Below, in pieces: positions 1-51,733 of a stretch of 51,733 nt of DNA. The number at the start of each line of letters is the position of its first letter. Within the stretch, counting starts at the first letter, position 1. The translations under genes and the position numbers were made by a program. Source of the stretch: Bdellovibrionales bacterium GWB1_55_8 (GTDB taxonomy: Bacteria; Bdellovibrionota; UBA1018); assembly GCA_001769835.1 (NCBI GenBank), contig MEPR01000045.1, forward strand, positions 1 through 51,733, read 5' to 3'. Under the pieces are notes generated by a model. That model was not told where the DNA came from. It searched no databases and worked only from the letters and a program-made list of their open reading frames with translations.

Positions 1-2
1 AA

Positions 3-1289
3 AAGAAGCTCAGGAATGGACAGAACATCCGCTTTGACAGCAATGATCCGGGTATGAACGTGGGGCATGCGTTTGCCGGAGCGCTCTACTATCATGCGGC
101 CCGGACCGGGGGTTTTTCATCGTTCGAGAGCTTCCTTATGGCTTTGGTCAGCTCCACTCTTTGGGAGTACCTCTCCGAGTTCCACGAGAAGGTCAGTATC
201 AACGACCAGATCATCACGCCTGTGGGAGGCGCCGCGATCGGTGAAGCGCTGTTTCAGTTCGGGGATTTCTTCCATAGAGGAGGCAACTCCTTGCCGAACC
301 GGATCCTGACCGGCATTTTCGGAAGCCTGCAGAAATTTGATTACTGGATAGACGGCCAAAAACTTCCGCGCGCCAAAAACCTCGACAAGTACGGTTTTAA
401 CGCCGATGTCATGCATCAGTTTGATGTCTGGGCCGGCGTTGCTCATCTGGAATCAAAAGACACCAGCGCCGGGACAGGCGGAACCCTGGGCTGGGACATG
501 ACCATCATCAAGGCGCCTGGCTATGGTAAAGAGGGCAAGGGAAGAGAGTTTCTGAAGGACACCGTGATGACACAATTCATGGTGAATCTGGTTTCTCAAA
601 AGAGCGGACTTCAGGAATTCGAGTTTCTGATGAAATCCGTTTTTGCGGGCTATTATAAACAGGACATTCGCAAGGATGGAGATGATCAGCTGGACGGCTA
701 CAGCTTTCTGATCGGCCCTGCTTCCGCATTCGGCATGAGGAGCCTGCCCACTCAGGAAGGTGAAAAAGGTGACTGGCAGGCCGTGGTCAACGTTCTCGGC
801 GCCACGGTTGATGTCGTGGCCTACAAAAAAGGTACAAAACTTCGGATGACTATGGACGTGTACGGAGATTTCGCAATGGTGCGATCGCTCGCCTTCGATG
901 ACTATTCGAAGGAGAACTCGGTCGAAGGAATGAAAAACATTCTTGCCCGCGGCGCCAATGGTGGCAATGGCTACTACTACGGTGTGGGTGTGACGACCGC
1001 CGGTTCCGCCACTCTCTCTCGTGGAAATTGGGAGCTCGGCGTCGAAGGAAAGTACCGGGCTTACGACTCGGTAGAAGGGTATGAACGGTACCAGGAAGAG
1101 GTCACGAAGGATTTCGATCACTACGACAGCATCGGCTCTGTCAAGGTGAAGTTCTCTCATCCGTTCTTCGTGAAGAACGCGAAGCTTACCTATTCCGCGG
1201 AGCGCATCAGGCATCGGAGCGAGATGGGTCCGGTCTCCCGGACTCAGCGATATAACGAGATCATGGGACGCCTCGTTTTCACGTTTTAA
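3..1289 (+). CDS. DUF3943-family protein, 5' end cut by window edge
   Basis: The reading frame is open back to the first bases of the window (in frame from position 3). An internal ATG at 54 lies inside the conserved part, which reads on smoothly from upstream residues (FDSNDPGMNVGHAFAGALYY), so the true start is outside the window. The N-terminal half matches the DUF3943 pattern: a Gly-His motif, a hydrophobic segment with a WEY motif, and a segment reading DQIITPVGGAAIGE. The C-terminal half alternates polar and hydrophobic residues and ends in Phe (LVFTF), as expected for an outer-membrane beta strand. Members of this family are predicted envelope proteins of unknown function. The gene ends 3 nt before the convergent hydrolase gene. 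Family recognition is from memory; the function is unknown. Confidence 0.75.
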   Translation, partial: KKLRNGQNIRFDSNDPGMNVGHAFAGALYYHAARTGGFSSFESFLMALVSSTLWEYLSEFHEKVSINDQIITPVGGAAIGEALFQFGDFFHRGGNSLPNRILTGIFGSLQKFDYWIDGQKLPRAKNLDKYGFNADVMHQFDVWAGVAHLESKDTSAGTGGTLGWDMTIIKAPGYGKEGKGREFLKDTVMTQFMVNLVSQKSGLQEFEFLMKSVFAGYYKQDIRKDGDDQLDGYSFLIGPASAFGMRSLPTQEGEKGDWQAVVNVLGATVDVVAYKKGTKLRMTMDVYGDFAMVRSLAFDDYSKENSVEGMKNILARGANGGNGYYYGVGVTTAGSATLSRGNWELGVEGKYRAYDSVEGYERYQEEVTKDFDHYDSIGSVKVKFSHPFFVKNAKLTYSAERIRHRSEMGPVSRTQRYNEIMGRLVFTF

Positions 1290-1292
1290 CGA

Positions 1293-1979
1293 TCAGGCGG
1301 CTTTTTTAGCTTTTTCGCCTCGGATCGCTTTGCTCTTGAGATAACGGTCAAACCACGTGATCGCATGAGCGGAAACCATCTCGATGGTGCCGGGCTCTTC
1401 AAAAAGGTGGGTCGCGCCAGGGACCAGAATCAGTTTGCCCTTTCTCAAATGTACAAGCGCATCGCGATTCATCGTGATCACGGGTTCGTCCTCGCTTCCG
1501 ACGATGAGAAGGGTCGGGGCTGTGACCTGATCGAGCTTGGGTCCGGCCAGGTCAGGTCGACCTCCCCGCGAGACCACGGCTGAAACTTCCTGACCCATTT
1601 CTGCCGCAGCCCATAGTGCGGCTCCGGCACCGGTGCTCGCGCCAAAAAAGCCGAGCGGAAAATTTTCAGCACGAGGTTGGTGCTTGATCCAATGAGCCGC
1701 GATTTGAAGACGATGGGCCAGCAGCGGAATGTCGAAGACTTTTTCGCGATCCGTCGCTTCTTCCTCATCGAGCAGATCGAATAGGAGTGTTGCGAAACCT
1801 GCCTGGTTCAGCTCAGAGGCGACTCTGCGGTTTCGTGGACTGTTTCTGCTGCTGCCGCTTCCGTGCGCGAAAAGAACGATCCCTTTAGCATTGTCGGGCA
1901 CCGCAAACATGCCGCAAAGCTCCGTGCGGCCGTCCATGACGCCGATTTCCTCGATCACCGTGTTGCGTGAAACTTTCAT
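1293..1979 (-). CDS. Alpha/beta hydrolase (dienelactone hydrolase-like)
   Basis: This 228-residue protein begins at an ATG. It has a complete alpha/beta-hydrolase set: an oxyanion-loop motif HGSGSSR at about 39-45, a nucleophile elbow G-A-S-T-G with Ser115, a probable acid Asp164 in GSEDEPV, and His191 in GATHLF. There is no signal peptide, so it is probably cytoplasmic. The length and motif order fit small dienelactone hydrolase/YfhR-like esterases that act on uncharacterised esters. The C-terminus is lysine- and alanine-rich. It is convergent with the DUF3943 gene and appears to be a single gene. The substrate cannot be deduced from the sequence. Confidence 0.85.
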   Translation of the reverse strand: MKVSRNTVIEEIGVMDGRTELCGMFAVPDNAKGIVLFAHGSGSSRNSPRNRRVASELNQAGFATLLFDLLDEEEATDREKVFDIPLLAHRLQIAAHWIKHQPRAENFPLGFFGASTGAGAALWAAAEMGQEVSAVVSRGGRPDLAGPKLDQVTAPTLLIVGSEDEPVITMNRDALVHLRKGKLILVPGATHLFEEPGTIEMVSAHAITWFDRYLKSKAIRGEKAKKAA

Positions 1980-2028
1980 AGGGCTCTGCCTCGCAGTCCG
2001 ACCAGGAATGCGAATGCCGAGCCACGGG

Positions 2029-2490
2029 CTATTTCGACACGCGGCAGGGCGGAATCATTCCAATCAGTTCCTCTAACGCGAAGGTGCAGGAAAACTCGGA
2101 ATAGGACGAAACGACTCCCGAGATGTCGCGATCTTTCATTACCGGGCCGGACTTCTCGAGTTCTTCGTAGCGTTCCATGATTTCAAATCCGCACTTGCAG
2201 CCGACGCGGTTGCTATTGGGGTCGCGTATGATCGCGAAAGGGAGCGAGACGAGGTAAAGTTCGTCGGAGCGAGCCTGATCTGAAGGGTACAAGGTGCTTT
2301 TTCTGATGTGGTACCCGAGCGCGGTCATTTCGCCCTCGAAATTGATCCGATATTCAGCGGCTTTGCGTACCAGCTTCAGATCCATGACAAGACTGCAGCT
2401 GGGGTGAACGATTTCCGATGCGCTCACTGAAGTGATCAGGCCAGTGGAGCAGAGGAGTAGCGAAAGTGACGTAGTGCGAAAGAAACCCAT
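2029..2490 (-). CDS. Small exported protein with conserved-looking cysteines, unknown function
   Basis: The frame extends upstream to 2553, but the ATG at 2490 is preferred because it opens directly into a signal peptide: MGFFRTTS, then a leucine-rich core, then SVSAS before the mature part. The mature protein is about 130 residues and has five cysteines (HPSC, VGCKCGF, FSC, PPC), which suggests disulfides in the periplasm or outside the cell. I recognise no family. It lies between the hydrolase gene (same strand, about 50 bp downstream) and the phosphohexomutase gene (divergent, about 90 bp upstream). The function is unknown. Confidence 0.65.
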   Translation of the reverse strand: MGFFRTTSLSLLLCSTGLITSVSASEIVHPSCSLVMDLKLVRKAAEYRINFEGEMTALGYHIRKSTLYPSDQARSDELYLVSLPFAIIRDPNSNRVGCKCGFEIMERYEELEKSGPVMKDRDISGVVSSYSEFSCTFALEELIGMIPPCRVSK

Positions 2491-2578
2491 GCTAGCGAAA
2501 TAGCCTGAAAAGCGACTGAATGCACGACAAACAAGCAAAACCATTGGACCCATTCCGAGCCCGTGTTAAAAATCCGAT

Positions 2579-4321
2579 ATGATTGATGCCAATTTGAAGC
2601 AGCGTGTTGAAACGTGGATTTCGGGTGATGTGGATGAGCACTCACGAGGTGAATTGCAGGCTGTGCTGAATTCGGGAGACAGCGCTGAACTCACGGATAG
2701 AATGGCGGGTCCGCTTGAGTTCGGCACCGCTGGCTTGCGGGGAATCATCGGCGCCGGCCCTAACCGAATGAACCGAGCCGTGATCATTCGAACCACGGCG
2801 GGACTTGCCGAGTATCTGCTCAAGGTGGGATCACGCGTCGCGGAGCGAGGAGTGGTAGTGGGTTACGACGGCAGGCGAATGGGTCGTGAATTCGCGGAGG
2901 ATACCGCCGCGGTCCTTTGCGCATTCGGGATTCGCGTATGGCTTTTCCCTGACTATGCCTCAACGCCTCAAACCGCCTTTGCGACGACCGAACTTCGAGC
3001 GGCAGCCGGCGTGATGGTCACCGCGAGCCATAATCCTCCCGAGTACAATGGCTATAAGGTTTACTGGGAAAATGGCGCGCAGATCGTCCCGCCGCATGAC
3101 GTGGAAATTGCGCGTACGATCGATTCCGTGGGAATGGCGAAAGAGGTGAATCGCCTCAGTTTGTCCGAAGCTCGTTCTCGGGGCTTGCTTAAGGATATTT
3201 CGGCCGAGCTGACGGAAAAATATCTTTCATTGATGGCGGCGCACAGCGTTCGCAGTGAAGGACGGGAAGGTTTCGAGATTGTTTATACGCCTCTTCATGG
3301 CGTGGGTTATCTGACCGCTCGAGACGCTTTTGCCCGGTATGGTTTTCATGACGTTCATTGTGTTCCGGAACAGGAGCGCCCGGACGGAGAGTTCCCGACC
3401 GTGCGTTTCCCGAATCCGGAAGAGGAAGGAGCGATGGATCTATCGCTCGCGCTTGCTGAAAAAATCGGCGCGAATCTCATACTTGCAAACGATCCTGATG
3501 CTGACCGGCTTGCAGCGGCGGTTCCGGAACCGGGCGGTTCCTATCGGCTTCTGAGCGGAAACCAGATCGGAATCCTGCTTGCCAATTATCTTCTGACGGA
3601 AAGCCCCAATCCGCCTCGTGACCGTCTCGTGATCACGAGCATCGTGTCCTCGCCCATGCTGGGTGTGATGGCCGAGAAGCTTGGCGTTCGTTACGAAGAG
3701 GTTCTGACCGGGTTCAAATGGATCGCGAATCAGGCCATGGATCTCGAGAAGAAAACCGGAACGACGTTCGTCTTCGGTTATGAAGAGGCGCTCGGTTATA
3801 CGGTCGGTACGCTGGTGCGGGATAAGGACGGTGTCGGCGCCGCGGTACTTTTCGCGGAAATGGCGGCGGTCTATCACTCCCGAGGGAGCAGCGTTCTCAA
3901 GGAACTTGAGGGCGTTTACCGCAGTTTCGGGCTTTACCTGAGCAGGCAAAAGAGCGTCACCATGAAAGGACTCGACGGCTCCGCTAAAATCGCATCCATC
4001 ATGAATGCGCTTCGTGCTGATCCGCCCGCGAGCATCGGCGAATTCACGGTGGAAGCCATTCGCGATTACCAGAAGCAGACGCGCCGATCGAAAGATGGGG
4101 GCGTCACCACTCTGGCATTGCCACCCAGCAATGTCCTCAGCTTTGAGATCACTGGCGGAAGCCGTGTGATTGCCCGCCCGAGCGGCACCGAGCCCAAGAT
4201 CAAATTCTATTTTGATTTGCGAGAACAGGTGATCGCGGGTGAATCGATGGCTGCCGCCGAGGCGCGTGCGCAAAAAAGGCTGGACGAGCTTCAGAAAGCT
4301 TTTATCCAACTGGTTTCTTGA
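2579..4321 (+). CDS. Phosphohexomutase (phosphoglucomutase/phosphomannomutase family)
   Basis: This 580-residue enzyme interconverts hexose 1- and 6-phosphates in the cytoplasm. All alpha-D-phosphohexomutase signatures are present. The N-terminal block EFGTAGLRG is at about 48-55. The phosphoserine loop TASHNP carries Ser150. The Mg-binding loop DPDADR has Asp305, Asp307 and Asp309. The sugar-binding loop GYEEALGY is at about 400-407, and the phosphate-binding loop RPSGTEPK is near 533-540. The length of about 580 and the sequence style fit the PGM2-like branch rather than E. coli ManB. The start ATG at 2579 has no strong ribosome-binding site, but the N-terminal sequence aligns with the family from its first residues. 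Tpx follows 18 nt downstream, so the two may be cotranscribed. Confidence 0.93.
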   Translation: MIDANLKQRVETWISGDVDEHSRGELQAVLNSGDSAELTDRMAGPLEFGTAGLRGIIGAGPNRMNRAVIIRTTAGLAEYLLKVGSRVAERGVVVGYDGRRMGREFAEDTAAVLCAFGIRVWLFPDYASTPQTAFATTELRAAAGVMVTASHNPPEYNGYKVYWENGAQIVPPHDVEIARTIDSVGMAKEVNRLSLSEARSRGLLKDISAELTEKYLSLMAAHSVRSEGREGFEIVYTPLHGVGYLTARDAFARYGFHDVHCVPEQERPDGEFPTVRFPNPEEEGAMDLSLALAEKIGANLILANDPDADRLAAAVPEPGGSYRLLSGNQIGILLANYLLTESPNPPRDRLVITSIVSSPMLGVMAEKLGVRYEEVLTGFKWIANQAMDLEKKTGTTFVFGYEEALGYTVGTLVRDKDGVGAAVLFAEMAAVYHSRGSSVLKELEGVYRSFGLYLSRQKSVTMKGLDGSAKIASIMNALRADPPASIGEFTVEAIRDYQKQTRRSKDGGVTTLALPPSNVLSFEITGGSRVIARPSGTEPKIKFYFDLREQVIAGESMAAAEARAQKRLDELQKAFIQLVS

Positions 4322-4339
4322 TTTATCAAAGGAGAACTC

Positions 4340-4846
4340 ATGGCAATCATCACTTTAAAGGGCAATCCGATTCAGACCGTCGGCGATCTTCCAAGACAAG
4401 GAACCCGCGCTCCCGATTTTCAGCTGACGCAGGGGGATCTTTCGGACGTGAACCTTTCAAACTTCACCGGGAAAAGAAAGCTCCTGAATATCGTGCCCAG
4501 CCTCGATACCGGAGTCTGTGCCGCATCGGCAAGACGGTTCAATGTTGAAGCGGCACAGGTGCCGAACGCGGCACTCCTCACCATTTCATGTGACCTTCCG
4601 TTCGCGCAGAAGCGGTTCTGCGAGGCCGCTGGAATCGACGCCGTCATGATGCTGAGTGAACTTCGATCACGAAAATTCGGTGACGATTACGGATTGCGGA
4701 TCACAACGGGACCTCTTGCGGGTCTGCTGAGCAGGGCGGTGATCGTGCTCGACGAAGTAGACCACGTGATTTACTGCGAGCAGGTTCCGGAAATCGCGCA
4801 GGAGCCTGATTACGAGAAGGCCCTCATCGCGCTCAAGGGCGACTGA
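4340..4846 (+). CDS. tpx: Thiol peroxidase Tpx
   Basis: This is a 168-residue 2-Cys peroxiredoxin that reduces hydrogen peroxide and lipid hydroperoxides using thioredoxin. The peroxidatic Cys60 lies in PSLDTGVCAAS and the resolving Cys94 in LPFAQKRFC, at almost the same positions as in E. coli Tpx (61 and 95). The extra Cys84 (TISCDLP) is unusual, as that position is normally Ser or Ala plus Asp. A good ribosome-binding site (aaaggag) precedes the ATG. The 3' end overlaps the convergent YcxB-like gene by 14 nt. Confidence 0.95.
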   Translation: MAIITLKGNPIQTVGDLPRQGTRAPDFQLTQGDLSDVNLSNFTGKRKLLNIVPSLDTGVCAASARRFNVEAAQVPNAALLTISCDLPFAQKRFCEAAGIDAVMMLSELRSRKFGDDYGLRITTGPLAGLLSRAVIVLDEVDHVIYCEQVPEIAQEPDYEKALIALKGD

Positions 4847-5339
4847 TCAGCCGTTCTCCGACGAATTTACGAAAGGTTTCCCTGGCCTCAGCTGAGCTGA
4901 ACGCGCGTTTTGGGACAACCAGGGGCAGATTGGCGCTGAAATAGAACAGAAAAAACTCCGGATTTTCGGAAGTGCGGGAGAGTTCCGTCCAGTCCAACCA
5001 CTCTGTGCCTTCATTGGTCCGGAGTTGGATTCCTTCTTTACCTACTTCGAGCCTGAATTCCCCCTGCAGCGCTGGTTTGCGGTGATAGAGCTTGGCGGGA
5101 AGACGGATGAAGGCATAGGTCATCAGCGCGATGACGGCCAGCCACAGGACCGCGAATAAACGCGAAGCCCAGTTTGCCGGGCCCAGAACCTGGGCCTGGA
5201 GTGCCGCGAGACCGATTGCCATCGTGATGAGCGCGACGTTCTTTAAATTCAGGAGCGTTCGTCGGAGATGAAATCGATGAGCGCGTGAGAATTCATTTTC
5301 GGGTAATGAGTACGCCAGGTCGAAGTCAGGAGTTGCCAT
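4833..5339 (-). CDS. YcxB-like membrane protein
   Basis: This 168-residue protein has two hydrophobic segments (about 33-50 and 57-75), separated by a short polar turn. A C-terminal soluble domain of about 70 residues follows, in which the pattern GIQLRTNEGTEWLDWTELSR and then LVVPKRAF resembles the YcxB-like domain. The role of YcxB proteins is unknown. The start is an ATG at 5339. It is convergent with, and slightly overlaps, tpx, and its 5' end is 35 bp from the end of the phosphoesterase gene on the same strand. Confidence 0.7.
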   Translation of the reverse strand: MATPDFDLAYSLPENEFSRAHRFHLRRTLLNLKNVALITMAIGLAALQAQVLGPANWASRLFAVLWLAVIALMTYAFIRLPAKLYHRKPALQGEFRLEVGKEGIQLRTNEGTEWLDWTELSRTSENPEFFLFYFSANLPLVVPKRAFSSAEARETFRKFVGERLISRP

Positions 5340-5374
5340 GGCGGTAAGCTACACGATCCGGGCTAAAAATGAAA

Positions 5375-5914
5375 TCAGGCGGCCCTCGCCGTGCTACTTC
5401 GGACGTAGGCATCCCACATTTTCACCAGGATCCATTGCGCTTTGCCCCGTTCTTCGCCGGTTCTCACGAGCGCGAAGGCGCCCTTCATCCTTTTTCCCTT
5501 CAGAAATATCTCGATGTGCCCGTCTCTCATGGACTCCGCGAGCGTCTTGGGATGTCTTTTCTTTGCCATGAGATTTCGGTAGGTGCCGCGGTCCCAGATC
5601 GAGACCGTGCCCGCGCCGTATTCACCTTCCGGTATTCGGCCGCTGAATGAGCCATATTCCAGGGGATGGTCCTCCGTTTCGATCGCAAGGCGTTTCACGT
5701 AAGGATCCTGGAGCGGTTCCTTCGGGATAGCCCAGCTCTTCAACACGCCCTCGGCTTCAAGGCGGAAATCATAATGAAGTCTCGAAGCATGATGCTCCTG
5801 GACGACGAAAAACGGTTCTTCCGGGTCTGCTCCTTTTATCGGGCGGCCTATTCTTGAAGCGGGCTCGGGCGTTCGCGAGAAATCGCGTTTACGACGGTAC
5901 TTTTCCAGTGCCAT
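5375..5914 (-). CDS. Stand-alone LigD-type 3'-phosphoesterase domain protein
   Basis: The product (179 residues from the ATG at 5914; a TTG two codons upstream is less likely) is essentially only the phosphoesterase domain normally found at the N-terminus of LigD. The metal and phosphate ligands known from Pseudomonas LigD all appear, offset by one position: His41, His47, Asp49 and Arg51 in QEHHASRLHYDFRLE, then His83 and Tyr87 in EDHPLEYGSF. The conserved GRIPEGEYGAG block follows. Known family activity is removal of 3'-phosphate or 3'-ribonucleotides from DNA ends. No polymerase or ligase domain, and no Ku gene, is present in the window. It is divergent from the ligase-associated exonuclease gene, which suggests a shared DNA end-processing role. 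Confidence 0.9.
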   Translation of the reverse strand: MALEKYRRKRDFSRTPEPASRIGRPIKGADPEEPFFVVQEHHASRLHYDFRLEAEGVLKSWAIPKEPLQDPYVKRLAIETEDHPLEYGSFSGRIPEGEYGAGTVSIWDRGTYRNLMAKKRHPKTLAESMRDGHIEIFLKGKRMKGAFALVRTGEERGKAQWILVKMWDAYVRSSTARAA

Positions 5915-6041
5915 TTTCAAGTTCCATTTTTCAGTCCCCCAATTCTCAATGAGAGTCGCGATTCAAGCGGGATACCATTTCATGGGCTGCTCGTTTCAGC
6001 GGCTGGAAAACAGTCTTGGAGCGTGCGATACTCGCTCTCCA

Positions 6042-7088
6042 ATGCTGGTTCATCTCGGGCCCAAAGGGCTCCACTGTGAAAAAGGCGGCTTTCACGTTGA
6101 TCCTGCGCGCGGCGTGGAGCGGGCGCTGATCACGCACGCGCATAGCGATCACGCACGCGGCGGCAGCAAGGAGTACCTGTGCGCTGCCCCGGGCGCAGGC
6201 CTGCTGGCCGCGAGGCTGGGGTCCCGGGCTCGAATACGCGGGGTTCCCTATGGTGAGCGGATCAGACTCGGAGACGTCATTGTTTCCTTTCACCCGGCGG
6301 GGCATGTTCTCGGATCGGCGCAAATAAGAATGGAATCCGAAGGCGAGGTCTGGGTCGCTACCGGTGATTTCAAGCGTGACCACGATCTGAGTTGTGCGCC
6401 TTTTGAATTGATCCCTTGCGATACTTTCATCACCGAGGCCACGTTCGGGGATCCGTCCTATGAGTGGGATAATCCTGAAGGGGTCTGTCGGTCCATCTTC
6501 GACTGGTGGGAAGAGGTTCGTGCGGATGGAGCAACCGCCGTACTGTTCTGTTACGCGCTTGGGAAAGCGCAGCGCATTCTTGCTGAGCTTACCCGTTTCA
6601 CGAAACGGCCCGTGCTAGTTGCACCAGAGATCGAACGGCTGAATTATTGTTACCGTGAAGAGGGCGTGGCGCTGCTTCCCACTCGGGATGTCGCGTCCTG
6701 CTCAGTCGAGTCATTTCGGGGCGAGCTTCTGGTCACCACACCGCATTTTTTTCAGGATAGATCGGGTTCGGCGCTCGCGGGCCTCGGCAGGATTCAGACC
6801 GCATTTGCATCCGGGTGGGCCAAGACCGGGCGTTTCGGCAGCCGGACGTATCACCGGACATTTGCCTTATCGGATCACGCTGATTGGCCGTCTCTTCTTC
6901 GGACAGTCGAAGAAACCGGTGCGCGAAGCGTTTATGTACTCGGCGATTCGAGTGAAAGACTGAGTCAGACCCTACGGAAGAAAGGTGTTTACGCATCGCG
7001 AATGCTGCCGGACTCCGAGAGGCACCGGGGAAGCAGCTGCGAAATGACCGTGCAGGGCGAATTGTTCGGGAATTTATCGAGGTCCTGA
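6042..7088 (+). CDS. Ligase-associated DNA exonuclease (metallo-beta-lactamase fold, SNM1-like)
   Basis: The frame opens at 5949, but homologues start close to a motif like MLVHLGPKGLHCEKGGFHVD, so the ATG at 6042 is preferred (348 residues). The metallo-beta-lactamase motif reads ITHAHSDHARGG (HxHxDH). It is followed by the metal ligands AGHVLGSAQI and TGDFKRD, and by the beta-CASP-type C-terminal block with FALSDHADW. These identify the exonuclease family usually encoded beside an ATP-dependent DNA ligase and an Lhr-type helicase. Here the only companion is the divergent phosphoesterase gene. The predicted role is nucleolytic processing of DNA ends in the cytoplasm. Confidence 0.88.
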   Translation: MLVHLGPKGLHCEKGGFHVDPARGVERALITHAHSDHARGGSKEYLCAAPGAGLLAARLGSRARIRGVPYGERIRLGDVIVSFHPAGHVLGSAQIRMESEGEVWVATGDFKRDHDLSCAPFELIPCDTFITEATFGDPSYEWDNPEGVCRSIFDWWEEVRADGATAVLFCYALGKAQRILAELTRFTKRPVLVAPEIERLNYCYREEGVALLPTRDVASCSVESFRGELLVTTPHFFQDRSGSALAGLGRIQTAFASGWAKTGRFGSRTYHRTFALSDHADWPSLLRTVEETGARSVYVLGDSSERLSQTLRKKGVYASRMLPDSERHRGSSCEMTVQGELFGNLSRS

Positions 7089-7138
7089 TTCGGACTTCAT
7101 CACGGTTTTCGGCCTTTGCTTTGCAGATCAGGGGGCCT

Positions 7139-8263
7139 ATGCGAAACTGGATCTTGTTTCTCGGCGGAATGGGTGTAGGTGCTCGAACCATGTATTTGCT
7201 GGATCCCGCGCGGGGCAGGAAACGCCGCGCGGTGATGCGCGATCGCGCACGTCGGCGCATGCGAAAAACGACTCGTTATCTTGATCTTTCAAAGCGCGAT
7301 CTTGAACAGAGGGTCATGGGCGCCGTGGCACGTGGTCGCACGCGAATCAGGCCTCAGCAAGTGGATGAAGAGGTTTTGCATGAGCGGATTCGCTCAAAGC
7401 TCGGACGCTATGTTTCTCACCCACATGCGATCCGGATCGAAACCTCCCAACAGGAATACCCGGGACGTGTCACGTTACGCGGTCCTGTGTTGAAGGGCGA
7501 GGCCAGCGCCGCGGTTCGTGCGGTATTTCGCGTTCCCGGCGTAAAGGAAGTGGACGATCGCCTGGTGGTGCATGAAAAGGGCGACATCCCCGCGCTTCAG
7601 GGCGGTGTTCAGCGTCCGGGTGAGCGTCCGGATTTTTTTCAGGAGAGCTGGGCGCCAGCCACCCGGCTTCTGGCGGGGGCAGCGGGAGCCGCTTCCCTGT
7701 TCTTACCTGGGCCGGTGTTCCGGATTTTTGGAATAACCTTTCTTGCGCGCGCAGGGACGAACCGCCCTGTTCACGAGCTTTTGGGGTTTGGCCCGAGAAA
7801 GCCCTTGAAAATACATAAAACAATGAACGTCGCCGTTCCGGTCGAGCAGGTTTTCACGTTCTGGTCGGACTTCCGGAATTTCCCGCGTTTCATGACGGAT
7901 GTTTACGAAGTGCGTGTTAGCGACGATGGTTTGCGCTCGTACTGGAAAGTGGCGGGCCCGGCAGGCGCACCGCTGAGTTTTCAATCATACATCACCGATT
8001 ATGAATCCAACCGGCTGTTGGCCTGGCGTTCCGCGTCGGGATCGGTCATCCCGAATTCGGGGCGCGTTCGATTCTCGGGCACTCCCGAGGGGACCTGTGT
8101 GGATCTCGAACTCTCGTATCTCCCGCCGGGCGGCGTGCTTGCGGAAACCGCTGCACGTCTTTTCGGAACGGATCCCAAGAGTCGTCTCGATGAGTCGCTG
8201 GCGCAGTTGAAAACACTGCTGGAAAGAGGTCCTTCGGACCGTCAGCTGCGGCGTTTGCGCTGA
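7139..8263 (+). CDS. BON-domain and SRPBCC (cyclase/dehydrase-like) fusion protein
   Basis: The start ATG at 7139 follows an agggggc ribosome-binding site; a TTG at 7121 also opens the frame but is less likely. The 374-residue protein begins with a short hydrophobic stretch and a very Arg/Lys-rich segment (about 24-45). A BON domain follows (about 79-146; note VTLRGPVLKGEA and VPGVKEVDDRL). Next comes a hydrophobic segment (about 178-203, possibly membrane-embedded) and a C-terminal SRPBCC domain (about 226-362; VEQVFTFWSDFRNFPRFM). BON domains bind membranes or other macromolecules, and SRPBCC domains bind hydrophobic ligands. The combination recalls YgaU/OsmY-like stress proteins joined to a polyketide-cyclase-like fold. 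The kinase gene follows 12 nt downstream. The exact function is unknown. Confidence 0.8.
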   Translation: MRNWILFLGGMGVGARTMYLLDPARGRKRRAVMRDRARRRMRKTTRYLDLSKRDLEQRVMGAVARGRTRIRPQQVDEEVLHERIRSKLGRYVSHPHAIRIETSQQEYPGRVTLRGPVLKGEASAAVRAVFRVPGVKEVDDRLVVHEKGDIPALQGGVQRPGERPDFFQESWAPATRLLAGAAGAASLFLPGPVFRIFGITFLARAGTNRPVHELLGFGPRKPLKIHKTMNVAVPVEQVFTFWSDFRNFPRFMTDVYEVRVSDDGLRSYWKVAGPAGAPLSFQSYITDYESNRLLAWRSASGSVIPNSGRVRFSGTPEGTCVDLELSYLPPGGVLAETAARLFGTDPKSRLDESLAQLKTLLERGPSDRQLRRLR

Positions 8264-8275
8264 GGAGAAAATCTG

Positions 8276-9235
8276 ATGAGAACCCGGGGCCCCAATGTTT
8301 GCATAGTAGGGGATGCGAGAGTCGAGTACCGGATTCAGGGGGCGAATGTCCCGACTGCCGGAGTTCCGGCTGACGCTCAGTCTTACTCGGATCTTGTCAC
8401 CGGAACGGGAGTGCGACAGGCCGTCGCATGTTCGCATTTGGGCGCTGTCACGGTTCTGCTCTGCAAAACAGGCGAAGATGCACTTTCCGGTTTCGTGCAT
8501 TCAAGGCTCGCGAAAGAACATGTACGTCTTGGATCACACTGGCGCGAACGAGGTAAGCGTACCAGCGTGCATTTCGTGATTGAGGACGGGAAGGGGAACT
8601 CCCTGATCAGCCGTTTTGAAGGTGCGAATGCTTTTTTCAGCAGCCGTGACGTATTTGATTCGACAAACGTGGTCACCGTGGCCAAAGCGGTTCTGGTTTC
8701 GCTTTGCATTCCGATGGAGAGTGCGTCCTCAGCCATTCGTCTTGCAGCGGGGGCGCGCCGCCATGTCGTCCTCGACTCAGCGAATTCTTCGGTGCGGCTC
8801 GATCCGGATCTGATGAAACTGGTTGACGTGTTTTTCATCAGAAAAGACGATGTCAACCTCTGGGCGGGCTCGGAGGCTGCGGACCGCGATTCCGCCCGCA
8901 TCGCCGCCGAGCGATTGATCTGGCGGGGAGCGCGCGCCGTCGTTCTCGACGCAGGTAATGACGAAAAAATTCTGCTTGAGGATGATCGTGAATTGCATCT
9001 TCCTCGGTATGGTCAGGGAGGTCTTCGCGACCCTCAGGTCACGGACGATCTGTTCTCCGCCGCGCTCACTGTAGCATTGGCTGAGGGGCATTCACCGAGT
9101 GAGGCCGCGACCTTCGCGAATGCCGCAAGCAGCCTCGCTTCGGGGCCGGAGTTCCATCAATTCCCCTCGCGCCAGGCGGTTCTGGAGCTATTGCATCGTG
9201 ATGGTATTGATTGGGAGAGCAGTAGCGCCGCCTAG
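8276..9235 (+). CDS. PfkB/ribokinase-family carbohydrate kinase with altered GAGD motif
   Basis: This 319-residue protein begins at an ATG with a clear ggagaaaatctg ribosome-binding region. The fold signatures are N-terminal VCIVGDARVEY, then GTGVRQAVACSHLGAVTVLLCKTGEDALS, which corresponds to PfkB signature 1 and shows that the substrate lobe is intact. The C-terminal ATP/anion-hole motif normally reads D-T-x-G-A-G-D-x-F. Here it reads DPQVTDDLFSAAL, so the catalytic Asp position is kept but the Gly-Ala-Gly anion hole is lost. The protein may have weak or no kinase activity, or may bind a different ligand. It is cytoplasmic and probably cotranscribed with the BON-SRPBCC gene. Confidence 0.8.
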   Translation: MRTRGPNVCIVGDARVEYRIQGANVPTAGVPADAQSYSDLVTGTGVRQAVACSHLGAVTVLLCKTGEDALSGFVHSRLAKEHVRLGSHWRERGKRTSVHFVIEDGKGNSLISRFEGANAFFSSRDVFDSTNVVTVAKAVLVSLCIPMESASSAIRLAAGARRHVVLDSANSSVRLDPDLMKLVDVFFIRKDDVNLWAGSEAADRDSARIAAERLIWRGARAVVLDAGNDEKILLEDDRELHLPRYGQGGLRDPQVTDDLFSAALTVALAEGHSPSEAATFANAASSLASGPEFHQFPSRQAVLELLHRDGIDWESSSAA

Positions 9236-9238
9236 TGA

Positions 9239-9396
9239 TTCAATTCACATCCTTGTTACTCTGAGTAATATTCCTATTTATATATTCCTTTATCGAACAA
9301 TGAATTGCGAATTCAATATAAGTGATTGATATCAATGACAAAGATATATTTACTGCGCCGCGCGTGACCGGTATGCTGAAGTGAGGCGAGGGGATC
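9239..9396. promoter_or_regulatory. AT-rich regulatory region with palindromes, upstream of the beta-helix gene
   Basis: This 158-bp gap is much richer in A+T than the flanking genes. It contains a perfect 13-bp palindrome with a one-base centre at 9256-9268 (TTACTC T GAGTAA) and a perfect 12-bp palindrome at 9325-9336 (ATTGATATCAAT). Further downstream is a run of TATATT-like sequence near 9343-9350. These are plausible operator and promoter elements for the large secreted protein starting at 9397. No transcription factor can be named. Confidence 0.45.
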
Positions 9397-12300
9397 ATGG
9401 AAAAGAGAAAAAGGGTCGTTGGGCTCTCTGTCGGGCTATGGATTTCTTGCGGGTTTATTGCGGCGGCTCATGCCACTTACGTCCTTCCTCTGTCACGCAC
9501 GGTGATCTGGACAGGGAATGTGGGGGTGGTTGGAGACATCCCTTCGCGTACGACCGCTTGTAAAACCCTAAGTCCCTCAGGGGGCGACGACACTTCCCTC
9601 ATTCAGGGAGCGATTACGAATTGTCCGCCTGGCCAAGTGGTGATGCTGAATGCGGGAACGTTCAAAATCAGCAGCCCCATCACTGTGAAGTCAAATATCA
9701 CGCTTCGCGGGGCAGGGATGGGTTCGACGATCATCCAGGGTGTTTCGGGGATGAGCGGAAGATACCTCGTGGGTATGGGCGCGGGGTCGCTGGGCGCGTC
9801 GGTGAATATCAGCGGAGGTCTATCGAAGGGCTCTACTCATATTACGACGTCTTCGGCGCACGGTTGGAAAGCCGGGGATGTCATCTTGATTGACCAGCTG
9901 AATGATCCCAATGCAAATCCGCCTGTTTCCAATATCGGAAATAACGGAACCTGCGGCTGGTGTGGGAGATCGTCAGGGAGTCGATCCTCAGGTCAATCCG
10001 TCAAAGTGACAGGTGTGCCCACTTCCACGACAGCGACATTGGAAATACCGCTTTACTGGAATTATAAACCTGCGCTGACGCCCCAGGGAACCAGGCTACT
10101 TGGTTTGACCACGATGGCGGGTATCGAGAATCTCACCGTTGACAACACCTTCAGCGGTGGCAGCGCGCAAAACAGCAGTGGCACGATATTGTTGTCCGGC
10201 ACCTCGAATTGCTGGGTCTTGAACACGGAAGTCATTGGTTCCTATCAATCGAGTCTGCTGCTGAACCGCGGCGTATATCGAAACACCATCCGGGGCTGCA
10301 GATTCCATAAAGGAATTCCCGTCACGGCAGGGGACGGGAGCGCGTCCTACGCTCAAAGTCGCGCGTACGGCATCAACTCGAGCCTGTATTCTTCCGGCAA
10401 TCTGATTGAGAATAACCGATTCTATCATTTGTCGGCTGGTTTGATGACGTCCGGTCCGTTTTCAGGAAATGTGATCAGCTATAATCACATTTCCGATCTC
10501 TATTTGAGCGCCCCGAGTTTTAACGCCTACGCGATCTCTTTCCATGGCGGCCACGCTTTCATGAACCTGATCGAAGGGAACTATATCGATAGCAGGGTTG
10601 CTTCGGATCATGTCTGGGGAACAAAAAGTCACATCACCTTGTTTCGCAACAAGATAGCTGTCGCTCCCGATCGGACAGGAGGAGCCTGGGATATTGATGT
10701 TCAGTTTCGGAGTACCTACTTTAATGCTCTCGGAAATATTCTGGGGAGAGGCATAGAGGGTGTTTACAGCCTCGCGAACAGTGACTCACGCTCTCCCGCG
10801 ATCTACCGCTTCGGTTACAATGGCGATGGTGACGGCACCTCGGCGGGGAATGATCCGGATGTGTTGAATACGGTGCTGCGGCGCCAGAACTGGGATAGCG
10901 TCCACAATTCGACCGTCTTGAATGACAATCTTGACTCCACGCTCAATAGTACGGACGCCGTTCTGCCTGCTTCTCTTTACTTGACGGGAAAACCGAGTTG
11001 GTGGGGAAGCATACCATGGCCGCCGATTGGCCCGGATGTCTCTCCGATGTATCCTGCCGCCCCAGCGATCGGCGAGGGTACACCCTTCGTTTCCATGGGC
11101 GGCGGGCAGGCACCAGGCACTTCGCCCACCGGGGACTCAGGTACAAGTCATCTGACATGGCAGAATCAGGCGATCGCGACGCAAACGGGTCAGTTCACGG
11201 CAACGTTCGACCTGATTCCGGAGGGCACAGGCATCGATGCGGTCACGGTGCTTTCGAATGGCGGTGCGCAATCATTTGCCGACGGTGCAGCCATCCTTCG
11301 CTTCAACAAATCCGGGGCAATCGATGCAAGAAATGGTGACGCCTATGCCGCAGCCGCCGTGCTAACTTACGTCGCCGGTAAGACGTATCACGCGAGAATG
11401 GTCGCAGATCTGAGTAAGCACCTATATAGCGTTTACGTTACTCCAGAAGGAGGAGGTGAAATTCTCCTGGCTTCGGACTTCGCGTTCAGAACCGAGCAAA
11501 GTACGGTTTCACAGCTCAATAACGTCGGAATCTATGCAAGCGCGGGCAGTCACTTGATCCGTAATATCTCGGTTGTGAGTAACTACGCAATTACGGCCAA
11601 TGCCGGCCCAGGAGGGAGCATTTCCCCGGCAGGCGTGACAGTTGCGACGGCGGGAACCAGTCAGGCATTCCAGGTCATTCCGAGCACTACCCACACGATC
11701 AGCGATGTGAAAGTGGATGGTGTCTCGATCGGTCCTGTTTCGCAATATGTCTTTGAGAATCTATCCGGCGATCACGCGATCACGGCCGCGTTCGCAATCA
11801 AGACTTACGCGATCACCGCTTCAGCCGGCCCGGGCGGGAGCATCTCTCCTTCTGGATCGGTGAGTGTCAGCTCAGGGGGCAGTCAGATTTTCACGCTCAC
11901 GCCCTCTTCGAGTTACAAGGTCGCAAACGCTATTGTTGACGGCGCATCCGTGGGTGCGGTGAGTTCATACGGTTTCAGTAATGTGACGGGCAGTCACATT
12001 ATTAAGGCGGCTTTTGAGCCCGCAGGGAGCGGATTGGTCTGGCAGAATCAGCCGATGGCGACGCAGACAGGGCAGTTCACGGCGACGTTCGATCTGATCG
12101 CGAATGGCACGGGTATCGATGCGCTCACGGTTCTCTCCAACGGTGCCGCGCAAAACTATGCTGACGGTGCCGCGATTGTCCGCTTCAACAAGACAGGAAC
12201 AATCGACGCAAGGAATGGCGATACGTATGCCGCCACACTTCGCGTACCGTATGTCGCGGGAAGGCCTTATCATGTGAGAATGCTCGTTGACGTGACCAGG

Positions 12301-12687
12301 CACACTTACACGGTTTACGTCACGCCTGACGGGGGAAGTCGGATTCTTCTCGCTTCGAATTTCCTGTTCAGAACCGAGCAGAGTGCGATTTCGCAGCTGA
12401 ATAACATGGGCATTTACGCGGGCCTGGGTAGCCACCAGCTGCGCGATTTCGCGATTGTGAGCAATTACACTCTCGCGGCAAGTGCCGGCGCGGGTGGAAG
12501 TATTAGCCCGGCGGGATCGATCACGGTCGCTTCGGGCGCGAGCAGGTCATTCATGATTTCGGCCAAGCGGGGCTATGTGATCTCGGATGTGCGAATGGAT
12601 GGGGTGTCGGTGGGAAAAATCAGTTCCTATACGATATCGAACATCGGCGCGAATCATACGATTCGCGCGACTTTCGCACGTAAATAG
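9397..12687 (+). CDS. Large secreted right-handed beta-helix protein with duplicated C-terminal modules
   Basis: This 1096-residue protein has a signal peptide (about 1-27, ending AAAHA) and a gaggcgagggg ribosome-binding region. Residues of about 55-520 have the pectate-lyase-like parallel beta-helix pattern: GGDDTSLIQGAITNCPPG, then ITLRGAGMGSTIIQG, repeated short strands with Asn ladders, and ENNRFYHLSAGLMTSG. Next is a linker, then a jelly-roll or LamG-like module at about 585-730, two tandem Bacterial_repeat/InlB-B-like units (about 730-800 and 804-875, each with AGPGGSISPxG), a second jelly-roll module at about 881-1023, and a third repeat unit to the C-terminus. Such proteins bind or cleave polysaccharide, or act in adhesion. 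Catalytic residues could not be assigned. It ends directly against the stop of the radical SAM gene on the other strand. Confidence 0.85.
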   Translation: MEKRKRVVGLSVGLWISCGFIAAAHATYVLPLSRTVIWTGNVGVVGDIPSRTTACKTLSPSGGDDTSLIQGAITNCPPGQVVMLNAGTFKISSPITVKSNITLRGAGMGSTIIQGVSGMSGRYLVGMGAGSLGASVNISGGLSKGSTHITTSSAHGWKAGDVILIDQLNDPNANPPVSNIGNNGTCGWCGRSSGSRSSGQSVKVTGVPTSTTATLEIPLYWNYKPALTPQGTRLLGLTTMAGIENLTVDNTFSGGSAQNSSGTILLSGTSNCWVLNTEVIGSYQSSLLLNRGVYRNTIRGCRFHKGIPVTAGDGSASYAQSRAYGINSSLYSSGNLIENNRFYHLSAGLMTSGPFSGNVISYNHISDLYLSAPSFNAYAISFHGGHAFMNLIEGNYIDSRVASDHVWGTKSHITLFRNKIAVAPDRTGGAWDIDVQFRSTYFNALGNILGRGIEGVYSLANSDSRSPAIYRFGYNGDGDGTSAGNDPDVLNTVLRRQNWDSVHNSTVLNDNLDSTLNSTDAVLPASLYLTGKPSWWGSIPWPPIGPDVSPMYPAAPAIGEGTPFVSMGGGQAPGTSPTGDSGTSHLTWQNQAIATQTGQFTATFDLIPEGTGIDAVTVLSNGGAQSFADGAAILRFNKSGAIDARNGDAYAAAAVLTYVAGKTYHARMVADLSKHLYSVYVTPEGGGEILLASDFAFRTEQSTVSQLNNVGIYASAGSHLIRNISVVSNYAITANAGPGGSISPAGVTVATAGTSQAFQVIPSTTHTISDVKVDGVSIGPVSQYVFENLSGDHAITAAFAIKTYAITASAGPGGSISPSGSVSVSSGGSQIFTLTPSSSYKVANAIVDGASVGAVSSYGFSNVTGSHIIKAAFEPAGSGLVWQNQPMATQTGQFTATFDLIANGTGIDALTVLSNGAAQNYADGAAIVRFNKTGTIDARNGDTYAATLRVPYVAGRPYHVRMLVDVTRHTYTVYVTPDGGSRILLASNFLFRTEQSAISQLNNMGIYAGLGSHQLRDFAIVSNYTLAASAGAGGSISPAGSITVASGASRSFMISAKRGYVISDVRMDGVSVGKISSYTISNIGANHTIRATFARK
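11149..12684 (+). repeat. Intragenic tandem duplication of jelly-roll module plus repeat domains
   Basis: Two copies of a module of about 140 codons lie at roughly 11149-11580 and 12037-12465. They start WQNQAIATQTGQFTATFDL and WQNQPMATQTGQFTATFDL. They share most residues but differ at many third positions and at some amino acids, so the duplication is not recent. They alternate with three copies of a unit of about 70 codons beginning near 11584, 11806 and 12466. The order is module-unit-unit-module-unit. Confidence 0.85.
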
Positions 12688-14169
12688 CTATTGCAGTCTT
12701 TCAATAAGACGCCGAAAAGGACCCGCTTTCCTGCCGGCGTTCAAGTGGTAGTCCGCCTCGAGCGCGCTAATAATCTGTTCAAGAGGTTGATCAAGTTTTT
12801 CCCTGAGATAGCGCGAAATCAGTCCGAATTGCTCCTCCAGAGAAAGAGCATGCAAGGTTCCCTTGCTCAGAACGAGCCAGTCTGTAAAGGACATTAAATC
12901 GTGAAAGGCATTTTCACGTACGAGGAGGCGGATTAATGCAGGGAACTGTCCACGATTGAAGAACAAGTCCACGATTCTCGCGAATTGCTTCAGACGCTTG
13001 ACGGTAGCCTCGTCCATGTGGCTCGTCGACAGGACCTCATAAGGTGCAGCGCCGGAATAGCTCATGGCCCAGGCTTCATCGTGCCTTGAGATGGGTGCTC
13101 CGTGCAGGCGCTTCAACATGCCGACCTGGATTTCCTGCGGACCGATTGCGTGAAGACGATTGAAACCAGTCGCGAAACTCTCGATATTCTCGCCTGGAAG
13201 ACCCACGATGAGATCCGAATGAAGGTGAACGGATGAGTTTTCCTTCAGCCAGCGCAGATTTTTTTCCGTGGCATCGAAATCCTGCCGTCTTCCGATTCTT
13301 TCGCAAACCACGGGATTAAACGTCTGGATTCCGACTTCAAATTGCAGTGTCCCCCCGGGGTATCTGGCGGCGATTCTCATGAGTTCCGGTGCGAGGCGAT
13401 CCGGAACGATTTCAAAATGAAAGAATGCACCCTGTTCGGCAAATGGAAGCAGAAAGGCCAGGAGCTCCGCTGAAAATGCCGCGCTCAGGTTAAACGTGCG
13501 GTCAATGAACTTGAAGCGTCTCGCACCTCGCCCGAAGAGCGTTCCTATTTCTTGCTGAAACCTGCCCAGCTCGAATCGCCGCACAGGCACGTCCAGAGAC
13601 GAGAGGCAGAATTCGCAACCAAAAGGGCAGCCTCGAGAAGCTTCCACATAGGTGAATTTCTCAAGAAGGTCCTGGTCGCTATAGAACGAATAAGGCGAAT
13701 TGAGCTCACTCAGGTCGCAAGGAGTACAGGAAATGATCTTCGGAGAGGTTTCCCCGTTCATGATTGCGCGGCAAAGTTTCGGAAATTCCAGATCAGCCTC
13801 GCCGCAGACCACGTGGTCGACCAGCGGGAACGCAGGGTGACGTTCCGGGTGATGACTGACTTCGGGGCCGCCGAGCACGATGCGGGTGTTCGGCAGTTCC
13901 GATCTCAAGACTGGGAGGACCTCGAGAATTTGGGTGATATTCCAGATGCTCACGCTGATCCCAAGAATCACCGGGTCGTGATTCTTCAGGGATTCCGCGA
14001 TGAGGGCGTTCGGCGTCTTTGACGCAAATTCAATCAGGGTGCATTGGTCTTGCAGCGCGCCAAGCTGGGCAAAGAGGTACCTGAGGCCAAGCGAGGGGTG
14101 CACGTAACGAGCGTTGATTGTGGTGAGAACAATCCCCCGTTTTCCTTTGGATTTTTCTGGTGCGTCCAT
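12688..14169 (-). CDS. B12-binding-domain radical SAM protein (DUF4080-like)
   Basis: The ATG at 14169 is preferred over an upstream TTG at 14196, giving 493 residues. The N-terminal cobalamin-binding-like domain covers about 12-140 (VLTTINARYVHPSLGLRYLFAQL, then VLGGPEVSHHPE and VVCGEADLEFP). The radical SAM cluster motif CPFGCEFC supplies Cys181, Cys185 and Cys188. The core continues through FKFIDRTFNL and LQFEVGIQTFNP. The C-terminal helical part resembles DUF4080, which often accompanies this type. Such enzymes use SAM radical chemistry, sometimes with cobalamin-dependent methyl transfer; the substrate is unknown. It is divergent from the subtilase gene 70 bp away. Confidence 0.88.
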   Translation of the reverse strand: MDAPEKSKGKRGIVLTTINARYVHPSLGLRYLFAQLGALQDQCTLIEFASKTPNALIAESLKNHDPVILGISVSIWNITQILEVLPVLRSELPNTRIVLGGPEVSHHPERHPAFPLVDHVVCGEADLEFPKLCRAIMNGETSPKIISCTPCDLSELNSPYSFYSDQDLLEKFTYVEASRGCPFGCEFCLSSLDVPVRRFELGRFQQEIGTLFGRGARRFKFIDRTFNLSAAFSAELLAFLLPFAEQGAFFHFEIVPDRLAPELMRIAARYPGGTLQFEVGIQTFNPVVCERIGRRQDFDATEKNLRWLKENSSVHLHSDLIVGLPGENIESFATGFNRLHAIGPQEIQVGMLKRLHGAPISRHDEAWAMSYSGAAPYEVLSTSHMDEATVKRLKQFARIVDLFFNRGQFPALIRLLVRENAFHDLMSFTDWLVLSKGTLHALSLEEQFGLISRYLREKLDQPLEQIISALEADYHLNAGRKAGPFRRLIERLQ

Positions 14170-14239
14170 AAGTACGGATATCCTGAAGCGGCACAAGTTT
14201 CAACTTTGCCAATCAGCCGCTTGTGAGTAAAACGGGCGT

Positions 14240-17200
14240 ATGCCTATGCCAAAAGCCCTCGCAGCATTGCTGCTGTCGTCTGCAGTGTTCGCCTGTTCCC
14301 CCGGCTCTCACCGGCGGGTGGCGGCATTGGGCGAAATTCTTCCCTCGGCAACGCCTGCCGCTCAGGAATCTGTTGTCCTGGTGGTAGGAGCAAATCCCAC
14401 CCCAAAGACCCTGGTGCGAGCGCGGGCGCTCGGTATCCGTTTTACGAAGGGCGAAGCGGTTCATCACCTCCAGGGACCCGTTGCGGCGCTGCAAGAGCTG
14501 GAGATGGAAATTTCGGACAACGCTTTTGCGGTTTGGGATGTCCCGCTCAGATTGAGTGTGGGGCAGGCGGACGTGAAAAAAGTGGAAGTTGCGAAGGGCG
14601 TGGCTTCGCCTCCTTATGTCGCCGGCCGCGAGTTCGGTCTTGAATCTTTTTTTTCGTCTTGTCGTGAGTGCGATGGCCGCGGTGTGCGCGCGGGAGTTCT
14701 GGATGACGGCGTGTCGCCGGTCCTTTCCGGCTTTCAGACCAATCCGGATGGTGGCAGGAAATTTCTTCTGAAGGGCAGTACCTCAAGTCTTCTCCGGTTT
14801 CAGCTTCACGGGCTCACGGAAACTGAAGCATTGAATCCGTTCTTGGCCGGGGCCGCGGCATCACTGCGGAATGTGGAGGCGTCCTGGACGGGTGAAATAG
14901 TTGAACCGTTGTTGAAGCCCCTTCGGGGTGAGCGGAAGCTTGATCTCAATTTTGATGGGAAGCTGGGCCCTATCACGCTTGCCGTATTTGATTGCGGCGG
15001 CATTCATCATGTGTGCATCGATTCCAACGCGAACCGTGCTTTTGACCAGGGGGAATGCCAGGGTGTTTTCTCCAAGACGGGGCATTTCGGTTGGTGGAAT
15101 CACGCCAGGCAGCTGGAGTGGACTGCTGAATTTGACCCGGTCACGGCGATTGTTTCGCTGACCGAGGGCGAGCGGGGCGGAATCGCCGAAACGCACGGGG
15201 AAGGCGTGGCTTCTGTTCTCCTGGGGTATGGCATCGGAGGGCGCTGGAACGGTGTGGCTCCGGGAGCCCAGCTTCTGGATTATGATATCTGGTCGCCCTC
15301 GGACATTCCCGGTGAAACCCTCTACACCATGGGGCAGTTTCTTACGGCGCTGGAGTGGTTTGGCAGAAATTCCGCTGAAGTGGTCAATATCAGCTACTCG
15401 TTGCATTTCAGCAATCCCGAGGCGCAGGTTTTCATGCGTGCGGCATTGGACGCGCTGGTCAGGCGTTTTGGCTTTGTGCTTGCCTTTTCGGCGGGAAATG
15501 ACGGCCCCGGTGTCGGTTCGTTTCACCGGGCGGGAATTTTTCCGAAGAACGTGATTGTATCAGGCGCCTATCTTTCACGGGAACTCGCTGAAAATGTGAA
15601 TGGCGAAACCGATGTTCCGGAAGGTGGGCGAGTCACTTACTATTCCAGTCGAGGCCCAGGGCCTGATGGGGGCTCAGCGCCCACGCTCGTTGCTCCCGTG
15701 TCTTCGCTCGTCCATCGCACGCCAGGGGGCGGTTACACATCCTTTTCCGGGACCAGCTCGTCGAGCCCGGCGGCTGCGGGATTGGCTGCCGTGCTGATCT
15801 CGGCGGTGAAGCGGGAACAGCTTGTCGTGAGTCCAGCGGCCATTGTGCATGCTCTACGACTGAGCGCGAAGCCCATTCCGGATGCCCCATTTATTGATCA
15901 GGGCTACGGAGTTCCGGAGATCACGCGAGCGCTTGCAATCTATCGCGAGCTGATCACGGGAAGAATTTTCGCTTATGTCGATGCGGAAATCGTCAACCGA
16001 AAGGGGGCGGATGGAATTCCTGCGACCGGTTGGGTGATCCGCTCATCTGAGCGCAGGGCGAAAGCGGCCGGACGATTGGAAGCACGCGTGAAGCTTCAGG
16101 GTGTTGCGGCCGTCGCAGGGATTTCCACTTCGGAACTGATCCGACCGGTGGTGATCGAATACTCGCATTCCTGGTTGAATGGGCCAGCGCGACTGTGGCT
16201 CGCACGATCCGCGTCGTCATTTTCCCTTGAGGTCAATCTCGCGGATGCTCGCTTTCCTGAACCTGGAGGTGAGCTGAATGGCGAAGTCAGGATCTTGGAC
16301 CAGGAAACTCGGCACTTGCTGCATGTGATCCCGGTCACGCTGATGGACGACATGCCGTTGGAGGGGGTGCAGGAACGCGCGGTCGATCTGGGAACCGAAG
16401 AAGGCGTTCGTCTCCATTTCAACGCGGCTCCGGGCCTGGCTGGAATTCGGGTCAGGACGAACCTTCAGAATGAACTCGAAGGTTACGTTGAGCTGAAGGT
16501 TTTTGATCCAAGCGGAAAAATGACTTTTGGACCGAGGATCAAAGGAGGAGAGTCGGATGCGCTCGTTCCAATCGAACGCACCGGGCCTCATCAGCTTGCT
16601 TTTTACAGAGTCAAAGGCGTGAGGCGGAAGTTCCGGCTCGCTTTTCAACTGGAGCCGGTGAAAGTTTCTTTGCTGAGTCGCTTCCTCAATCTGAAAGAAC
16701 AATCGCCTGAATTGCGGCTGCAGCAACTCGGCCCGACGCAGGATTTCATGCTCGACCTTTTTCATGAAAATGAGATCGCAAAATCCGAGTTCGTCTTGCC
16801 AGATGTGAAAGGGGAGTACTCGATAAGCCTGACTTCCGTCGATTCGATGGCGGTGGAATACTCTCTCGAGACCGAGCCTGCTGAATATACCGACGTTTCT
16901 GATTTCGTACCCGACTGTTATTGGACAAGGATCGACGATTTTGAAGACCCCGTCCGACAGGATCTCGGACATGGCATGGCGGTCAAGCTTCCAGCGAACT
17001 TTCGTGGGACGATTCGTTTTGCGTGCAGAAGCTTCGAGCACCTCGGAAAAAAATGGCAGACGTCTGCCTGGAAAATGAGCTTGCTGAAGAAGACGGCCGG
17101 CCGGTCTTTTCTGGGACGGAAAACCTGGGTTCGCCTGGTTCCCGGGTTGAACCGCATTCGGCTGGAATCGGGAGCTTCGGTCAATCCGGGTTCGCGGCTC

Positions 17201-17266
17201 GGTGTCTGGCTCAGGCCGGTCTTTGGATCGGGTTTCATTCGAGCCGGTGTGGTGGAAAGCTATTAG
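14240..17266 (+). CDS. Secreted subtilisin-family (S8) serine protease, probable lipoprotein
   Basis: This is a 1008-residue protein. The N-terminus is a signal peptide with a weak lipobox (VFAC, Cys19), so it may be a lipoprotein. A propeptide-like region (about 30-115) precedes the peptidase domain. The triad is visible: Asp155 in GVLDDGV, His319 in THGEGVASV and Ser506 in GTSSSSP, with the oxyanion Asn420 in SAGNDGPG. The Asp-to-His spacing of 164 residues is far longer than in subtilisin. The insertion contains FDCGGIHHVCIDSNANRAFD, with an acidic loop that could bind calcium. About 430 residues follow the peptidase domain, mostly beta-rich with no domain I can name. The likely role is extracellular or surface proteolysis. 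Confidence 0.9.
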   Translation: MPMPKALAALLLSSAVFACSPGSHRRVAALGEILPSATPAAQESVVLVVGANPTPKTLVRARALGIRFTKGEAVHHLQGPVAALQELEMEISDNAFAVWDVPLRLSVGQADVKKVEVAKGVASPPYVAGREFGLESFFSSCRECDGRGVRAGVLDDGVSPVLSGFQTNPDGGRKFLLKGSTSSLLRFQLHGLTETEALNPFLAGAAASLRNVEASWTGEIVEPLLKPLRGERKLDLNFDGKLGPITLAVFDCGGIHHVCIDSNANRAFDQGECQGVFSKTGHFGWWNHARQLEWTAEFDPVTAIVSLTEGERGGIAETHGEGVASVLLGYGIGGRWNGVAPGAQLLDYDIWSPSDIPGETLYTMGQFLTALEWFGRNSAEVVNISYSLHFSNPEAQVFMRAALDALVRRFGFVLAFSAGNDGPGVGSFHRAGIFPKNVIVSGAYLSRELAENVNGETDVPEGGRVTYYSSRGPGPDGGSAPTLVAPVSSLVHRTPGGGYTSFSGTSSSSPAAAGLAAVLISAVKREQLVVSPAAIVHALRLSAKPIPDAPFIDQGYGVPEITRALAIYRELITGRIFAYVDAEIVNRKGADGIPATGWVIRSSERRAKAAGRLEARVKLQGVAAVAGISTSELIRPVVIEYSHSWLNGPARLWLARSASSFSLEVNLADARFPEPGGELNGEVRILDQETRHLLHVIPVTLMDDMPLEGVQERAVDLGTEEGVRLHFNAAPGLAGIRVRTNLQNELEGYVELKVFDPSGKMTFGPRIKGGESDALVPIERTGPHQLAFYRVKGVRRKFRLAFQLEPVKVSLLSRFLNLKEQSPELRLQQLGPTQDFMLDLFHENEIAKSEFVLPDVKGEYSISLTSVDSMAVEYSLETEPAEYTDVSDFVPDCYWTRIDDFEDPVRQDLGHGMAVKLPANFRGTIRFACRSFEHLGKKWQTSAWKMSLLKKTAGRSFLGRKTWVRLVPGLNRIRLESGASVNPGSRLGVWLRPVFGSGFIRAGVVESY

Positions 17267-17341
17267 ACGGTCGTTATTTTGTGAAGTTTTGCGCCGAGTT
17301 CGCCTCTTTCACTCTTTCGCCCAAAGGCGTAAAAAGGCCTT

Positions 17342-18430
17342 ATGGGCGTGAGCGAGAGCAGTCGCAAACGGCTTGAATGGTTCAGAGTGTTCGTATTTTC
17401 GGTTTTCGCCATCGCGCTGACCTTTGGCGTGGAGTTTTTTTTCCAAATCAAAGTCCCCTTCTTTTTCTCACTCGGTACTGTGGCATTGATCGCCATGCAC
17501 TGCGGCCTGGCGCGCGCATTGGGGGCGCTGGGTCTTTTGATCCCGGGTCTTTTGTTTATCATCACGCATCCTGTCGCGGGGCTCGGACGCCTGGATACCG
17601 TTAATATCGAGCGGGTCGTGGTGTTCACGCTGACGGCAGTACTGGTGGCGATCATTGGTGGCATCGGATATTCCGCGCGCAAGCAGGCTGAAACCTCCCG
17701 CGATGAACTTTTGAAGGAACGTATTCTGCGCGATCGCTTCATTTCAGGTCTCACTCATGACCTGAGAAATCCGCTTTCCGCTGTCCGGAACAGCGCAGAG
17801 CTGATGCAAAAATGGCCTGAGCGGGCCGAGATCAGAAGCAAGTCCATCGAGCGGATCGTTTTTGCGGCAGCCCGCGCCGATCGGCTGATCGAAGAGCTCC
17901 TGGACATAAACCGTATCCGCCACGGAGACCCGCTGCTGATTGAGCCGCAGTACATGAATCTCACGGATCTGATCTCGAAGACCCTCGATTCTTTCCGGAG
18001 TTCCCATGGAGAACGGTTTCTGCTCCAGGTGAACTCCGCCACGACGGAACAGATGGGGTATTGGTCTCTTTCCGCGATGTCACGCATTCTGGATAATCTG
18101 CTCGCAAACGCGGTCAAATATGGAAGTCCCGACACACCGATATCGGTCTCGTTGTTCGGCGAACAGGACAGAATTAAGTTCGTGATTCACAATTTTGGTA
18201 CGCCCATTCCAGAAGAAGACCTTCAACGAATTTTCAAGCCATTCGTGCGCGTGAAGTCCGTGGAAAACCGGACGCCGGGTTGGGGGCTTGGTTTAAGCGT
18301 GGTCACCAGCCTGATCGAGGCGCATGGCGGCTTCATACTGGCGGAAAGCAGCGCGGAATCGGGCACACGTTTCACGGTATCCCTTCCCAGGGATTCACGA
18401 TCGGTTCGCGGCATGCGTCGGGCCTCCTGA
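17342..18430 (+). CDS. Membrane sensor histidine kinase with four-helix sensor
   Basis: This 362-residue protein has about four closely packed transmembrane helices (about 14-34, 40-58, 60-80 and 92-110) and almost no periplasmic loop, as in DUF4118/KdpD-like sensors. The kinase core has the phosphoacceptor His139 in THDLRNPLSAVRNSAEL, the N-box DNLLANAVKYG at about 250-260, and G-boxes GWGLGLSVV and SGTRFTVSLP. No response regulator gene is adjacent. The next gene, 67 nt downstream, encodes the HAD-GH65 fusion, so a link between membrane sensing and sugar metabolism is plausible but inferred. Confidence 0.92.
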   Translation: MGVSESSRKRLEWFRVFVFSVFAIALTFGVEFFFQIKVPFFFSLGTVALIAMHCGLARALGALGLLIPGLLFIITHPVAGLGRLDTVNIERVVVFTLTAVLVAIIGGIGYSARKQAETSRDELLKERILRDRFISGLTHDLRNPLSAVRNSAELMQKWPERAEIRSKSIERIVFAAARADRLIEELLDINRIRHGDPLLIEPQYMNLTDLISKTLDSFRSSHGERFLLQVNSATTEQMGYWSLSAMSRILDNLLANAVKYGSPDTPISVSLFGEQDRIKFVIHNFGTPIPEEDLQRIFKPFVRVKSVENRTPGWGLGLSVVTSLIEAHGGFILAESSAESGTRFTVSLPRDSRSVRGMRRAS

Positions 18431-18497
18431 ACACACCGGGCGGCTTGGTCCATGGGCGCTCATTTGCATTGACTGCGATGAGGAGGATGTTCGACTC

Positions 18498-21400
18498 GTG
18501 TTTGGATGGTCACAGGTTTGGCCTCATCAGCTGCGCAGGGCGTTTGATCTCATCGTGTTCGATTGGGATGGGACGGCCGTTGCCGATCGCGACACGAGAT
18601 CTCCCGGGCTAGCTGAAGCACTGGAAAAACTGCTTTCGCGTGATGCGATTTGCTGCGTGATCACCGGCACGAAATTGCAGAACATTGACGCACAGATCCT
18701 TGATTCTCTCTCTCCTGCGGCCAAAGAGAGACTTTTTCTGTTCACGAATCGCGGCTCAGAGGTCTACAGTTTCGGCGGCGATGGGAAAATCGGAATTCTG
18801 AGTCGCAGGGTGGCAACGGAGGAGGAGAACCGGGCGCTCGATGACACCGCACGAGCCGTGAAGGAATATCTGGCGAGATTCGGACTGGAGGCCGAGATCG
18901 TTTCGGACCGGCTCAATCGCCGCAAGATCGACGTGATTCCGGTTGCGCGCTGGAGGGACCCCAGAAAATCCGAGTTCGGCGAGCTGCTTCATGATGTTCA
19001 GGCACGGCTCGGCGAGGCGGGGGTGCCGGAAGGACTGAATGGAGTGGTGCAGGAGACCTGGCGACAGGCGGAGCGCTCGGGCCTTTCAGATCCGCGCATC
19101 ACCTCGGATATCAAGCATATTGAAGTGGGTTTGACAGACAAGTCTGACTCGATCCGTTGGATCCGTGAGCACATCATAGGACAGCGCGGGATTCCGGTGC
19201 ATCAATCGGTTTTCATCGGCGACGAATTTGGAACGGTGGGCGGATTCATGGGGAGCGATGCTCTGATGCGGTCGCCCGAGCTGAAGGATGCAGTGTATGC
19301 CTCGGTCGGGGTGGAACCTGAGGGAGCGCCGGAAAAAGTGCTCCACATCGGGGGCGGTCCGAAGCGCTTTCTGGACTTCCTGATATTTCAAGGACAACTC
19401 AGGACACCACGCGAACACCGCCGCACGCGCCTCGCGGGTGAATTGCTCAGGCTGTCGGCAGACCCTGCGTGGCTTCTGAAGCAGGAAGGGTTTGATCCCT
19501 CGCGCGAGCGTGAAGTGGAAACCCTGTTCAGCCTTGGAAACGGCGTACTCGGCGCACGTGGTTCCGCAGAACTGACCTTACCTGCCGCGCAATCTGATCT
19601 GTTCATTGCGGGGGTCTATTCCAAGAAATCCGCGATGATTCCATATTCGGAACTCGAGTTCAGCGCTTCCGAAGGGCGCGATGATCCTTACAGTGAAATG
19701 GTGCCGTTCCCATCGCCGTTCAGGGTGGGAATCAGAGTGGACGGAGATGATATCTCGTTTGAGTCAACGCGTGTCCGCAACCACGAGCGTGTCCTGGATT
19801 TTCGCAAGGGACTTCTCTTTCAGACGTTCACCTTCGAGGACCGCAACGGCAGGAGAACCCGGCTCCAGTCGGTTCGATGTATTTCGGTCGCCGATCCGCA
19901 TCTGATGCTTCACGAGATCGAGGTGGTATGTGAAAATCATTCGGGCCGTGTGGAACTGGAACTGGCTCCGGAGATTCTCGATCCTGAGTTGCGCTATCCG
20001 CACCTGACGCCGCTGCCGATTGAGAAGCCTTCGATGTTCTCCCAGATGCGCGTCTATGACACCGGCTCTCCGTCTCATGTCTGCGTCGCCACACGCGCGT
20101 TTTCAGACGCCGGGCCGATCCTGAACGCCTTTGTCAGTACGGAACTGAAGGCGGGCGAACCGCTCAGAGTTCGGCGTTTCATCAGCGTCTTCTGCAAGCG
20201 CCCTCCTGACGAACTGGTCCTTCAAGCGCGGCGGCATCTGTTTGGAAAAAGCTGGCGAAGATTTGACCGCGATCTGGATGTGCACGAATCCCGCTGGGAA
20301 ACCTTCTGGAGCCGTTGTGATCTTCGCTTCAAAGAGGATCCCTCATTGACGCAGGCGCAGCGTTTCAACAGTTACCATCTGCGCATATCGGCCGATCACA
20401 ATCCCGAGACGTCCGTGACGGCGAAGGCACTTACCGGGCGCGCATACGAGGGGCATATCTTCTGGGATACGGAGATATTTCTGCTGCCGTTCTTCAATCG
20501 GGTACAGCCGGACATCGCCCGCAATCTGCTCACTTATCGTTACAACACACTGGGAGGCGCGCGCCGAAGAGCAAGGGGCATGGGGTGTGCGGGCGCTTGT
20601 TTCGCCTGGGAGTCCACCGTAACCGGTGATGACGTGACTCCGCGATCGATCACGATCGCTGGAACCGGGCAGGCCGTTCCGATCTTCACCGGTGAGCAGC
20701 AGATCCATGTGACGGGCGATGTCGCCTTCGGTCTGTGGCAATACTGGGAGCTGACGCGGGATCGGGACTTCATGATTCGGTTCGGCGCGGAAATTTTGTT
20801 CGAGACGGCGCGTTTCTGGTCCACTCGCGCGAGACAGGGCAGTGATGGGCGCCTCCATATTCTGAAGGTGGTCGGTCCCGATGAATATCACAGTGGTGTG
20901 AATGACAATGCGTTCACGAACTGGATGGCTCGTTTCAATCTGGAGAAAGCCGCGGAGACAGCCGAATGGATGCAAGCTGAGCATCCCCTCCAATGGGGAG
21001 AGCTCATTGAGCGGCTGCGGATTGAACGGGATGAGCCGGCCGGATGGAGGAGTGCTGCGAGATCTCTCTTCATTCAAATGCCCGGTAAAGACGGTGTGAT
21101 TGAACAGTTCGAGGGTTTTTTTCGTTTAAAGGACGTTCATCTGCAGCAGGAGGAACGCAATAAAGCTCCCGTCAGCCGACTGTTCAAATGGCAGGAGATC
21201 AACGGAATGAAGGTGATCAAGCAGGCGGACGTACTGATGATCCCGTTTCTTTTTCCTTCGGCATTCTCGCGCGAGATAGTACGTGCGAATTACGAATATT
21301 ATGAACGCGTCACGGATCACGGAAGCAGCCTTTCGCCATCGGTTCACTCGGCCATTGCAGCTCTTGTGGGTGATCGTGAGGCGTCGTTCAAATACTGGGA

Positions 21401-21569
21401 GCAGAGTCTTTTTCTGGATCTGCGAAACACGATGCACAATACCGGTCTTGGAATTCATATTGCGTGCATCGGAGGCGCGTGGCAGGCGCTGACGCTTCAT
21501 GCACTGGGTGGCAGGGTGGTTCACGGGGAGGTTAGCCTGAATGATATCCACCCGAGGAGGGCGGCATGA
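18498..21569 (+). CDS. HAD phosphatase-GH65 glycoside phosphorylase fusion
   Basis: The open frame reaches back to 18324 inside the kinase gene. A GTG at 18498, preceded by aggagg at 18481-18486, gives a sensible start (1023 residues). The N-terminal third is a HAD phosphatase with nucleophile Asp22 and Asp24 in FDWDGTA and a late motif FIGDEFGTVGG, resembling cap-type IIB/trehalose-phosphatase proteins. From about residue 310 it is a GH65 enzyme: LGNGVLGARG, then FWDTEIFLLPFF, then the general acid Glu796 in GPDEYH, then FKWQEINGMKVIKQAD, and the phosphate-binding loop GSSLSPSVHS. GH65 enzymes reversibly phosphorolyse alpha-glucosides such as trehalose, maltose or kojibiose. HAD-GH65 fusions are known in mycobacteria. 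The universal stress protein gene overlaps its stop codon by 4 nt. Confidence 0.9.
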   Translation: MFGWSQVWPHQLRRAFDLIVFDWDGTAVADRDTRSPGLAEALEKLLSRDAICCVITGTKLQNIDAQILDSLSPAAKERLFLFTNRGSEVYSFGGDGKIGILSRRVATEEENRALDDTARAVKEYLARFGLEAEIVSDRLNRRKIDVIPVARWRDPRKSEFGELLHDVQARLGEAGVPEGLNGVVQETWRQAERSGLSDPRITSDIKHIEVGLTDKSDSIRWIREHIIGQRGIPVHQSVFIGDEFGTVGGFMGSDALMRSPELKDAVYASVGVEPEGAPEKVLHIGGGPKRFLDFLIFQGQLRTPREHRRTRLAGELLRLSADPAWLLKQEGFDPSREREVETLFSLGNGVLGARGSAELTLPAAQSDLFIAGVYSKKSAMIPYSELEFSASEGRDDPYSEMVPFPSPFRVGIRVDGDDISFESTRVRNHERVLDFRKGLLFQTFTFEDRNGRRTRLQSVRCISVADPHLMLHEIEVVCENHSGRVELELAPEILDPELRYPHLTPLPIEKPSMFSQMRVYDTGSPSHVCVATRAFSDAGPILNAFVSTELKAGEPLRVRRFISVFCKRPPDELVLQARRHLFGKSWRRFDRDLDVHESRWETFWSRCDLRFKEDPSLTQAQRFNSYHLRISADHNPETSVTAKALTGRAYEGHIFWDTEIFLLPFFNRVQPDIARNLLTYRYNTLGGARRRARGMGCAGACFAWESTVTGDDVTPRSITIAGTGQAVPIFTGEQQIHVTGDVAFGLWQYWELTRDRDFMIRFGAEILFETARFWSTRARQGSDGRLHILKVVGPDEYHSGVNDNAFTNWMARFNLEKAAETAEWMQAEHPLQWGELIERLRIERDEPAGWRSAARSLFIQMPGKDGVIEQFEGFFRLKDVHLQQEERNKAPVSRLFKWQEINGMKVIKQADVLMIPFLFPSAFSREIVRANYEYYERVTDHGSSLSPSVHSAIAALVGDREASFKYWEQSLFLDLRNTMHNTGLGIHIACIGGAWQALTLHALGGRVVHGEVSLNDIHPRRAA

Positions 21570-22453
21570 AAAGATTCCAGGTCATTATCGCGCCCGTATT
21601 CAGGAGGGATACCCGGCGTGCAACCCAGCGCTTTCTGAGGAATACTTTGATTCTCTGCGCCTGGTCGGGGGCGCGAATCCGCGTGATCTCGGAAAAGCCC
21701 TCTGATGAGATGACAGCGCTGATCTCCAATCTTCGTTCGCAGATGTGCTGTGAGTCAGTCGGGTGTGTCGTCGAAACGGCGCCGCCGGGCGAAATGGTCA
21801 CCTTCCTGAAAAAAATCGTGGAGGAGGATGAAGCCGATCTTCTGGCGCTGAATCTCGAGAAAGGGATGATGGGTCGGCCTGTCATGAGCCACGACAAGGG
21901 CGCGGTGTTTCTTGAGACCAACTTGCCCACCCTGATCATTCCAGGTTCGGTGACATTCGGATATCCGCCGATATCGTCGGTTCTGGTCGCGATGGCCGGG
22001 GAACGCAGGCAGAGCGAGGCTTTGCGCCTGGCCATCACCCTCGGCAACGATAACGGGCTTCCGGTCGATCTTCTGCACGTGACCGACAACGTCCGAAGGG
22101 ATGAGAATGGCTCGATGCTGGGTAATATCTCTGATGAGTTTCAGCATGAATATCCGGGTATGGTCCAGGAATTCATTGCCGAGGCCAGTCCTTTCTCCAC
22201 CGAAAAAGAGAAACGCTGCATTCGACATTTCTGGCACATGCGAGGGGATGTTTCTCATCTGATTCGCGAGCGAATGGGGGAGGATAGAGGGAAATTGCTC
22301 GTATTGGAGTGGAAAGGCAGCCTGCGGTCGGGTCGAGCCGAGGTGCTGAGAGCCATTCTGCGACATGCCGGATTCCCGGTGCTGTTGGTTCGGCCCGAGG
22401 TCCACGGATACGCGAGACTCAGGATCGGAAAGGATTTTCCCCTGGCAGGCTAG
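21566..22453 (+). CDS. Universal stress protein-like protein
   Basis: This 295-residue protein has a good gaggaggg ribosome-binding site and an ATGA overlap with the stop codon of the HAD-GH65 gene, indicating translational coupling. It looks like two tandem USP-like halves: VIIAPVFRR to NLPTLIIPGS, and SSVLVAMAGERRQSEALRLA to FPVLLVRPE. The alternating strand-helix pattern and the terminal Ile/Leu-Ile/Val-x-Pro strand are typical. A clear ATP-binding GxxG(9)GS motif is not present, so nucleotide binding is uncertain. The role is probably in stress or starvation physiology alongside the phosphorylase. Confidence 0.7.
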   Translation: MKRFQVIIAPVFRRDTRRATQRFLRNTLILCAWSGARIRVISEKPSDEMTALISNLRSQMCCESVGCVVETAPPGEMVTFLKKIVEEDEADLLALNLEKGMMGRPVMSHDKGAVFLETNLPTLIIPGSVTFGYPPISSVLVAMAGERRQSEALRLAITLGNDNGLPVDLLHVTDNVRRDENGSMLGNISDEFQHEYPGMVQEFIAEASPFSTEKEKRCIRHFWHMRGDVSHLIRERMGEDRGKLLVLEWKGSLRSGRAEVLRAILRHAGFPVLLVRPEVHGYARLRIGKDFPLAG

Positions 22454-22470
22454 CACGACGTTTGCACCCC

Positions 22471-22502
22471 ATGCCCCGGTTGTTTTTAACTCACGGGGGC
22501 AT
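22471..22502 (+). promoter_or_regulatory. Inverted repeat covering the ribosome-binding site of the next gene
   Basis: ATGCCCC at 22471-22477 is the exact reverse complement of GGGGCAT at 22496-22502, with an 18-nt loop containing a T-run. The right arm contains the only purine-rich tract upstream of the ATG at 22506, so the hairpin would mask that ribosome-binding site. There is no T-tract after the stem, which argues against an ordinary terminator. Confidence 0.4.
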
Positions 22503-22505
22503 TCT

Positions 22506-23285
22506 ATGAAATTTCGTGTTTTGTTGGGTTTCTTGGGTTTGTTGGGCGCGCTGGCTGGCACCGGCTGCAGCAAGGGTATGATTGATCGCGTCGTGGTCAC
22601 GCCATCGGCGACGTTCGATTCAGTGCGCGTAGCGCTCTTCTTCAAACAGGACGTGCAGGTTCTTTTGGCGGGAACCGTACCGTTCAATGGCTACGGTTTC
22701 ATCTATATGAACCCGTCGACGCCATCGAGTCCGTTTGAGATGGGTTTTGATTTCAAAACCTCGATTTCCTCTGATCCGGGCTATGTGGAGCTTACGCCAA
22801 CGCTCTACCTTCCGAATGGTGCACCGATCGGATTGACGTACCCGGTGGTCGAGATCAAAGGAACCCAGCCGATTTCGCCGAACTTTGACCTGTACGGTTA
22901 CGTGGATGTGGAGAAACATGCGTGGTTCGGTACTGCGGCGGTATTTGGTATGTCAGAAAACACCGAAATTCCTCTCGGCATGACGATCACGCAGGTGTTC
23001 AGACGTGACCAGACCGGGGCACCGGCGCTGTTCGCGAGCGTTTATGGACCGACGGTCGGCACGAGCGGAGAAGTGAAGCGAGCAGGCGGTATCGCGGTAT
23101 TCGCCAATATCGACTACCTTCGCACGAGCATGGGACAGGGCGCTGAAACGTATCTGCCTGAGCGTAACGTGATCGTGACTGAGTCCGGTGAGGAAATTCA
23201 GTCGCGGAACCTCAGCAAGAGAAAACTCCGCCGTTTTGAACGCTCGATGATTCGTGAAGCCAATCGCGCTGCCGTCACGCACTGA
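22506..23285 (+). CDS. Probable lipoprotein of unknown function
   Basis: The ATG at 22506 starts a leucine-rich signal sequence followed by GTGC (Cys23), a plausible if non-canonical lipobox, giving a 259-residue protein. An upstream extension of the frame to 22365 lies within the previous gene and is rejected. The mature part is rich in beta-type sequence with frequent aromatic and glycine residues. It ends with a basic, charged segment (NLSKRKLRRFERSMIREANR), which could be a C-terminal helix. I recognise no family. It ends 2 nt from the convergent YihY gene. Confidence 0.7.
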   Translation: MKFRVLLGFLGLLGALAGTGCSKGMIDRVVVTPSATFDSVRVALFFKQDVQVLLAGTVPFNGYGFIYMNPSTPSSPFEMGFDFKTSISSDPGYVELTPTLYLPNGAPIGLTYPVVEIKGTQPISPNFDLYGYVDVEKHAWFGTAAVFGMSENTEIPLGMTITQVFRRDQTGAPALFASVYGPTVGTSGEVKRAGGIAVFANIDYLRTSMGQGAETYLPERNVIVTESGEEIQSRNLSKRKLRRFERSMIREANRAAVTH

Positions 23286-23287
23286 CC

Positions 23288-24211
23288 TCAGACGTCATGA
23301 ACTCTTCGAACGAGCCGGAGCGATGAGGGTCCGGTGTTCACGGTTTTTTCCTTGGAGCGGAGAAAGGTGCGATCCACCACCGCTCCAAGGAGAATCGCGA
23401 AACCAGTGAGATAGAGCCAGAGCATGAGAACGATCGCACCGCCCAGTGCGCCATAGGTCGCATTGTAATTGCCGAAGGAAGCCACGTAAGTTCGAAAAAG
23501 CAAAGAGGCCCCGACCACAATCAGTACCGCAACGCCAGCTCCAGGCGTGATCGGCCGGAAGCGGCCTTTCATGTCGGGCCCGAAGCGATAAAGGCTCGAG
23601 AACGCCACGAAAAAGGCAAGCAGGATGATGATCCAGCGGATCAAAGCGAACCCTGCACGCAGAAGCGCACCTGCGCCGATGCTGCTGATCAGCCATTGCT
23701 GGATTTGTCCGCCCAGCACGACGAGGGCAAACGCGGTGAGCAGGAGTGCTCCCACCCAAAGGGTGAGTCCCGCTGCAATGCCTCGCGCCTTGTAAATCGG
23801 ACGGCTCTCCCGCACTTCGTTGATCGCGTTGAGTTCCTGCATCAAGGCGTAAGTTCCCCCCGACGCGGCCCAGAGCAAACCAAGCGCGCCGAAAGACAGC
23901 AGTGCCCCCCGTTTCTGCGTTGCGATATCGCGCACTGTTCCGGAAAGCAGGGATGCTGCATCGCCCGGCAGTGCTTGCCCGAGAAGATCCATTGCCGCTT
24001 GATCGATATTGTCGATCGGAAGGTAAGGGATCACCGCGAAGAGCAGGATCAGCGAGGGAAAAATCGCGAGCGTCAGATAATAAGCGAGCGCGGCGGCGCC
24101 GGTCGAGAGCCGATCCTCGGTGATGGCCTGCTTGAGTTCGCGCAAGTGAGAGAAAATTTCGCGCTTCTTCCGAACCTTGGGGTCCCTGCGGCGAGGAATC
24201 GGTGCTTGCAT
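23288..24211 (-). CDS. YihY/BrkB-family inner-membrane protein
   Basis: This 307-residue protein has a basic cytoplasmic N-terminus, then the family's first motif ALAYYLTLAIFPSLILLFAVI (about 45-65) and five further transmembrane helices. It includes WAASGGTYALMQELNAI and the late block FGNYNATYGALGGAIVLMLWLYL. The family was once annotated as ribonuclease BN, but that assignment is obsolete. It is now treated as a transporter-like or unknown membrane protein. The gene lies 6 nt after the YiiX-like gene: the sequence TGATAAGGAATG holds the upstream stop and a ribosome-binding site, so the two are translationally linked. Confidence 0.92.
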   Translation of the reverse strand: MQAPIPRRRDPKVRKKREIFSHLRELKQAITEDRLSTGAAALAYYLTLAIFPSLILLFAVIPYLPIDNIDQAAMDLLGQALPGDAASLLSGTVRDIATQKRGALLSFGALGLLWAASGGTYALMQELNAINEVRESRPIYKARGIAAGLTLWVGALLLTAFALVVLGGQIQQWLISSIGAGALLRAGFALIRWIIILLAFFVAFSSLYRFGPDMKGRFRPITPGAGVAVLIVVGASLLFRTYVASFGNYNATYGALGGAIVLMLWLYLTGFAILLGAVVDRTFLRSKEKTVNTGPSSLRLVRRVHDV

Positions 24212-24217
24212 TCCTTA

Positions 24218-25768
24218 TCAGGGTAGCAGGGAGTGTTCCTTTGCCATCAGCCGTCCGTTAAAAGCGCGGGAGATGGGTGCAAGCGCCTCCTCCAAAAGGT
24301 CCACAACAGCTGGATCGCTGGCAAGTTGATCTATGTCGACGAGTTGCGTGTTGTCCCAAAGTGTCTGAATTTTCCGATCGACCCTGCGAACCGCGACCTC
24401 CACAAGGTGTTCATAAATTTCGATGATCGCGAGCACCTTCTCCGGACCACGAGGCAGGTTGTCCGGAGTGAGCATATAAGGCAGGCCGATCAGCCGTCCC
24501 AGCATAGAGCCGGACCGCATCTGCCTGACCCCGAAGCGATTCAGGCTGTACATCCATGGAAGGGCTCCGGCATCGATGTCTCCCCGGCGGAAAATTTCAA
24601 AGAAACGCCTCTCGCACAGATCGCGTGCGATGTTCCGGTGAAAATGACCGTTATCCACCGCACCGATGATCTGAAGCCGTGGGTCGACGATGAAATCGGT
24701 GAGCGAAAGAAAAGCATCCGCACCGAAATCAAAGAAATCCATATTCTTTCTGACCTGGGGATCATCAGAGTAACGGCTTTTAGTGGCGATCGGCTGAATG
24801 CCGGCCAATTCAAAGAGGCGGTTTGCAACCGCGGTGCACGCAAGAAAGCTGCGGTCCGGATCTTCCGTGTCAAAGTTATAACCCTTCACTTCCATGGGCA
24901 TTCTTGCGGCGCGGAGATTGATCTTTTCCTGCATGTGTTTTGGCAGGTCTCGCAGACGGCAGACTTCCACGTAGGAGCTGAATCGGGGTGCGAGAAAAGT
25001 GCTGAGGGGTACGGCACGGACGCCCAACTTGTAACTTTCAAGAACGGAGGGTATGGGGCGGCCATTGACGTTCAAAACGGCGAAAAAGCCAAGGTGAAAG
25101 CCGTAACTTCTGGGAGCTTGCAGAGCCGTGTAAACGCCATTGCCGTCGCGGTCAACGTTGGCCACCAGGATGTCACCTGGTCGAAAAACGAGGCCGCGGT
25201 AATGCGTGCCTTGGTCGTCGATTGCATAATTCGAGAACTCCGGGTCCGCGGACCAGGTCTTGAAACTGCAACGGGACGGAGCGTTTGCGAGAATAGGCAA
25301 CTTCCTTCTGGGGCCGGCAAGGCATAAAAGAGCCGCAGCGGGATTCGAATCATCATAGAGATAGAGCTGTCGGAGCAATTCGGGTTCACCGATGGTCGCC
25401 AGATAATTAGCCGTGAGCTCAATGAGTTCCTTATTACGGCTGTTGCTCACTTTTTCGAGCCAACGGGCCAGGACCTGAGGGGAAGGTTTCAGCGCAAGTT
25501 CTTGAAGTGTCTGAATGGCGTAGCGTACCTGCCCTGATGTGTCCGTTGTCTTCATCAGGAATTCCAGCGTGAGATCGAGCGCCTTCCTTCGCCAGTGTTG
25601 CATCTGAAATTTGAGCGAAATCAAACGCTCTGTTTCGGAGAGGGTGCGCGGGAGGTTTCTGAATTCCTGTTGAATCTCGCGGACCTCGTCATGAAAAACC
25701 TCGACGTTTTCGATATCTGTCTTTGTGAGCGTAAATCGAAGTTTTCTAACGAGTGCGTGCATGGTCAT
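24218..25768 (-). CDS. YiiX-type permuted NlpC/P60-like hydrolase with helical N-terminal region
   Basis: In this 516-residue protein the first 160 residues or so are helical and resemble HEAT-like repeats. A papain-fold domain in permuted order follows: RPGDI at 196-200, His225 in YGFHLGFFAV, Glu244 in ESYKLGV, and the predicted nucleophile Cys311 in FLACTAVANRLF. This order and spacing match the YiiX/YebB group. The remaining 200 residues have no recognised domain. Two ATG codons are possible (25768 and 25762). No signal peptide is visible, so the location is probably cytoplasmic. Substrates of this group may be lipid amides or peptides. The gene is divergent from the response regulator gene. 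Confidence 0.7.
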   Translation of the reverse strand: MTMHALVRKLRFTLTKTDIENVEVFHDEVREIQQEFRNLPRTLSETERLISLKFQMQHWRRKALDLTLEFLMKTTDTSGQVRYAIQTLQELALKPSPQVLARWLEKVSNSRNKELIELTANYLATIGEPELLRQLYLYDDSNPAAALLCLAGPRRKLPILANAPSRCSFKTWSADPEFSNYAIDDQGTHYRGLVFRPGDILVANVDRDGNGVYTALQAPRSYGFHLGFFAVLNVNGRPIPSVLESYKLGVRAVPLSTFLAPRFSSYVEVCRLRDLPKHMQEKINLRAARMPMEVKGYNFDTEDPDRSFLACTAVANRLFELAGIQPIATKSRYSDDPQVRKNMDFFDFGADAFLSLTDFIVDPRLQIIGAVDNGHFHRNIARDLCERRFFEIFRRGDIDAGALPWMYSLNRFGVRQMRSGSMLGRLIGLPYMLTPDNLPRGPEKVLAIIEIYEHLVEVAVRRVDRKIQTLWDNTQLVDIDQLASDPAVVDLLEEALAPISRAFNGRLMAKEHSLLP

Positions 25769-25866
25769 TTTTTGAGAGCGGAGGATTACTCCCGGCCTGG
25801 GGACGGGTCAACCTCACAAAACCTTTAAATGGATTTACTTCATATCTGCCGATACGGAGGGTGAAA

Positions 25867-26610
25867 GTGAAGGGAAAATTTGTGAAAAACCAGCCGCAAA
25901 CCACCACGCTTCTTGTCGTCGACGATGAGCCAGAAATTGGAGAAATTATCCAGAGTTGGCTGACGAGCGAGGGCGTCCGGGTGATCACCGCAGCCGGCTC
26001 TGCGGATGCACTGGATATTCTTCGCGAAACTCAGATCGATATTCTTCTTTCTGACATTCGGATGCCCGAGATGGATGGTATTTCCCTGTTCCGTCTCATT
26101 GAGAAAATGGGAGGGGCACATCGCACCCCCGAAGTTCTGTTCATGACTGCTTCGCATGATCCTCGCAGGGGCGAAGCGCTCGGTACCGGTGCCAAGGGAA
26201 TCATTCAGAAGCCCTTTTCAGGCAGGCAGCTTTTATCCTGGATCTATTATTCGGTGTCGCCCCAGTTCAGGCCCGCTTTTGAAAAACAATTGCGCTTTCC
26301 CGTACAGTTGCCAGCTCGTTACGGTCTGACGAATGCGGATTTCGAGCAGGAAGGAATGATCCTGAATGTCAGTACAAATGGAATCCTGATGGGTACCAAT
26401 GACAGGATCCCCGATGATGGAGCGCCCGTTTATATCAGATTTCGTATTCCTGAGAAGGAGCCGGTATTTCTCACGGGTAAAACCCTGTGGAAAAGGGATC
26501 TGCGGTCAGCCGAATGGAAGTGGCAGTTCGGTGTGAATGTTTCAACGTCCCAGGAGGGGGATCTCAAGCATTTCAGGGACTTCGTGCGTGATATTATTGC
26601 CAAAGGGTGA
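25867..26610 (+). CDS. Response regulator with C-terminal PilZ-like domain
   Basis: The frame is open from 25753, but the GTG at 25867 is spaced 6 nt from a ggagg site (25856-25860), giving 247 residues. The receiver domain (about 12-130) has the acidic pair Asp19-Asp20, phosphoacceptor Asp63 in LLSDIRMPEMDG, the conserved Thr in FMTAS and the Lys in IQKPF. The rest is PilZ-like: QLPARYG, then NVSTNGI corresponding to the D/NxSxxG motif. The upstream RxxxR c-di-GMP motif is not intact (EKQLR), so nucleotide binding is doubtful. No kinase is adjacent. Confidence 0.85.
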   Translation: MKGKFVKNQPQTTTLLVVDDEPEIGEIIQSWLTSEGVRVITAAGSADALDILRETQIDILLSDIRMPEMDGISLFRLIEKMGGAHRTPEVLFMTASHDPRRGEALGTGAKGIIQKPFSGRQLLSWIYYSVSPQFRPAFEKQLRFPVQLPARYGLTNADFEQEGMILNVSTNGILMGTNDRIPDDGAPVYIRFRIPEKEPVFLTGKTLWKRDLRSAEWKWQFGVNVSTSQEGDLKHFRDFVRDIIAKG

Positions 26611-26630
26611 ATTGACTGACTGCGTCAATT
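26610..26630 (+). promoter_or_regulatory. Perfect 7-bp inverted repeat between two genes
   Basis: AATTGAC at 26610-26616 and GTCAATT at 26624-26630 are exact reverse complements separated by 7 nt. The repeat starts on the last base of the response regulator stop codon and ends 19 nt before the next ATG. No T-tract follows, so it is more likely an operator or an RNA hairpin than a terminator. Confidence 0.35.
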
Positions 26631-26649
26631 CAGGTATATCTCCGCCCCT

Positions 26650-27987
26650 ATGCAGAGGTCTTCCGGCTGGATTGGAATTTGGATTGTCATTGCAGCGCTG
26701 AACATGGGTATGGCTTCAAGCCTTCCCAAAACGCCGGGCATGCCCAGCGCGCCTGCTGCGGGTCCGAGCGCCCCGAGCGTCTATGATCAGCTGTATCCGT
26801 CCTACGCTGAGTTTTGCGCCGCCACCCAGATCAGGAAAAAGCCGGGTTTCGGGCTTCCGGTTCGTGGAGGCGTCGGCGGACACGGGGTCCTGTATTTAAG
26901 AGGCGCTTGTCGCGATAAGACGGTCGGCTATCCCCGGATCACGCTTTGTGACCCAGTCGACGGGGCGAATGGCGTTGAACCGGGGGTCGGCGTCAGTGTC
27001 AACTCTGACTTCCAGAACGTGAACTGGACAGCGGTGGACACCAAGGCCTTCTTCCTCACAGGCGATTTGAAACCCGGAGAACGGCTCGATCGTGAGGCTT
27101 ACGTCCGCGCTCGCCAAAAGGCGGTGGATATCGGCGTTTTGAAAGGCATCGAATTTCATCCCGAGCTTTTTTCGCAGAAACTGACGGGAATGTCCGATTT
27201 CGAGTTCATGCTCGAGGACACGATGGGTACCGATTACGCGATCAGCTTCGGTCGGAATCTCTACTGCGCCCGTTTGCCGGTGACGCGCCCTATGCTGTCG
27301 AAAATGGTGGATTGGCTCAACGAGCAGAACGACCAGTACTATCTGACGGGAAAACGTTACCAATGGAGTGGAGTGAAGGACAACTGCACCCACACGACTC
27401 ATAATGCTTACCATGCCGCTGATGTCTGGGGACGGGAAGCGACGAATCGGTTCCTGCTTCGTCAGATATTTCACATCGCGGTTCCCTCTCATAATTTCGT
27501 CGAGCTGATGGAGCGGGGAAATCGGCTCCCGCTTGAGGACCCGGTTGCTCTTTATCGGGATCCCTCTTTCAGAAGATCTCTTCTGCACGAGGGTTGGATT
27601 CCTGCCCAGCATGGCGTCCTGGCTGAAGTCTTTCCCGTCATCAAGGACAACGATCTTTATGAGACCGACCTCGGGATGCTGTTCCTGGGGCCGGAAGGGC
27701 TTCTCAAACGTGGGCGCTTCAAGAAGATTCTTGGAAATACCCGCATGCTCGACCTTGAAGAGAATTTAAGGTGGTACAAGGCGCGCTATGAAAAGGCGCT
27801 CCGGACCAGGCAGTCGGTGGATTCCATTTTCGCAAGTGCGTATGTGAACGAAGGAGCGCAGGACACGTTATCGGATATCGATCGTGAAGATTTTGCATTG
27901 TTTCACGACGCCTATTACCGGCAGCTTGCCATTCAACTCCGCGACGCGGAACTCAAGCTTCAGCTTTTTGGCCGAAAAACGTTGTGA
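26650..27987 (+). CDS. Exported protein with predicted permuted papain-like Cys/His motifs
   Basis: This 445-residue protein has an N-terminal signal sequence (about 1-23) and a Pro/Ala-rich linker. Two motifs suggest a DUF4105/LRAT-like permuted papain fold. A Gly-His segment (GGVGGHGVLYLRG, His78) is followed about 170 residues later by YQWSGVKDNCTHTTHNAYHAA (Cys246). This resembles the NNC motif where the nucleophile lies late in the chain. Six further cysteines are present. The family assignment is inference from these motifs; I recognise no exact homologue. It probably acts in the periplasm. It overlaps the convergent YiiX-type gene by 28 nt. Confidence 0.6.
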   Translation: MQRSSGWIGIWIVIAALNMGMASSLPKTPGMPSAPAAGPSAPSVYDQLYPSYAEFCAATQIRKKPGFGLPVRGGVGGHGVLYLRGACRDKTVGYPRITLCDPVDGANGVEPGVGVSVNSDFQNVNWTAVDTKAFFLTGDLKPGERLDREAYVRARQKAVDIGVLKGIEFHPELFSQKLTGMSDFEFMLEDTMGTDYAISFGRNLYCARLPVTRPMLSKMVDWLNEQNDQYYLTGKRYQWSGVKDNCTHTTHNAYHAADVWGREATNRFLLRQIFHIAVPSHNFVELMERGNRLPLEDPVALYRDPSFRRSLLHEGWIPAQHGVLAEVFPVIKDNDLYETDLGMLFLGPEGLLKRGRFKKILGNTRMLDLEENLRWYKARYEKALRTRQSVDSIFASAYVNEGAQDTLSDIDREDFALFHDAYYRQLAIQLRDAELKLQLFGRKTL

Positions 27988-29591
27988 AAGAGGGGTTTTG
28001 GAGGCGCAGGATCCGATGGCGGCTGAGCCTGGCCGTCGTCACCTGAGCTTGGAGCCGGGAACTCACGCTGCCATTTCCGGTAATTGAGATACGTCTGAAA
28101 GTCGTCCTGGCGGAGCGTTTCCAGGTATACAAGCATCTGCGGCGTTGTCATCGCGAAGCCGGTTTTTTCTTTCTGCAGGGCGCTGACTTCCTTCAACTTC
28201 GCCAGCATGGGCGTGGAAGCCTTATCGAGCGCGAGCATCGTGCCGACCGCCTTCCGGGTCATGTTCTCCGGGAACTTGTCTTTCACGAGGCCGCGAAAAA
28301 GGGGAGTGTGCCGCATGACGTAGGCAAGATCGCGTTTGATCGCGTCGCCAGCGGTATTTCTGAGCGCGTAATCATGCTTTTCCATCGCCTCATAGGATTT
28401 GGTCAGGATCGCATCTGTCATCCGTGATTTTTCGGTCTTCTTGAAATTCCGCCATTCGGCGACGAGGTCAAACCGAGTTTCCACTTCCATGTCAGAGGGC
28501 GCAAATGTGGTTTTTGCCGCCACCCCGATGGCTTTCAGGAACGTATCATTCTTCATGTTGAGTCCGGTAGGATAGCGCGGGAGTACAATTTTTCCTCCGG
28601 ACGCCTCTTTGTAGCCGATGTAAGCGACTTCGGAGCAGAACACTTCGTGATCGGCGGCGCGCCCTTTCGGGTCTTTTCCGGACAGGACCATGCCGAAGTC
28701 ATAAGGGATGTTCTTCCCTTTTGCTGTCGCCTTGCTTGCGCGTTCGAACATGAGTTTGGCAGCCTGATGCGCGAGGCCCGGATCCTGTTGGCGGAACACG
28801 GTGGATCGCACTTTGCCATCCTTCAGGTAATTCTCAAGCGGCGCGACAACGACGCCCTGTTCGATATGAGCTTCAACTGTGTAAGGTTTCTTGGTTTCCG
28901 GGTCGATATAAACGATCGCGATATGGCTGAAATTTCCATCGTTGTCGCCGATTCTCGAAATAGCGCCGCTGACGAACGCATCGCCTCGACTCATGAGCAC
29001 GTCGCCAGATTTCAGCTCAAGCTTGGGTCCGTATTTCGGGTTCAAAAGAAGCTCAGGTCCCTGGCCTTCAAAAACCCTGTCATGGCCGAGTCCCGGGACA
29101 AAGTGTTCAGCGAGATATTCCGACAGGAACAGCACGGCGCGCATGGCGTTTCGAGACGCTTCCACGCAAGGAGCGGAAAGGGGGCCTTCTTTTTCAATTC
29201 GGGCCAGGCTTGCGCGAAGTTCAAGCTTGCCCGCAAACAGTTCGTCGATGATCTCACGCGCATTTTCTTTCAGGAGCCGGGGTTCGTACTGTTCCGGCGA
29301 AGACTTGAACACCGTCGCATAGGCTTCCTCCAGCACGGAAGAACAGGTAGCGGCGGTGAAAGCTTCGCTCTTGATCGCTGATCGCAGTCTTTTCACCTGA
29401 GAGAGGAGGTTCGGACGACCCGTCGTCGTGGTCACGCAGCAGTTGGTGGCAGGCGTCATGGGCGTTTTCACGGCCTGATTGAGGCGCTCCACCGTGGCAT
29501 CAAGCCCCGAATATTCGGCCAGAGCTGAATATGTCTGGGAGAGAAGAAGGCTGTTCGTGACAACGGCAAAAACGAGAGCGCGCTTACTCAT
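27960..29591 (-). CDS. Exported YiiX/YebB-type permuted NlpC/P60 hydrolase
   Basis: This 543-residue protein has a signal peptide (about 1-25, ending SALA). After a helical N-terminal region the YiiX fold is clear at about 195-335: KSGDVLMSRGD, His223 in NFSHIAIVY, Glu240 in TVEAHIEQGVV, and nucleophile Cys319 in EVFCSEVAYIGYKEA. A C-terminal helical region of about 200 residues follows, with a proline-rich end. YiiX proteins are predicted amidases or acyltransferases of lipids, peptides or cell wall material. The 3' end overlaps the convergent gene by 28 nt. It shares strand and direction with the 531-residue gene, 57 nt downstream of that gene's stop. Confidence 0.8.
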   Translation of the reverse strand: MSKRALVFAVVTNSLLLSQTYSALAEYSGLDATVERLNQAVKTPMTPATNCCVTTTTGRPNLLSQVKRLRSAIKSEAFTAATCSSVLEEAYATVFKSSPEQYEPRLLKENAREIIDELFAGKLELRASLARIEKEGPLSAPCVEASRNAMRAVLFLSEYLAEHFVPGLGHDRVFEGQGPELLLNPKYGPKLELKSGDVLMSRGDAFVSGAISRIGDNDGNFSHIAIVYIDPETKKPYTVEAHIEQGVVVAPLENYLKDGKVRSTVFRQQDPGLAHQAAKLMFERASKATAKGKNIPYDFGMVLSGKDPKGRAADHEVFCSEVAYIGYKEASGGKIVLPRYPTGLNMKNDTFLKAIGVAAKTTFAPSDMEVETRFDLVAEWRNFKKTEKSRMTDAILTKSYEAMEKHDYALRNTAGDAIKRDLAYVMRHTPLFRGLVKDKFPENMTRKAVGTMLALDKASTPMLAKLKEVSALQKEKTGFAMTTPQMLVYLETLRQDDFQTYLNYRKWQREFPAPSSGDDGQAQPPSDPAPPKPLFHNVFRPKS

Positions 29592-29648
29592 GATCTCAGG
29601 TCCTCAGCCTTCGATTATAAGCGCGGCTCTGAATGAAGGGAACGCCTA

Positions 29649-31244
29649 TCAAATGGGGGCGAAGATCGGAACGAAGCGAACCGGGTGTTCGCCCTGAGTA
29701 GGTTGTTTTTGCCCAGCACTGAAGTTCTTGGTCTTTTCAGCGTAAGAGTAATATCCGATGGCCTGGTCGACGAAAGCGATTGCGAAACCAACGAGCCTCA
29801 GGCCGGGGCGTTTGAGCTTTTCAGCGTAATGGGCTGAAAACCCGAGGGCCGCGGTATCCAGGAGGGTTTGTCCGTTTCCGATGACGGCTTCCCATGTCGC
29901 GTCAAACTTGATCCGCTCGACGTCGGTTTCACCTTTGATCACGTAGTTCATAGTTACTGAATTGACGACCGCGAGCACCGCGCACACCGCGAGGCGTTTC
30001 GGTATATTCGGCTGAAGTTTTGACATGCCGGCGAGCATGAAGGTCTCTCCGGTCATAAACGCCATATTTTGAAGCAGGTCTTTGTCGGAACCGATTCTAT
30101 TTGCCAGGACGAGCGGGTTCGGATCCCAAAGTTCCTCGCGGCGGCTGAAGGTCTCCGCTATGAGCTGCACGCCTTGGGTTTGCGCAATATAAGTCTTGAA
30201 GCCCAGGCCCGCGCGGCCAAGTTCCATCGCGTTTCTGAACGCATGGGCCATCGTGCGGCTGAGAATATCGTGACGCTCCATGATTTGAAGAAGCTGTTCC
30301 GTGCGTACTGAGGCTCTTGTGGCAACAAGCTTGAAAGGGCCGGTGGCCTGGTTAATGATTTTTCGAGATTTCGGAGATAAACGGAATTTAGCAGCGACCC
30401 GGGCGGCAGAGGATTTTGTGACATCGATCACCGCGCGGACGTAGCTGTCATAAAGTTTTTTGAAATACAGGCTGATAGGGGAGCCTGCGAGATTGATCCC
30501 GAGTCGGGCCAAAACGGCCGTCAGGGCCTTGGTCACAAGAACCGGGCCGGCGATCATGGCCGAGTCCAAGGCGAGCGTTACCACAAGCTGTTTGTCCAGT
30601 TCCTGGCCGAGGCGATCCCACTCCGTGCTGATCTGCTGGTAATACGAGCGGATCATGGGGTGCTTCTTGTCTGCTGCGGCAAGGCGGTCGGTGCGGATTT
30701 CAGCCGAATAGAGGTTGAGCTGCGTGCGATCCATGTTGTCGAGGTAATCCCGACCTGCGAAGCCCGCGTAACCGTTCAGCCAATGGAAAAGCGCACGAAC
30801 CAGCCAGCGATTCTTCAGGGCGCCTGGGTTCCTCCGGAGGAGGGGTTCGGCAATGTCCCACCCGTCGCCTTCACTGGAGCGGCGATCGAGTTTCTGGACA
30901 ACGCCGCCTTTGCCCATGACGAACCAGGCGTCAAATGCTCCGTCACGATCGAGGTCGCGCCCATAGAGAACGATCGCCTCTGTATCGAAAAAGACCCGGC
31001 TCTCCTCGTGATAGACGGCGAGCTCTTTTTCACCGCGGCTGTTGAAGTATTGATCAACTCGAAATTCCTCGCGGCCGCTCAGAGTCTCAACGAAGTGGTG
31101 CGAACTCCCCAAAATGCGGGCGCTCTTCTCACGGGCTGCGGCGATCGACGGCCACGCCAGAGCACCAGACGTGAGTGATGCGATCAAGGCGATGGATAGG
31201 GAGATTCCAAGGAAGGTTTTTGGTAGCGGGTGTGAATAAGCCAT
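29649..31244 (-). CDS. Unknown exported or membrane-anchored protein
   Basis: This 531-residue protein has an N-terminal signal sequence or anchor (about 8-32, ending GALA). The N-terminal domain has regular strand-like segments and an acidic loop DLDRDGAFDAW that resembles a calcium-binding loop. A long, mostly helical section follows, with hydrophobic helices around 215-240 and near 415-432 and 470-490 that could be membrane segments. I recognise no family. It precedes the YiiX-type gene by 57 nt on the same strand, so the two are probably cotranscribed. The upstream region is AT-rich and promoter-like. Confidence 0.7.
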   Translation of the reverse strand: MAYSHPLPKTFLGISLSIALIASLTSGALAWPSIAAAREKSARILGSSHHFVETLSGREEFRVDQYFNSRGEKELAVYHEESRVFFDTEAIVLYGRDLDRDGAFDAWFVMGKGGVVQKLDRRSSEGDGWDIAEPLLRRNPGALKNRWLVRALFHWLNGYAGFAGRDYLDNMDRTQLNLYSAEIRTDRLAAADKKHPMIRSYYQQISTEWDRLGQELDKQLVVTLALDSAMIAGPVLVTKALTAVLARLGINLAGSPISLYFKKLYDSYVRAVIDVTKSSAARVAAKFRLSPKSRKIINQATGPFKLVATRASVRTEQLLQIMERHDILSRTMAHAFRNAMELGRAGLGFKTYIAQTQGVQLIAETFSRREELWDPNPLVLANRIGSDKDLLQNMAFMTGETFMLAGMSKLQPNIPKRLAVCAVLAVVNSVTMNYVIKGETDVERIKFDATWEAVIGNGQTLLDTAALGFSAHYAEKLKRPGLRLVGFAIAFVDQAIGYYSYAEKTKNFSAGQKQPTQGEHPVRFVPIFAPI

Positions 31245-31493
31245 AAAGCAACGGGCTCCTGCTCAACGCGAACAAGTTACACCCGAGGGGAGTTTCAGGC
31301 AATATAAAAATTGAGTAAAATAGTCAAGAATTATTATGCAAAAACCCGTTTGAAATCAATTGCTTGTATTCCAGTGTGCCCGATTATTCACAGGAATCCA
31401 ACGGCAGAAGACCTCGAAGGGCCTCCAGCTGATACCTGCCGAGCAGCCCTGAGAACCCTGGATTCGTGGTGAAGACAAGGGTAAGAAGCTCAG
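31245..31493. other. Divergent intergenic region, 249 bp
   Basis: This gap separates two divergent genes. The part at about 31296-31376 is AT-rich and probably carries both promoters. The part nearer the exonuclease gene (31377-31493) is of normal composition. No ORF, tRNA-like fold or hairpin-plus-T-run was seen. Confidence 0.5.
31301..31327 (-). promoter_or_regulatory. Candidate sigma-70-type promoter for the 531-residue gene
   Basis: Read on the minus strand, TTGACT (31327-31322) is followed after 15 nt by TATATT (31306-31301), about 57 nt before the ATG at 31244. The spacing is shorter than the 17-nt optimum. The surrounding 31296-31376 stretch is strikingly AT-rich against the local background. 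Confidence 0.35.
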
Positions 31494-32276
31494 ATGATTC
31501 AGACCATTGCGGGGATTGATTTCGAAACCACGAGCGTGGACGTGCGTACCGGTCAGGTGATTGAAGGCGCCGTCGTGCTTATGTCCGTTGAGAACGGGAA
31601 CGTGACAGCTGAGATTGAAACTTACTCGTCCATGAACGACCCAGGAACGCCGATTCCCGCCGAGATCACGATGCTCACCGGAATCACCGATGAAATGGTC
31701 CGCGGTCAATGTCTCGACTGGCAGCGTTTCAATGCTATTGTCGCACGTGCCGACCTGATCATTGCGCATAACGCTCGCTTTGATCGCGCCTGGCTCGAGA
31801 CTTTCGGAAAATACATGACCCCGAAATGGGGTTGCACGCTTTCCATGATCGATTGGAAGAAGCAGCACGGAATGCCTTGCGCCACGCTCCGGCATCTTGC
31901 ATGGGAGCACGGGCATTTTCCTACTTCACATCGGGCACTGGATGACGTGCGCACCATGCTTCATCTTCTGACGATGAACTCGCGCGGGAAGCCGGAAGAG
32001 ACCTATCTTGCGCAGCTCCTGAAAACAGCGCAGGCCGGTAGAAGGCTCGTCATCGCAAAAGGCAGCCCGTTTGATAAAAAGGATGCGCTGAAGGCGCAGC
32101 AGTTTTCCTGGTCACCTGCGCGAAAAACCTGGTGGCGTCTGCTTGCGGAAGACGAATGGGAAACTCTCAAGCCATGGCTGGATCAGGAGATCTACAGCGG
32201 GCGTCCTTCGTACGAGACTTTTCCGCAGGTGGACTTTCTTGCGCCTTCTTTCCGCATACAGCACGGGTTAGAATAG
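31494..32276 (+). CDS. DEDDh-family 3'-5' exonuclease (DnaQ-like)
   Basis: This 260-residue protein has the whole DEDDh set: Asp9 and Glu11 in GIDFETT, Asp97 in AHNARFDRAW, His146 and Asp151 in HRALDDV. These bind two metal ions and hydrolyse 3' ends of DNA or RNA. The exonuclease domain covers about 1-165. A C-terminal segment of about 80 residues (SPFDKKDALKAQQFSW and WWRLLAEDEWE) is typical of a subgroup of stand-alone proofreading-like exonucleases. It is cytoplasmic. A purine-rich aagggtaagaag stretch serves as ribosome-binding region. Confidence 0.9.
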   Translation: MIQTIAGIDFETTSVDVRTGQVIEGAVVLMSVENGNVTAEIETYSSMNDPGTPIPAEITMLTGITDEMVRGQCLDWQRFNAIVARADLIIAHNARFDRAWLETFGKYMTPKWGCTLSMIDWKKQHGMPCATLRHLAWEHGHFPTSHRALDDVRTMLHLLTMNSRGKPEETYLAQLLKTAQAGRRLVIAKGSPFDKKDALKAQQFSWSPARKTWWRLLAEDEWETLKPWLDQEIYSGRPSYETFPQVDFLAPSFRIQHGLE

Positions 32277-32300
32277 CGATAAAAAGAGTAGGTTGTTGAA

Positions 32301-32801
32301 GTGCGCACACTATCCGCTTTTGTGTTCAGAATTCCTCGGATGGAACTGCTCGAAGTCGTGACGATCGGGCTTCCTTTCTGCTGTTTCAAGATACTGGGAG
32401 GCCTGGCCGCCCTTACCTGGATTCAGGACGAGCCATCGGTTCTCCTTACGGCGGTTGGCGTTGTTTTCGTGGCGCTTGGACTTCTTGATTTTCTGATCAA
32501 CGGTCTGAATCTGATCTCGCTTTTACTGCTGGGGCGTCGCGTTCTCGATGCCTGCCTGCTGTCTGTCGTCCTCCGCAGAATCGGAAGGTTCACGGCTCAT
32601 CCCGAGGCCCATTGGCGGGATTTCGGGAATTCGACGGACGTGCTTCTGTCGTTCATGATCGTGGCCGTGATGGTGGGAAAAGGTTTTCTCAACCTTGTGC
32701 CCCCTGAGGCTCTTGCGCTCTGGAACACCTGCGTGGTCTTCAACGTGCTTGGCGCGGGACTGAGCCGTTTCGGGACTTCTCTCAAGGCGTTCCGGGTCTA
32801 A
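32301..32801 (+). CDS. Small integral membrane protein, unknown function
   Basis: This 166-residue protein is translated from a GTG at 32301; an internal ATG at 32340 is the alternative. About four hydrophobic segments are seen, roughly at 16-38, 45-72, 112-128 and 133-150. I recognise no family. It lies 24 nt after the exonuclease gene and about 70 nt before the transporter gene, on the same strand. Confidence 0.6.
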   Translation: MRTLSAFVFRIPRMELLEVVTIGLPFCCFKILGGLAALTWIQDEPSVLLTAVGVVFVALGLLDFLINGLNLISLLLLGRRVLDACLLSVVLRRIGRFTAHPEAHWRDFGNSTDVLLSFMIVAVMVGKGFLNLVPPEALALWNTCVVFNVLGAGLSRFGTSLKAFRV

Positions 32802-32870
32802 GAGCTTTCTGGCTTCCCTGTCCAATCACTGCTAAACAGAAGTCTCACAAGATGTTGGGGGGGAACCGTT

Positions 32871-34289
32871 ATGATTGCTGCCGTCAAAAACTATTTTTCT
32901 GATTTCAGGGATCTGAAAACCGCAAGCAAGGAATTCTGGCTGGTTTGCGCCATCAATTTCTTCGATTCGCTTGCTTACTTTTCGATGATCACGGTCCTGA
33001 CGTTGTATCTGACCTCAAATGTAGGTTTCAGTGACGTCGATTCCGGAGCATGGGTGGGGATCTTCACCCTTTACATCACGGCTTTTATGTTTGCCGTGGG
33101 CTCAATCGGTGATGCGATCGGCATCAAGCGGTCCTTTTACCTCGCCGGGGTGATCCTCATCATTTCGCGATTGGGTCTCGGGGTTTCGCCGCTGTTCCTG
33201 CGCGGTCAGGCCCTGGACTACGCCGTGATGGGCTTCATCATTCTGATGTCCTTGGGTTCGGCGTTCATGATCCCGATGGTCACCACCGGAGTGCGCCGCT
33301 TTACCACGAAGGAAAACCGTTCCACCGGCTTTAACATGTACTACCTGATCATGAACGTAGGGGCCATTTTTGCCGGCTTTGCCGTGACCGACGGGTTCCG
33401 CAACTGGCTCGGCGAAATCCGCGGCAATATGGCAATTCTTGATTTCGGATTCGTGATGGCGGCATTATCCCTGGGATGCGCCTATCTGATCAACGAGAAG
33501 AACATCGCTGATGACGAGCGGGTGGATGAGGAGTCCACGAACAAACGACCGCTTCAGATCTTTCTTGAGGTCTGGAAAGAAAGCGCCTTCCGTAAACTCA
33601 TCCTGTTCCTGCTCCTCACGATCGGCGTACGCCTGGTCTTCACGCATCAGTTCCTCGTGATGCCCAAGTACTACACTCGGGTGCTTTTCAGTGATTTTGA
33701 CCTCGGATTCGCAAATTCCATCAATCCCGCGATCATCGTGGTGGGTTTGATTCTGCTGATCCCGGTGATCAAGAAGTTTTCCACTTTTAAGCTGATCGTC
33801 GTGGGTATGACGGTTTCGGCGCTCTCGCTCCTTTTCATGGCCGTACCCATTGAATGGATTCTCGCGCTTCCTGGAATTCATAATCTGAATCAGGCGTATA
33901 TGTTCGCGATTTTCGCGCAGATCACGGTGTTCGCGTTCGGTGAGCTGATTTTCTCTCCCAGGTTTACGGAGTACATTTCGGTGGTTGCTCCCAAAGAAAA
34001 GGTGGCTTCTTACATGTCGCTTTCCGCGCTTCCCATGTTCATCGCGAAACCCATCAATGGTTTCGTGAGCGGGCTTCTGATCGCGGGATTCTCATATGAG
34101 GGAATCCGCGCCAAAATCGACACGGGCAATGTGGCCTACCAGGATTCACCTGAGTTCATGTGGCTCATTTATTTCGCTCTGGCGGCACTCAGCCCGATCG
34201 CGGTCATTGCGATGAAGAGGGTGCTGACGTCCGAGGAATCCGTGACAGAAAAATCCCCGGCTGCTGAACCCGCCGGCGAAACCGTTTGA
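32871..34289 (+). CDS. POT/PTR-like MFS transporter
   Basis: This 472-residue inner-membrane protein has about 12-14 hydrophobic helices. The segment FNMYYLIMNVGAIFAGF matches the second PTR2/POT signature (helix 5), which suggests proton-coupled peptide transport. In helix 1, where POT proteins carry the ExxER proton-coupling motif, this protein reads FFDSLAYFS, so the motif is lost. It may be an uncoupled, sodium-coupled or non-peptide transporter. The ribosome-binding tract is ggggggg. The ankyrin gene follows 16 nt downstream. Confidence 0.82.
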   Translation: MIAAVKNYFSDFRDLKTASKEFWLVCAINFFDSLAYFSMITVLTLYLTSNVGFSDVDSGAWVGIFTLYITAFMFAVGSIGDAIGIKRSFYLAGVILIISRLGLGVSPLFLRGQALDYAVMGFIILMSLGSAFMIPMVTTGVRRFTTKENRSTGFNMYYLIMNVGAIFAGFAVTDGFRNWLGEIRGNMAILDFGFVMAALSLGCAYLINEKNIADDERVDEESTNKRPLQIFLEVWKESAFRKLILFLLLTIGVRLVFTHQFLVMPKYYTRVLFSDFDLGFANSINPAIIVVGLILLIPVIKKFSTFKLIVVGMTVSALSLLFMAVPIEWILALPGIHNLNQAYMFAIFAQITVFAFGELIFSPRFTEYISVVAPKEKVASYMSLSALPMFIAKPINGFVSGLLIAGFSYEGIRAKIDTGNVAYQDSPEFMWLIYFALAALSPIAVIAMKRVLTSEESVTEKSPAAEPAGETV

Positions 34290-34305
34290 TGGGTAAGGAG
34301 ATCTC

Positions 34306-34953
34306 ATGAAAAAGTACGGACCTATTCTCAAGGATGGCTTCACGCTCATCTTGGTCTCCACGATCTTTGTGGTCGCGGTGAACGCCGGATTCAAGAGTCT
34401 GAAAAAAAACGGAGATGCGGATCCGCTCGTGACGGCTATTTCTCAGGAAAACCTGGATGCCGCGCGAGAGGAGATCGGCGGGGCGGATGCCTCCGTCCGC
34501 GCCAACCGAGCGGATGAACGAGGAAGAACGCCCTTGATGTGGGCGGCTTATGCCAATTTCTCCGACAGTAAGCAGACCGGTGAGGCGGATGCCAAGCGTA
34601 TTTCCTTCGTCGATATGCTGCTGGAACGGGGCGCTGATGTTCACGCTGCTGACAAGGACGGGTGGACTGCCCTGAGCTGGGCGGCGTGGAGCGGTCTCAA
34701 GCAGGTGAGCGAGAAATTGTTGTCGCGAGGCGCTTCTTTGGCTGTGGTTGATGCACGGGGAAATACCCCTCTCATGATCGCAGTGCTGCGGGGAAACGTG
34801 GAAATCGTCCGGTTGTTCATCCAGCAGGGCGCTGACACCGCCTCCGTTCGAAAAGACGGGAAGAGCGTGAAAGCGATCTTGGAAGCCGCACGAAAGGCGA
34901 CCCCCTCGCTCGAGCCGACTTTTGTGGAAATCCAGGGACTCCTGAAATTATAG
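34306..34953 (+). CDS. Membrane-anchored ankyrin-repeat protein
   Basis: This 215-residue protein has one N-terminal hydrophobic helix (about 8-27) followed by ankyrin repeats. The repeats read RGRTPLMWAAY, then DKDGWTALSWAAWSG and DARGNTPLMIAVLRGNVEIVRLFIQQGAD (about 65-195). Ankyrin repeats mediate protein binding. The ribosome-binding site aaggag and the 16-nt gap after the transporter gene suggest one operon. The N-in anchor would place the repeats in the periplasm. Small periplasmic ankyrin proteins can act as inhibitors or chaperones, so it may partner the transporter; this is inference. Confidence 0.85.
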   Translation: MKKYGPILKDGFTLILVSTIFVVAVNAGFKSLKKNGDADPLVTAISQENLDAAREEIGGADASVRANRADERGRTPLMWAAYANFSDSKQTGEADAKRISFVDMLLERGADVHAADKDGWTALSWAAWSGLKQVSEKLLSRGASLAVVDARGNTPLMIAVLRGNVEIVRLFIQQGADTASVRKDGKSVKAILEAARKATPSLEPTFVEIQGLLKL

Positions 34954-35069
34954 CTGCCAGGCACCTCTAAATTCGTCAGCAGGCGAGAACGACTCAGGTT
35001 GATTCGGGAAATCGAAATCAGGCAAAGTGGTGACTCCTGCTCTAGATGGGCATGAAAGGAGGTGGTGGG

Positions 35070-35117
35070 ATGATAAATACCTATTGTAGTCCCACGGCGG
35101 AGGTGGCCTTCGGGTAA
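35070..35117 (+). CDS. Short ORF, 15 codons, with perfect Shine-Dalgarno
   Basis: The ORF ATG-ATA-AAT...GGG-TAA encodes a 15-residue peptide, MINTYCSPTAEVAFG, with one cysteine. Its ATG lies 7 nt after GGAGG of AAAGGAGGTG, the strongest ribosome-binding site I saw in the window. An in-frame ATG at 35052 would add six residues but overlaps that site. The last ten codons lie within hairpin 1, and the stop codon is in the inner loop region. A translating ribosome would therefore melt the hairpin. No downstream gene on the same strand would be controlled, so a leader peptide for attenuation is unlikely. The peptide could be a RiPP precursor or a by-product; conservation is the test. Confidence 0.4.
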   Translation: MINTYCSPTAEVAFG

Positions 35118-35164
35118 CCTTCGCCGGGACTAAATATTCCGCGCTTATCACGCGGTGAGGGGAG

Positions 35165-35190
35165 AGGGAGAAATCCTTCTCCCTTTTTTA
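35165..35190 (+). terminator. Rho-independent terminator
   Basis: A perfect 8-bp stem, AGGGAGAA (35165-35172) with TTCTCCCT (35177-35184), has a 4-nt ATCC loop and is followed by a run of six T residues (35184-35189). The orientation is plus strand: on the minus strand no U-tract follows the stem. The T-run overlaps the stop codon of the minus-strand gene ending at 35188. Confidence 0.85.
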
Positions 35191-36447
35191 TTTCTTCGCA
35201 CGAGTCGCCAGACTCTGCAGGTGGCGCTGCAAGGAATCAAGAAAGCTTGGAAACACGGCGGTGGAGATTGCGTCCAGTGACGCCTTTTCAGTACTCTTGT
35301 CGAGTTTCGCAACGGCCACTGGCAGATCCGCATAGTTATTTACGGAGGCCATCATTCCGGTCGATTCACCTAAACCGGCGAGTTGGTCCAGAATAGCTTT
35401 ATCGTAATACGAGAAATCGCCTGTTCGCGAAATAGAGCCCGTTTTTTTCACGAGAACGGTCTTCGTTCCCGCCTGAATCGGTTCAAAAAAGTTCACCGGT
35501 CCAACCACTACAGCCAGATCTGCCGCGCGGTGCAGGTAGGGCATAATTCCGTGGGTATTGTTGACCAGGACTGTTTTTGCCGGAATGACTTCAGGATTCG
35601 CGAGAGCCTCGGATACTTTTGTCACTGATTCCAGCTGGTGCTTTGAATGGAACGTCAGCATCGTCCCGGCCGCGTCGTATCCTGTTTTGCGATCGTAATT
35701 ACCGAAGGTGAGGATGACGGAATCAAATGGGATCGCTTTGCGCAGGTTCTCGAGCAGCTCATTGATTTCCTGTTGTGGATACGCGCCTCGGTATTGGGTG
35801 TCGATGACCGTATCCGGCGCCCGGATATACAGACTGACCACCTTATGTTCCGCGGGAATTCCAAGGCGGCCGCGGATTTCCTCTCGGCTCAGGGAAATGC
35901 TCCGGCGGCTCCCGATGGGTTTCACCAGGTGCATCGGTAAAACGTAAGGCTCTTCCAGAGCCGGCACGCGCTCCCTCATTTCAGACGGAAGTTCCTTGCG
36001 GTACGTAGGGGTCACTTCAGCGTAGTCAGCCAACTGAAGGCGAAACACCATTTCTCCGGGAACAGGGGTTTGGGCCTCGGTCGCAAAACGGGCGGTCGGA
36101 AAAAGTTCGATCAGCACTCTTTTCACGAATTGGGCCTGTAACCATTCACCCTTGTGCATCGAATCCATTTTTTCGCCAAAATGCATGCTTTCAAAAACGA
36201 CCGGTTTGCCTGAGTAGGTCTGCGCGAATTTCGCGATCGCGTGTGACTGCAGGAGTTGCTTGTCCGATAGCGTCAGCGGAACTGCTTCAGGTACCGGAAA
36301 TCCTTTTTGAGGTGCCAACTGCTCCGCTAGAAAAGCCGTTATCTGGGGAGGGCAGGGCTCCTGGGCCGCGTTGGCCTGACCCTCTCCCAGGAAAGGCAGG
36401 GGCATCGAGGCGATTATGAAAATCGGAAAATATTGAAGCCAAGCCAT
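35188..36447 (-). CDS. Exported GT-B-like protein of unknown function
   Basis: This 419-residue protein begins with a signal peptide (about 1-28, ending QANA-A). The C-terminal half has a Rossmann-like layout similar to the nucleotide-binding domain of GT-B glycosyltransferases such as KDO transferase. It includes VVSLYIRAPDTVI, then SVILTFGNYDRK, then NNTHGIMPYLHRAADLAVVVGPVNFFEPIQAGTKTVLV. This corresponds to the region where an acidic residue contacts the donor sugar. A GT-B enzyme with a signal peptide would lack cytoplasmic sugar nucleotides, so it may be a binding protein or use another donor. The fold assignment is by resemblance only. LepB is encoded 81 nt upstream on the same strand. 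Confidence 0.6.
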   Translation of the reverse strand: MAWLQYFPIFIIASMPLPFLGEGQANAAQEPCPPQITAFLAEQLAPQKGFPVPEAVPLTLSDKQLLQSHAIAKFAQTYSGKPVVFESMHFGEKMDSMHKGEWLQAQFVKRVLIELFPTARFATEAQTPVPGEMVFRLQLADYAEVTPTYRKELPSEMRERVPALEEPYVLPMHLVKPIGSRRSISLSREEIRGRLGIPAEHKVVSLYIRAPDTVIDTQYRGAYPQQEINELLENLRKAIPFDSVILTFGNYDRKTGYDAAGTMLTFHSKHQLESVTKVSEALANPEVIPAKTVLVNNTHGIMPYLHRAADLAVVVGPVNFFEPIQAGTKTVLVKKTGSISRTGDFSYYDKAILDQLAGLGESTGMMASVNNYADLPVAVAKLDKSTEKASLDAISTAVFPSFLDSLQRHLQSLATRAKK

Positions 36448-36528
36448 CAGTTACCTATCGGCAAATTGGCCTGTCTGGTTAACGGAATCAAGTTGCCGTA
36501 TTGTTAAACTATTTTCAAATAGACCTGG

Positions 36529-37257
36529 TCAGAGAACGGCGTCCCCGACCCGAAGCGGATGAATTTTCCATTTCTCCTGCTCAGGGGACCCCAGCCAGAG
36601 TGAAAACCAGATGAACCGGGCCTTTCCTTTGATGTTCTTGAGGGGCGCGGGCCCCCAGAAACGACTGTCCTTCGAGTAATCTCGATCATCTCCCATGGCG
36701 AAGAAGGAGCCTTCAGGAACGATGTACGGCCCGAAATCGTGTCCGGTCGCTCTTTTCACATAGAAAACAAAATGTTTTTTGCCTTCAATCTCCTCCTCGA
36801 ACATATCGATCGAATCGGCTGTGAATCGGGCATCATCAAGGTCCTTGAACGTCTTCTCTGCGAGCGCTTGCGGCACGCGGTTCAATGGCATCGGCTTTTC
36901 ATTGATGAAAAGGACCGAGTCACGAAGTTCGAGTGAGTCACCCGGGAGTCCGACCACGCGTTTGATGTAGTTGACGCTTTCGTCAAGCGGATAAAGGAAT
37001 ACGACGACGTCTCCTCGGCCAACCGGCGAGCCTTCAGTGAGCATCACCTTATTGCCCAGCCATTCACTGAATGGTAAATGCCAGCCATAGGTGAACTTGC
37101 TGACGAAGATATAATCCCCGATGAAAAGCGTGGGAATCATGGAGCCGGACGGAATCTTAAATGGCTCAAAAAGACTTGAGCGAATGGCGAAAACGACCGC
37201 CAGCATTCCGAGTAACGAAATGCCCTCACGCAGCCAATGCTTTTGTTTCTTGTTCAT
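36529..37257 (-). CDS. lepB: Signal peptidase I
   Basis: The ATG at 37257 gives 242 residues; an upstream frame extension to 37317 overlaps the previous gene. The family motifs are in order: a membrane anchor (about 12-28), Box B PSGSMIPTL with nucleophile Ser39, and Box D YIKRVVGLPGD with the general base Lys99. The late GDDRDYSKDSRFWG box is at about 185-200. The enzyme removes signal peptides from exported proteins at the periplasmic face of the inner membrane. The gene begins 16 nt after the amylase stop codon, so it is probably cotranscribed. Confidence 0.95.
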   Translation of the reverse strand: MNKKQKHWLREGISLLGMLAVVFAIRSSLFEPFKIPSGSMIPTLFIGDYIFVSKFTYGWHLPFSEWLGNKVMLTEGSPVGRGDVVVFLYPLDESVNYIKRVVGLPGDSLELRDSVLFINEKPMPLNRVPQALAEKTFKDLDDARFTADSIDMFEEEIEGKKHFVFYVKRATGHDFGPYIVPEGSFFAMGDDRDYSKDSRFWGPAPLKNIKGKARFIWFSLWLGSPEQEKWKIHPLRVGDAVL

Positions 37258-37273
37258 AGTTTGAAGCCGAAAC

Positions 37274-38944
37274 TCAGTTCGTCCGTCCAAGCCCGATCCA
37301 GTAGCCATAAGGATCAAGGTCGATGGCGGCGTCCTGGCGCGTGTAAGTGCGTTTTTTTAGCAGCACCGAAGAAAGGCTTGTCCGGCATCCGGAGGGGAGT
37401 CCGGCCCTGAAGTCGAGGTTCTGCGCGTTCTGCCTGGCTTCCGAAAAATTGTAAATTCCCACGGCACAGCTTCCGTCGGCGAAGACCATGGCTGTTCGAA
37501 GGACGGGGTCCGAATCATTCGATTTATCGACGTAGAATCGGGTTTCGTTTGTGATCGGCAGGGATTTCCTGGTTTTCAGGAGCTTCTGTACGGCGCGAAG
37601 CATACCATGAGGGTTCTTCAGCTGCGCTGCCACATTGATGTTCCGCCAGTCAGGTGCGATCTTCTTGTTCCATGCGTTCGGCAATTCGAAACCTGGGGCG
37701 GTGAATCCCGCGTTTTTTTCGCCGTTCCAGAGCATGGGCATGCAGACGTTATTGACGTTTTTTTCAGGCGTTTTCGGGTAACGAATGTACTCGCCTGCCA
37801 TGAAGATCTCATCGCCATAGTAGACCAGCGGAATAAAAGGCAGTGTCAAGGTCAGAGCCAATCCGAGTTCAGTTTTCGGCGCATCGTTCAAAGCGTGTGT
37901 TCTCAAACGCGCCACATCGTGGTTTCCGGCGAAAATGATCCGGTTTCCAGGCTTGAATTCACCCTGTTTCTGCATCATGTGGTCGAGCGTGTTTCTGACG
38001 CCGTAAGGATGGCTGTATTTCAGTGAGTCACGCAGGGTCTCCATATAAGGGAAGTCAAACTTCACATCCCCGCTTGCGTGCGGAAACGCCTCGATTTCGG
38101 CATGACCGCTCCAGACCTCAATCATGAACGTGATTCCGGGAAAGCGCGCCCGGACAGTCTTGAGATAGTGCGTGAGCAGGGGGATGTTCTCCTGAACGAA
38201 GGGAACGGTGTTCGTCGGACCTTCAATCAGGTGTTTGGCGGCATCGATCCGGAAGCCATCCGCACCCATTGCCGAGTAGTAGGTGAAGAAGTCGTCGAAC
38301 AATTCCACGACGGCCGGGTTCCGGTGGTTGAATTCCGGCATTCCCCAGCCAAAAAGGGCATAGAAATAAGCATCACGTTCACGCTGGTAAAACCAGACGT
38401 CGGTGGGAGTGGAGGAGGGTTCCCAGGGAATTCTCCAGCCATCCTGCGGGCGATCGGCCCACAGAAAATGATCCTGCCAGCCCGGGAGACGTCGCGCCGA
38501 ATTCGTGAACCATTCGGAACGCAGACTGATGTGGTTGATCGGCGCATCGACATAGATTTTGATGTCCCGCGCGTGCGCGGCGCGGATCAGAGAGCGAAAT
38601 GATTCCTCTCGGTCGGCCTGAGTCCCATTGCCGGCGTAGCGGGCACGGAGCAAGTAGAAGTCGCGCGGAATGTATCCCATGTCGTCATCGCTCTCGAAAA
38701 TCGGCATGACCAGGAGGCCGGAAACGCCCAACCCCCTCAGATAATCGAGTTTCTGCTCCAGCCCCGCGAAATCACCAAAACCATCTGACCCATCGGCGCC
38801 AATGGCATCGCGAGAGTCTCGGAATGTCTCCACGTAAACCTGGTAGAGTACGCGGCCGGGTTCTTCCGATAACGGCGCCCCCGCTTTCGCTTGAGTGCTC
38901 GCAATCAGGGCAATTCCGATTAGAAGGTAGATCCATGATTTCAT
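37274..38944 (-). CDS. Secreted GH13 alpha-amylase-family enzyme
   Basis: This 556-residue protein has a signal peptide (about 1-20, ending TQAKA) and an aagaggg ribosome-binding site. The four GH13 regions are present: I DAPINH (Asp133-His138), II DGFRIDAAKH with nucleophile Asp234, III MIEVWS with acid/base Glu276, and IV AGNHD with Asp343. A short beta domain with YVETF and a DMGYIPRDFYLLR segment in the barrel entry resemble alpha-glucosidase/oligo-1,6-glucosidase and sucrose-type members. The C-terminal part is a beta domain ending DLDPYGYWIGL. It hydrolyses or transfers alpha-glucosyl units outside the cytoplasm. Confidence 0.93.
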   Translation of the reverse strand: MKSWIYLLIGIALIASTQAKAGAPLSEEPGRVLYQVYVETFRDSRDAIGADGSDGFGDFAGLEQKLDYLRGLGVSGLLVMPIFESDDDMGYIPRDFYLLRARYAGNGTQADREESFRSLIRAAHARDIKIYVDAPINHISLRSEWFTNSARRLPGWQDHFLWADRPQDGWRIPWEPSSTPTDVWFYQRERDAYFYALFGWGMPEFNHRNPAVVELFDDFFTYYSAMGADGFRIDAAKHLIEGPTNTVPFVQENIPLLTHYLKTVRARFPGITFMIEVWSGHAEIEAFPHASGDVKFDFPYMETLRDSLKYSHPYGVRNTLDHMMQKQGEFKPGNRIIFAGNHDVARLRTHALNDAPKTELGLALTLTLPFIPLVYYGDEIFMAGEYIRYPKTPEKNVNNVCMPMLWNGEKNAGFTAPGFELPNAWNKKIAPDWRNINVAAQLKNPHGMLRAVQKLLKTRKSLPITNETRFYVDKSNDSDPVLRTAMVFADGSCAVGIYNFSEARQNAQNLDFRAGLPSGCRTSLSSVLLKKRTYTRQDAAIDLDPYGYWIGLGRTN

Positions 38945-39027
38945 GAGCCCTCTTTTAACCCAGAGAGAGCGGCTTTGCCACGATCAAACGACTTCGGAAT
39001 TCATCGAAATCATTCGGATTTTTCCCT

Positions 39028-40482
39028 TCAGGCGGCCGGTGCTGCTGCCTGCTTTTCGACTTTCTCGCCGAGCTTGCGCTTGATGAAGTCCGAATCGCAG
39101 GGATCGACTCCGTCCACTCGGGCTTCCGGTGCCTTTTTGCTTCCGGCGCACCCTTTGATTTTTGCGAAGTCCTCGTCGCGCGACAGACGGTGAAGATTCA
39201 ATCTTTCCAGCCGCTGATCAAAACGACCGCGAATCGTTTCAAGGCGAAGCGTGCGCAGCTTCCCCTGCGCATCCGTCAAGGAAAGGAGGGTCGTCTCACC
39301 ATTCGAATAGCGCCTCATCTCGGAATCGAAAACGTTTTCAAGGAGGCGTTCGGCTCTTGCGGAGCGTTCGATGCGGGCCGCGATCGAACCCATGCGCGAA
39401 AGCGACGAATCCAGGGTCTTCAACGTTTCGGAGCCGAGTTCGCGTTTTCCGAGTTGAAGTGCTTCGATGTTCCGGTTGGTGATTGAAACTCCGATGATGG
39501 TGCCGAATCCCAGGCTCATGGAGCCCTTGGGGTCCAGATTCGACAAAGCGTTGCCGGAACTTCCGGCAACACCACTGACGGAGGCTCCACCCATGAAGCC
39601 AAAGACTTTGCCCCAGCGCTCGAGCTCGGCGGCCCGGATCAGGTAATTCAGCTGCTGCGACTCCGGTGACTTTTCAAGCACCTGTTCCGCGGCCCTGAAT
39701 GCGGTTTCCGTTTCGAGCGGAGAGGGCGGGATCTCGTGTTCCATCAGAGTCAGCGGAACCTCCGGGCAAATCGCCATGGAGTAACGGAGGCTCGCCATTT
39801 CTTCTGTGAGCAGTTCCTCGAGCTTCAGTTGCCGGTTCTCCGCGGAAAGAACGGAACTTCTTGCGAGATCGAGATCCGCCGCGGTCGCCTGGCCGATTGC
39901 ATAGGAATGACTCACGATTCGCTCGACGGCGAGCGCGTCCTGAATGTCCTGGGCCAGGAACTCGCGTGCGACATAGTCGGATTGGATGGCCAGGTAAAGC
40001 GCATATAAAGAAGAGTACTGGTTCAGTTGAAGGGCGAGGAAGGACATCTCTTCCGCTTTGGTGAGGTTCTTTTTCGCGAGCATGTCAAACCACTTCGCGG
40101 GAAGGAGGAATGGCAGGGCGAATTCCACGCTCGAGACCAGAAACGTCGGGCTTGCGGCGCTCTGGAGCAGGATGCCCAGATTGATCGAGGGCAGGAGATT
40201 TGCGCGAGCGAGGTTGAGGTTCTCCTTGGCCTGGTGAACCCGGTTCGCGCCTTGAAGCAGGGTCATGTTGCCGTTCAGCAGAAGAACCCGAAGCGTATCC
40301 GGAGTCAGCTCCAGCGCCTCATCCGATTGAGGATTCCAGGTGAACCCCGCATTCGAGAGGATCTGCGCGACCTCCGCGGCTGTCTGGCAGCTGACAGGTA
40401 TGGCGTTTGCCCCTGGGTCTTTGCAGCCCGAGACACCGGCGCTCACGGACAGAATCAGCAGGCCCAATAGTGACTTATTCAT
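39028..40482 (-). CDS. TolC-like outer-membrane efflux lipoprotein
   Basis: The ATG at 40482 has a gggagg site 5-6 nt upstream. The product (484 residues) starts with a lipoprotein signal peptide and lipobox VSGC. The rest is long amphipathic helices with the TolC/OMF pattern: RVHQAKENLNLARANLLPSIN and AIGQATAADLDLARSSVLSAE early, and RYSNGETTLLSLTDAQGKL late, the last being typical of the second TolC repeat. It is predicted to form a trimeric channel across the outer membrane. It is the last gene of the efflux operon. A second, non-lipoprotein TolC gene lies at 45602-47032. Confidence 0.85.
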   Translation of the reverse strand: MNKSLLGLLILSVSAGVSGCKDPGANAIPVSCQTAAEVAQILSNAGFTWNPQSDEALELTPDTLRVLLLNGNMTLLQGANRVHQAKENLNLARANLLPSINLGILLQSAASPTFLVSSVEFALPFLLPAKWFDMLAKKNLTKAEEMSFLALQLNQYSSLYALYLAIQSDYVAREFLAQDIQDALAVERIVSHSYAIGQATAADLDLARSSVLSAENRQLKLEELLTEEMASLRYSMAICPEVPLTLMEHEIPPSPLETETAFRAAEQVLEKSPESQQLNYLIRAAELERWGKVFGFMGGASVSGVAGSSGNALSNLDPKGSMSLGFGTIIGVSITNRNIEALQLGKRELGSETLKTLDSSLSRMGSIAARIERSARAERLLENVFDSEMRRYSNGETTLLSLTDAQGKLRTLRLETIRGRFDQRLERLNLHRLSRDEDFAKIKGCAGSKKAPEARVDGVDPCDSDFIKRKLGEKVEKQAAAPAA

Positions 40483-41743
40483 GGAACCTCCCGGACGTAG
40501 GATTTTCACAGACTTCGCGTGTCAGAGCGCGCCACGTGTCGCTTTCAGAATCAAATCGATACAGCCTCTTCTCGGACTTTGACCTGAAAAGACCAAACAG
40601 CGAGCGATCGTTGGCGGACACGAACGAAGTTAGCTCGGCACCTGCGAGCGATGGAATTGTTTGGTGAACGTCCAGCCGTGAGGAATTCTGGTCGGTCTTC
40701 ACCATCCATATTTGCTCGACTCCCAAGTCGCTCTTCGTGGCGAACGCCAACGTTTCGCCATTACCGTTCCAGTCCCGGAGAGCGACTGCAGAGGGAAGGT
40801 AGCGGTGAATGGTGGGAGGAAGTTCGGTGAGAGTGTTCACGCCATCCCGCCTGCGGCCCAGGACAAAACCTTCGCGGGCCTCCTCAATCCAGGCTGCTTC
40901 GCCGCTTCCACTCTTCACGGACAGCTGCTGACTGTTCTCCGTAAGTTGAGAGAATGGAATCGGCTCAAAGCCTCTGTTGAACGCACGAATCCGGAACTTT
41001 CCGCTGGCGCGGTCCAATGTGGTGAACCAGATCTCGTCACCAGCGAGTTCCGGGTTCCAACATTCGCCTGGCGGGCAGGCGATGCGGCCGATTTCACGCT
41101 CGAGACCGTCCTCGATCTCGATTACCCGGTATTCTCCCGTTTCGTCGCGGCCTCGCGGCTGCGAGGGAACAACGATTTGCGAACCCAGAGTACCGTAAGT
41201 CCGCAAGCTGATCCCAGCACTGCTGGCAATGCGCAGGGCTTCCGTTGAAATCCGTGTCGTACGAGTGAGGAGGCGCACTTTCGCGACTCGCGTAAGCAGA
41301 TCGATCTCACTGATGTAAATGCCTTGTTTTCGTTGTGGCTCTCCGATGCGTCCGCTCAGGCTTTCAGCTTGAAAAAGCAAGGTGGCCGCAAGCTTCGAGG
41401 ATCGCACGGCGAGAGGACCCTGAATCGCCATGAGGAAAAATCCGGAGCGCGCAGGATCTTCAAAGAATATCCGCGAAGCTGAGGCCTCCGGGCTCGCCTG
41501 CGAGGAAAACGTGAGAATGGAATTGAAAATAATTCCGTCCTCGCAGAAAAATCGCACCCGCTCGCGAGAGTTCGGCGCGGAGGAGGAAGGCTGATCGATG
41601 GTGGTCGGACCCGCAGCAGGTGATTGGGCGGGCGATTCCGGGTAGAGCGTGCTCGGACTGCCATCACCGGTCGTGCAGCCGAGGGCGCCCGTGGCTAACA
41701 GAACCGCGAGGACCACCGTCTGTAGCTGTTTCAAGTAGGACAT
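40475..41743 (-). CDS. Lipoprotein of unknown function in the efflux operon
   Basis: Two ATGs (41749 and 41743) follow an aaaggaggt site. The second sits 7 nt from GGAGG and is preferred, giving 422 residues. The signal peptide ends in GALGC, a good lipobox. A Ser/Pro-rich linker (about 22-60) follows. The rest consists of beta-type repeats with motifs like EIWFTTLDRASGKFRIRAFNR and LAFATKSDLGVEQIWMV, reminiscent of TolB/PD40-type propeller blades. It has none of the coiled-coil/lipoyl hairpin of RND adaptors. The stop codon overlaps the next gene's start by 8 nt. It may be a periplasmic accessory to the pump; this is inferred from position only. Confidence 0.65.
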   Translation of the reverse strand: MSYLKQLQTVVLAVLLATGALGCTTGDGSPSTLYPESPAQSPAAGPTTIDQPSSSAPNSRERVRFFCEDGIIFNSILTFSSQASPEASASRIFFEDPARSGFFLMAIQGPLAVRSSKLAATLLFQAESLSGRIGEPQRKQGIYISEIDLLTRVAKVRLLTRTTRISTEALRIASSAGISLRTYGTLGSQIVVPSQPRGRDETGEYRVIEIEDGLEREIGRIACPPGECWNPELAGDEIWFTTLDRASGKFRIRAFNRGFEPIPFSQLTENSQQLSVKSGSGEAAWIEEAREGFVLGRRRDGVNTLTELPPTIHRYLPSAVALRDWNGNGETLAFATKSDLGVEQIWMVKTDQNSSRLDVHQTIPSLAGAELTSFVSANDRSLFGLFRSKSEKRLYRFDSESDTWRALTREVCENPTSGRFHE

Positions 41744-41745
41744 GA

Positions 41746-42423
41746 TCATACCTCCTTTGCGCGGTTTACGGCACCGCCGACGAAAAGGCCGACAATCTGC
41801 GAGATGTAGCGCTCTCGATAAACGGCGTTTGCCAGGGTCTTTCCGAAATATTTTGAATTGGCGGTATCCTGGCGAACCGCATGGATGAGCTGGCTGAAAA
41901 AGAACAAGGTGGCGATCTCGGCATCGAGATCGTGTCTGAGCAGGCTTTTCTCTTTTCCACTTTCAATGAAGACCTGGAGAGTGTGAAAGACCAGAAAATA
42001 GGTGTTTCGAAACAGATCCTCGACTTCCGGACTGCCGCGTTCGCATTCGCGGTGGACCATCGTCGTCACGTCGGGGTCCTTGAGGTGGAACTCGAGAACC
42101 TCTTCCGCAAAAAGCTTGAGCCTGAGCCGGAATTCCATTTCCGATTCCGCCGCCACCAGAATGCGGCGTGCTGCGGCCAGCCTCTTTTCGCCGTCCGTCA
42201 GGAGGCACTCGCGGAATATTCCGAGTTTCCCGCCAAAATAATAGGCGATCAGTCCCACGTTGACGCCGGCGGCATCGGCGATCTCCTTGACTGAAGCGCC
42301 GTCATAGCCGTTTTTCGCGAAGAGCGCTTTCGCCGCTGCGATGAGTTCCTCTCGGGAGTTCGGCTTGCCGGTCTTCGCAGGCCGCATGCGCGTACGAAGT
42401 GATGCCTCATTGTTCGTTAGCAA
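41746..42423 (-). CDS. TetR-family transcriptional regulator, TTG start
   Basis: This 225-residue protein starts at a TTG at 42423, preceded by aaggaggttctgc, an excellent ribosome-binding site. An ATG at 42387 lacks one. The N-terminal HTH covers about 22-66 (REELIAAAKALFAKNGYDGASVKEIADAAGVNVGLIAYYFGGK), followed by a helical ligand-binding domain. It probably represses or activates the surrounding efflux operon in response to a small molecule. Its 5' end overlaps the pump gene by 17 nt, and its stop is 2 nt from the lipoprotein ATG. Encoding the regulator inside the operon is unusual. Confidence 0.92.
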   Translation of the reverse strand: MLTNNEASLRTRMRPAKTGKPNSREELIAAAKALFAKNGYDGASVKEIADAAGVNVGLIAYYFGGKLGIFRECLLTDGEKRLAAARRILVAAESEMEFRLRLKLFAEEVLEFHLKDPDVTTMVHRECERGSPEVEDLFRNTYFLVFHTLQVFIESGKEKSLLRHDLDAEIATLFFFSQLIHAVRQDTANSKYFGKTLANAVYRERYISQIVGLFVGGAVNRAKEV

Positions 42424-45400
42424 GCAGAACCTCCTTGGATGGAGAAGCGCTGAGTTGGTCCGCGGAACTTCCCGATACGTGGCGCTTGAACCAGGACTCG
42501 ATCATGATTCGAAACCTCTCGATGTAAGTGTAAGCAGCGGGGATCACGGCGAGAGTCAGCAGTGTCGAGCTGAACATGCCGCCGATGATTCCGATTCCCA
42601 TGCCGGTCCGTTGCCGCGAGGCCTCATTCAGGCCGATTGCGATCGGGATCATGCCTGCAATGAGTGCGAAGCTTGTCATGAGAATGGGGCGAAGCCGGGT
42701 TTTGCCGGCTCGAATGATCGCTGTGCGGAGGTCCAGTCCCTTGTCCGTGAGCTGCTTCGTGTAATCCACCATCAGGATCGAGTTCTTCGTCGCGACCCCC
42801 ATGAGGAGGACGCAGCCGATCATCGAGAAGAGATCCAGGGAGCTGCCGGTGATCAGGAGCGCGAAAAAAGCCCCGCAGAGAGCCAGCGGGAGTACCAGCA
42901 TGATCGCAAACGGCGTGATGAAGGATTCATAGAGGCTCGCCAGGACGAGGTAAATGAACAGAATTCCAAGTCCCATGGCTATGGCCATGTTCACGATCAG
43001 CTCTTTGAAAGACTCCGCCTGACCCACGAACGTGTAGCTGATCCCTTCGGGGAGCTTGAGTTCAGTGTCGATCAGTCTCGTGGCCGCGGTGATGGCACCG
43101 CCCATTCCGGGACCACCTGGCGCGATGTCCGCTTCGATACGGACTGAGCGGTTCCGGTTATGACGACTGATCTCCGCTGGTCCTTTTTGCTCGCGGGCTT
43201 CGGAGACCTGAGAAAGAGGGACGAGGCGCCCATTGATGTTCGGAACGAAGGTTTTGTTCACGCGCGACTTCAGATCCCGCTCGGCATCGCCCAGACGCAC
43301 CCGGATGTCGTACTCGCGGCCCTGCTCCCGGAAAACAGCGGGAACCATGCCTTCAACGAGCGTTCGCAGCTCAATGCCGGCGGTTTTCGTGGCAACGCCG
43401 AGCTGATCCGCGCGATTAGGGTCCAAAAGGAACTGGAATTCGGGTTTGCCCGGACGATAGGTCAGGTTCACGTCCTTGAGCGCGGGATTGCCCTTGAGTT
43501 TCTCGTAAACGGCGTTCGAGTATTTTTCAAGTTGTTCCAGATCGGGGCCAAGAATGACGAGGGTGAAGGGCCGGTCGGAGCCGGTCCCCCCATTCATATC
43601 TCCGACGATCGGATTGGCGCGGGCGAACTCGACCAGTTGCTCGCGTATCCGGTTTTTCATTCCCGTCGTGTTCACCTGGCGCGCTTTCGATGGAACGAGT
43701 TGCACCATGAATGACGCGATATTGGCCTGGCCGTCACGGCTTCCAACAATCATCAGGGAATCCCTCACTTCAGGATTTGAGCGAATCCGCTCGTCGACCT
43801 GGCGCGCAAGCTCATGGGTGCCATCGAGACTTGTGCCCGGCGGAAGGTCGATCCTGACGATGAATTCGCCGTTGTCCTGCGGTGGAAGGAAGGTTTTCGG
43901 AATGAACTTGGCCGCAAACAGACTGGAGATGAAAATTCCGAGCGCGAGTGCCAAAACGGTTTTCGGAAAACGCAGGATCCAACCCAATGAGCGTTCATAA
44001 CCGTTCTCAAGCCGGGTCTGGAACCGATCGAAGAGTTTGATGCTCCAGTTCAGTGGACGAAGGAGGATCATCGGTTTTTTTGACTCCGCGGCGTGTGAAC
44101 CGGCTCCGGCGAAATAGGCGGACAGCATCGGTGCCATGGCAATCGCATCGAGAAGGCTGATGGCCATCGCGAAACAGATGGTGAGCCCGAACTCCTTGAA
44201 GAACTGTCCCACGGTGCCATCCAGGAACCCGATCGGGCCGAATACCGCAACGACGGTCAGCGTGGTCGCGATCACGGCAAGGAGAACTTCGTTCGTCCCT
44301 TCAACCGCGGCTTTGGCCGCGGGCTTGCCCATTTCAAAATGCCGGAAGATATTTTCCCGTACGACGATGGCATCATCGACGAGAAGACCGACAGCAAGGC
44401 TGAGTGCGAGCAGGCTCATGATGTTGATTGAAAATCCGGCAATCAGCATCAGCACGAAAGCTCCCAACAAGGAGTTGGGGAGCGCAAGAGTGGTGATGAA
44501 GGTCGATCGGAAGCTGCCGAGGAAGTACAGCACGACCAGGACCGTCAAAGCGATGCCGATGAAAATCGATTCTTTCACATCCGTGACATTCGCTCTGATG
44601 GGCGTTGAATTGTCCCTGAGTATGGCAACGCGGACCTTTTCCTTGCGGCCGCCGAATTCCTTGTTCAGGTCCTCGATGCGTTTTCTAAGGCCTTCGACGA
44701 CCTGGATAGTGTTTGAGCCTGACTGCTTGTAGACGCGCAGGACGAGAGAAGGGGTGCCATTCAGGAAAACACGGGATCTTTCCTCCTGAAGAGAATCAAA
44801 AACATGTCCCACGTCCCGCACGCGAATGGGCTTTTCGTTCGCGAAGAAGCTCACGATCGTTGCTGATATGTCTTCAAGCGACCGAAACTGCGCGAGGGTA
44901 CGGTAAACGATCTGGTTCTTGCCCTCCTGCACGCTTCCGGCTGGAATGTTCTCACCTGCGGACCGAATGCGGTCCGAGACCATGCCTGCGGAGAGTTCAT
45001 GCCTTTTCAGTTTTTCCTGCTGGAGTTCGACGCGTATTTCCCTTTTTCGGCCTCCGAGGATTTCCACCATTCCGACTTCGTCGACCTGCTGGAGTTTCGG
45101 ACGGATGATTTCGTCGGCAAAGTCATAAAGCGTGGCTGTCGGGAGGTCTGCTGTCACGCCGACTGTGACGATGGGTTCATCGGAGGGGTCCACGCGGCGG
45201 ATCACAGGATCGTCGATGTCATCCGGGAGTTTTTTTCGCGCGGAGCCAATGCGATCGCGGATCTGTTGTTCGGCGTATTTGATATCAGTTTTGAAATGGA
45301 ACTGAGCCACTACGGAGCTGACACCTTCCCGATTCGTGGAGCGTATGGTTTTGATCCCCGCGATCGTACTGATTTCGTCTTCAATGGGTTTTGAGACCAG

Positions 45401-45583
45401 ACTTTCGACTTCGAGCGGGCCAGCGCCCGGGTAAGTGGTGGTAACGGTCACAACCGGAAAAGTGATATCCGGAAAGAGGTCGACCGGAAGTCGCTTCAGG
45501 GCGAGATAGCCCACGGTCATGATGAGAAGGAAAAGACAGGTGATGAAGATCGGTCGATGAATGGCTAATTTCGGGATATTCAT
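42407..45583 (-). CDS. RND-family efflux pump (HAE1-type, AcrB-like)
   Basis: This 1058-residue inner-membrane pump starts with the typical MNIPKLAIHRPIFI and an aaggaac site. The HAE1 features are two hydrophobic six-helix blocks with large periplasmic loops, the proton-relay pair Asp403-Asp404 in VGLLVDDAIVVREN, and the late ATKNSILMVDYTKQL with the relay Lys region. Lengths and motifs fit hydrophobic or amphiphilic compound exporters. It normally works with a periplasmic adaptor and an outer-membrane channel. The channel is encoded 18 nt upstream, but no adaptor gene is seen in the operon. Confidence 0.96.
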   Translation of the reverse strand: MNIPKLAIHRPIFITCLFLLIMTVGYLALKRLPVDLFPDITFPVVTVTTTYPGAGPLEVESLVSKPIEDEISTIAGIKTIRSTNREGVSSVVAQFHFKTDIKYAEQQIRDRIGSARKKLPDDIDDPVIRRVDPSDEPIVTVGVTADLPTATLYDFADEIIRPKLQQVDEVGMVEILGGRKREIRVELQQEKLKRHELSAGMVSDRIRSAGENIPAGSVQEGKNQIVYRTLAQFRSLEDISATIVSFFANEKPIRVRDVGHVFDSLQEERSRVFLNGTPSLVLRVYKQSGSNTIQVVEGLRKRIEDLNKEFGGRKEKVRVAILRDNSTPIRANVTDVKESIFIGIALTVLVVLYFLGSFRSTFITTLALPNSLLGAFVLMLIAGFSINIMSLLALSLAVGLLVDDAIVVRENIFRHFEMGKPAAKAAVEGTNEVLLAVIATTLTVVAVFGPIGFLDGTVGQFFKEFGLTICFAMAISLLDAIAMAPMLSAYFAGAGSHAAESKKPMILLRPLNWSIKLFDRFQTRLENGYERSLGWILRFPKTVLALALGIFISSLFAAKFIPKTFLPPQDNGEFIVRIDLPPGTSLDGTHELARQVDERIRSNPEVRDSLMIVGSRDGQANIASFMVQLVPSKARQVNTTGMKNRIREQLVEFARANPIVGDMNGGTGSDRPFTLVILGPDLEQLEKYSNAVYEKLKGNPALKDVNLTYRPGKPEFQFLLDPNRADQLGVATKTAGIELRTLVEGMVPAVFREQGREYDIRVRLGDAERDLKSRVNKTFVPNINGRLVPLSQVSEAREQKGPAEISRHNRNRSVRIEADIAPGGPGMGGAITAATRLIDTELKLPEGISYTFVGQAESFKELIVNMAIAMGLGILFIYLVLASLYESFITPFAIMLVLPLALCGAFFALLITGSSLDLFSMIGCVLLMGVATKNSILMVDYTKQLTDKGLDLRTAIIRAGKTRLRPILMTSFALIAGMIPIAIGLNEASRQRTGMGIGIIGGMFSSTLLTLAVIPAAYTYIERFRIMIESWFKRHVSGSSADQLSASPSKEVLLANEQ

Positions 45584-45601
45584 TGTCGTTCCTTCACCGC
45601 T

Positions 45602-47032
45602 TCAAGGCACCAGCTCGTCTTTTGCAGCTCGCAGGCGGTGGTAGGAATAATAGTAGTCGGCCACGGCAGCGACATGATCCGCCTTGGACCGGAAGTAGAA
45701 CGAATAATCCTGGATGATTTCAGCCGTGCCGACGCGGGCGTTGCGGAAGAGCCGTTCACGGTCTTCGATGATCTTTTCCCATTGGATCATGGTGTCCTTG
45801 GCCATTCGCGCGATGATGTAATTTGATCGGACACTGCGTTCCGCCTGCTTCAGCTCAATGGAACGGGCTTCGCGCGCGCGATTCATTTCGTTGAAGGCCT
45901 CATCCTGCAGCAGTTCCTGGTGGCGCGCTTCACCCCGAAGGCTTTCGGACCAGAGTGGGTAATTGAGTTCGATTCCGAGAAGGTACCGGGGGTGTACTCC
46001 GCTGGTGAGTTCGGAAAAAGACTGCCCGGGTTGCTGATCCACGCCATTGAAGCTCATCTGGCCAAAAAGGGTGACCTTCGGGAGCAGATCCATTTTCGCA
46101 TTGGCCAGACCGGCCTGTGCATTTTCCACTCGGAGCCGGGCCTGGGTAACCGGGCGAAGTTCGTCAAGTTCAACGGCGGGATCATCCGGGGGCGCCGGCA
46201 AATCGAGGGATACGTCGAATTCCACGTCCTTTTCATAAGGGAGTTGCGCCGCCGAAAAGAGCCGGTCGAGATCAGACAGGTACTGCAATGAAGCGGACTT
46301 CACATGACGATCCTGGGAGGAGAATTCCGTCTTCACCTTGGCGACATCCGACGGTTCCGCGAGCCCGAGTGAACGCTTCCGTTCAACGGTTCTGACGAGG
46401 AGTCCGAATTTCTCTCGCGCCTGAATAGCTTCTCGCAGCGCCGCTTCGGATACATAGGCTTTCCAGTACAAAGCGACCGCATCAAGGACCAGGTCTTCCA
46501 GATTTTCTTTTCTTCTGAGGTCCGCTTGCGCCACATCGCGGCTCGCCATTGCGGTCCTTCTTCGCTCCTGGATACCGAAGAAATTCGAAAGAAGATCCTG
46601 ACGGAATCCCAGGTCGACGAAATCGAGCACCTGATCCGGAGGATGGGCGCTGCTGAGAAAGCTGCTCGTGATCGAGTCCTGGTAGTTTCGATTGTATTTC
46701 AGCGATAACGCGGTGCCGGTCGGCAGTTTCTTTGAAAAACCAACGCTGAATAATCTGTTGCGATCTTCAAGATTCGAGAGGCCCGAGAGCGTTTCCAGGC
46801 GGGTGAGTTCGTAGCTTGAGTTCGCGTTGAATGTCCAGTCGTACGCGCCCTGTGCACGAGCGAGCGGAAGATCCGACTTCCTGGCTTCCAGTTGGATCGC
46901 CCGTGATTCCAGACCCTGGTTCAGAACACTGTCCACAATCACCTGCGGCGCTAGGCGTACCACCGCGCCGGCGCTGGGTGCCATAAGCGCAGCAAGCACG
47001 AGCAGACCTGGAACTGAAATCAGCTGTTTCAA
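45602..47032 (-). CDS. TolC-family outer-membrane channel protein, TTG start
   Basis: This 476-residue protein begins at TTG, overlapping the previous stop codon by 4 nt (sequence TTTTGA), and has ggagga about 9 nt upstream. A signal peptide (about 1-23) is followed by OMF-type helical pairs and strands. Examples are VVRLAPQVIVDSVLNQGLESRAIQLEARKSDLPLARAQG and ARLRVENAQAGLANAKMDLLPKVTLFGQMSF. It is predicted to form the trimeric channel for the RND pump next to it. It lacks the lipobox of the second channel gene. Confidence 0.9.
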   Translation of the reverse strand: MKQLISVPGLLVLAALMAPSAGAVVRLAPQVIVDSVLNQGLESRAIQLEARKSDLPLARAQGAYDWTFNANSSYELTRLETLSGLSNLEDRNRLFSVGFSKKLPTGTALSLKYNRNYQDSITSSFLSSAHPPDQVLDFVDLGFRQDLLSNFFGIQERRRTAMASRDVAQADLRRKENLEDLVLDAVALYWKAYVSEAALREAIQAREKFGLLVRTVERKRSLGLAEPSDVAKVKTEFSSQDRHVKSASLQYLSDLDRLFSAAQLPYEKDVEFDVSLDLPAPPDDPAVELDELRPVTQARLRVENAQAGLANAKMDLLPKVTLFGQMSFNGVDQQPGQSFSELTSGVHPRYLLGIELNYPLWSESLRGEARHQELLQDEAFNEMNRAREARSIELKQAERSVRSNYIIARMAKDTMIQWEKIIEDRERLFRNARVGTAEIIQDYSFYFRSKADHVAAVADYYYSYHRLRAAKDELVP

Positions 47033-47781
47033 AACAGGAATCCTCCGGAGGCGATCCAGTGATTTGAAGGGATCTGCCCGGAAGCCGCCGGCGCAACCCA
47101 GTGCTGGTAGCTGGCTTTCGCGAAAAAGTTTGAACTTGGGGACCAGCGCAAGCCGATCCCAGCGATCCCAAAGGGAGTCTGGCGTGAGGCGGTACTGATC
47201 GGATTGGGGCTGGATTGCGAAACCAGAAGGTATCCTGCACCGAGATCCGTCACGGCGGAAAGTCCGAGAAAATTGAAATCACGCTCCACGCTCATGTTCA
47301 GTGCTGAACTGAGATGGGTCAGTCGAACATGATCGAGAAGAAAACCGCTCTGCGTATGAAGGTTGAACTGCGTTGACGACGCGGAAGCTGAAAAGCAATT
47401 GGCAAAATTCCAGGAGGAGCCTCGTCGCAGCCAATTGCGGCAAACCTCCGCACCGATCATCGGATGTGCGCCGATTCGTGCGAGATCATATCTGTCGCCG
47501 GTGACGATCTCGAGCGCCCCTTCAGGATTAAAACGGCGGAGATTGAATGACACGCTCCAGTTCAGATCGGACGCCACCACCTGGTCTTCGATGTTCGTTG
47601 CAAGCACCGAGGAACTGCCCATGATGATCCGGTCTTGAGAGGGGGGTGAAACCTGGAGTTCTCTTTCTGCAATGCTGCCGTACCCCGTGGCGGTCGCGAA
47701 AGCTGGCTTTTCCGATGTCCCTAAGAAGCTGAAACAAAGGGCAAATGCAAGGATGCACCTTCTTGCTGCAAGAGTGGTCAT
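47029..47781 (-). CDS. Probable outer-membrane beta-barrel protein
   Basis: This 250-residue protein has a signal peptide (about 1-30) and a good aaaggaa ribosome-binding site. The mature part shows alternating polar/hydrophobic strands with aromatic residues at their ends and closes with Phe (GGFLF), the classic C-terminal signature for BAM-dependent insertion. It is the first gene of the efflux operon, and its 3' end overlaps the TolC gene by 4 nt. I recognise no family. A role as porin or accessory to the exporter is possible but not shown. Confidence 0.7.
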   Translation of the reverse strand: MTTLAARRCILAFALCFSFLGTSEKPAFATATGYGSIAERELQVSPPSQDRIIMGSSSVLATNIEDQVVASDLNWSVSFNLRRFNPEGALEIVTGDRYDLARIGAHPMIGAEVCRNWLRRGSSWNFANCFSASASSTQFNLHTQSGFLLDHVRLTHLSSALNMSVERDFNFLGLSAVTDLGAGYLLVSQSSPNPISTASRQTPFGIAGIGLRWSPSSNFFAKASYQHWVAPAASGQIPSNHWIASGGFLF

Positions 47782-47880
47782 GAGGTCGTGTTCCTTTCAT
47801 TAAGTGGAATGAGCACGTGTTTTATCGAAGAAATTATTTTACTTTGCAAGAAAATTAAACGGACGTATAAGGCGGTTTCT

Positions 47881-48414
47881 ATGACTCTTATCCAGCGTTG
47901 GTCTTCCTTGTTTTTGCTTGTGGTGATGAGTGGCGCGATCAGTTGTGCTCCACCTCTTTCTGGCAGTGCCAACAAGCAACGCGAGTTAGAGGACCGTAAG
48001 GAACTGCTCGAGGTTTATCGCGAATTCGCGGGAACTTACGCCGGCGTCATCGAGGAAATGCCGGATCGCTCGGATCCTTTTGGGATCGAAATGAAGGTTT
48101 TCATTGCCGAGGAGCACAACGGACTGAATGAGGACGGTGAGGCACGGTTCCGTCCCGCACTGAGGGCGCGATACCGACGTACGGATTTCCCGAAGGATGG
48201 CATTGGTGAACGCACCCTGATCGTGCGGTATTACCGGGAAACCGGTGAGCTTGCTGCTTCCACGAGCCCTACGTCTCCTTCAGCGGGAAGTGTTCTGGAT
48301 TCAAGTTTCCTGTCGATCACGGGAACATTGGATGCGGCTGAGAAAGTAATGAAAGTGGAACTTCGTGACCATCGCGGGTTCCTCGGCGTAGCCACGCTGG
48401 TCAAGGTGAACTGA
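47881..48414 (+). CDS. Small lipoprotein of unknown function
   Basis: The ATG at 47881 is preferred over an upstream frame start at 47788 because it is preceded by aaggcgg and starts the signal peptide, which ends AISC, a lipobox. The product has 177 residues. The mature part starts with a charged helix, then strands, with the segment FAGTYAGVIEE and a C-terminal HRGFLGVATLVKV. No family is recognised. It is divergent from the barrel gene (99 bp between) and ends 1 nt from the convergent YceI gene. Confidence 0.7.
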   Translation: MTLIQRWSSLFLLVVMSGAISCAPPLSGSANKQRELEDRKELLEVYREFAGTYAGVIEEMPDRSDPFGIEMKVFIAEEHNGLNEDGEARFRPALRARYRRTDFPKDGIGERTLIVRYYRETGELAASTSPTSPSAGSVLDSSFLSITGTLDAAEKVMKVELRDHRGFLGVATLVKVN

Positions 48415-48415
48415 A

Positions 48416-48955
48416 TCAGGTGGACGGAAGGCCCACATCTGCAACGCTGATCCTGATTCTCACATCCGGCCTGACCCGGATCGCGCCCATCAGTGCTGAG
48501 AACGGCTGAATTCCGAAGTCCTTCTGATTCAAGATGATCTCGGACGAGTACGCACGTGCGTGTTCGGTGATGGAAAAACCGATCGGCTGCCTCTGGCCCT
48601 TCAACTCAAGCTGCCCTTTCACTTTGTAACCATGTGTCTCCGTCGTGACCTCAGATGACTGGAAACGGATGGTGGGGAAGTGCGCGGTCTCGAGCACCTG
48701 GTGTTGCAGATTTTCATTGATCTGAACTCTGTCCTTTTCCTTAAGAGCCAGGGGCTGCTCTTCGCCGTCCTTGAGCGCTGAAACCAGAGTGATGGACCTT
48801 GCGTCGAACATCGCACGAATGGCGTGGGGGTGATCAACCTCGATCTCGAACCTCTTTACCTGCAGTTTCAAGTCGTGGGCCATGGAGGAGAAAACGCCTT
48901 CTTTCAGCGTGAAGATCAGGCATTCAGCATTTTTTTCCGTGAACTTGAACATCAT
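48416..48955 (-). CDS. YceI-family protein without signal peptide
   Basis: This 179-residue protein begins at the double ATG, coupled by ATGA to the stop of the kinase gene upstream. The lipocalin-like YceI pattern is visible: FSSMAHDLKLQVKRFEIEV, then VLETAHFPTIRFQSSEV, then KGQLELKGQRQPIGFSI, then FGIQPFSALMGAIRVRPDVRIRI. YceI proteins bind polyisoprenoids or other amphiphiles and usually have a signal peptide; here none is seen. A cytoplasmic ligand-binding role tied to the kinase would be unusual but is suggested by the coupling. Confidence 0.85.
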   Translation of the reverse strand: MMFKFTEKNAECLIFTLKEGVFSSMAHDLKLQVKRFEIEVDHPHAIRAMFDARSITLVSALKDGEEQPLALKEKDRVQINENLQHQVLETAHFPTIRFQSSEVTTETHGYKVKGQLELKGQRQPIGFSITEHARAYSSEIILNQKDFGIQPFSALMGAIRVRPDVRIRISVADVGLPST

Positions 48956-50067
48956 AGTGGCAGCTCGATGACAAATCGGGAACCTCCGGCAGCGGGCTGT
49001 TCCACATGCACGGTTCCCATGTGCGCCTCTACGATTTGGCGGACGATGTAAAGTCCCAGGCCAAGGCCTTTTTTATGCGACTGCGGCTGCAAGCGGGTGA
49101 ACTTATCGAAGATGGCGGCGTGGGAATTCACGTCGATTCCGCTGCCGCCGTCTTCCACTTCGATCCTGGCTCGGGGTCCTCGCAGCAGCGTTCTTATCGT
49201 TACCTTGGATCCGGCAGCGTATTTGGCCGAATTCGAAATCACATTGCTTAAAGCCTGCGTTAATCGATCGCAATCCCAGAATCCTTCGATGGTTTCTGGA
49301 ATCTCCAGCCGGACATCACATTTCGCCTGCATCAAAGCCCCGCTCATTTTATCGATTGCCTGGTGCACGATCGAACGAAGATCCGCCTTTCGGGGATTGA
49401 TGCTGAGTTTGGCCTGCTCCATCCGCGACACGTCCAGCAGGTCATCCATGAGCTTGGAAAGCCGGGTGACGGACTCAAGAGTCCCCTCCAGCAATCGATC
49501 GGACCATTCGGGCAGAGCTTCCGTTTCGCGTCTGAATTTTCTGACCATCAGTTGCACCTGCATGGCGAGCGACGCGAGCGGCGTCTTGAGTTCGTGGGAG
49601 GTTACGGACAAAAATTCATCTCGGACAGCCAGGGCTGAGCGAAGCTGTCGCTCGATCTCTTTGCTGTGGGACACGTCACGCACGGTGGCAAGTATGAGAT
49701 CTGTTCCCAGAAGGGTGAGCCGGCAGAGAAATACTTCGACATCAAAAGTTGAACCGTCATGCGGTCGCCTCGCGGTCCAGTCGAAAAACTGATTTTCACC
49801 TGCGATGACCTTGTCCCAGGTCGCGCGCAAACGTTCATGAGGATTCTTTTCACTGGAATAATCAGTTTCAATGCTGAAGCTGCAGCTTTCACCGGCCGTG
49901 ACGCGGTACATCTCCAGCATCTTCCGGTTCACCGCGAGGATGCGACCATCAAGTGCATGGAGGAGAACTGCATCATAAATATTGTCGAAAAGAGTCTTGA
50001 ACGCCGGCCCCGCAAGGCGCATCAGGTCGGCAGCGTTTTGGAAAGTGCGATTGCCGTCTGCTTCCAT
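48952..50067 (-). CDS. Cytoplasmic PAS-domain sensor histidine kinase
   Basis: This 371-residue protein has no transmembrane segment. A PAS domain (about 20-135; YDAVLLHALDGRILAVNRKMLEMY) precedes the kinase core: phosphoacceptor His158 in SVTSHELKTPLASLA, an N-box ALSNVISNSAKYA and G-boxes IEVEDGGSGIDV and KGLGLGLYIVRQIV. It is an orphan, with no regulator gene next to it, and is translationally coupled to the YceI gene. It starts 102 nt from the divergent histidine kinase gene. Confidence 0.95.
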   Translation of the reverse strand: MEADGNRTFQNAADLMRLAGPAFKTLFDNIYDAVLLHALDGRILAVNRKMLEMYRVTAGESCSFSIETDYSSEKNPHERLRATWDKVIAGENQFFDWTARRPHDGSTFDVEVFLCRLTLLGTDLILATVRDVSHSKEIERQLRSALAVRDEFLSVTSHELKTPLASLAMQVQLMVRKFRRETEALPEWSDRLLEGTLESVTRLSKLMDDLLDVSRMEQAKLSINPRKADLRSIVHQAIDKMSGALMQAKCDVRLEIPETIEGFWDCDRLTQALSNVISNSAKYAAGSKVTIRTLLRGPRARIEVEDGGSGIDVNSHAAIFDKFTRLQPQSHKKGLGLGLYIVRQIVEAHMGTVHVEQPAAGGSRFVIELPL

Positions 50068-50169
50068 GAGCCGTTATTAACAGGCAGGCGGCCACTGCGC
50101 AACGGTCGCGAAGCAGGCTTCGTCGGCTGCTAGAGTGGGCCGTGCGGAACTTGCATCATTGCAAAGATT

Positions 50170-51733
50170 ATGGCTGCCGCGGCATCGGGCGAGGGGCTCG
50201 AGCACCTTGAGCTCCAGGCTGAATATGAACTGGCCAGAAGATCTCGTTCCGGGGGTTTGGGGCAGCTGGCGCTGCTCGTGATATTTGTCCTCGCCACGCG
50301 GGTGGATCTGACCCTCTGGCAGGTCGGTACGCTGGCGCTTCTGGCGGCTTCAGCCAATCTGCTCCGGCTGTTTCTCGCCTTTGATCAGCAGCGTTTTTAT
50401 CCCGCGAAACGGTGGCTTTGGAATGTTCTTTTTGCCTCATCGATGTTCATCGCCGCAGCAAGCTGGGGACTCCTCTTTCTGTGGTCGCTGCATGCATTCG
50501 GTCTCGTGAATTACGCAACCACGTTAGCTCTCCTGATTGGTAGTGGTATTGCCGCAGCAATCACTTCATCAGCCTGTCCGCGACAAATAATCGGACGCTT
50601 TTTCATTGTTCTCGTACTTGGGCCACCCACGCTGTACCTGCTGGCCTTGGGTGAGCGTAACGCAGTGGCGATGGCGCTGATTTTCCTGACGTACGCTGGC
50701 TTTCTCTGGCTTCAGCTTCGTATCCAAAACAAGACCTTCTGGGACGGACTGCGAAGTGAAAGCAGACTGTCAGATGAGGCTGCTCGATTGCGGAGTATCC
50801 TCGATGCGATTCCTGGCCTTGTTTCCTGGATCGGGCCGGATCTTACATTCAGGGGGGTGAATCGCAATTATGCCGCAAACTATGGGGGCAGCGTTTCCGA
50901 GTTCGTCGGGAGAGAGCTCTCTTACCTCAATCCGGACGTGGCTTTCTTGAGGCGAGTTCAGGAATTCATGAGATTAGAAGAGAGGAAATCGACCTACGAA
51001 GTGCAAATGACCGTGAGAGGGTCCTCCAGATGGCATTTGATTGTGATGAAGAAGACCAATCTTAACGAGGGGGATCCGTCAAAATTCGAGTGCTATCTTG
51101 TCTGTATTGACATTCATAATTTGAAAATGGCGGAATCCGAAATCGAACGTCAGAGGATCCAGGCCGAGCAGACGTCAAAATTGGCTATCGTCGGAGAACT
51201 TGCCGCCAGTGTCGTGCACGAGATCAAGAATCCCCTGACGGCGGTGCAGTCATCAGTCGAAATGATTCGCACCCATCTGGACACACCGCACCCGGACGCT
51301 GGGAAACTTGAGAAATTCGCGAATCAGGCAGTCTCCAACTGCCAGAGGATCCAGAAAATCGCGAACAATCTGATGCGGTTCTCCCGAAGGACGGAAGAGG
51401 AGCCCTATAGCCTTGTGAAACTGAGGCAGATTGTCCGGGATTCAGTAGACCTGGTGAGTACCGGTTTCAGACATCGTGGCGTTTCGCTGAAGGTGAGCGG
51501 TGCCGATGATTCGACGCTGATTCGTTGCAGGCCTGTCGAGATTTCTCAGGTACTCGTCAATCTGCTCAACAATGCTTTGGCCGCTGCCAAGGATCAGGAT
51601 GAAAAATGGGTCGAACTCAGTGCTCATGCAGCAGCGACCGGCACCATCCAACTTCGAATCACCGACAGCGGGCGTGGCATCCCGAGAGAGGCAAGAGACA
51701 AGCTATTTCAGCCTTTTTTCACCACCAAGCGCG
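50170..51733 (+). CDS. Membrane PAS sensor histidine kinase, 3' end cut by window edge
   Basis: The ATG at 50170 opens a frame without a stop to the window end (521 codons seen). The N-terminal 190 residues or so form about six hydrophobic helices with no large loops. A PAS-like domain follows (about 215-330; LDAIPGLVSWIGPDLTFRGVN). The kinase core has His350 in VVHEIKNPLTAVQ, the N-box NLLNNALAAAKD and the start of the G-box DSGRGIP and FQPFFTTK. The end of the ATPase domain lies outside the window. The HEIKNPL type is typical of NtrB-class and similar kinases. There is no strong ribosome-binding site, so the start is the first plausible ATG. Confidence 0.9.
   Translation, partial: MAAAASGEGLEHLELQAEYELARRSRSGGLGQLALLVIFVLATRVDLTLWQVGTLALLAASANLLRLFLAFDQQRFYPAKRWLWNVLFASSMFIAAASWGLLFLWSLHAFGLVNYATTLALLIGSGIAAAITSSACPRQIIGRFFIVLVLGPPTLYLLALGERNAVAMALIFLTYAGFLWLQLRIQNKTFWDGLRSESRLSDEAARLRSILDAIPGLVSWIGPDLTFRGVNRNYAANYGGSVSEFVGRELSYLNPDVAFLRRVQEFMRLEERKSTYEVQMTVRGSSRWHLIVMKKTNLNEGDPSKFECYLVCIDIHNLKMAESEIERQRIQAEQTSKLAIVGELAASVVHEIKNPLTAVQSSVEMIRTHLDTPHPDAGKLEKFANQAVSNCQRIQKIANNLMRFSRRTEEEPYSLVKLRQIVRDSVDLVSTGFRHRGVSLKVSGADDSTLIRCRPVEISQVLVNLLNNALAAAKDQDEKWVELSAHAAATGTIQLRITDSGRGIPREARDKLFQPFFTTKR

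Follow-up and report, generated by a model that had tools for sequence, protein, structure and literature searches.

A predicted translated RNA family of the Bdellovibrionota, orthologous by sequence to APsRNA2 of Bdellovibrio bacteriovorus HD100, with a Shine-Dalgarno element ahead of its stop codon

The window analyzed here, the whole stretch of 51,733 nucleotides from a contig of Bdellovibrionales bacterium GWB1_55_8, carries on its plus strand an RNA gene with relatives across the phylum Bdellovibrionota: at least 86 of the 369 genomes searched, in 15 of 29 families, have one. By sequence comparison, this RNA is orthologous to APsRNA2 of Bdellovibrio bacteriovorus HD100. Comparison of the copies establishes, as features predicted from sequence, a 5'-terminal hairpin (P0), a hyper-strong Shine-Dalgarno sequence (SD1), a hairpin at the start codon (P1), a mini-ORF with a conserved frame, a second Shine-Dalgarno element (SD2) at a fixed distance from the stop codon, and an autonomous transcript. 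The best explanation, which we consider evenly poised between right and wrong, is a free-standing translated regulatory RNA of the Bdellovibrionota on which a ribosome would be captured and parked at the stop codon, switching the fold. The features in the window are the following:

35037-35189, plus strand: RNA of about 150 nt that runs from the 5' hairpin through the terminator, with the same layout kept in relatives; the start is placed at 35037 by the mapped 5' end of the HD100 homologue, which is the same point
34999-35028, plus strand: probable sigma70-type promoter, TTGATT (34999-35004), 18 nt and CAAAGT (35023-35028), weak in this genome
35039-35051, plus strand: P0, 5'-terminal hairpin GCUC-UAGAU-GGGC, with two-sided changes in 4/4 modelled pairs
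35055-35066, plus strand: SD1, hyper-strong Shine-Dalgarno AAAGGAGGUGGU, with a 16S 3' end duplex of -18.7 kcal/mol
35065-35095, plus strand: P1 hairpin, in which 35065-35070 (GUGGGA) pairs with 35090-35095 (UCCCAC)
35070-35117, plus strand: 15-codon ORF MINTYCSPTAEVAFG, with ATG at 35070 and stop UAA (TAA, 35115-35117)
35099-35105, plus strand: SD2, GGAGGUG within the ORF; in 37/37 copies, strong anti-SD pairing occurs at this constant distance before the stop
35087-35132, plus strand: P2, large hairpin of the MFE fold, whose 5' arm contains SD2 and whose loop is close to the stop codon
35139-35155, plus strand: extra small hairpin, only in this genome and missing from the aligned relatives
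35157-35189, plus strand: P3, intrinsic terminator with GGAGAAAUCC at its top, retained in several relatives

A first-pass annotation made from the letters of the window had described a strong Shine-Dalgarno sequence, a 15-codon ORF, a large UUCG hairpin and a terminator, and all four were confirmed. The Shine-Dalgarno sequence, AAAGGAGGTGGT, can form a 12-nt pairing, including one G.U, with the standard 3' end of 16S rRNA. The MFE fold gives the large hairpin (P2) 19 bp; its loop is C(UUCG)G, and the stop codon falls in its apical part. The second hairpin of that annotation is present but restricted to this genome, and three elements, P0, P1 and SD2, were missing from it. In the window copy, the start codon begins at the last 5' base of P1, and P2 shares positions 35090-35093 with P1. 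An automatic consensus scan did not call the promoter at 34999-35028; in the three closest relatives, TTGAC-N18-xAxACT is aligned at its position. Terminator-like sites numbered 3, against 0.4 expected.

The RNA lies in a spacer of 234 bp, the sole clearly open convergent gap in the window, as had been noted before. The other convergent gaps are of 3 bp or less, and a second candidate gap at about 21.6 kb, which arose from a crude ORF call, is filled by the ORF list. The next plus-strand gene downstream starts at 47,788. Past the RNA lies a convergent gene of 419 amino acids (35188-36447, minus strand), whose stop codon overlaps the T-run of the terminator and for which no Pfam match was found.

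A DNA search of 58 related genomes gave three clear homologues, and a Shine-Dalgarno pattern with two mismatches gave a fourth, in which P1 shows a G-to-C change in one arm and C-to-G in the other. The covariance model R1, built from five sequences and restricted to P0-SD1-P1, matched copies in other families. The model R2, built from 12 sequences, matched 40 of the 369 phylum genomes at E<=0.01, of which 39 were kept after reading. Weak model matches in L060, L073, L081, L130, L131 and L134 were rejected since they show no combination of P1, ORF and SD2. The models were limited to P0-SD1-P1 because whole-RNA alignment with MAFFT misplaced P2 and the terminator; since they therefore end before SD2, the test of SD2 is independent of the search. 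In addition, a sequence pattern consisting of SD1, ATG, GAGGT, ten bases and TRR, with no frame condition, matched 63 of the 369 genomes, against 0/369 for the reversed-pattern control. The total of at least 86 genomes comprises model matches, pattern matches and five further Bdellovibrio genomes; as the copies are phylogenetically related, the counts are not independent. The copy number is normally one per genome, the exception being one assembly with two contigs, and no second copy was found in the window's own genome. The covariance-model check proposed in the first-pass annotation thus found stems and ORF conserved in relatives, and its proposal of a structured RNA gene with a function is supported by the phylum-wide conservation and the covariation.

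No Rfam 15 family was found at the gathering cut-off for the window and eight relatives, in agreement with the earlier statement that the RNA belongs to no known family; the sub-threshold matches were mostly to the terminator region and meaningless. Searches of plasmids, phages and viral contigs gave no match, and no relative was found in 24 unrelated genomes. A degenerate YCSPTA pattern gave 24 matches over the genome contigs, all judged by context to be due to chance. The largest family of the phylum, f9 (G058-G186, about 130 genomes), showed no pattern or model match, and there the RNA has either been lost or diverged beyond both searches. In another deltaproteobacterial phylum, 3 of 379 genomes matched the pattern, against 1 for the reversed control. 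Two of these loci, L172 (minus strand, about 1500-1560; MKCSRTVTCEVVAT, read from GTG) and L173 (about 1500-1565; MAKPSTVTTEVVSG), each show an in-frame ORF of 14 codons, flanks resembling those of the other, and SD1, SD2 and a stop codon spaced as in the family. Just one of the pair receives a model score, and a weak one; from their sequence layout we tentatively regard both as possible distant relatives. In families f21 and f22 (L063, L065-L071, L103, L106 and L107), a further 5' hairpin (e.g., GGGGTCCACTGGGTCCC) lies between the promoter and P0.

One genome of the same phylum as the window, G190, is taken by us to be that of B. bacteriovorus HD100. The copy there starts with AAGCTTC... at 535,188, where the P0 hairpin begins, and a TATCAT -10 element ends 7 nt before this point; the pattern matches at 535208-535270, and model R3, which was trained on that locus, scores it at 47.5 bits. 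Position 535,188 is also the mapped start of APsRNA2, a plus-strand transcript of 134 nt (535,188-535,321) mapped by RNA-seq (Karunker et al. 2013, PMC3627812, Table 2). HD100 thus shares with the family the transcript position, the hairpins and the SD1-ORF-SD2 layout, and since the mapped start of APsRNA2 coincides with P0, the family is predicted to be transcribed autonomously from P0. APsRNA2 is higher in the attack phase, the non-growing phase of HD100, with 8,869 RPKM versus 204 in growth phase, a 43-fold difference (PMC3627812). In the same study merRNA reaches 2,038,479 RPKM, about twice tmRNA and about six times SRP RNA (PMC3627812), from which the attack-phase level of APsRNA2 works out at about 1-3% that of tmRNA or SRP RNA. 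Outside B. bacteriovorus its authors detected no homologue, and they make no mention of an ORF (PMC3627812). Among the papers searched, no further one names APsRNA2, the transcript being reported by one RNA-seq study. As published, APsRNA2 is an attack-phase sRNA without homologues or ORF, whereas it resembles the window RNA in P0, SD1, ORF, SD2 and P2; the phylum-wide family, the ORF and SD2 are not recognized in the published description.

For pairing calculations the universal 16S 3' end was used as anti-SD because the 16S gene was not found in the assembly of the window's genome. The mean SD1 duplex over 59 copies is -18.8 kcal/mol. For 183 gene starts (the window and 14 related loci) the mean is -6.7 and the best value -15.2 kcal/mol, so that SD1 is stronger than all the gene starts examined. 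The spacing between SD1 and the start codon is 7-8 nt, and every copy examined carries the 5' hairpin and SD1 and has its start codon in or beside P1.

An ORF with the same layout is present in all 37 model-found copies, with a start codon at a near-constant distance after SD1 in 37/37 and a length of 12-19 codons in these copies, and across the family it has 12-20 codons. Among the pattern matches (58 distinct), 57 have an in-frame ATG start and the remaining one an in-frame GTG; the frame is kept, without internal stops, across seven different ATG-GAGGT distances, where chance would give one third. No purifying selection on the peptide residues was seen in codons 2-5 or in the last three codons. 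In codons 2-5 of related copies, 351 non-synonymous and 30 synonymous differences were counted, evenly spread over codon positions 1, 2 and 3 (223, 178 and 237); these pairs are not independent, although a real coding constraint would look quite different. The last three codons show the same unconstrained behavior. The RNA therefore shares with dual-function sRNAs a short ORF conserved within a structured RNA, without the purifying selection on the peptide. Stop codons of the 59 mini-ORFs are TAG in 36, TAA in 21 and TGA in two, and thus stops read by RF1 close 57 of them, while TGA closes 36% of the neighboring genes and 27 of 38 genes in the window. Since frame, start, stop and SD2 are kept while the amino acids vary, selection acts on translation and not on the peptide; the comparison shows an ORF that is predicted to be translated and whose peptide sequence hardly matters.

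SD2, usually GAGGUG, ends 7-9 nt before the stop in 37/37 model-found copies, a result that is non-circular for nearly all of these and imposed in the pattern-found set. The mean duplex of its 9-mer is -11.7 kcal/mol at the peak and near zero around it; at the site before the stop, mini-ORFs average -12.9 kcal/mol versus -2.7 for ordinary genes. In most copies SD2 is GAG GUG, the codon pair for E-V, but it is also formed from other codons, as AAGGGG, GAGAGG, AGAGGA, GGGAGA or GGGGUGG, and the encoded residues are then different (AKG, LRG, ARG, SGV), which argues that SD2 is conserved as RNA and not as protein. With the stop codon in the A site, 8 nt separate SD2 from the codon in the P site; this matches the spacing of SD1 to the start codon, so that a ribosome at termination would be positioned as for initiation. 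We know of no described RNA family with a Shine-Dalgarno element at the stop codon instead of the start as its signature.

Across 46 distinct copies, 9 of the 10 modelled P0/P1 pairs have changed on both sides: P0 shows two-sided changes in 4/4 pairs with 100% of cells paired, and P1 in 5/6. The covariation score of P0/P1 is 0.520 versus 0.158 in shuffled alignments, with 0/500 shuffles reaching it and slid helices scoring 0.152 at most; the 46-copy alignment was fitted to the covariance model. The first five sequences aligned with MAFFT alone gave 98% pairing and three two-sided pairs, with none in slid versions, and P1 in these five copies is 100% paired with two two-sided pairs. In 83% of copies the pairing partner of SD2 lies downstream of the stop, versus 40% with shuffled 3' sequence, and compensatory changes among Bdellovibrionaceae are seen in the apical stem of P2, the part that flanks the stop codon on both sides. 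These data show that P2 is able, as a predicted fold, to hide SD2. P1 and P2 share bases and are mutually exclusive in the family of the window; family f22 shows no P1/P2 overlap, so the overlap is clear in the window's family and not everywhere.

Several other explanations were weighed against this reading. A cis-acting leader or attenuator for a downstream gene is largely refuted and in our opinion very improbable: the short ORF, competing hairpins and terminator do resemble an attenuator, and throughout Bdellovibrio (L099, L100, L112, L141 and others) a cheA-like operon follows the RNA at a distance of 240-310 bp, but in many families, as in the window, the gene that comes next is convergently oriented, and transcripts end at a terminator. 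The neighbor in other Bdellovibrionaceae is taken as ProA, and in f22 it is convergent and resembles an aspartate kinase, both named from sequence. No neighbor is common to different families, sharing occurring only within a genus or family, and no same-strand gene is constant across species as the target of an attenuator would be; this argues for a gene of its own, in support of the earlier view that it is not a leader. Since the mapped homologue is specific to attack phase, co-expression with the chemotaxis genes in Bdellovibrio is conceivable. Programmed recoding or re-initiation at the stop, whether a prfB-like frameshift or termination-reinitiation, is harder still to credit. An internal Shine-Dalgarno sequence upstream of the stop codon would fit it, as in prfB; however, no conserved +1 or -1 extension past the stop was found and no shifted frame stays open, and a start codon near the stop is not conserved (ATG in 5/59 copies), which together make both processes unlikely. 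In the prfB frameshift site the internal Shine-Dalgarno sequence has a spacing of about 3 nt, unlike the 8 nt to the P-site codon found here.

A base-pairing sRNA, whose mini-ORF would serve only for protection or turnover of the RNA while P0, P2 or the 3' part pairs with target mRNAs, is rather unlikely. It would account for the free-standing transcript, 5' hairpin, terminator and varied neighbors, and the 3' arm of P2 resembles an anti-SD (CCUCC/CCUUCGCC-like), which it does because it pairs with SD2. It leaves unexplained the exact SD2-stop distance in every copy and the bias to RF1 stops, and no conserved single-stranded seed was found beyond SD1/SD2. We judge it unlikely that a peptide of 12-20 amino acids, perhaps modified, is the product of a dual-function RNA or small-protein gene. 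The strictly conserved frame, start and stop and a recurrent (S/T)x(A/T)EV motif favor it, but E-V is the SD2 codon pair, with other residues where other codons make SD2, and the N- and C-terminal residues vary without constraint. Many copies lack Cys (HD100, MVKNVDITKAEVTSS) and no neighboring enzyme is conserved, so that the modified Cys peptide suggested in the first-pass annotation is not upheld. Its other suggestion, an anti-16S decoy, here a hibernation sponge binding ribosomes or 30S subunits through SD1 and SD2, is likewise improbable, and slightly more so. SD1 exceeds all gene Shine-Dalgarno sequences examined and the homologue rises in the non-growing attack phase; nevertheless, the abundance of APsRNA2 is far under ribosome number (PMC3627812), and a decoy would need neither the conserved frame nor the stop and SD2. 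A CsrA-sequestering RNA of the CsrB/RsmZ type was rejected: in many copies SD1 is AAAGGGGGUG, with no GGA, SD2 lies in a stem, and conserved GGA motifs in loops were not found.

The free-standing translated regulatory RNA therefore remains our preferred explanation, with ribosome parking and its output as the part that we infer. SD1 would capture a 30S subunit even though the start codon is structured, and the ribosome would translate the short ORF once, reaching the stop. There, SD2 may bind the 3' end of 16S rRNA with a spacing like that of initiation, slowing release or recycling. The parked ribosome would keep P2 open, and P1 would re-form behind it and block a second ribosome, giving two states of the RNA, ribosome-occupied versus empty with P2 closed. 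We think that this state sets how active or how stable the RNA is in trans, so that the RNA would report on the status of ribosomes or of translation. The fuller version is more tentative, and we hold it as possible and somewhat doubtful: a stand-alone riboregulator in which the mini-ORF is sequence-independent, the hyper-strong SD1 loads one ribosome, the second Shine-Dalgarno element holds it at the stop and the fold signals the state of the ribosome or of RF1 and recycling. Such a riboregulator would be conserved throughout the Bdellovibrionota and possibly in a second deltaproteobacterial phylum.

Known systems share parts of this layout. Both prfB and the present family have an SD-like sequence just before a stop codon that pairs, or would pair, with 16S rRNA in an elongating or terminating ribosome, but the family has a spacing of about 8 nt, no shifted frame and no long product. 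SgrS/SgrT, Spot 42/SpfP and AzuCR are dual-function sRNAs with a functional peptide. Like the family, they are short, structured, free-standing transcripts with a terminator and a very short ORF; in the family, however, the residues are unconstrained, while frame, stop and the Shine-Dalgarno element at the stop are kept. In leader-ORF attenuators, including the trans-acting rnTrpL/peTrpL of Sinorhizobium (PMC7298713), the position of a ribosome on a short ORF can select between competing hairpins; the family differs from rnTrpL/peTrpL in having no downstream operon, no regulatory codon run and no conserved residues.

With these results, one orphan sRNA becomes a family whose start, stop and structure are known. 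The Shine-Dalgarno element at the stop codon predicts an effect on termination and recycling, and if ribosome parking is true, the RNA could sense translation without a special nascent peptide.
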